Of a stretch of 30,728 nucleotides of DNA, positions 1 to 30,728 are shown piece after piece. Below the pieces are notes generated by a model, which worked only from the letters and a program-made list of their open reading frames with translations, was not told the origin of the DNA and ran no database searches. The stretch is taken from positions 1 to 30,728 of IMG/VR virus record IMGVR_UViG_3300037963_003217. One strand, written 5' to 3'. Made by a program: the position numbers and the translations under genes. The stretch is from a virus. Within the stretch, counting starts at the first letter, position 1; every line of letters begins with the position of its first letter.

Positions 1-2
1 TT

Positions 3-299
3 GTCCTCGAGAAACACAATACACGTTATGTACGAAGTGCAACCATTATTGATGGTGTATATTGGGTAATCTTATTCTTCTTCAAGGAACTCAATGATAT
101 TCCAATGTCAACAACTTGGGTGTTCGTAGGACTCCTTTGTGGCCGAGAACTTGCTATGGCTACCATGACTGGCAAAGAAAAATTTAAGGTGGTGTTTCCT
201 CTCGTAGGTAAAGACTTCTTTAAGATGATGATTGGTCTTGGTGCATCAGTTGGCGTTGTTCTAGCAATACATTATATAATTGTACCAAACGGACTATAA
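3..299 (+). CDS. Membrane protein, 5' end cut by the window edge
   Basis: The frame is open from the first complete codon at position 3, so the gene starts outside the window. An internal ATG at 105 is in frame, but the upstream codons read as sensible protein, including a hydrophobic stretch (IIDGVYWVILFFF). The visible 98 residues hold three hydrophobic segments: the one just named, one around STTWVFVGLLCG and one at the C-terminus (IGLGASVGVVLAIHYIIV). This suggests a small inner-membrane protein. It lies 40 bases upstream of the DNA polymerase gene, separated by a promoter-like element. I do not recognise the family and cannot give a function. Confidence 0.6.
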   Translation, partial: VLEKHNTRYVRSATIIDGVYWVILFFFKELNDIPMSTTWVFVGLLCGRELAMATMTGKEKFKVVFPLVGKDFFKMMIGLGASVGVVLAIHYIIVPNGL

Positions 300-304
300 T
301 ACTG

Positions 305-333
305 TTGACTAAATATCTCTAAAGAGAGATAAT
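305..333 (+). promoter_or_regulatory. Sigma70-like promoter candidate before gp43
   Basis: TTGACT at 305-310, a 17-base spacer and GATAAT at 328-333. The GTTGACT core is shared with three better promoters in the window (5977, 9938, 23927). The predicted start of transcription would fall near 340, the A of the gp43 ATG, so this promoter would give an almost leaderless mRNA. Confidence 0.45.
315..330 (+). promoter_or_regulatory. Small hairpin just upstream of the gp43 start
   Basis: ATCTCT (315-320) and AGAGAT (325-330) form a perfect 6-bp stem with loop AAAG, and the 3' arm overlaps the purine-rich stretch that would act as ribosome binding site. T4 and RB69 gp43 repress their own translation by binding a hairpin near the ribosome binding site. 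A similar role here is inference only. Confidence 0.35.
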
Positions 334-339
334 AATAAA

Positions 340-2883
340 ATGAAGTTCTATACCTGTGTTCAATTATATAAGAACAAGCTCATGCATCGTGGCTTTGATA
401 ATGGGCGCCGCTTCCAAGAAGAGGTGCCCTATGAGCCATATCTGTTTGTGAAAGGTAACACAAATAAAGATACTGGTTATACTAATATCAAAGGCCAACC
501 AGTAGAAAAGATTCATTTTGAATCTATACATGAGCAACGAGAGTTCACAAAACAATATAAGAACATTCCAAACTTTGAGATGTATGGTTTGACTAACCAC
601 CCATACTTGTTCATCAATGATGAGTATCCTGGTCAATCGATAGATTATGATCCAGCTCTTATCAATGTTGTTAATCTTGATATTGAGTGTGCTGCCGACG
701 AAGGTTTCCCTGATATCAATGCAGCTACTAAACCTATAACAGCTATCACGATTAAGATGCGAGAAAATATTGCTTGCTTTGGTTGTGGAGACTTTGTTAC
801 TGATGATCCAAATATTAGATATTACCAAGCTCCAAACGAGATGGAGCTGTTAAGAGATTTTATTCGTGTATGGCGAGACTGGGATCCTGATGTATGTACT
901 GGATGGAATATTGAAGGATTTGATATCCCATATACATTGAATAGAATTAGTAATGTATTAGGTTACGAAGCTGCTAGAGAACTTAGTCCTTTCCATAAAC
1001 TTGATGAAAGAAAGTTTGTTTCTGGTGGTCCTGGTGGTGAAGATAATACTAGATTAGATATTGTTGGGATTACACTATATGACTATCTTTCTTTGTATAG
1101 AAAGTTTACATATAGCCAGCAAGCTAGTTATTCATTGGATAACATTTCATTTGTTGAACTTGGAGAAAAGAAATTAGATTACAGTGAGTATGATGGACTG
1201 CTATCATTATACAAACATGACTTCCAAAAGTTCATGGAGTATAATGTTCGAGATGTTCTTCTTGTTGATAAGCTAGATGACAAACTTGGTTTGATTGAAC
1301 TAGCATATGCAATTGCTTACGATGGTAAAGTTAACTTGATTGACTCCTTTACTTCTGTGCGTATGTGGGATATCATTATCCACAACTACTTAATGGAAAA
1401 AGGAATTGTTGTTCCTGGTTATACTGACTCTGAAAAGGAACGTCAGGTTGAAGGTGCTTATGTTAAAGATCCTCAAGTTGGTATGCATAAGTGGGTTGTA
1501 TCGTTTGACCTGAATAGTCTATATCCTCATCTGATTATGCAGTATAATATTGGTCCTGATACATTCCAAGGAATGGTTCCTCAACACCTTATACATCCTT
1601 TATCCAACCTACATGTAGATAGAATTGTAGAAGGTTATCTTAATGAGAATGAAAAGCTAAGAAAGTATATGGAACAGCACAATGTAACTGTTGGCGGTTC
1701 TGGTGCTATGTATACAAAAGACTTTAGAAGTTTTATGGCTACGTTGATGGATAAGATGTATCAACAAAGAGCTGAGTTCAAGAAGAAGATGCTTGAAGTA
1801 AAACAAAAAGAACAAGATGATGGAATAGATCGAACTTCTGAGATAGCTAAGCTAGACAATATGCAAATGGCTAAGAAGATTCAATTGAACAGTGCTTATG
1901 GTGCTCTTGGTAACCAATACTTCAGATGGTTTGATATTAGATATGCTGAGTCAATTACTTTATCTGGTCAACTGTCAATTCGTTGGATGGAAAGACACAT
2001 CAATGAATACCTTAATAAAACACTTAATACCGATAACGTTGATTATGTTATTGCGTGTGATACAGATTCGATGTATATTACTCTTGACGAGTTGGTACAA
2101 CAAACTTTTGAGGGAAAAAATCCTTCACGATCGGATATTATCGACTGGATGGACTTGGCAGCTAGAAAAGTTTTTGAACCCTATATTGATAAGTGTTACG
2201 AAAAACTTGCTAAAACTGTTAACGCATACGAACAAAAGATGTTCATGAAACGAGAAGCTATTGCTGACAAAGGTATATGGACAGCTAAGAAGCGGTATGC
2301 ACTTCATGTCTATGATATGGAAGGTGTAAGATATAAAGACCCATTTATGAAGATTATGGGTATGGAAACTCAAAGGTCTTCTGTTCCTCAGATCTGTAGA
2401 GACCAGATGAAGAATGCTATAAAGCTAATCATGACAAAGGATGAAAAGGCTTTGATGGAATATGTTGAAGACTTCAAAGCTAAGTTCAAGTCTATGCCAT
2501 TTGAAGAGATTGCTTTCCCTCGAGGTGTTCGAGGTTTATATAAATATAGAAGTACGTCAACTATTTACAAGAAGGGTACCCCTATTCACGTACGTGGAGC
2601 TCTAGTATACAATAGTATGCTCAAGCAACATGACTTAGATACAACTTACAATCCTATCCATGAAGGTGATAAGATTAAGTTTGCATATCTTAAACTACCA
2701 AATCCATCGAGAGAGAATGTAATTGCGGTGTTAGATGCTCTGCCTAAACAATTGAACATTGAACCATATATCGATTATGACAAGCAGTTTGAGAAAAGTT
2801 TTCTTGAACCAATGAGAACGATATCTGAAGCTATACAGTGGAAACTTGAAAGGGGTCAAGCAACGTTGGAGGATTTTTTCTAA
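340..2883 (+). CDS. 43: DNA polymerase gp43 (family B, with 3'-5' exonuclease)
   Basis: Replicative DNA polymerase of the phage replisome. Exonuclease motifs are intact: Exo I with D114 and E116 (NLDIECAAD), Exo II with D195 (GWNIEGFDIPY) and Exo III with Y301 and D305 (YNVRDVLLVD). Polymerase motif A is SFDLNSLYP (D390), motif B is KKIQLNSAYG (512-521) and motif C is DTDS (574-577), so both activities should work. At 847 residues it is slightly shorter than T4 gp43 (898). The extreme C-terminus, ATLEDFF, resembles the short hydrophobic clamp-binding tail of T4-like polymerases. The stop codon overlaps the next ATG (TAATG). No intron or intein interrupts it. Confidence 0.97.
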   Translation: MKFYTCVQLYKNKLMHRGFDNGRRFQEEVPYEPYLFVKGNTNKDTGYTNIKGQPVEKIHFESIHEQREFTKQYKNIPNFEMYGLTNHPYLFINDEYPGQSIDYDPALINVVNLDIECAADEGFPDINAATKPITAITIKMRENIACFGCGDFVTDDPNIRYYQAPNEMELLRDFIRVWRDWDPDVCTGWNIEGFDIPYTLNRISNVLGYEAARELSPFHKLDERKFVSGGPGGEDNTRLDIVGITLYDYLSLYRKFTYSQQASYSLDNISFVELGEKKLDYSEYDGLLSLYKHDFQKFMEYNVRDVLLVDKLDDKLGLIELAYAIAYDGKVNLIDSFTSVRMWDIIIHNYLMEKGIVVPGYTDSEKERQVEGAYVKDPQVGMHKWVVSFDLNSLYPHLIMQYNIGPDTFQGMVPQHLIHPLSNLHVDRIVEGYLNENEKLRKYMEQHNVTVGGSGAMYTKDFRSFMATLMDKMYQQRAEFKKKMLEVKQKEQDDGIDRTSEIAKLDNMQMAKKIQLNSAYGALGNQYFRWFDIRYAESITLSGQLSIRWMERHINEYLNKTLNTDNVDYVIACDTDSMYITLDELVQQTFEGKNPSRSDIIDWMDLAARKVFEPYIDKCYEKLAKTVNAYEQKMFMKREAIADKGIWTAKKRYALHVYDMEGVRYKDPFMKIMGMETQRSSVPQICRDQMKNAIKLIMTKDEKALMEYVEDFKAKFKSMPFEEIAFPRGVRGLYKYRSTSTIYKKGTPIHVRGALVYNSMLKQHDLDTTYNPIHEGDKIKFAYLKLPNPSRENVIAVLDALPKQLNIEPYIDYDKQFEKSFLEPMRTISEAIQWKLERGQATLEDFF

Positions 2884-3155
2884 TGGCAGTTAAACCATCA
2901 ATGGACTTTGATTTTGGCTTTACAGCAATGGATGCTGATGAGCTTGATGCAGTCCAAACAGTAAAAGAAGAGGCATCAACAGCTTCAGAAGAAGCGTTGA
3001 CCTTAAAAGAGAAATGTGATACATTATATAATATGATTCAACCTTTGTTGAACAATCTACAGAAGAACCCAGAAAAAGAATATATTTACTGGCCTAATCG
3101 TTTAGAAAAGGTTGAAGAGTTCAGTGACAAATTGAAAGAGGTTTATACGGGATGA
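2883..3155 (+). CDS. Small acidic protein between gp43 and uvsX
   Basis: A 90-residue protein coupled at both ends: its ATG overlaps the gp43 stop (TAATG) and its stop overlaps the uvsX start (ATGA). A GGAGG lies 11 bases before the start. The N-terminal part is acidic (DFDFGFTAMDADELDAVQ), the middle looks helical, and the C-terminal half carries EYIYWPNR. I recall a small protein at the same place in T4-like cyanophages, but not an assigned function. Its position suggests a role with the polymerase or recombinase. A UvsY-like mediator is possible but is not shown by the sequence. Confidence 0.8.
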   Translation: MAVKPSMDFDFGFTAMDADELDAVQTVKEEASTASEEALTLKEKCDTLYNMIQPLLNNLQKNPEKEYIYWPNRLEKVEEFSDKLKEVYTG

Positions 3156-4210
3156 GTGATTTTTTCAGAAATTTAGCCGAAGACATAAAAGATGAAGATA
3201 CAAGCATAGCAGCTGATGGTGAAGGGTCTGCTGAATATTCTGGAACAATTGATACTGGATCTTACATTTTGAATGCTGTAATGTCTGGTAGTATGTATGG
3301 AGGTATTCCTAATAATAAAATCACAGCTTTTGCTGGTGAGACTACTACTGGGAAGACTTTCTTTGCTCTTGGAGTGATTACACAGTTTCTAAAAGATAAC
3401 CCAGATGGAGGTATCATCTACTATGATACTGAAGCTGCGGTTACTAAAGATATGATGGAAAGTCGAGGTATTGACACTCAACGTGTTATCTTGGCTGAGC
3501 CACAATCTATTCAGTCGTTCAGGCAACATGCTTTGAAGACGATTGAACAATATGAAAAGACACCTGTAGATAAACGTCCACCCATGATGATGGTATTGGA
3601 CTCACTTGGTATTCTCTCATCTGAGAAAGAACTTGCAGATAGTCTAGCTGGTAATGATACCAGAGATATGACTAAAGCACAATTGATCAGAGGTACATTT
3701 AGAGTGTTGACTCTGAAGCTAGCTAAGGTTAAAGTACCTATGATTGTTACTAACCATGTCTATGAAGTCATTGGAAGTTATGTTCCTATGAAAGAGATGG
3801 GTGGTGGTAGTGGATTGAAGTATGCTGCTTCTACTATTGCTTATCTATCTAAGAAGAAGGAACGTGATGGTAAGGATGTAGTTGGTAACATTATTAAAGT
3901 GAAGATGTTTAAGTCTCGTCTTAGTAAGGAGAATAAAGAAGTTGAATGTTTACTTAATTATGATACAGGCCTTGATCGTTACTACGGTTTGGTTGAATGT
4001 GCTGTGGAGTCGGGTGTATGGAATGCGGTAGCTAATAGAATTGAAACTACAGAAGGTAAGGTATATCCTAAGCAGATCTTGAAAGATCCTGAGAAGTACT
4101 TTACTGCTGAAGTTATGGAAGTTATTGAAAAGCATGTCAATATGAAATTTAGCTATGGTGGAGATATAGATGATCGAACAGACGATTCTGTCGAATCTAA
4201 CGCAGAATGA
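3152..4210 (+). CDS. uvsX: UvsX recombinase (RecA-like)
   Basis: Strand-exchange ATPase for recombination-dependent replication and repair. Walker A is AGETTTGKT (61-69), Walker B is MMMVLD (145-150), and the RecA-type acidic residue lies in YYDTEAA (E95). The glycine-rich DNA-binding loop region is MKEMGGGSGLKYA. At 352 residues it is close to T4 UvsX (about 390). The C-terminus is acidic, as in many RecA-type proteins. It starts inside the stop of the upstream small gene (ATGA), and its last 41 bases overlap the gp41 start in another frame. In T4, gene 40 sits between uvsX and 41; here the two genes touch directly. Confidence 0.95.
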   Translation: MSDFFRNLAEDIKDEDTSIAADGEGSAEYSGTIDTGSYILNAVMSGSMYGGIPNNKITAFAGETTTGKTFFALGVITQFLKDNPDGGIIYYDTEAAVTKDMMESRGIDTQRVILAEPQSIQSFRQHALKTIEQYEKTPVDKRPPMMMVLDSLGILSSEKELADSLAGNDTRDMTKAQLIRGTFRVLTLKLAKVKVPMIVTNHVYEVIGSYVPMKEMGGGSGLKYAASTIAYLSKKKERDGKDVVGNIIKVKMFKSRLSKENKEVECLLNYDTGLDRYYGLVECAVESGVWNAVANRIETTEGKVYPKQILKDPEKYFTAEVMEVIEKHVNMKFSYGGDIDDRTDDSVESNAE

Positions 4211-5531
4211 GGAATACACTAGAAAGGTAATTCCTTATCTGAAAGATGAATACTTTCATGATTATACTGAACGAAGTGTATTCAAGTTAATTACAAAGTA
4301 CTTTGAAAAGTATAATAGAGTTCCAGACAATGCAGCATTGCTTGTTGAATTGAGTAATGCTGAAGGATTGTCTGATGATCAACATGCATCTGCAACCAAC
4401 ATTATAAATGAGTTTGGTATATCTTCTGATGAAGAATGGTTGATTGATGAGACAGAGAAGTTCTGTCAGGACAAAGCTATCTACAATGCTATCATGGAAT
4501 CTATTAGTGTTATTGATGGTAAAAGTGATAAAGGTAAAGGTGCATTACCTTCTATTCTACAAGATGCACTAGCTGTTAACTTTGATCCACACATTGGTCA
4601 TGACTTTTTGGAAGATGCTGATGCTCGATGGGAGTTCTATCATCAAGTTGAAGAAAAAGTTGGATTTGATATTGACTTACTAAATGAGGTTACAAATGGA
4701 GGATTATCAAAGAAGACACTCAATATTGTTCTTGCTGGAACAGGTGTCGGTAAAAGTATGTTTATGTGTCACTGCGCTGCTGGCAATCTACGCGATAACA
4801 AGAACGTACTTTATATTACCTTAGAGATGGCTGAGGAAAGGATTGCAGAACGTATTGATGCAAACCTGATGGGCATAACTATTGATGAAGTTAGAAGTTT
4901 AGATAAAGAGGTTTATGATAAAAAGATTAACAGGTTAAGAGATAACTATAAAGGTAAGATTGTTGTAAAGGAATATCCTACTACAGGAGCTGGTAGCAAT
5001 CACTTTAGGTATGTTCTTCAAGAGTTGAAAGTGAAGAAGAACTTTGTTCCTGATATCATATACGTAGACTATCTTAATATTTGTATGAGTTCGAGGATAA
5101 AGTATGGTGCAGGAGTCAATTCGTATACGTATGTCAAAGCAATTGCAGAAGAGCTACGAGGCCTCGCTGTGGAATTCGACTTGCCAATCGTCTCTGCGAC
5201 ACAAACCACAAGATCGGGCTACACGTCTAGTGACTTGGGCCTTGAAGACACCTCGGAGAGCTTCGGTCTGCCGGCCACTGCTGACTTTATGTTTGCGATT
5301 ATTAGCACCGAAGAACTAGAAGATTTACAGCAGATACTTGTAAAGCAGTTGAAGAATAGATACTCAGATCCAGCTACTAATAGAAGGTTTGTTGTTGGTG
5401 TAGATAGAGCCAAGATGACTCTCTATAATGTAGAACAGTCTGCACAAGAAGATGTGCTTGATGAAGCGGTATTTGATCAGACAGAAACTAATGAACGAAT
5501 GAAAGATATGTTTAAGGAGTTTGTATATTGA
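4170..5531 (+). CDS. 41: Replicative helicase gp41 (DnaB family)
   Basis: Hexameric 5'-3' helicase of the replication fork, partner of the gp61 primase. Residues 1-140 form the N-terminal collar (start MIEQTILSNLTQNEEY, like T4 gp41). The RecA core has P-loop AGTGVGKS (189-196), YITLEMAEERIA with the conserved glutamate, Walker B IIYVD (296-300), and motifs SATQTTRSG and LKNRYSDP. At 453 residues it matches T4 gp41 (475). The start at 4170 lies within uvsX, and homology supports it over later ATGs. The codons for about residues 327-371 are distinctly GC-rich compared with the rest of the gene (see findings). The stop overlaps a TTG start (TTGA). Confidence 0.96.
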   Translation: MIEQTILSNLTQNEEYTRKVIPYLKDEYFHDYTERSVFKLITKYFEKYNRVPDNAALLVELSNAEGLSDDQHASATNIINEFGISSDEEWLIDETEKFCQDKAIYNAIMESISVIDGKSDKGKGALPSILQDALAVNFDPHIGHDFLEDADARWEFYHQVEEKVGFDIDLLNEVTNGGLSKKTLNIVLAGTGVGKSMFMCHCAAGNLRDNKNVLYITLEMAEERIAERIDANLMGITIDEVRSLDKEVYDKKINRLRDNYKGKIVVKEYPTTGAGSNHFRYVLQELKVKKNFVPDIIYVDYLNICMSSRIKYGAGVNSYTYVKAIAEELRGLAVEFDLPIVSATQTTRSGYTSSDLGLEDTSESFGLPATADFMFAIISTEELEDLQQILVKQLKNRYSDPATNRRFVVGVDRAKMTLYNVEQSAQEDVLDEAVFDQTETNERMKDMFKEFVY

Positions 5532-5737
5532 GAGGCATGAAACATAAGTTAATATATCCAGACGAATCATCAGTATTGTTTGAGATATTGGAACTAAAAA
5601 CTAATCAAGTTATCTTTGCATCCACTATGGAAGAAAAGGCTATAGAAGTATTTCAATATTTGGAGAATGGAGCTGGATTTAACGGTGAAACACCGAAATA
5701 TTTAGCGCAAAACTACGATCCTCGTGACCTAGAGTAG
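5528..5737 (+). CDS. Small hypothetical protein after gp41
   Basis: A 69-residue unknown protein. Two starts are possible: TTG at 5528, which overlaps the gp41 stop as TTGA, and ATG at 5537. AAGGAG at 5514-5519 is 8 bases before the TTG but 17 before the ATG, which favours the TTG. The middle (EILELKTNQVIFASTMEEKAI) suggests a small alpha/beta fold. The C-terminus is polar. A late-promoter motif begins right after its stop. Confidence 0.65.
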   Translation: MRGMKHKLIYPDESSVLFEILELKTNQVIFASTMEEKAIEVFQYLENGAGFNGETPKYLAQNYDPRDLE

Positions 5738-5745
5738 TATAAATA
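5738..5745 (+). promoter_or_regulatory. T4-type late promoter motif (TATAAATA)
   Basis: Exact TATAAATA, the -10 element read by the T4 gp55 late sigma factor, directly after the stop of the preceding gene. A start about 6 bases downstream would be near 5751, just inside the 5' arm of the closing helix of the RNA at 5746-5917. Confidence 0.5.
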
Positions 5746-5917
5746 GTTCTGTCAATGTATGTCAAGTTTGGCGTGGGGGCGTCCAACTTAGAGGCAAGTG
5801 TCCAGATTAAGGGCAACAGGAAATGATCGGGCTATCTTTTGATCTGTGGGGTTCAGCCGGTCCATCATTGACAGAAGTAGAAAGGCCCGAGTGCATTAAT
5901 GCATCGGGCCTTTTTTT
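5746..5917 (+). ncRNA. Probable structured non-coding RNA, unknown class
   Basis: Part of a stretch of about 285 bases without a gene. TTCTGTCAATG (5747-5757) pairs perfectly with CATTGACAGAA (5866-5876), an 11-bp helix enclosing about 108 bases. Inside, 5764-5771 pairs with 5783-5789 (one bulged T) around a G-rich loop, and 5803-5813 pairs with 5836-5846 (11 pairs, three of them G-U) around a 22-base loop. GGCT (5830-5833) in that loop can pair with AGCC (5855-5858), a possible pseudoknot. An intrinsic terminator follows at once. I see no credible ORF. It does not look like a tRNA, tmRNA, 4.5S RNA or RNase P RNA. Confidence 0.7.
5882..5917 (+). terminator. Intrinsic terminator
   Basis: AAGGCCCGA (5882-5890) pairs with TCGGGCCTT (5904-5912). 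The stem continues inwards with TGCAT/ATGCA pairing, one bulged G and a small loop, and a run of seven T ends at 5917. This is the strongest terminator in the window, and it ends the RNA above and readthrough from the gp43-gp41 block. Confidence 0.92.
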
Positions 5918-5976
5918 GTAGCAACGGTATTTTTGGGGAATTTGAAAAGCATTAAAGCCTTCTCTGTTAAGGGTTG

Positions 5977-6005
5977 TTGACTAAACTTACAAAGTTATTT
6001 ATAAT
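5977..6005 (+). promoter_or_regulatory. Sigma70-like promoter
   Basis: TTGACT (5977-5982), exactly 17 bases, TATAAT (6000-6005). It drives the small-gene block starting at 6023, with a predicted leader of only about 11 bases. The interval 5918-5976 between terminator and promoter shows nothing else. Confidence 0.85.
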
Positions 6006-6022
6006 ATAGAAGAGTGTGAGAT

Positions 6023-6220
6023 ATGGATTTATATAAAGAATCACAAGATTTTTTGGATGGGTTGGCATACACTAAGAAACACAAGTGTCATGAACAATAT
6101 GTACAATTCTTTCTACTTTCGTTTAAAGAAACAGGAGATTCAAAGTTTTCAAAGAACAATGCAGTTAGATTAGCAACACAGGAGGTTGATACTCACGTAT
6201 TCAACATAGAATATTTATGA
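6023..6220 (+). CDS. Small hypothetical protein
   Basis: A 65-residue protein, first gene after the promoter at 5977-6005, with GTGAG close before the ATG. It is charged and mostly helical in appearance (DLYKESQDFLDGLAYTKKHK). Its stop overlaps the next start (ATGA). I do not recognise it. The first position after a host-type promoter suggests early or middle expression. Confidence 0.7.
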   Translation: MDLYKESQDFLDGLAYTKKHKCHEQYVQFFLLSFKETGDSKFSKNNAVRLATQEVDTHVFNIEYL

Positions 6221-6432
6221 CAGATGTTACTCTCAAAGAAGTTTTATTGGATAAGATGAATGAAATTGAAAACCATTTTTATAGACAAGATCATCTTAAT
6301 CCTGATTTGATACCACAAATAGAAGATAAATTAGCTTGGATGTCAAAGATGTGGAGAATCATAGGTGAGGGTGATAGAGAATGGTTGCAGTATGCTCAAC
6401 ATGCTTTGGAGGATCAGACACCTTGGAAGTAG
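6217..6432 (+). CDS. Small hypothetical protein, T4-like marine phage type
   Basis: A 71-residue helical, acidic protein. Segments TLKEVLLDKMNEIENHFYR and DHLNPDLIPQIEDKL resemble a small conserved protein that I recall from T4-like cyanophages, where it has no known function. It starts within the stop of the upstream gene (ATGA), and its TAG overlaps a GTG start for the next gene (TAGTG). Confidence 0.7.
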   Translation: MTDVTLKEVLLDKMNEIENHFYRQDHLNPDLIPQIEDKLAWMSKMWRIIGEGDREWLQYAQHALEDQTPWK

Positions 6433-6938
6433 TGAAGAAGATAGAGTCTATCAACCTAGACACCTTGATAGATGATTATAACAGGATTAAAGATATTGTA
6501 CCATGGCAGAATGGTCAGACGTCAATCAACTACAGAGAGAAAGAAGGTGAAGATAGACACCTAGGTGGTTGTGGATGGCATAAGGAATATTTTACTAGAG
6601 GACATATTTTCCAAAAGGATTATGTGTTATATAATGAAGAGTATAAAGGAACAATTATACAGGAGATATTAGAAGACTATAATTGCTATAGATCAAGAAT
6701 GCTAACGAGAAAGAGTGGTACCTGTTACCAATGGCACAACGACGACGATTATAGAATTCATATTCCAATCATAAGTGAACCAGGAAATTGGTTTGCATTC
6801 GAAGATGGTCTACACAGATTAGAACCTGGATACGTGTATTTGGTAAATACTACAGTGAAGCATTCTTTTTTTAATGGAAGTAAAACAGACAGAATTCACA
6901 TAGTAGGAAATACTGAATATGGCCAACCTGTACAGTAA
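6432..6938 (+). CDS. 2OG-Fe(II) oxygenase-like protein (aspartyl/asparaginyl hydroxylase type)
   Basis: Candidate iron/2-oxoglutarate hydroxylase of 168 residues. The facial triad appears as H102 and D104 (YQWHNDDD) and H144 (VKHSFFNG), with R154 (TDRIHI) as likely 2-oxoglutarate binder. IPIIS and PGYVYLVN complete the double-stranded beta-helix pattern of AspH-like enzymes. GTG at 6432 overlaps the previous stop (TAGTG) and gives a normal N-terminus. ATG at 6381 would add 17 residues fully inside the upstream gene, so I prefer GTG, with moderate certainty. The substrate is unknown. It is a clear relative of the protein at 23278-23922, which has the same motifs in the same order. Confidence 0.75.
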   Translation: MKKIESINLDTLIDDYNRIKDIVPWQNGQTSINYREKEGEDRHLGGCGWHKEYFTRGHIFQKDYVLYNEEYKGTIIQEILEDYNCYRSRMLTRKSGTCYQWHNDDDYRIHIPIISEPGNWFAFEDGLHRLEPGYVYLVNTTVKHSFFNGSKTDRIHIVGNTEYGQPVQ

Positions 6939-8289
6939 AAACGATTCAAATTACAAGAAGTATATAAGTCCAGCATATGATTCTGGTTTAGAATCTATTA
7001 ATGGATCAAGAACTCTTACGTTTGAAAGTGTTCCAGGTATAAAAGAAAAAACATTTAGAGCCACTTTAAAAAACAATGCTTTCAACAGACAAGCATTAGA
7101 TACATTTAGAGATGAAGCATTTAAAAGGTGGAGAGGAGGTAATGCGTTAGGTGTTAAAGTTGAAACAGATAAAGGTACATTTGAGTTTTCAAGACTAAGT
7201 ACTGTAGATGCTAAAGTTGGACAAGGTTTTAACAAGGGAGACACAGCAGAAGGATTACTAGCTGCTGCAATGGCTGCAAGATTTGTTAGTAAAACTAAAA
7301 AGATTGCTAAATCAGACGTAGTCAAAGTTTTGAAAAGTCTCAAAAGAACTAGCAAAGATAGAGCTATACAAAGTTTTGATTCACCAAACGAAAATAAAAA
7401 TATAGTTGATAAAGTAAATCTTGTCATTGGTATAGCTGAAAAGAACATGAATGCATTGTTGGATCCAAAAGTTATAGATGGATTCTTTGATGATCTCATG
7501 AATTCAGTTATATTCTATTCTAACAAAGGCTCGGTTAGAGATTGGGCAGACTTGTTATATAAAAATAACAGAGTAGACACAATTGATATAAATGCCGATG
7601 GTTTAACAGATCAAAAAGGAACAAAAGTAGATTTGTTTGTTCTAATCAATGGTGAAAGAGAAAACTTAAACTTATCACTAAAAGCTGGTGCTGTAAAACA
7701 ATTTGGTCAAATGTCAGGAGCAACGTTTGATGTAATGGCAAAATTGTTTAAACCTCTAGGTGTAAGATTCAGTAGTTCCGATCGAGATAAGTTTAATAAG
7801 TTACTTGCAGACAAAAGATTAAAGATGCACTCAAAAAGTATTGCAGCTGTGTCATATGCATATCAACAAGCTGCAAAACAAATAACTGATAACTTAAAAA
7901 ACAATCAAGATCAAGCTGTTGAAATGATATCCAAGTTTATCAAATATCATGCAACACTTAATGAGGAAGGTGTTTCATTGGTTCAATTAAACAACAACGA
8001 AGCTCAGATATATGAATTTGATAAACTTTTACCAGCACTTAAAAAAGATAGTAAAGAATTAACAGTTTCAATTGTAGATCAAAGAATAGGTGCTCCTGCT
8101 TCAGATTTTATTGAATCTAAACCTAAAATGACTTTACCTAAGATAGTAATTCACCCAGTAGGCTTTGATCCTAATATGGGATTGTTAGAAATACGTTCTA
8201 AAATTGATAGTAAAGGGGCCTCTCAACCATTCTATCATAGAAATTATTTGAACAAAGGTAAATATCTAACTAAGTTAATCGCTTATTAA
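6919..8289 (+). CDS. Possible PD-(D/E)XK nuclease-like protein
   Basis: A 456-residue protein. The pattern suggests a restriction-endonuclease fold: E111 in a helix (GDTAEGLLAAAMAARF), then D238 in a strand (GTKVDLFVLING), then K255 in the next strand (LNLSLKAG), followed by KQFGQMSG. The usual E/Q before xK is replaced by S253, so activity is uncertain. The C-terminal 150 residues (PASDFIESKPKM, KIVIHPVGFDPN) are not assigned. The ATG lies 20 bases inside the oxygenase gene, after GTAGGAAAT. Roles could include host DNA degradation or nucleic-acid processing. It could also be a non-enzymatic phage protein. Confidence 0.6.
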   Translation: MANLYSKNDSNYKKYISPAYDSGLESINGSRTLTFESVPGIKEKTFRATLKNNAFNRQALDTFRDEAFKRWRGGNALGVKVETDKGTFEFSRLSTVDAKVGQGFNKGDTAEGLLAAAMAARFVSKTKKIAKSDVVKVLKSLKRTSKDRAIQSFDSPNENKNIVDKVNLVIGIAEKNMNALLDPKVIDGFFDDLMNSVIFYSNKGSVRDWADLLYKNNRVDTIDINADGLTDQKGTKVDLFVLINGERENLNLSLKAGAVKQFGQMSGATFDVMAKLFKPLGVRFSSSDRDKFNKLLADKRLKMHSKSIAAVSYAYQQAAKQITDNLKNNQDQAVEMISKFIKYHATLNEEGVSLVQLNNNEAQIYEFDKLLPALKKDSKELTVSIVDQRIGAPASDFIESKPKMTLPKIVIHPVGFDPNMGLLEIRSKIDSKGASQPFYHRNYLNKGKYLTKLIAY

Positions 8290-8294
8290 AGTCT

Positions 8295-8302
8295 TATAAA
8301 TA
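8295..8302 (+). promoter_or_regulatory. T4-type late promoter motif
   Basis: Exact TATAAATA in the 47-base gap before the gene at 8337, followed by AGGAG at a good distance from the ATG. The best-placed late promoter in the window. Confidence 0.7.
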
Positions 8303-8336
8303 ACTCTGAACACTTACTCAAACACAGGAGAATAAT

Positions 8337-8537
8337 ATGAGTATTCCAGTTGAAGCTATGCACTCCATCGTTCGTGATGATTTTCTTGGCACAGCCGAGA
8401 GAATGATTGAAGCAGATGATGGATACAAACATCCTGTAGCTGGTCGAGATGCTGTTCGTTTGGCTTACGTATTGTCAGCTGAAGCGGGTAATGGCGATCA
8501 GTGGGATGAAGCTGTTGCTGCTTATCGTAGTGCATGA
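8337..8537 (+). CDS. Small late protein, first of three motif-sharing genes
   Basis: A 66-residue protein behind a late promoter and a strong AGGAG site. It is acidic and helical, and ends in GDQWDEAVAAYRSA. This tail resembles NDEWETAINSF and SDDYDSACDAY in the next two proteins, so the three may share an ancestral module. Its stop overlaps the next start (ATGA). The late promoter suggests a virion or assembly role. The family is not recognised. Confidence 0.75.
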   Translation: MSIPVEAMHSIVRDDFLGTAERMIEADDGYKHPVAGRDAVRLAYVLSAEAGNGDQWDEAVAAYRSA

Positions 8538-8803
8538 TAACTATAACGTATAAAGCTATATCTAATAAACAACCGTTTAAACAAGATTGGAAAACGGTTA
8601 GTGAGTTTTTTAATGATGTAAAAATATCTATTTGGGGCTCACGCTCTAAATGGTATATTGAAGATGGTTCTGTATATTATGAAAGAATTTATAAAAATAA
8701 TGATGAATGGGAAACCGCTATAAATTCTTTCCATAAACCATCTAAAATTAAAGCAAGAAACTTTAGGTTTGAAATTGTTAAAGAACAAGAAAGGCAAGGA
8801 TAA
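8534..8803 (+). CDS. Small hypothetical protein, second of three
   Basis: An 89-residue protein. The region DGSVYYERIYKNNDEWETA aligns without gaps to DGKLWVSNYYANSDDYDSA in the next protein, and WKTVSEF matches WTSVSEY, so these two look like paralogues. A basic tail (KPSKIKARNFRF) is unique to this copy. It starts with an ATGA overlap and ends with a TAATG overlap. Function unknown. Confidence 0.75.
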   Translation: MITITYKAISNKQPFKQDWKTVSEFFNDVKISIWGSRSKWYIEDGSVYYERIYKNNDEWETAINSFHKPSKIKARNFRFEIVKEQERQG

Positions 8804-9126
8804 TGGCTATAAAAGTCACCAAAGAAATTACGGTGGTTGGTCACGAAGATAGAGTATGGACATCTGTTAGTGAATACAAAGGTGTGTTAGACATGAGAAA
8901 TGATGCAACATACAATGGTTTGTTTGCTGCAACAGAATCATTTAAAACACAAGCTGCTGAAATTAACTTAGATGCTGATGGTAAATTGTGGGTATCAAAC
9001 TATTATGCAAACTCAGATGATTACGATTCTGCTTGTGATGCTTATGCACAATGGTTTACAGATAATCCATCTGTTTCGAGACCTCTTCTACTTAATAACG
9101 ACACTGCAACAACAGAAACAGTTTAA
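8803..9126 (+). CDS. Small hypothetical protein, third of three
   Basis: A 107-residue paralogue of the preceding protein (see shared VSE and DG...D..A motifs). It has a longer N-terminal beta-rich part (AIKVTKEITVVGHEDRVW) and a polar Thr-rich tail. It overlaps the previous stop by one base (TAATG). Expression is probably late, from the promoter at 8295. Function unknown. Confidence 0.75.
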   Translation: MAIKVTKEITVVGHEDRVWTSVSEYKGVLDMRNDATYNGLFAATESFKTQAAEINLDADGKLWVSNYYANSDDYDSACDAYAQWFTDNPSVSRPLLLNNDTATTETV

Positions 9127-9930
9127 TTGATTGTTATAGATCAAAACAAAGAAAAAATAGATGATGAAAGAATGTATTCTTTCGATCTTCCATATGTAAT
9201 TGATCCTCATTACTTATCTGAAATGTATTATGATAAGTATGTGAAGTCGACAGAATCTTGGTGGCCTTGGAAAGCACAACCAGGTAACAAAACCTTACCT
9301 CCAAGAGATCATGATCTAAAGGATTGGAAAGGATGGAGTAAAAGAGGATACAACTTTCCTGAAGTGACTAGAAGAGATAGTCACGTAGATCCATTAATAT
9401 TAGACATAGTAGATTACTTTGGATGGACAAATACAGCTGTTTGGTGGAATTATACATCAGATTGGTTTGATTATCCTGTCCATACAGATAGTAATCACTT
9501 TGTTAATAAGCAATGTGATGAGAACAGTCCTCGTGAAAATGCTCCTCTTCAAACGGTTCCTAAAGAGAGATTAATATATTTAAATCTTGGTTTAGATTAT
9601 AATGAGATAAAGAGAGAGGGTTGTAAGTTTTCAATAAACATAGTTTGTAGTCAAGAGTTTAATGGTGATCCAAAACCTCAACCAATGATGTTCACCAAAG
9701 AAAACCAACTTGAGTTAATGAATGACGGTAAGATAGAATCTACTATGGATTATTACAAATCAGAGGATGATTTTGCTTATTACTACAAAAGTGCACTTAT
9801 AAACACAACATGGACACATTATGTTGAGGGTGACAGACAGCATGATAGACTATTATGGAGACTGTCAATTTATGGTTCTGAACACAACTTTGACGATGCA
9901 AAAGAAAAATTAAAATCAATGGGATTATAA
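9127..9930 (+). CDS. Possible 2OG-Fe(II) oxygenase-like protein
   Basis: A 267-residue protein. YPVHTDSNHF supplies H119 and D121 of an HxD motif. Near the C-terminus THYVEGDRQHDRLLWRLSIYG offers H231 or H239 and an arginine, the layout of phage 2-oxoglutarate oxygenases such as prolyl-hydroxylase types. Resemblance to the two AspH-like proteins here is only at motif level. The start is uncertain: TTG at 9127 follows the previous stop directly and has no clear ribosome site, while ATG at 9172 would remove 15 residues. The stop lies inside a TATAAATA motif. Confidence 0.6.
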   Translation: MIVIDQNKEKIDDERMYSFDLPYVIDPHYLSEMYYDKYVKSTESWWPWKAQPGNKTLPPRDHDLKDWKGWSKRGYNFPEVTRRDSHVDPLILDIVDYFGWTNTAVWWNYTSDWFDYPVHTDSNHFVNKQCDENSPRENAPLQTVPKERLIYLNLGLDYNEIKREGCKFSINIVCSQEFNGDPKPQPMMFTKENQLELMNDGKIESTMDYYKSEDDFAYYYKSALINTTWTHYVEGDRQHDRLLWRLSIYGSEHNFDDAKEKLKSMGL

Positions 9931-9933
9931 ATA
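9926..9933 (+). promoter_or_regulatory. T4-type late promoter motif
   Basis: TATAAATA overlapping the stop of the preceding gene, 68 bases before the virion-block gene at 10001. A second TATAAATA at 9948-9955 lies within the spacer of the sigma70-like promoter. Confidence 0.55.
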
Positions 9934-9937
9934 AGCG

Positions 9938-9966
9938 TTGACTACTATATAAATATATGGTATAAT
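9938..9966 (+). promoter_or_regulatory. Sigma70-like promoter, near consensus
   Basis: TTGACT (9938-9943), 17 bases, TATAAT (9961-9966), with predicted start near 9973 and a leader of about 28 bases to the ATG at 10001. It is stacked with late-type motifs at 9926 and 9948, so the gene could be transcribed early and late. Confidence 0.85.
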
Positions 9967-10000
9967 AAGATATAAACAGTTAGCCTACGGGAAACCTGAT

Positions 10001-12469
10001 ATGACACATGCTGTTCTGGCCTTTGGAAGGATGAATCCACCAACAAAAGGTCATGAAAAATTTATAAAGAAGACACATGAAGTGGCCAAGAAAGTTGGTG
10101 GTAAAGCTCATGTAATAGCCTCACACAGTGAAGGCAATGCAAAGAATCCTATTCCTCAGAAAAAGAAACTAGAATACATAAAGAAGATAGCGCATCCTGA
10201 CGTTCATGTATCTGGTTCATCTAAAGAACAACCATCTATATTACATCACGCTGCTAAGCTCCATGCTGCTGGTCATAAACATCTGCATGTTGTAGCTGCA
10301 GGTGAGAGAGAAGCTGAGTTTCATAAAACTCTACACAAGTATAATGGTAAAAAAGGTACACATGGCCATTATAACTTCAAATCAATTACAATACATTCTG
10401 CAGGAAAAAGAGATCCGGATGCTCATGGTACTACAGGTATATCTGGTACTAAAATGAGACAGCATGCACATAATAACGATCATAAATCATTTAAAGCAGG
10501 TCTTCCAAAGGCCCTACATTCGCATAAGGACGAAATAATGAACCACATTAAAACTCAAAAGGAAGACCTAGATCAAGAGTTTGAACAACTACTTGAAGCT
10601 ATGGATATCAAACAAAGAATCAAACGAAAGTTGATCATGAGACGAGCACGTCCTAAGATTAACAGAATGAAGCGTTTGTATAAGAAGAGGAAGGTACCTG
10701 AAAAGAACCTCGTCCAGAGAGCCCGCAAAGCTGGTATCAGATTTGTAAGGAAGAAAGTAGCTGGAAAGAAAGGTACACAATACGGTAAACTTAGTGCAGC
10801 TGCAAAGATGCATATCGACAAGAAAGTTGCTAAACAACAAAGAATTGTTAACAATATAGCTAAAAGACTATTGCCGAGAACTAGAAAAGCTGAGCTAGTA
10901 AGATTACAAAAGAATGAAGTTGAAACAGCATTTGGTGATTATATTGAAGAAAGACATAAACGAAAAGATGGCAAGGCCTTTGAAATTAAAGATACTGGAA
11001 CACAAGCTGGAAACACAAAACATACTTACAAGAAGAAGAATGAGAAAGGAGAAATGGGCGCACCTGTTACAGAACAGGACCTTCATTCGCTTTTCTTGAA
11101 GTCGGAAAAAGGAGAACATCCGTTTGAAGTTATTTTAGAAGTATTTGTAAGAGGAATAGAAGACTGGGATGGTGGATCCAATTCACCTGCTCAATATGCA
11201 TTCAATAGAGTTAACTCATTCATTGCTGGTGGTAAAGCATATGAATTGGATAGTGACTTAGTTGAAGATTCTAGTAAGAGAGCAGCAGATCAAACATCAA
11301 ACCTAAACCGTAAAATAGGTAGAAAGAGTGAAACACTTAGAAGTAAGCAAAGTGTTTCTTCTAAGTCTACCACGTTATTCAAAAGACGTCATGGAGGAAA
11401 GACCTCTCAACACAGACAAGATACAGGAATGGGTAGATCTAGTAGTGCAGAAGGTGATGTGGCTCATACTAAGAGGCCTAAGGGTGGAATTACAAAAATG
11501 CACAAAGACCTTAAAAATTATAGTGAAAAAGATTTTAGAAGAGTGCATGGTAAATCAAAATCTGCTGCAAGACAAGCATTAGCAAAAGAAAACTATGCAA
11601 TGGTATCTGGAGCAACTAGTATGACACAATCCAAGACACCACCTCCTCAAAGAGTAAAGAAGGATAAAGCTGGTAGTGCTTACATGAAGTTTGAAGGAAC
11701 ACCTGAGGCTACTGCTCATGCAAAGAAAGTGACACCTGGTGAGACAAATGAAGCTGCTGACTCATTTTACAACAGAGCTGGAGTTACTAAAGGCTATATG
11801 GATCGTATGAAAAAGATCAACAAAGGTGAGGCCTATGCTCGGCCAAAACCTAGTGGTCCAAGAACTGGTGGAGCACAGGCTTTCAAAGATAAAATGTCTA
11901 AGAAGAAAGTGGATGAAGCAGCTCCTTTACCAACAAGTAAACAAACAGCTGGTGCAGATAAGATTAAGAAGAATCTTCTCACAAAAGCAATCAAGAGACA
12001 GATGCAAGAGAAGATGGGTATGGATGCCAATACAGATGAAGTTGCAGCAACCCAACAAAAGAATATGCCTGCTAAGATGAAAGGTAGAATTAAGCTGTAT
12101 ATGATGCCAAAAGTGATGCAAAAAGAAGCATACAAACAAGGTCCCGCACCTACAATGGGACAAAAGAAAGCTATGAACAAAGCTATCGACAATCTTGTAA
12201 ACAATCCTAAGAAAGTTCCTGAGTTTGCCAAAGGTCCGTTAAAGATGCAAAAGGAAGACCTTAACTTGTCTTTCGAGCAATGGTTAGAAGCATACAGCGC
12301 TTCTTATGGAACAGTAAGAGCTGGTACTACATCTAAGATGGGTGCTGCAAGAGGTAAGAAACCATCATCTGGTACATTTGGATCATCTTACAATAAACCG
12401 GTGGTTGGAGACCGAAAACAGCTTAGAGATCCGATGAAAAAGCGGAAAACTGAAGTAAGTTGGTCATGA
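10001..12469 (+). CDS. Nucleotidyltransferase fused to a long basic region (probable head protein)
   Basis: An 822-residue protein. Residues 1-180 form a cytidylyltransferase/NMN adenylyltransferase-like domain: GRMNPPTKGHEKF carries the (H/T)xGH motif at 15-18, and ISGTKMR (147-153) is the second signature. Residues 200-300 are extremely Lys/Arg-rich. The rest is polar and low in hydrophobics. QKEDL-x4-FEQ-x-LEA occurs twice, at 186-200 and 750-764, after the enzyme domain and near the C-terminus. LLEA and WLEA fit the (L/I)xE preference of the T4 prohead protease, so cleavage into pieces is plausible. The gene heads the virion block. Reaction and substrate (NMN, nicotinate nucleotide or another) cannot be fixed from sequence. 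Confidence 0.8.
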   Translation: MTHAVLAFGRMNPPTKGHEKFIKKTHEVAKKVGGKAHVIASHSEGNAKNPIPQKKKLEYIKKIAHPDVHVSGSSKEQPSILHHAAKLHAAGHKHLHVVAAGEREAEFHKTLHKYNGKKGTHGHYNFKSITIHSAGKRDPDAHGTTGISGTKMRQHAHNNDHKSFKAGLPKALHSHKDEIMNHIKTQKEDLDQEFEQLLEAMDIKQRIKRKLIMRRARPKINRMKRLYKKRKVPEKNLVQRARKAGIRFVRKKVAGKKGTQYGKLSAAAKMHIDKKVAKQQRIVNNIAKRLLPRTRKAELVRLQKNEVETAFGDYIEERHKRKDGKAFEIKDTGTQAGNTKHTYKKKNEKGEMGAPVTEQDLHSLFLKSEKGEHPFEVILEVFVRGIEDWDGGSNSPAQYAFNRVNSFIAGGKAYELDSDLVEDSSKRAADQTSNLNRKIGRKSETLRSKQSVSSKSTTLFKRRHGGKTSQHRQDTGMGRSSSAEGDVAHTKRPKGGITKMHKDLKNYSEKDFRRVHGKSKSAARQALAKENYAMVSGATSMTQSKTPPPQRVKKDKAGSAYMKFEGTPEATAHAKKVTPGETNEAADSFYNRAGVTKGYMDRMKKINKGEAYARPKPSGPRTGGAQAFKDKMSKKKVDEAAPLPTSKQTAGADKIKKNLLTKAIKRQMQEKMGMDANTDEVAATQQKNMPAKMKGRIKLYMMPKVMQKEAYKQGPAPTMGQKKAMNKAIDNLVNNPKKVPEFAKGPLKMQKEDLNLSFEQWLEAYSASYGTVRAGTTSKMGAARGKKPSSGTFGSSYNKPVVGDRKQLRDPMKKRKTEVSWS

Positions 12470-12738
12470 GAAACTTTCGAGATTTTATAAATAACAGCAT
12501 AGATGAACAGGTGGCTTTGCCACCTAAGTTACACAGATTACTACGTCTAGGCTTATCATCTAAAGAAGACCTGGAAACAATGAGAAGAGCTTTGAGATCA
12601 GGTCATGATAAGGCAATGTTAAGTCCTAGATTACGTAAACAATTGAGTATGTTGCTTAGCAAATTTATTGACGCTGTAGAGGATGATAACGAAATTTTTA
12701 GAAGAATGAGAAATCGTATTCAAAAGGGGAAGAAGTAA
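12466..12738 (+). CDS. Small basic helical protein in virion block
   Basis: A 90-residue protein whose ATG at 12466 overlaps the upstream stop (ATGA). An in-frame TTG two codons earlier is less likely. LPPKLHRLLRLGLSSKEDL and LSPRLRKQLSMLLSKFIDA are amphipathic helices rich in Leu and Arg. Similar small proteins sit in the virion blocks of marine T4-like phages, without assigned function. A TATAAATA at 12486 lies inside its coding region and is probably chance. Its stop overlaps the next start (TAATG). Confidence 0.75.
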   Translation: MRNFRDFINNSIDEQVALPPKLHRLLRLGLSSKEDLETMRRALRSGHDKAMLSPRLRKQLSMLLSKFIDAVEDDNEIFRRMRNRIQKGKK

Positions 12739-14555
12739 TGCATAAGTTTGGATTTTCAGACAGCGTCTTGGATGTTGCTAAGGCTGTCTTAGATAAAAAG
12801 AAACCTGAGGAGCTTGAAGAAGCAAAAATGCCTCGGCAAATGAAGGATCCTAAAAAGGAGACTTTGATGGCTTATCCATATAAGCCAGGTAAAGCTAGAG
12901 TTCAAGTTGTTGACAAGAAAGATGTCAAGGACAAGGAAAAGAAAGGCTATGTCCACGCTGAAGAAGTTGAAGAAGATGCAATTGCAGAAGCAATGGAAAT
13001 GCATGTTAAGATGGAACCTGGTGGAACTCACTATAAAGTACATAAGGTTGGTAAGAAGCTAGCTGCACATGGTGGTATCAAAGTTGGTGAAAGACTTTCT
13101 GATACAGAGATGGATGATGCTAGAGAATCTGGTATTAGAGTCCGTCATGTTAAAGAAGGTGCCATGAAGCGTATTGCTACTCAAGCACAACTAGATGAGC
13201 CTGGTTCTGGCCTTGAAACATTCAAGAAAATGAATGCTAAGAAAAATGGTAATGGTATGAAAAAAGTACCACAAAATGGTTCTTCTGACATGAACACAAT
13301 GAAGAATGAAGCAGCAGATATAGACGACGAGAATGTAGACAAAGCTCTCAAGCATGATTGTGCATCTCACGTAGTTCATAAAGAACATGGTGAAGGACAA
13401 TGTATTCCTGGTATGCATACTATTGTTGAGACAGAAGATGGTCAAGGATATGTAACACACTATGATATTATGTTTGGATCACAAATTGTCGAAGACGTTC
13501 CTGTCGAAGAGTTAGAAATAGTTAAAGAAATGTCTCATGGTCATCCTCGTAAAAAGAAGATGAAAATGGAGGCACACCAAGGAAAAAAGCATCTTGATCC
13601 AGTTGGTCAAGAAGATGATGATGTCGATAATGATGGTGACACAGATAGTTCAGACAAGTACTTGAAGAAGAGACGTAAAGCTATTTCTAAAGCTATCAAG
13701 AATCAAGAAGAAACTGAATACGAATTAGGTAAGTTAATTTCACAAGAAGCTCATGAAATGTCAACAAAAGGCAAATGTCCAGAGACAGATGCACTTGGTG
13801 GCAAGAAGATGAACTCCAGTGCTGGTGTTGCTACTGTTAGTGAAGATGCAGGAGATGAGAAAGTAAGAAGCTCCGCACAAGCTGGCCAATTAGCTAAACA
13901 CTATTACATGAAAGCTAAACAAGCTCAACAATCTGGTAGTAAAGAACAAGCAGCCAAGATGATGTCTGTTGCAAAGAAGTTTTATCGTAAAAGTGAATCT
14001 GATGCATCACAAGAAAAAGGTGGTAGAGCTGTAGGTGCTGCTGAAGGTTGGGAAGTTGAAGACCTTGGTCCTGGTGAGATTTACTTCAATGAACTAGAAA
14101 TTCAAGAGTTAGAAGCTGCAGAAGATATTGTTTCTGAAGAACTCGTACAAGAAGCTCCTCGCAAAGGAGGAGGAGCCAAAGTGGGGGAGTCCGAAAGGTC
14201 CGGACATAGAGTCACTAAGACTGAAAAGGAAGGACCAGAACATATTGTAATGCAACTTCGTAAAGTTGTTTCAGTTGGCAAAAACCATGGAGGAGTACAT
14301 TTCCAAGGAGGAAAGAGTAAGTCCAAAGTAGATCCAGGTACAGCTCAAAAGGCTTTGAGTAGATACAACAGTTCTAAGCCTGCTGAGAAAGCTGAATTAC
14401 AAAAGCATATGGATCACTCACATGATGCACTAAAGCATGTTGCAAGTGGAGGTGATCTAAGCAAGAGTCCAATGGCTTCTGAAAAGAAGAGTTCAGTAGA
14501 TGTTACACAGTTTAAAAGACATGGTGTACAATCTAAGTCAGGACACTATAATTAA
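12738..14555 (+). CDS. Charged head-associated protein with EF-hand-like loop
   Basis: A 605-residue hydrophilic protein with little hydrophobic core, resembling the large low-complexity structural proteins of T4-like cyanophages. Residues 295-306 (DVDNDGDTDSSD) place acidic residues at positions 1, 3, 5 and 12 with Gly at 6, an EF-hand/dockerin-type calcium loop, followed by a basic helix (KYLKKRRKAISKAI). Several LEA/LEE-type sites (NELEIQELEAAED) could be prohead-protease targets. An A/K/Q-rich stretch (390-430) looks helical. AAGGGGAAG precedes the ATG, which overlaps the upstream stop (TAATG). It probably lies in or on the head. It could be a scaffold or core protein, but this is not shown. 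Confidence 0.75.
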   Translation: MHKFGFSDSVLDVAKAVLDKKKPEELEEAKMPRQMKDPKKETLMAYPYKPGKARVQVVDKKDVKDKEKKGYVHAEEVEEDAIAEAMEMHVKMEPGGTHYKVHKVGKKLAAHGGIKVGERLSDTEMDDARESGIRVRHVKEGAMKRIATQAQLDEPGSGLETFKKMNAKKNGNGMKKVPQNGSSDMNTMKNEAADIDDENVDKALKHDCASHVVHKEHGEGQCIPGMHTIVETEDGQGYVTHYDIMFGSQIVEDVPVEELEIVKEMSHGHPRKKKMKMEAHQGKKHLDPVGQEDDDVDNDGDTDSSDKYLKKRRKAISKAIKNQEETEYELGKLISQEAHEMSTKGKCPETDALGGKKMNSSAGVATVSEDAGDEKVRSSAQAGQLAKHYYMKAKQAQQSGSKEQAAKMMSVAKKFYRKSESDASQEKGGRAVGAAEGWEVEDLGPGEIYFNELEIQELEAAEDIVSEELVQEAPRKGGGAKVGESERSGHRVTKTEKEGPEHIVMQLRKVVSVGKNHGGVHFQGGKSKSKVDPGTAQKALSRYNSSKPAEKAELQKHMDHSHDALKHVASGGDLSKSPMASEKKSSVDVTQFKRHGVQSKSGHYN

Positions 14556-14698
14556 TGGCTGATTTGAACAAGAAACCAAAACGTCGAAAGAAAGCCCAGG
14601 CAGTACCAGATACTGATAGAGTAACTGACGATACTGGTAGATTGAAGTTTATGAAAACATCTAAATACTTAAAGACTATAACACAAGGAGAAAACTAA
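14555..14698 (+). CDS. Small basic protein (47 aa)
   Basis: ATG at 14555 overlaps the previous stop, and its own TAA overlaps the next ATG (both TAATG), so it is a coupled gene between two structural genes. The sequence begins MADLNKKPKRRKKAQ, giving a strongly basic N-terminus followed by a polar tail that ends TITQGEN. Function unknown; DNA contact or capsid contact is possible. Confidence 0.75.
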   Translation: MADLNKKPKRRKKAQAVPDTDRVTDDTGRLKFMKTSKYLKTITQGEN

Positions 14699-15450
14699 TG
14701 GCTTTATGGGGTAAATCAACCTCTGCTGATTCCAGGCCTAAATTCGTCGTAGATAACACAGATGCGGCTGATGGCCCTGGAGCAAGAGAACACGTAAAGG
14801 CCACAACACGTGGCTGGGAAATGTCACCTGGTACGGGTGCCAGTGGTAACGATAATGCTGATGCACAACCAGAAATCTTGGTTGCTATCGGTGGTCTGTC
14901 ATCTACATTGGGTGCTGCAAACCTCTTGTCGGTAGACTTTGCTGCTGGAACATATGCACACGATGGGTCTGCAGACTTTGATGTTGTATACACATTTGAT
15001 GAGGCAATCACTGTCACATCTGCTGCTGCAACTGCTGATAACGTAACATCTAACAAGATTGTTGTCGACTTCCACATTGTCAAGGTCACTGACATGACAA
15101 AACGTGAAGACATGAAGATGCAATATCACAGTGGTTCTGGTACAAACACATTGACATTCAGAGGTAGAATTCCTGCTGCTGGTCAAGCCGGTGACTACAT
15201 TGCTGGTGCTGATGCAACGTATGCCATGAGAACTGATGGATCATCTGCTGCTGTTGACGGAAACGGAACAACAGTTGCTGTTTGTGACGCTGACCACGCA
15301 GGTGGTAGTGCTGCTGCAGGTGCTGATGGATCCAGTGAAGTTTGGGATACAGCTATCAATAAGACTGGTTCAACAACAGCCTGTCTTACAACTACAGCTG
15401 GTTCTGGTAGTGGTTCACGTGAAGTATTAACTGGTGTTGTGTTAGGATAA
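14698..15450 (+). CDS. Virion structural protein (MALWG type)
   Basis: A 250-residue Ala/Gly/Thr-rich beta-type protein. The N-terminus MALWGKSTSADSRPKF resembles a common family of abundant structural proteins in T4-like cyanophages. CAAGGAG lies just before the start, the strongest ribosome site of the block, and codons are more GC-rich than those of neighbours, both consistent with high expression. Residues around NKIVVDFHIVKVTD look like beta strands. The precise place in the virion (head, neck or tail) is not clear. Confidence 0.75.
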   Translation: MALWGKSTSADSRPKFVVDNTDAADGPGAREHVKATTRGWEMSPGTGASGNDNADAQPEILVAIGGLSSTLGAANLLSVDFAAGTYAHDGSADFDVVYTFDEAITVTSAAATADNVTSNKIVVDFHIVKVTDMTKREDMKMQYHSGSGTNTLTFRGRIPAAGQAGDYIAGADATYAMRTDGSSAAVDGNGTTVAVCDADHAGGSAAAGADGSSEVWDTAINKTGSTTACLTTTAGSGSGSREVLTGVVLG

Positions 15451-15454
15451 TAGT

Positions 15455-16285
15455 ATGCCAAAGATTACCGGTCTGGGTGCTGGAGTAGCCCCTGCAAACG
15501 CTGATGTCCTTGTGTTAGTGTCTAACACTGCAGGGACTGCCAATACCCAGAAGGTAACTGTTAACACTTTCTTTAGTAACGTAACAGCAAATGTTAAGTT
15601 TGCTAATGCAGAAATCACCCTTGCTAATGTGCAAAACGGTGTAGTTAATGCATCTGCTGTTACGGCTACTACTGTTAAAGGTACTACTTCAGTACAAACA
15701 CCTCTCATTGAGTTTACTGATGGCGATGATGCTATCACAATAGCTGATGGAGGTGGAGTAACTATTCCTGACTTAACTGCTACAACTGCTGACATTAACG
15801 GTGGAACTATTGATGGTGCAACAATAGGTGATACAACTCCAGTAACAATATATGCTACAGGAGGAAATTTACAAGGTGTAGACGTCGGTACTTCTTCACA
15901 AGCTGTTGGTACATTTACAAACTTAACATCATTAGCAAACACTGATCTTCAAGGTGGACTTACTATTGGACACGAGGAAGTAACATCTAATGGAGCAATA
16001 TCTACATATATTCCATTGACAATATTGAAAGGTGGATCAGGTGAAGTTGTAGCTACATTGGCTAACTCAGCTAATATGGGACAGATAAAAATTATTACAG
16101 CTTACCACACTAATGCAACAACAAGTTTAGAAGTTGCTAGTACTCTTGGAGCAGGTGATACATATACATTCCAGACTAGTGGAGAGACCATCATGTTGAT
16201 CTGGACAGGTGATCATTGGGCCCTTATAAGTAAGAGTGGGAACCCAACTGGTTCTAACTTAGCAGGGACAATGGATGTAACATAA
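15455..16285 (+). CDS. Virion protein with fibre-like repeats
   Basis: A 276-residue protein rich in Ala, Thr, Gly and Asn and almost free of charged residues. DINGGTIDGATIGDTTP and QAVGTFTNLTSLANTDLQGG are the repeated beta-turn pattern found in phage fibre and spike proteins. The C-terminal 90 residues (PLTILKGGSGEVVATL to HWALISKSG) look like a compact beta domain. The gene lies 4 bases after the upstream stop. It may be a fibre, a decoration protein or a base-plate component. The region is not disrupted. Confidence 0.7.
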   Translation: MPKITGLGAGVAPANADVLVLVSNTAGTANTQKVTVNTFFSNVTANVKFANAEITLANVQNGVVNASAVTATTVKGTTSVQTPLIEFTDGDDAITIADGGGVTIPDLTATTADINGGTIDGATIGDTTPVTIYATGGNLQGVDVGTSSQAVGTFTNLTSLANTDLQGGLTIGHEEVTSNGAISTYIPLTILKGGSGEVVATLANSANMGQIKIITAYHTNATTSLEVASTLGAGDTYTFQTSGETIMLIWTGDHWALISKSGNPTGSNLAGTMDVT

Positions 16286-16288
16286 CAT

Positions 16289-16678
16289 ATGAAAAAATTG
16301 ACTGAGGAAACCTTTCTTCTTTATGCAGCAAAACATTATGATAACCCTCAGTTGCAAAGTGAAGAAGAATTTTACGATGATTTAAAAAAGTTTAAGTATA
16401 TCAAACGACTGTTTAACAAGTATGCAGAAACAGGTAAGTTAAAAGAAAGGCTTATACTTAACCACATTGTAGTACTATCTAATGTGTTTGGCCCAGAAGC
16501 AGCTGTAAAGATGTTGTTTCTTAGACTTCCTGAATATCTCCACTATTTAAAGCCTTTTTTGATTATGCTATCTGTTCTACCAGAAAGAATAGAAGTAGGA
16601 GATAAGGTGTACTTGTCAAGTGATATAAATATAGATGAAACTATAGTTAAAAGGTTAAGAGATATAAGAAATGGCTAG
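16289..16678 (+). CDS. Conserved T4-like phage protein, function unknown
   Basis: A 129-residue helical protein. MKKLTEETFLLYAAKHYDN, KYIKRLFNKYAETG and KERLILNHIVVLSNVFGPEA are typical of a small conserved family that I recall from the virion blocks of T4-like marine phages, with no established role. There is no strong ribosome site, and coupling to the gene ending 3 bases upstream is likely. Its stop lies 8 bases inside the next gene. Confidence 0.85.
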   Translation: MKKLTEETFLLYAAKHYDNPQLQSEEEFYDDLKKFKYIKRLFNKYAETGKLKERLILNHIVVLSNVFGPEAAVKMLFLRLPEYLHYLKPFLIMLSVLPERIEVGDKVYLSSDINIDETIVKRLRDIRNG

Positions 16679-17165
16679 TAGTGCAGTCGACATTTTTATG
16701 GTATACCAGTTTCTCAAGAGACTGGCATTGCCCTATGATAAGTGGGATGCCTACAAGACAGGTGTTATTGATAAAGATGGGAATATCATTACACCAAAGA
16801 ATAAGAGAGATTTTCAACAAAAGCAATCGTTTAAAACATTTGATATAATGATATGGAAATTGAAAAGATTGCTTAATAAAATCCCAATGGGAAAAAGTAA
16901 GATTGCAAGTTATGCAGCTGCTTTATGGTTGATCCGAGAATACGATGAAACCAAGTCTGAAGAGCAAGTACTTAAAGAAGATGTTGATTTTTTGAAGTAC
17001 ATGCACGATATTAGAAATGAAAGATTTGAAAAGTTCAGACAGTTCATTGAGGATGCTCCGACTAATGCTACAGGAGCAGCCGTGGTAGGAACAGGAGACA
17101 CAGGAGTAAGTTGGATGACTAAAAAGAAACAAAGAAAATTGGTCAGACGACAGAGTGTTTCCTGA
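16671..17165 (+). CDS. Conserved phage structural-block protein
   Basis: A 164-residue protein that starts inside the previous gene. The N-terminal half (VYQFLKRLALPYDKWDAYKTGVID, then WKLKRLLNKIPMGKS) is a recognisable conserved pattern beside the preceding family in T4-like phages. The C-terminus is variable and Gly/Thr-rich, ending in basic KKKQRKLVRR. No enzymatic motif is visible. Its role is probably in assembly, by context. Confidence 0.8.
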   Translation: MASSAVDIFMVYQFLKRLALPYDKWDAYKTGVIDKDGNIITPKNKRDFQQKQSFKTFDIMIWKLKRLLNKIPMGKSKIASYAAALWLIREYDETKSEEQVLKEDVDFLKYMHDIRNERFEKFRQFIEDAPTNATGAAVVGTGDTGVSWMTKKKQRKLVRRQSVS

Positions 17166-17191
17166 ATTAGAAACTATATAAGGAGATACTT

Positions 17192-17356
17192 ATGTTAGAT
17201 TGGATTAAAGCAAGAACAATTGAGCGCACATCATGGGATGGTGCTGCTCTCATTGCAACAGGTCTTGTGATTCTTCTATTAGGTCCATTCGCTAAATGGG
17301 CTGCATATGCAGCAATTGTTTGGGGTGCTTGGACTATCCTAACTAAGGAGGACTAA
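17192..17356 (+). CDS. Small membrane protein (54 aa)
   Basis: The ATG at 17192 follows AGGAG at 7 bases. A short amphipathic start (MLDWIKARTIERTSWDG) is followed by hydrophobic stretches ALIATGLVILLLGPFA and WAAYAAIVWGAWTIL, giving one or two membrane passes, and a charged end TKED. Size and topology fit a holin-type or other small inner-membrane protein. It opens the envelope island. I recall similar sequences in marine phages, but no proven function. Confidence 0.75.
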   Translation: MLDWIKARTIERTSWDGAALIATGLVILLLGPFAKWAAYAAIVWGAWTILTKED

Positions 17357-17399
17357 TAACATCTTTTGATATGATTTCCAAAGCTATTAGGAGAAAATA

Positions 17400-17567
17400 A
17401 TGGAAAGCGTATCAGCCGAGTTGAATTTTTTTAATCAATATTTTGAAGTTGTGGTTGGAGTTGGAGCCGTAGTATTCTTTTCTGCGGTTGTATGGTGTAA
17501 GCTAGGCGTACTAGAAGAAAAAGTACGTATGCTATTTGAATTATTTAACAGTCTTAAAGACAAATAG
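17400..17567 (+). CDS. Small membrane protein (55 aa)
   Basis: The ATG at 17400 is preceded by AGGAG at about 6 bases. The protein has one membrane segment (VVVGVGAVVFFSAVVW) followed by a short charged amphipathic helix (EEKVRMLFELFNSLKDK). It forms a pair with the membrane protein just upstream, and the pair could be a holin/antiholin-type arrangement. Topology alone cannot prove this. Confidence 0.7.
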   Translation: MESVSAELNFFNQYFEVVVGVGAVVFFSAVVWCKLGVLEEKVRMLFELFNSLKDK

Positions 17568-17590
17568 AGTCTAAGAAGGATATAAGGACA

Positions 17591-18154
17591 ATGAAAAAGG
17601 TACTCTTTGGAGTGCTGCTGTTCTTCGTCATGTCTTTACAAAATGCTTATGCAGATACCAATACCGTATCTTCAACTGTGGTAACTGATAAAACGCCACC
17701 AACTGCTTCGGCACCAAGTGTCGTCATTAACAACAGCGATGTTTGCAAACTAGGTTTATCTGGTGCGATGCAGACATCGCTGTTCGGCGTTGCAGCTGGC
17801 ATATCCATTACAGATGAAAACTGTGAACGAATCAAGTTAGCTAGATCCCTATTTGGAATGGGAATGAAAGTAGCAGCTGTATCATTGCTTTGTCAAGATG
17901 CAAGAGTGTTTGAGGCAATGGAAATGGCTGGTACTCCATGTCCATACAAGGGTAAGATAGGTGAAGAAGCTAAGGCTGAATGGGATAAGCATGGAGCTCC
18001 AGCTGCACCTAAGAAGCCTACAATAGAGATATTAAGACCAAATAAAGAAGAGTCTCAGTATAAAGAACAACCTAAACACAATGACAAACATTGTGCTGCA
18101 TGGGAGTCAAAAGATGATTGGGGTAATTGCGTCGATCATGCTCATTCTGATTAG
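17591..18154 (+). CDS. Exported cysteine-containing protein
   Basis: A 187-residue protein with a clear Sec signal peptide (MKKVLFGVLLFFVMSLQNAYA, cut after AYA). The mature part contains spaced cysteines (DVCKLG, ENCERI, LLCQDAR, GTPCPY, KHCAAW, GNCVDH) that could form disulfides in the periplasm. ARSLFGMGMKVAAVSLLCQD is the best conserved-looking segment, and similar proteins occur in T4-like cyanophages. AAGGATATAAGGA precedes the ATG. The 3' end overlaps the next gene by 41 bases. Function unknown; export suggests a periplasmic or envelope role. Confidence 0.8.
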   Translation: MKKVLFGVLLFFVMSLQNAYADTNTVSSTVVTDKTPPTASAPSVVINNSDVCKLGLSGAMQTSLFGVAAGISITDENCERIKLARSLFGMGMKVAAVSLLCQDARVFEAMEMAGTPCPYKGKIGEEAKAEWDKHGAPAAPKKPTIEILRPNKEESQYKEQPKHNDKHCAAWESKDDWGNCVDHAHSD

Positions 18155-20111
18155 TACTAATGCCCTTGCTCAATCAGGGTTTCAGTCTAATACAGTTCAA
18201 TCTGGCACTGAGATTATAAACTCTACAACTACTACATCAGTTGGGAATCCTAGTACTACTGTAACCAATGGTGCTTCATCAACAAGTACATCAACAGGAT
18301 CCCCAACTGTTACTTCTACAACATCTGTTAACGATGTAGTCAATACTGGTACACCAACTAGTGTCACTACTAATGGAGATCCTACATCAACATCTGTAAA
18401 TGGAACTCCTACAACAGAAGTTACTTCGACAGAGATAACTACAACTACACCTGTTACAACAACTACTGTTACTCCTACAACAACAGTTACAACAACACCA
18501 GTCACTACCACAAGAACTACTACTACAACTACCACTACATCAACACCTACTACAACTACAGTTTCAACACCTCAGACTACAACTGTCACTACTCCTACAA
18601 CTACCACAACTACTAATACAATACAAACAACTACAGTTGTTCCTACGTTATCCACAAATGTTATAACTACACCTCAGTTTAAAAATGCACAAGGAGGAGG
18701 ATCTAGTGTTGGATGGGATATTGAAGCGTGTGGAGGTAGTGGTTGTGCTTTTAGTCCTACTCAAGGATATAAGACATCGTTTGAAACTGGTAGAATATCA
18801 CAAATATTTAACGTAGAAGATTTTGAAGATAGAGGACATAACATCAATGCAGAAGAAAGAGGTCAAGGCGCTTCGTTTGTTTTTGGAGCTAAAGTTAATA
18901 ATACTTTTGATAATACTATTGGTAGTGATGCATCAACACCTGATGATTGGTCAATAAAACTAGACATTAAGGCTGCAGATGGCACTGTTTTAGGTACACA
19001 AACTATTACTGGTAGTGCTGTAACGAATGCAGTACAAACTGGGACACTACATATAAATTCTGGTAACACTTGGGACAATGGTAAACTAACATTTGAAGGT
19101 ATTGATGTTGGTTTCTTTGCTGGATTCTTTGGTCCAAGGTTTAACGATGCGTTTACTCATGTAATTTATAATGAAATCAATAGAGCAATAAGTACACAAG
19201 TACTAGAGACAATAGCATTTAGTTCACAGATAACAGTAAATGATATAGTGTCATCATCTACTGTTGATGTTGTAACAACACAAATAAATGAACAAGTAGA
19301 AACTATTCTATCAGAGATTATAGAGACTACTAACTCAGAGATTGTAGATGTAGCAACTACGTTTGTAATAGAAGAAGTACCAGTGATTGAAGCTATATCA
19401 ACAACAGATATTGTAAATGAAGTTACTGCAGAAGTTACACCAACAGTCGAAGTCATAGATGTAACACCAGTTGAAGTAGCTCCAGTAGAAGTAGCAGAAA
19501 GTCCAGCTGCAGACACAGGTAGTATGTCTATAGAAATGCCAACAATAGAAGCTCCACCTGAGATAGAGGTTCCTACTGTAGAAGCTCCTAGTAGTGGCAC
19601 AATTGGTGATCAAGAGATAGAAACAGTAGAAGCAGAAGTTGCTGGAGAAGTAACTGCTGAAGTAAAAGAAACACCTACAGAGGATACGGCCAATGATAGG
19701 GATACTACTACAGAGAGTTCAGGAGATCAAAAACAACAGGTACAAGCCTCTAACACCAAGAAGGAACCAGATGCTCCAAAGGCTAAGGCACAAGCTAAGA
19801 AGCCTGAGACAAAGGCTAAGAGGGTAGCTAAAGCTAAGAGTAAGGCTGCTAAGAAGATTATAAAGAAGATGGGTGACAAAGGTAGATATGAAGGAGGTAA
19901 CCAACTTAAACAGTTGGTGATAATGCAAGTATTAGGAAACACTAGGTCTTTCTTTGATCAAAGCCAACAGTTGGCTGATGTAAGTTTTTATGATGTAACA
20001 AAGACAATACCTGATGCACCATTCAATGACAATAACTATGCAGCGTATGCTTTGATCCAAGGATCAAGTCAAGCTCACGATGCATTAATAAACTTACAAT
20101 ACAAGGAGTAA
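18114..20111 (+). CDS. Large exported Thr-rich protein
   Basis: The start at 18114 is preferred over 18081: GGGAG lies 8 bases before it and a signal peptide then begins at once (MIGVIASIMLILISTNALAQ, cut after an Ala). About 665 residues follow. Residues 40-180 are almost pure Thr/Ser/Val repeat. Residues 195-370 form a beta-rich globular domain with CGGSGC. Residues 375-500 are rich in Val, Thr and Glu, and an acidic to Lys/Ala-rich linker (KAKAQAKKPETKAKRVAKAK) precedes a conserved-looking C-terminal domain (YEGGNQLKQLVIMQVLGN). It overlaps the previous exported gene by 41 bases, suggesting a functional pair. It may form an extended periplasmic or surface structure, but this is inference. 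Confidence 0.8.
   Translation: MIGVIASIMLILISTNALAQSGFQSNTVQSGTEIINSTTTTSVGNPSTTVTNGASSTSTSTGSPTVTSTTSVNDVVNTGTPTSVTTNGDPTSTSVNGTPTTEVTSTEITTTTPVTTTTVTPTTTVTTTPVTTTRTTTTTTTTSTPTTTTVSTPQTTTVTTPTTTTTTNTIQTTTVVPTLSTNVITTPQFKNAQGGGSSVGWDIEACGGSGCAFSPTQGYKTSFETGRISQIFNVEDFEDRGHNINAEERGQGASFVFGAKVNNTFDNTIGSDASTPDDWSIKLDIKAADGTVLGTQTITGSAVTNAVQTGTLHINSGNTWDNGKLTFEGIDVGFFAGFFGPRFNDAFTHVIYNEINRAISTQVLETIAFSSQITVNDIVSSSTVDVVTTQINEQVETILSEIIETTNSEIVDVATTFVIEEVPVIEAISTTDIVNEVTAEVTPTVEVIDVTPVEVAPVEVAESPAADTGSMSIEMPTIEAPPEIEVPTVEAPSSGTIGDQEIETVEAEVAGEVTAEVKETPTEDTANDRDTTTESSGDQKQQVQASNTKKEPDAPKAKAQAKKPETKAKRVAKAKSKAAKKIIKKMGDKGRYEGGNQLKQLVIMQVLGNTRSFFDQSQQLADVSFYDVTKTIPDAPFNDNNYAAYALIQGSSQAHDALINLQYKE
18220..18640 (+). 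repeat. Thr-codon low-complexity repeat region
   Basis: Irregular tandem units built from ACA/ACT/ACC codons (for example ACAACTACTA and ACTACTACAACTAC) within the exported protein. The repeat is coding and imperfect, and has no spacer structure, so it is not a CRISPR array. Such runs are prone to slippage and length variation. Confidence 0.85.
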
Positions 20112-20115
20112 TCTA

Positions 20116-20604
20116 ATGGCTGAAGTAGAAATTGCTGGAGCTAAGATTAAAGGAGGAAAGTTATTATTAGTACTACCAGTTCTTGGTACACTAGCTGGTG
20201 GCTTATGGGCTGGCTTTGAGTTCTATAAAGACTATATGGATATGAAAGAAGTGATAGCTAACATTGATGTAAATGCAATCAAAGCTGAGAATAAAGTTCT
20301 TGAAACTAAACTTGATGATGCAATTACATATACAAGAGACATCAAAGGTGACTTGAAGACTGAGATAATGAGAACAGAAGCTATTGTAGAATCTATAGAG
20401 AGAAGAGTCAAGACTATTCAAGACTCTACTCGTGAAATGATTGATAAAGAGAATGACAGAAATGATAAGATTAGAGAACGAATACAAAATAGAATGGATA
20501 GTATGGATGACTCTCTAACAAAGAAAATGAAAGACCTAAATAATGATGTTAATGATAGAATTAAGAAAGCATTAAACAATCCACTATCAAATATGAGGAA
20601 ATAA
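20116..20604 (+). CDS. Membrane-anchored coiled-coil protein
   Basis: A 162-residue protein. The N-terminus MAEVEIAGAKIKGGKLLLVL leads into a membrane segment (about 16-36, LLVLPVLGTLAGGLWAGF), then about 110 residues of charged heptad-like helix (NIDVNAIKAENKVLETKLDD onward). This one-pass anchor plus long coil is also the shape of an i-spanin, but a similar protein sits in the same neighbourhood in T4-like cyanophages without a lysis assignment. The better spanin candidate is at 20713. A ribosome site (AAGGAG) is present. Confidence 0.75.
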   Translation: MAEVEIAGAKIKGGKLLLVLPVLGTLAGGLWAGFEFYKDYMDMKEVIANIDVNAIKAENKVLETKLDDAITYTRDIKGDLKTEIMRTEAIVESIERRVKTIQDSTREMIDKENDRNDKIRERIQNRMDSMDDSLTKKMKDLNNDVNDRIKKALNNPLSNMRK

Positions 20605-20606
20605 AA

Positions 20607-20708
20607 ATGTGTGAAAATCCAGAATGCATGAACCCCGAGTGTGATTGTAATCCTTGTGAATGTACAGAAGCTGATCCTTGTAGTCACTGTATAAGCGCAC
20701 CGGAATAA
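20607..20708 (+). CDS. Cysteine-rich miniprotein (33 aa), metallothionein-like
   Basis: GAGGAA lies 8 bases before the ATG at 20607. Eight of 33 residues are Cys (2, 7, 12, 14, 17, 19, 25, 28), with CxC and CxxC spacings (ECDCNPCECT, CSHC), typical of metal-thiolate clusters. There is no signal peptide, so it would sit in the cytoplasm. The gene fits exactly between two membrane genes (2-base and 4-base gaps), which argues that it is real. Metal binding is inferred from cysteine spacing only. Confidence 0.7.
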   Translation: MCENPECMNPECDCNPCECTEADPCSHCISAPE

Positions 20709-20712
20709 CAAT

Positions 20713-21201
20713 ATGGGTTTGAAAATTGCTTTGATGATGGGTGTCTTGATGGCTGCAATGGCTGGTGTAGGCTATTGGTACTATAACGACACCCAAAAGA
20801 AGATGGCCATACTGCATGAGAATAACGCTAAGTTAGAAACTGCTACTAAGGTCCAAAAAGAAACCATCAAACAGATGGAATCTGATCTTTCACTTGCTCA
20901 AGAAATTGCAGAAGATACTCAGAAAAGATTAGCTGAGACTCGTAAACAAGTAGAAAACATCAGAGGTAAATTCAATAAACAAAGTAAGTTGTTAGGTTCA
21001 AGAGATCTTGGTAAAATGGGTATCTCTAAAGCTAAACCTATACAAAAGATTATTAACAAAGGTACGGTCAATACATTTAGGTGTTTTGAGATTATGTCGG
21101 GCCAACCGTTGACGGAGAAAGAACAAAATGCGACTAAGCCAAGTCAGCTTAACAGTATGTGTCCTGGGGTTGCTAATCCTAGCAGGGTGCTCCAACGTTA
21201 A
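20713..21201 (+). CDS. i-spanin-like membrane coiled-coil protein
   Basis: A 162-residue protein with an N-terminal membrane segment (LKIALMMGVLMAAMAGVGYW) and a long helix (KMAILHENNAKLETATKVQK through about residue 90), the topology of Rz-type inner-membrane spanins. Two cysteines (FRCFEIM, NSMCPGV) lie near the C-terminus, where covalent dimers could form. The last 74 bases contain the start of the lipoprotein gene in another frame, as in nested Rz/Rz1 pairs. Gene neighbours fit lysis. There is no sequence match that I can name, so the role rests on architecture. Confidence 0.7.
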   Translation: MGLKIALMMGVLMAAMAGVGYWYYNDTQKKMAILHENNAKLETATKVQKETIKQMESDLSLAQEIAEDTQKRLAETRKQVENIRGKFNKQSKLLGSRDLGKMGISKAKPIQKIINKGTVNTFRCFEIMSGQPLTEKEQNATKPSQLNSMCPGVANPSRVLQR

Positions 21202-21601
21202 GCCATTAGAAGTTAAGATATCTCCTGTAAAGCAGGTACCATTAGTTTTACCTGAAATAGATCCATTTAAGTTGGATCCAGTTGAATGGTTTGTGGTAAA
21301 TAAAGATAATGCTGAAGCAGTGTTTGCAGAGCTTGAAAAGAAAGGTTATGACCAAGTAATCTTTGGTCTTACTGATAAAGGCTATGAGAACATGACGGTT
21401 AACATGGCTAAGATATTAGCAATGGTGAGACAACAAGAAGCAATTATTGGTGCGTACAAGAAATATCATGATAGACAAAAAGAAACCATTGACTCGCACA
21501 ATAAAGAACAACAAAAACAAGAAGAAGCGAGGAAGAAGGCTAAAGATGTCGGAAGTAAAGGTTTTGTTAGAGTCCTTAGGTTCTGGGACCTTGGAAAGTA
21601 A
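21128..21601 (+). CDS. Lipoprotein, o-spanin-like
   Basis: A 157-residue lipoprotein. The signal peptide ends in lipobox LAGC (LGLLILAGCSNV), so the mature protein is attached to a membrane by Cys. The body is helical and the C-terminal third is charged (KKYHDRQKETIDSHNKEQQK). It starts inside the coding region of the i-spanin-like gene, +1 shifted, an arrangement typical of spanin pairs, although known o-spanins are usually shorter and Pro-rich. It overlaps the lipase gene by 56 bases. Confidence 0.7.
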   Translation: MRLSQVSLTVCVLGLLILAGCSNVKPLEVKISPVKQVPLVLPEIDPFKLDPVEWFVVNKDNAEAVFAELEKKGYDQVIFGLTDKGYENMTVNMAKILAMVRQQEAIIGAYKKYHDRQKETIDSHNKEQQKQEEARKKAKDVGSKGFVRVLRFWDLGK

Positions 21602-22337
21602 TAGTTACTGTAAGTATTTCTTTTCTACAATAAGTTTACTAGCATATAGAGATCCTGACAAAGCAAAGCCTTATTGGGAAAAGTTAGGATACAGATGGTT
21701 CTTTTATGAAGAAGAAGGAGCTCAATGTTACCTGTTAGAAAATGATAACCACATCATTGTTGCATTTAGAGGAACAGAACCTAAAGAATTTTCTGATATC
21801 AAAGCAGATCTAAAGTTTTTAAAAACTTACCATAGAGGTGAAGGAAAAGTTCATAGAGGGTTTATGATTGAAGTGTGGAAGCTAGCAGACTCACTTACAA
21901 AACACATATATCAAACATCTAAGCAAGTCTATATTACTGGTCACTCTCTAGGTGGTGCTATGGCAACATTGTACAGTACTTTTTGTAGACCTCAAAGACC
22001 TCCTATTGTGTATACATATGGAGCTCCAAGAGCAGGTAATATAGAATACTGTACAAAATATCCAAATGAGTTGTACAGAGTAGTTAACAATAATGATATG
22101 GTACCAACAGTTCCTCCATCGTTAGTAGGATATAGACACGTAGGTGAAGTTGTATATATTAACCATTATGGCAATGTAAGAAACCTCACACCATGGCAAA
22201 AGTTTAAAGATAAGTGGAGAGGACATATGGCTGCATGGCGTAAGTTAGAGTTCTTTGATTCTATAAGAGATCACTCTATAGATAAATATTGTTGGGCTAT
22301 GTATAACAATTGGAAGAAAGATGGCAGCAACACATAG
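21546..22337 (+). CDS. Class 3 lipase (alpha/beta hydrolase)
   Basis: Probable triacylglycerol lipase or phospholipase of 263 residues. Nucleophile S134 sits in TGHSLGGAMA (GxSxG), D184 in NNNDMVPTVPP and H243 in RDHSIDKY, giving a complete triad. IVAFRGTEP provides the typical oxyanion-hole strand. The start at 21546 is preferred because an upstream in-frame ATG at 21447 adds only a Lys/Arg-rich stretch read in the overlapping lipoprotein gene, and AAGG precedes 21546. No signal peptide is visible. Placement after the spanin-like pair suggests membrane lipid attack during lysis. A virion role at entry is an alternative. Confidence 0.85.
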   Translation: MSEVKVLLESLGSGTLESNSYCKYFFSTISLLAYRDPDKAKPYWEKLGYRWFFYEEEGAQCYLLENDNHIIVAFRGTEPKEFSDIKADLKFLKTYHRGEGKVHRGFMIEVWKLADSLTKHIYQTSKQVYITGHSLGGAMATLYSTFCRPQRPPIVYTYGAPRAGNIEYCTKYPNELYRVVNNNDMVPTVPPSLVGYRHVGEVVYINHYGNVRNLTPWQKFKDKWRGHMAAWRKLEFFDSIRDHSIDKYCWAMYNNWKKDGSNT

Positions 22338-22617
22338 AGATACAGATGCTAGAGCTTGTGGAGCTACTACGATAGTTCAAGGTCAAGATGATGTGTTTAT
22401 AAACGGTCTTCTTCAATCTGTAAATGGAGATCCTAATTCACATGGTGCAGGTGGGTTGATAGCTAATTGTAAAGAAGTATATGTTAATAGTATTCTTTGT
22501 GTAAACCATACATCAGATAGTGCTAATCCTGATAGCTTGTGTATTCCAGTAGGAGGAGCTCATTGTAATCCTGCTACAGCTGCAGGATCACCTGATGTCT
22601 TTATAGGAGATCCGTAA
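22321..22617 (+). CDS. PAAR-type tail spike tip protein
   Basis: A 98-residue PAAR-like protein, the size of T4 gp5.4 (97), which caps the central spike of the baseplate. Three similar strands (DDVFINGL 23-30, KEVYVNSI 51-58, PDVFIGDP 91-98) mark the small beta pyramid. H5, H41, H63, H81 and C82 could bind the tip metal ion. Its start is 17 bases inside the lipase gene, and its stop overlaps the next start (TAATG). It would sharpen the spike that pierces the outer membrane. Confidence 0.85.
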   Translation: MAATHRDTDARACGATTIVQGQDDVFINGLLQSVNGDPNSHGAGGLIANCKEVYVNSILCVNHTSDSANPDSLCIPVGGAHCNPATAAGSPDVFIGDP

Positions 22618-22892
22618 TGTGGAGTTGGTTAGTATTATCAATTGCTGGTAGTATAATAGGAAGTGCAACTGACAGTTGGTTCCGAGATACTAAGATGGGT
22701 ATCTGGTTCTATGCTAAGGTGGATAACATTTACACATGGGCTAATAATAGATATGGATTAAAGATACTGACAGACGAACAAGAGAGAATGAAGAAGTTTC
22801 CTGCTTTGAATAAAAGACTGACTGAATTAGAGTCCAGGATCAATGATCTTGAGCAACTCGTAGAGTACGTAGAAAGTAACAAAAATGGATGA
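22617..22892 (+). CDS. Small membrane protein with coiled-coil tail
   Basis: A 91-residue protein. The hydrophobic N-terminus (MWSWLVLSIAGSIIGSATDS) is a probable membrane anchor, and the C-terminal part is a heptad-like helix (LNKRLTELESRINDLEQLV). It starts by TAATG overlap with the PAAR gene and its end overlaps the next gene by 8 bases. It could act with the following coiled-coil membrane protein, which has the opposite topology. Function unknown. Confidence 0.75.
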   Translation: MWSWLVLSIAGSIIGSATDSWFRDTKMGIWFYAKVDNIYTWANNRYGLKILTDEQERMKKFPALNKRLTELESRINDLEQLVEYVESNKNG

Positions 22893-23181
22893 AGGTAAGC
22901 TCTATCAAAGGTTGGATGCAGCTATTGAGAGATTAACAGATGTCAGCAATGACATAAAGCAAGTTCTAGTTGTCCATGAAACAAAGCTAGATCAACAAGA
23001 GGAAGTAAATAGACAATACTACGATCAGATTGATAAACTACATGTTCGTATAGGTGACTTACGAGACGAACTAATGAAAAAGATAGAAGGTCTAGAGAAG
23101 TGGAGATGGATCCTTCTAGGTGGAGCAATGGTTGTAGGTATAATAATGGGGAACTCGGATATAGCAAAAATGTTTCAATGA
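22885..23181 (+). CDS. XhlA-like coiled-coil/membrane protein
   Basis: A 98-residue protein. Residues 1-75 form a charged coil (QRLDAAIERLTDVSNDIKQV, then DKLHVRIGDLRDELMKKIEG), followed by WRWILLGGAMVVGIIMG as a C-terminal membrane segment. This is the layout of XhlA, a phage membrane protein linked to holin and lysis in Bacillus, and of related small proteins common in marine phages. It overlaps its neighbours at both ends. The role in lysis is inferred. Confidence 0.7.
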   Translation: MDEGKLYQRLDAAIERLTDVSNDIKQVLVVHETKLDQQEEVNRQYYDQIDKLHVRIGDLRDELMKKIEGLEKWRWILLGGAMVVGIIMGNSDIAKMFQ

Positions 23182-23306
23182 TTGCTGATTTACTGATCAT
23201 AACAGGATCAATCATTTTTATATATTTTTGTGGATTTTTTATGGGTAGATGGGCCTACAAACCAAAGGTGAAAAGGAATGGAATACGGAACAATAAACGG
23301 CGTTAA
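23178..23306 (+). CDS. Tiny membrane protein (42 aa)
   Basis: The ATG at 23178 overlaps the previous stop (ATGA). A longer in-frame ORF from 23100 is rejected because its extra part lies wholly within the previous gene. One hydrophobic span (LLIITGSIIFIYFCGFFMG) is followed by a basic tail (KPKVKRNGIRNNKRR), so the N-terminus probably faces out. Its end overlaps the next gene by 29 bases. Function unknown, in the envelope island by position and topology. Confidence 0.6.
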   Translation: MIADLLIITGSIIFIYFCGFFMGRWAYKPKVKRNGIRNNKRR

Positions 23307-23922
23307 GCCTGGTTGGTTATTTGAAGAATTTTGTGACATAGATGTTGAAAGACTACAGGCAGACCTGGAAACAATGTATGAACATCTTCCTTGGTTTGAT
23401 TTTCAAAAAGCAGATGACAGTGATAGTGAAGTAGCTCTAGCATGGAAAGAAGCTACAGACACACGTAGTAATTCTGAAAGATTCCAAGGAGCTACTAGAG
23501 GTAAAAGAGCTAGGATACGAGATATTCCTTGGCACCATAGAGTAGACTCATATTATCAAGAAATTAAGAAACAATATAAACTTATAGGTGGTACTTATGC
23601 ACGTATGGAAGCTCGGAGTGCATACAATTGGCATACAGATAAAGCTATAGGTTTTCAAATACCAGTCATTTCAAACGATGATTGTTCATTCATATTCAAA
23701 TTAGATGATAACAAAGCATATTCATTTACTCCTAAACCTGGTAAAGGATACCTAGTAAATAATCTTGTTAGACACACGTTTGTTAATGGTGGTGACCTAC
23801 CAAGATATTATCTATTACAAATACTCAATCCAAAGAATCTCCTAGACCCAGAATACAAACCATATTTGAGAACATCTGGCTTTCCTTTTAGAGATTATGT
23901 TTTATCAAAAGATTACGTTTAA
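23278..23922 (+). CDS. 2OG-Fe(II) oxygenase-like protein (aspartyl/asparaginyl hydroxylase type)
   Basis: A 214-residue candidate hydroxylase. H119 and D121 lie in YNWHTDKAIGF, H166 in NNLVRHTFVNG and R176 in LPRYYLL, matching the order and spacing of the protein at 6432-6938 (shared: Y-x-W-H-x-D, IPVIS, PGxxYLVN, H-x-F-x-NG). AAAAGGA precedes the ATG. The N-terminal 100 residues differ between the two proteins and may set substrate choice. The substrate is not known. It lies alone before a promoter, at the end of the envelope island. Confidence 0.75.
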   Translation: MEYGTINGVKPGWLFEEFCDIDVERLQADLETMYEHLPWFDFQKADDSDSEVALAWKEATDTRSNSERFQGATRGKRARIRDIPWHHRVDSYYQEIKKQYKLIGGTYARMEARSAYNWHTDKAIGFQIPVISNDDCSFIFKLDDNKAYSFTPKPGKGYLVNNLVRHTFVNGGDLPRYYLLQILNPKNLLDPEYKPYLRTSGFPFRDYVLSKDYV

Positions 23923-23926
23923 TGTG

Positions 23927-23954
23927 TTGACTTAGCTGTATATTTGTGTATAAT
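23927..23954 (+). promoter_or_regulatory. Sigma70-like promoter
   Basis: TTGACT (23927-23932), 16 bases, TATAAT (23949-23954). It serves the block that leads to primase, ThyX and NrdJ, with a predicted leader of about 29 bases that carries AGGAG before the ATG at 23990. Confidence 0.83.
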
Positions 23955-23989
23955 GAACTCTGTGATAAGGAAAGGTATAGGAGAACATT

Positions 23990-24199
23990 ATGTACCAACG
24001 TAAAGCAAATACTTACAGAGCTGCGCCAATGGATGGACCAGAAAAGATTGATACATTTAAACTAGCACGTCTGTTTGAAGAATGTGAGAAAGAATTAGAA
24101 GGTGATGCTGCTTTCTATATGGGTCAGGTAGCTGACTTCTTCCGTAATCATTACAAGCCAGGTAGAGAGATAGTAGCTCATAAGGTACTTGGACTTTGA
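23990..24199 (+). CDS. Small hypothetical protein at head of primase block
   Basis: A 69-residue protein with a good AGGAG site 8 bases before the ATG. The helical part TFKLARLFEECEKELEGDAA suggests a helical bundle, and no motif is evident. The stop overlaps a TTG start for the next gene (TTGA). Early or middle expression is expected from the promoter. Function unknown. Confidence 0.7.
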   Translation: MYQRKANTYRAAPMDGPEKIDTFKLARLFEECEKELEGDAAFYMGQVADFFRNHYKPGREIVAHKVLGL

Positions 24200-24423
24200 A
24201 GAAACGTATTCATGTCAATATGCATGTTGTACGGAAGAATCAAAAGACTGGAGAACGCAATCCAGTCTTAACTGTAAAGACATCAAAATCAAATGAGTAT
24301 TATCACGAGATAGAGGTTGACGGGCCTTGCAAGATAGTGTATAGTCCAGACAAACCTCTCTCGTGTGGTGCTCGTGTATGGATCGAAACAGAAAGTGATA
24401 TAGTTGGAATACATCGATCGTAA
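24196..24423 (+). CDS. Small conserved protein beside primase
   Basis: A 75-residue beta-type protein starting with TTG in a TTGA overlap. KRIHVNMHVVRKN, PVLTVKTSKSNEYYHEIEVDG and IVYSPDKPLSCGARVWIET are familiar from a small conserved gene upstream of gp61 in T4-like cyanophages, with no established role. The TTG start is supported because the conserved N-terminus begins KKRIHVN. A replication accessory role is plausible from its constant place. Confidence 0.75.
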   Translation: MKKRIHVNMHVVRKNQKTGERNPVLTVKTSKSNEYYHEIEVDGPCKIVYSPDKPLSCGARVWIETESDIVGIHRS

Positions 24424-25414
24424 GTATGTAATGTTGATGTCGAATAGGTTTCGTAACTTCAAAGAGAAGAACAACCAATTCAATCTCTCATGTCCATATT
24501 GTGGTGATAGTACAAAGAACAAGTTCAAGGCTAGAGGATATCTTCTAACCAAGAAAGGAGCTTACTATTACTATTGCCACAATTGTAGTATTAGTAAAAA
24601 GTTTGATCAGTTCATTAATGATCACGACCCAATGCTATACAGAGAGTATAAGTTAGAAAAATTGAAAGATTCTTCTAATCTAGAAAAAACTGAACATATA
24701 AGTACCTCTACTGTAAAGACCTCTTCATTCCCAAGCTACCGACAATCAGGTAGTCCTTTGAGGAAACTGAAGAAGGTGTCTCAACTAGACTGGAATCATC
24801 CAGTCAAAAAATATATACAAAATCGAATGATACCTAATAAGTATCATGCTAAACTATTTTATTGTCCAAAGTTTTACCAGTGGACTAACTCAATTGTTCC
24901 TGGTAAGTTTAAAGAGGAAGGCAAAGATGAATCCAGGCTTATTATTCCATTCCTTGATGAGAAAGGTAATATGTTTGGTTTCCAAGGGCGCTCACTCTCA
25001 GCAGAAAGTAATCTCAGATACATCACAATAATGTTGGATGAATCTAAGTCTAAGCTGTATGGCTTAGATGAGTTAGATTCTGGGAAAACTGTTTATGTTG
25101 TTGAAGGACCATTTGATAGTATGTTTGTTAGTAATGCTGTTGCAATGGCTGGTTCTGACGTCACTGTACCATTCAAAGATGTTGTTATGGTATACGATAA
25201 TGAGCCACGTAACAAAGAGATAGTGAAGAAGATGGAGAAGTCTATTGACCAGGGTAGAAAGATTGTAGTCTGGCCAAGTAAGATTAACCATAAAGATGTA
25301 AACGATATGGTTATTGCTGGAATGAGATGTGCTGATATAAGATTGATTATACAAAACAATACGTTTAGTGATCTCAGTGCAAAGATGGCCTTGAATGTGT
25401 GGAAAAGAATATGA
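24404..25414 (+). CDS. 61: DNA primase gp61
   Basis: Primase that makes RNA primers with the gp41 helicase. The zinc finger is C30/C33 (CPYCGDS) and C58/C61 (CHNCS). The Toprim domain has E234 (VVEGPFDSM), then D265 and E267 (VMVYDNEP). KINHKDVNDM near the end fits the C-terminal part of the Toprim fold. At 336 residues it is near T4 gp61 (342). TTG at 24404 is the likely start, because family members begin with a short Y-I-D-x-(K/R)-Y segment, as here (MEYIDRKYV). ATG at 24431 would remove it. It overlaps the previous gene by 20 bases and the next by an ATGA. Confidence 0.93.
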   Translation: MEYIDRKYVMLMSNRFRNFKEKNNQFNLSCPYCGDSTKNKFKARGYLLTKKGAYYYYCHNCSISKKFDQFINDHDPMLYREYKLEKLKDSSNLEKTEHISTSTVKTSSFPSYRQSGSPLRKLKKVSQLDWNHPVKKYIQNRMIPNKYHAKLFYCPKFYQWTNSIVPGKFKEEGKDESRLIIPFLDEKGNMFGFQGRSLSAESNLRYITIMLDESKSKLYGLDELDSGKTVYVVEGPFDSMFVSNAVAMAGSDVTVPFKDVVMVYDNEPRNKEIVKKMEKSIDQGRKIVVWPSKINHKDVNDMVIAGMRCADIRLIIQNNTFSDLSAKMALNVWKRI

Positions 25415-26094
25415 ATAATGTAAAGTTAATTAGTTATACGAAAGGAACAAATCCTGATGATACATTAGAAGACTTGGTAGCTTATTGTGCTAGAGTCTCT
25501 AATCCAGCTAATCAGGACAATAAAGATACTTCACGTAAGTTGTTGAAGTATCTAATAAAGCACAAGCATTGGAGTCCATTTGAAATGGTCAATGTAGTGC
25601 TAGAGATAGAAACAACTAGAGATATAGGGAGACAGATACTTAGACATAGATCATTCAGCTTTCAAGAGTTTAGCCAAAGGTATGCTGATCCTACTCAGGA
25701 TCTAGAGTTCATAATGAGAGATGCTAGACTACAAGATGATAAGAACAGACAAAATAGTCTCGAGCTTGATGATAAGAACAAAGACCACAATTGGTTAATC
25801 TCTGAGTGGGAAAACCATCAACAGAAGATAATCAATTACTCTAATGCTTTTTATGTATGGGCAGTACAACATGGAATAGCAAAGGAACAAGCTAGAGCTA
25901 TATTGCCAGAAGGTCTAACAATGAGCAGAATGTATATGAATGGGACGTTGAGGTCATGGATTCATTATATCGAACTAAGGACAGACCCTAGTACACAAAA
26001 GGAACATAGAGAGGTAGCACAGATGTGTGCATTTGAAATATCAAAGGTGTTTCCTCTCATTAAGGAAATTATTACAGACGGAGAACAAGAATGA
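25411..26094 (+). CDS. thyX: Flavin-dependent thymidylate synthase ThyX
   Basis: Makes dTMP from dUMP using FAD, NADPH and methylene-tetrahydrofolate. The family signature RHRSFSFQEFSQRY (78-91 counting from 25411) binds FAD and dUMP. Further conserved parts are HWSPFEM, LPEGLTM and the C-terminal RTDPSTQKEHREVA. The ATG at 25411 overlaps the primase stop (ATGA). An earlier in-frame GTG at 25399 lies inside primase. The length of 227 is normal. The end overlaps the nrdJ start (ATGA), tying dTMP supply to deoxynucleotide supply. T4 instead uses a ThyA-type enzyme. Confidence 0.96.
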   Translation: MNNVKLISYTKGTNPDDTLEDLVAYCARVSNPANQDNKDTSRKLLKYLIKHKHWSPFEMVNVVLEIETTRDIGRQILRHRSFSFQEFSQRYADPTQDLEFIMRDARLQDDKNRQNSLELDDKNKDHNWLISEWENHQQKIINYSNAFYVWAVQHGIAKEQARAILPEGLTMSRMYMNGTLRSWIHYIELRTDPSTQKEHREVAQMCAFEISKVFPLIKEIITDGEQE

Positions 26095-28001
26095 GTAACC
26101 ACCTACCAACACAATACCAAGAATACATTCACCTTAGTAGATATTCTAGATGGTTGCCTGAGGAAGGTAGAAGAGAAACGTGGACAGAAACAGTTGGTAG
26201 ATATTATGACTTTTTTGATGACCACTTAAAAAACAACTACAGTTTTGATATCAATGGTACAAGAGCTGAGCTTGAAGAAGCTACATTGAATCTAGAAGTA
26301 ATGCCATCTATGCGTTCTATCATGACTGCTGGACCAGCTCTTGCTAGAGATAATATTGCTGGTTACAATTGTTCGTATGTTGCTGTAGATCGTATGACTG
26401 CATTCGATGAGATTCTATATATTCTAATGAATGGAACAGGAGTAGGGTTTAGTGTCGAAAGACAGCATGTTCAAAATCTACCTGTTGTTGCTGATGAATT
26501 TCATCCAAGTGATACTGTTATCCGTGTTGCTGACTCTCGTACTGGGTGGGCCAAGTCACTAAAGGAATTGATCGCCAACTTGTATGCTGGAATGGTTCCA
26601 AGCTGGGATGTAACTAAAGTACGTGCTGCTGGGCAAGTGCTAAAGACATTTGGTGGTCGTAGCTCAGGACCAGAGCCTCTTGTTGATCTATTTAATTTTA
26701 CTGTCGCGTTGTTTAAGAAGGCTGCTGGACGTAAGCTGTCATCTATTGAATGTCATGATCTTGTATGTAAAATTGCTGAGATCGTTGTTGTAGGAGGAGT
26801 AAGAAGAAGTGCACTCATATCATTATCCAACCTGTCCGATGACAGGATGCGTTCCGCTAAAGCTGGTGAGTGGTGGAGCACAGAACCACAAAGAGCTCTC
26901 TCAAATAACTCTGCATGCTACACTGAGAAGCCAGATGTCGGAGTCTTCATGGATGAATGGAAATCATTATATGATTCGAAGAGTGGTGAAAGAGGAATCT
27001 TCAATAGAGAGTCAGCCAAGAAACAAGTGGAAAGATTTGGTAGACGGGATAGTTCGTACGATTTCGGTACTAACCCTTGTTCCGAGATCATCCTCAGAAA
27101 CAACGAGTTCTGTAACCTCACCGAAGTCGTCATTAGACCTACCGACTCTGAGAATGACTTGGCACGAAAAGTTAGACTGGCCTCCATATTGGGAACTTGG
27201 CAGTCAACACTTACAAACTTCAAATATATTTCAAAGCAGTGGCAGAAGAACTGTGAAGAAGAAAGACTGTTAGGTGTTTCACTAACAGGAATTATGGACT
27301 CAACATTAACTAATGGAAAGGATGGTAATCTTGAAGAACGACTTGAAAGACTGCGCGAAGTCGCTGTGGAAACGAATAAACAGACGGCGGAACTCCTCGG
27401 CATCAATCAATCCGCTGCGGTTACTTGTGTTAAGCCTTCAGGTACTGTATCTCAGCTTGTTGATAGTGCCTCTGGCATTCATGCTAGACATAATCCTTAT
27501 TACATTAGAACGGTTCGGGCTGATAAAAAGGACCCTCTTGCTAAAGCAATGGTGGAAGCGGGTTTCCCTGTCGAAGATGATGTAATGAAGCCTGAGCATA
27601 CATATGTATTCTCATTTCCAATGAAAGCTAATCCAGAAGCTGTCTTCCGTACAGACAAGACTGCTGTTGAGCAGTTAGAGTTGTGGTTGAAGTACCAAAA
27701 GCATTGGTGTGAGCATAAGCCATCTGTTACTATCTCTGTCAAGGAACATGAGTGGGTAGAAGTTGGTGCATGGGTGTATAAGAACTGGGATTGGATGTCT
27801 GGTGTCAGTTTCCTACCATTTTCAGACCATACATATAGACAAGCTCCTTATCAAGATTGCTCTGAGGAAGAGTATGAAGAGTTTAGGAAGAAGATGCCAG
27901 TTGATGTTAACTGGAAAGAGCTTCTTGCTAACTATGAGTTCTCTGATATGACAGAAGGAGCACAGGAACTAGCTTGTGTAGCAGGAGGGTGTGAAATTTG
28001 A
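26091..28001 (+). CDS. nrdJ: Class II (B12-dependent) ribonucleotide reductase NrdJ, monomeric type
   Basis: Reduces ribonucleoside triphosphates with adenosylcobalamin, with no need for oxygen. Expected residues are present: C94 (GYNCSYV) and C341 (EFCNL) for the redox pair, C330 with N328 and E332 in NPCSEI for the active site, and the C-terminal shuttle C629 and C634 (ACVAGGCEI). PSGTVSQLVDSASGIHARH is a class II signature. At 636 residues it is shorter than the Lactobacillus enzyme (739), with no lost core motif. A GC-rich recoded stretch lies over the NPCSEI region and before PSGT (see findings). The gene starts in the thyX stop (ATGA) and ends in TTGA. Confidence 0.95.
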   Translation: MSNHLPTQYQEYIHLSRYSRWLPEEGRRETWTETVGRYYDFFDDHLKNNYSFDINGTRAELEEATLNLEVMPSMRSIMTAGPALARDNIAGYNCSYVAVDRMTAFDEILYILMNGTGVGFSVERQHVQNLPVVADEFHPSDTVIRVADSRTGWAKSLKELIANLYAGMVPSWDVTKVRAAGQVLKTFGGRSSGPEPLVDLFNFTVALFKKAAGRKLSSIECHDLVCKIAEIVVVGGVRRSALISLSNLSDDRMRSAKAGEWWSTEPQRALSNNSACYTEKPDVGVFMDEWKSLYDSKSGERGIFNRESAKKQVERFGRRDSSYDFGTNPCSEIILRNNEFCNLTEVVIRPTDSENDLARKVRLASILGTWQSTLTNFKYISKQWQKNCEEERLLGVSLTGIMDSTLTNGKDGNLEERLERLREVAVETNKQTAELLGINQSAAVTCVKPSGTVSQLVDSASGIHARHNPYYIRTVRADKKDPLAKAMVEAGFPVEDDVMKPEHTYVFSFPMKANPEAVFRTDKTAVEQLELWLKYQKHWCEHKPSVTISVKEHEWVEVGAWVYKNWDWMSGVSFLPFSDHTYRQAPYQDCSEEEYEEFRKKMPVDVNWKELLANYEFSDMTEGAQELACVAGGCEI

Positions 28002-28186
28002 CAGAACCAGTTAACACAATTTACTGTTTAAATTGTGAAAGTGAATATATCATCAAACCGATAAATAGTGAGGCAGAATACTCTGATGTGGTATTCTGTC
28101 CTTACTGCGGTGAGGAACTAGATATATTAGAAGATGACGACGAGTGGGACGATGACGATGATGAAGAATGGGATTACGAATCCTAA
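27998..28186 (+). CDS. Small zinc-ribbon protein with acidic tail
   Basis: A 62-residue protein. Cys pairs CLNC and CPYC (IYCLNCESEY, FCPYCGEE) form a zinc ribbon, followed by a strongly acidic tail (EDDDEWDDDDDEEWDYES). TTG is the start: AGGAGGG lies 8 bases before it, and it overlaps the nrdJ stop (TTGA). Similar small zinc-ribbon proteins with acidic tails are common in T4-like marine phages. The function is unknown, and contact with nucleic acid or RNA polymerase is possible. Confidence 0.75.
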   Translation: MTEPVNTIYCLNCESEYIIKPINSEAEYSDVVFCPYCGEELDILEDDDEWDDDDDEEWDYES

Positions 28187-28784
28187 CATTGTTGGGATAG
28201 ACTACTCAACAACCAGTCCAGCTATTTGTGTCAAGGTAGCTGACAAGTGGGATATCCATTATCTCACACAGAAACAACAACTCGTAGATGAGTACTGGCA
28301 CGACCCGTTCCTATTCTTTGGAACCAGGCTACCTAAGATACAAGTACCAATAGCAAGATATAAGTATATCTCATCATGGGCTCTTGATATAATTCAATCC
28401 TATGATACTGCATGTGTGTTCTTAGAGGACTATGCATTTGCAGCTACTGGACGTGTGTTCAATATAGGAGAGAATACAGGTATACTTAAATATAGACTCC
28501 TACATAAGAACATACCGTTCTATGAAATACCTCCAACTGTGATTAAGAAATATGCGTCAGGAAAAGGAAATGCTAATAAAGAACTTATGCTCGCAAACTT
28601 CATCACTCGTACAGGAATTGACATACAGGATGTCATGGATCATACCGGAGATAATCCTATTAGCGATATTGTTGATTCTTACTTTGTGTGTGAATATGGA
28701 ATAAACAACCCAGAGGATATTGATTGCCCAATTATTCAGGATATATTATATGAAAACGATCTTCGCTTATCTAGTACTAGCTGA
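28161..28784 (+). CDS. RuvC-like Holliday junction nuclease
   Basis: Probable structure-specific endonuclease of the RNase H/RuvC fold, 207 residues. Acidic residues D14 (GIDYSTTSPAI), E89 (VFLEDYAFA), and D169 and D172 (ISDIVDSYFV) make the expected quartet. The start is uncertain: an ATG run gives 28152, 28158 or 28161. I choose 28161, since the conserved strand begins at about residue 9 from there and earlier starts read into the acidic tail of the previous gene. A role in branch resolution beside UvsX is likely (T4 uses gp49 for this job). It overlaps both neighbours. Confidence 0.8.
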   Translation: MKNGITNPNIVGIDYSTTSPAICVKVADKWDIHYLTQKQQLVDEYWHDPFLFFGTRLPKIQVPIARYKYISSWALDIIQSYDTACVFLEDYAFAATGRVFNIGENTGILKYRLLHKNIPFYEIPPTVIKKYASGKGNANKELMLANFITRTGIDIQDVMDHTGDNPISDIVDSYFVCEYGINNPEDIDCPIIQDILYENDLRLSSTS

Positions 28785-28938
28785 TATAACTATGTCAATA
28801 GACATGACAAGGATGTATGGAATCACAACACTAGAACAATGTAATTTTATCAAGAGTGCTTTAATTCAAGAGTACGATGCAAAGTCTGTTACTTGTTATG
28901 ACAATGGGGATATCAATACTAGGTTTAACGACACATGA
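28750..28938 (+). CDS. Small hypothetical protein (62 aa)
   Basis: ATG at 28750, after CAGGA about 10 bases upstream, is preferred over an in-frame ATG at 28720, which lies deeper in the previous gene. MKTIFAYLVLADITMS is weakly hydrophobic, and the rest (LEQCNFIKSALIQEYDAKS) looks like a small alpha/beta protein. Its stop overlaps the next start (ATGA). It overlaps the nuclease gene by 35 bases. Not recognised. Confidence 0.6.
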   Translation: MKTIFAYLVLADITMSIDMTRMYGITTLEQCNFIKSALIQEYDAKSVTCYDNGDINTRFNDT

Positions 28939-29423
28939 GTTACATTACAAGAGAAATGTCTTACATACACCACATAAGAGAACAACCATTAGAATTAATT
29001 GAAACGTGGAGACATTATAAATCTTTTGTAGGAAAAGACAAATGGCGTCAATATGGTGATGATATACAATTTAGAACTGTTGGAAGAGGAGCAGCTAGTG
29101 AGTGGTGGCAAGACTTTGAAGAAAGATATAATTTACCTGAAAGAAATAGAGAACCTCAGTTTGTGAGATTTGGTCCCAAATCTTCCGTACCTATTCATAG
29201 AGATCCAGAGTCATTAGCTTGGATTGCTGTTACGGTGATAGGAGAACAACCAATTGAGTTCTATGACATGAATAAAGAAAAGCTGTATGAAACAAAGTAT
29301 AACTTTGCTTTAGTGAATTCAAAACAACCACACTTCTGTGACGTCAAGGGTAAAGAGAGAGTGTTATTCAGGAAGATATACACGGAAACAAGTTACGATA
29401 CTCTCTTCCAACTCTTGAACTGA
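28935..29423 (+). CDS. Possible 2OG-Fe(II) oxygenase-like protein
   Basis: A 162-residue protein. H88 and D90 (VPIHRDPESLA), H133 (KQPHFCDV) and R142 (KERVLF) give the HxD...H...R order of 2-oxoglutarate oxygenases. EFYDMNKEKLYE and ALVNSKQPH fit the beta-helix core. It is more diverged from the pair at 6432 and 23278 than those two are from each other. It starts by ATGA overlap. Its 3' end overlaps the converging minus-strand gene by 31 bases, with no terminator visible. Confidence 0.65.
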   Translation: MSYITREMSYIHHIREQPLELIETWRHYKSFVGKDKWRQYGDDIQFRTVGRGAASEWWQDFEERYNLPERNREPQFVRFGPKSSVPIHRDPESLAWIAVTVIGEQPIEFYDMNKEKLYETKYNFALVNSKQPHFCDVKGKERVLFRKIYTETSYDTLFQLLN

Positions 29424-30728
29424 GTCCTTTCACCTCTGAAGTCTATCTGTCCTAAGATAGCCTTTGCATATAACTGCATCTTACGTTTTTGATTCTTAGT
29501 TTTATGCCATAGTATTCTAGATGATGTAAACTCTGTGGCACCCTCTATATCAACCTGCTTAGTTTCATATACAATCTCTTTATTCATCTTAGCAGGTTTC
29601 ATTATAGCATCGGTGTAGTAAGCCTTTTGACCTAACTCACCAAACCACTTAACCCAATCATACTCCATAGCAATCCTACGTCCATCAACTGGACTATAAG
29701 ACATATCTATCATACTATCTCTTTGATATTTGATTAGGTCTTGTACAACTACACTATCATATCCTATTGTCTTATTGACTAGCCAATAGAAGTGTTCCTT
29801 ATTATCTAACAAGTGCATAAACAAGACATCCTCTGGTTCTATGTTCATCTCCCTACCATTAAACTCAAATGGTATATATTGATCCTGAAACCGTATATCC
29901 AGTATTTTATTGAGGTATGACTCGTATTGAGTGTTGTATTGCTGTCCAAGCTCAGTGTCCCACAGAGAGTCCAGTATAGACGCGTAGAAACGTGAATATG
30001 GCGTGTCTAGGACGTGTCTATAGTACATTGCTACATTTCTAAGTAGAGCAAAGTTGTGCAGTGCTTGTAACCATCTCGAGTGCTTATTCATCACAATCCA
30101 ATCGTCCTTAGTGAACGACTTACACTGTACAATAATCTCTGCTGTCTTGTCTATCAGCTCATCGTCAGCTTTGAGTCTAGCTTGTGAGAAGATAACTCTC
30201 TGTGTTTCAATCTCCCACTCACTCCAAAACTTCTCATTGTTAGCTGGTGCATTAGGAAGTACGTTATACCAGTATGGTTTAGTCTCAGCATGAAGACCCC
30301 ATTCAAATGTCTCGCAGAAGCTATCAAACCATTTGTTTACTGTGTCACCTGGCATACCTAGTATCAATTGTGTCTGAGTAGGTAGACCATTGTCAGCACA
30401 CTTCTGTGATAGTTCTTTAAACCGTTCGGTCTTGATATTGCCACGACTGTTAATCTTGAGTACATCTCTATCTGTGTGGACTACAGATACAATATAGTTA
30501 TCTACGACACCACCATCAAATAGTGTCTTACCTATCTTGAAGTTCCTGTCAGCATTGTTCTTACTGACACTATAGTAGAATGACTTAGGATATCCATACT
30601 TGGCTTTCATTGAGCCTATGAACTCAGCTATCTCGACATCTCTCTCTACAATACCAAAGTTTGCATCTGCGAGGAATAGATAATTAGGTTTTACATCTCT
30701 ACAAATAACCTCAAGCTCGCTCTTGATT
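29393..30728 (-). CDS. Radical SAM protein, probably B12-binding, N-terminus outside the window
   Basis: The only minus-strand gene. The frame stays open to the right edge, so ATG at 30610 is internal: upstream codons read LFLADANFGIVERDVEIAEF, typical of the radical SAM barrel in B12-binding Fe-S oxidoreductases of T4-like phages. About 444 residues are visible. TQLILGMPGDT is a conserved barrel segment. The CxxxCxxC cluster and any cobalamin domain lie outside, so SAM chemistry is inferred. The C-terminal 200 residues (VFSQARLKADDELIDK to TQFKSWKR) are unassigned. It runs towards the plus-strand genes and overlaps the last one at the 3' end. Confidence 0.8.
   Translation of the reverse strand, partial: IKSELEVICRDVKPNYLFLADANFGIVERDVEIAEFIGSMKAKYGYPKSFYYSVSKNNADRNFKIGKTLFDGGVVDNYIVSVVHTDRDVLKINSRGNIKTERFKELSQKCADNGLPTQTQLILGMPGDTVNKWFDSFCETFEWGLHAETKPYWYNVLPNAPANNEKFWSEWEIETQRVIFSQARLKADDELIDKTAEIIVQCKSFTKDDWIVMNKHSRWLQALHNFALLRNVAMYYRHVLDTPYSRFYASILDSLWDTELGQQYNTQYESYLNKILDIRFQDQYIPFEFNGREMNIEPEDVLFMHLLDNKEHFYWLVNKTIGYDSVVVQDLIKYQRDSMIDMSYSPVDGRRIAMEYDWVKWFGELGQKAYYTDAIMKPAKMNKEIVYETKQVDIEGATEFTSSRILWHKTKNQKRKMQLYAKAILGQIDFRGERTQFKSWKRVS

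Follow-up and report, generated by a model that had tools for sequence, protein, structure and literature searches.

The 30,728-nucleotide stretch of viral DNA analysed here in full (the window, a 30.7-kb virus record) carries, just downstream of gp41, the gene for a structured RNA whose family, found in uncultured T4-like phages, is new and matches no catalogued family. The locus is probably a stand-alone late RNA gene whose product would act in trans as the RNA part of an RNA–protein complex. Positions 5738–5917 comprise a T4 late promoter, the structured RNA and an intrinsic terminator, with T4-type gp43, uvsX and gp41 immediately upstream and genes for DNA primase, ribonucleotide reductase and a RuvC-like resolvase farther along. 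The features of the locus are as follows.

4170–5531, plus strand: gp41, DnaB-like primase-helicase; upstream gene in synteny with the RNA (Pfam DnaB_C, 3.8e-18)
5528–5737, plus strand: small conserved ORF (69 aa) separating gp41 from the RNA; about 30 member loci give blastp matches
5738–5745, plus strand: T4-type late promoter TATAAATA, exact match, predicted start at about 5751
5747–5757, plus strand: 5′ strand of the closing helix P1, TTCTGTCAATG, 11 bp perfect with 5866–5876
5764–5788 (about), plus strand: P2 hairpin, from the fold and from native versus shuffled energies
5790–5798, plus strand: J2/3, conserved junction strand AGAGGCAAG
5799–5815, plus strand: P3 hairpin UGUCC..GGGCA (5799–5803 with 5811–5815), from segment folding versus shuffles
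5819–5822, plus strand: J3/4, conserved junction motif GGAA, invariant in set A2 (see below)
5825–5830, plus strand: P4 5′ strand GAUCGG, double-sided changes at all six pairs
5834–5843, plus strand: P5, optional hairpin AUC..GAU; long inserts fold better than shuffles
5844–5856, plus strand: P6, 3 bp (5844–5846 with 5854–5856) and the 7-nt loop UGGGGUU, covarying
5857–5862, plus strand: P4 3′ strand CCGGUC, covarying
5866–5876, plus strand: P1 3′ strand CATTGACAGAA, from the fold and a compensatory change relative to locus L035
5884–5917, plus strand: intrinsic terminator, hairpin at about 5884–5910 followed by seven U at 5911–5917, from sequence and fold
5977–6005, plus strand: sigma-70-like promoter TTGACT-17-TATAAT ahead of the genes that follow and distinct from the RNA

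The segment 5740–5925 folds at z = −4.25 relative to dinucleotide shuffles, and P1 can be extended by pairing of 5863–5865 with 5759–5761. An earlier note, made from the letters of the window, had described a late-promoter motif just before the RNA, a strong terminator at its end and the absence of an ORF. All three descriptions hold: the promoter is TATAAATA, the terminator hairpin ends in seven T (it is missing from the list of one simple scan), and no plausible ORF is found in the RNA stretch. The small ORF upstream has no match in Pfam or PHROG. On the minus strand, a sigma-70-like promoter (TTGACA-18-TATACT, 11/12) overlies P1 at 5736–5765 and may be due to chance. Elsewhere in the window, further perfect inverted repeats of at least 11 bp with loops below 130 nt are present at 7933–8028, 8681–8731, 272–371, 7666–7796 and 17732–17784, in excess of chance expectation.

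Relatives of the RNA were gathered from loci of gp41 relatives fetched from IMG/VR. The nearest locus, L035, has an RNA of 70.6% identity in the same place, and remoter loci have in common only the short motifs AGAGGCAAG, GGAA and GUGGGGUUC, each with TATAAATA before and a terminator after. A first scan, with AGGCAAGWG and GTGGGGTTC as its two motifs, produced 64 distinct matches, of which 56 were retained and eight, found without late promoter and gp41 context, were dropped by eye as chance; with two more scans plus a filter on structure, the number of distinct members, or cores, in IMG/VR rose to 133. Because this filter demands pairing in P4 and P6, pairing percentages over the full member set are inflated, and the figures used here are instead those for A2, 47 sequences collected by two short motifs with pairing not required. 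A covariance model also recovers divergent members with the variant J2/3 junctions GCGGCAAG, GAGGCACG and GTGGCACA, and one divergent member (L067) has the loop closed by C-G in place of G-C.

The six pairs of P4 and the three pairs of P6 are paired in 99.5% of the cells in A2 (n = 47), and contain 123 double-sided changes versus 32.9 in shuffles, while in controls with slid partners the paired cells drop to 40–50%. Double-sided changes are found at 6/6 pairs of P4 (99.3% paired), and covariation at 2/3 pairs of P6 (100% paired). With compensatory changes beyond both the shuffled and the slid controls, the locus is shown to encode a structured non-coding RNA. The earlier note had proposed an unclassified structured RNA and named covariation in homologues and a search of Rfam as checks; both were run, and both bear the proposal out, since the P4 and P6 pairs covary and Rfam 15 at gathering threshold gives no match for the window or six homologues. 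The transcribed strand of A2 holds 20 G-U cells and no A-C cells, and as an A-C cell corresponds to a G-U on the opposite strand, the selection acts on the RNA that the late promoter would yield, and not on duplex DNA. An origin, recombination hotspot or cruciform that merely resembles an RNA would suit a position among the replication genes gp43, uvsX and gp41, but this strand-specific use of G-U and the consistent polarity of promoter and terminator make such a DNA element extremely improbable.

The closing helix is a separate matter. Its 11-bp perfect match (5747–5757 with 5866–5876) is exactly as first described, but the accompanying claim that such a match is unexpected by chance does not stand, since the window has 10 such 11-mers versus about 1.7 expected, with about 0.8 expected for loops of at least 60 nt. 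The helix alone therefore proves little, and evidence from relatives is needed; covariation supplies that proof. Across members, swapping the partners weakens the P1 duplex from −12.4 to −7.6 kcal/mol, and between the window and L035 a compensatory change converts TGTCAATG/CATTGACA to TATCAATG/CATTGATA. The P2 segments of 132 members fold at −5.2 versus −2.9 kcal/mol for shuffled segments, and those of P3 at −2.7 versus −0.6 kcal/mol, with UGUCC/GGGCA in P3 replaced by UGUAG/CUACA in L035. An insert of 13–16 nt accounts for P5 in 40/132 members; it is 4–10 nt, without P5, in the remainder. A loop-to-tail pseudoknot, also suggested at the outset, is not a feature of the family, as the G-rich P2 loop is present in four distinct members only (the window, L035, L146 and L162).

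The resulting layout, P1 – P2 – AGAGGCAAG – P3 – GGAA – P4[(P5) P6] – P1, is a four-way junction in which the unpaired strands are conserved and a 7-nt loop, UGGGGUU, is fixed. This inner architecture, in which P4 and P6 covary and P3 and P2 are supporting, departs from the minimum-energy fold. The unpaired motifs GGCA, GGAA and UGGGGUU are nearly constant across members. Part of the apparent invariance, that of GGCA and UGGGGUU, is imposed by the search patterns, since the pattern fixes AGGCAAG in A2, and the loop was demanded by the search pattern and by a later scan; GGAA was not demanded, and is invariant in 47/47 A2 members.

A TAAATA-type late promoter is located 31–68 nt before AGGCAAG in 131/132 members, where chance would give 0.003 per 38-nt window, and in 94 it is the exact octamer TATAAATA, with a background frequency of about 1 per 11 kb per strand. 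The late sigma factor gp55 (phrog_234) is present in 7/8 genome-scale member contigs. A terminator follows the RNA in 125/128 members with enough flank, at a median distance of 16 nt after P4, and the predicted RNA length is about 145 nt as the family median (5–95%: 133–169) and about 165 nt in the window, terminator included. Promoter, gp55 and terminator together point to an autonomous late transcription unit of the T4 type. The start near 5751 that had been proposed, which retains 7 bp of P1, is consistent with the geometry of T4 late promoters; the pairing of P1 across the family, however, fades gradually toward the promoter, with no sharp onset at +1. In a subgroup of three members (L158, L177 and L184), a T-rich run follows immediately after P1 (CACGACATTTTTGTTTTT), and there P1 itself may serve as terminator hairpin.

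The RNA is found 3′ of gp41 in all 221 loci that hold both (some of these are overlapping fetches of one contig), at a distance of 51–2361 nt (median 369). Two copies occur in none of the 221 loci, and each of the 8 genome-scale contigs has exactly one; a second candidate in the window at 17889–17949 (20 bits) lies inside an ORF, has neither late promoter nor UGGGGUU loop, and was set aside as chance. In the gp41 tree the carriers are strongly clustered (9 changes versus 41.6 when shuffled), showing that the RNA is mostly inherited vertically beside gp41. No RNA was found near gp41 in the nested gp41 lineages L001, L009, L036, L012 and L027, which implies that it is at times lost or moved, and is not universally essential. 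The loci where the RNA runs opposite to gp41 fall into one clade, explained by a single change (SH support 99), and promoter, structure and terminator are all retained there though the RNA faces gp41. As a general role, this excludes both a leader of the next gene and a gp41 3′ UTR.

The order of promoter, aptamer-like conserved core and terminator is the classic layout of a riboswitch or attenuator, in which the structured domain would sense a ligand and the terminator would gate the next gene. That cis-acting role is nevertheless very unlikely. The 3′ region of P4/P1 pairs with the terminator arm less strongly than shuffled sequence does (−5.65 versus −6.54), giving no antiterminator signal, and in the inverted clade the RNA runs into the 3′ end of gp41, leaving no gene for it to gate. 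Moreover, a second late promoter is present at most 70 nt past the terminator in 68/125 members (54%, versus 1.3% background), and the window has its sigma-70-like promoter there, so that downstream genes need not rely on read-through. The combination that a riboswitch or attenuator calls for, a competing antiterminator with a downstream gene to control, was thus not found at these loci. Taken together, the lack of a detectable antiterminator, the second late promoter and the inverted clade argue for a late RNA gene that is autonomous, and against a leader or 3′ UTR.

For such a gene, the favoured reading is that the locus would be transcribed from its own T4-type late promoter to its own intrinsic terminator, and that the transcript would fold into the four-way junction P1–P4, with P6 and the optional P5 on the P4 arm. 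The junction would then display the nearly invariant unpaired GGCA (J2/3), GGAA (J3/4) and loop UGGGGUU to a conserved partner that recognises this core, and the helices would need only to hold their shape. This partner could be a protein of the phage, for replication, late transcription or assembly, or a host factor that is just as conserved. We infer action in trans, in the late phase and within an RNA–protein complex, from the contrast between an unpaired core that is constant and helices that merely keep pairing. Invariant unpaired cores are also found in riboswitches and ribozymes, which counts against this assignment. A bolder proposal, which we put forward as doubtful, is that the RNA represents a hitherto unknown class and, in a large uncultured branch of T4-like phages, is built into the machinery for late replication, transcription or packaging as a dedicated part, be it a scaffold, a catalyst or a subunit of a motor or polymerase.

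A stand-alone unit with terminator and a length of about 145 nt is typical of bacterial sRNAs, and the exposed UGGGGUU loop, or the junction purines, could pair with host or phage mRNAs late in infection. A base-pairing regulatory RNA of this kind is nevertheless unlikely, since a seed usually drifts with its targets, and here the unpaired motifs are constant across gp41 proteins that are about 40% different, with the remainder of the RNA held as an elaborate junction. As a special case of the RNA–protein reading, a structural or packaging RNA like the pRNA of phi29 was considered, for which the predicted late expression would be appropriate. The P2 of 24/132 members (e.g., L187, L018 and L361) has a palindromic CTGCAG within a varying flanking stem, against about 0.005 expected per member, and in that part of the family a kissing-loop dimer through the CUGCAG P2 loop is possible. 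The palindrome is, however, absent from most members, the window among them, the family RNA is absent from 16 T4-like phage records, and the T4-type terminase is not known to need an RNA; a packaging role is on balance quite improbable.

The family was sought widely. With Rfam 15 at a permissive threshold, the window and its homologues gave only matches that fell well short of gathering, and many of these lay on the terminator. A possible likeness of GAGGCAAG/ACAGGAA to conserved regions of RNase P received no support from the Rfam scans. A strict-pattern scan of 84,980 prokaryote species genomes gave no member; six pattern matches in host genomes were judged from their sequence to be chance, none having late promoter or structure. 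Neither a blastn search of 50,697 phage records, with 19 members concatenated as the query, nor a covariance-model search of 16 whole T4-like phage records (isolates and single-cell virus contigs, including T4, KVP40, HTVC008M, P-SSM2, S-PM2, P-HM2, phiM12 and Melnitz) revealed a member, the best score in the latter being 17.3 bits versus at least 33 for members. One member locus, L249 (IMG/VR contig 2651869530_000001, 13606 bp), bears an identifier outside the metagenome series; its source may be a sequenced genome or a single cell, and it might give a clue to a host. Among the phage records it has no near match.

Deeply conserved, stand-alone structured RNAs are, to our knowledge, seldom found in tailed phages, and the function is known for only a few. 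The present family extends across a deep branch of T4-like phages, with more than 100 distinct members, strong covariation and no cultured member found; its natural inversion rules out simple cis roles, and its layout is that of a single-copy gene with predicted late expression. The novelty rests on the RNA family and not on the mechanism. For RNA biochemists it offers a defined motif to solve, and for phage biologists a concrete gene for deletion when a carrier comes into culture.

Like the pRNA of phi29, the window RNA is a small structured phage RNA with possible loop–loop contacts in some members. Unlike pRNA, it has no Rfam match and forms a four-way junction with different motifs, and it occurs in T4-type phages, not in relatives of phi29. 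T4 itself encodes the small stable RNAs C and D near its tRNA genes, with function unknown; in T4 the covariance model scores no higher than 10.4 bits. In the open-access literature, the searches led to the cis-regulatory RNAs of cyanophages, to CfrI and to the tmRNA of Melnitz, none of which is the RNA family of the window. CfrI of cyanophage S-PM2 is a phage-encoded non-coding RNA in a T4-like phage (PMC9602691), but is antisense to psbA, whereas the window RNA is intergenic and S-PM2 is without a member. The marine Melnitz-type phages have a tmRNA and a glutamine riboswitch (PMC9004378), likewise non-coding RNAs of a related marine phage, with no relation found to the present family, which Melnitz lacks. 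The cyanophage RNAs are wcaG, manA, PhotoRC and the glutamine riboswitch, structured RNAs of marine T4-like phages that are described as cis-regulatory (PMC2864571, PMC9602691). As for these, the window RNA is a structured RNA in T4-like phages, but it differs in matching no Rfam family, in having its own promoter and terminator, and in being able to face gp41.
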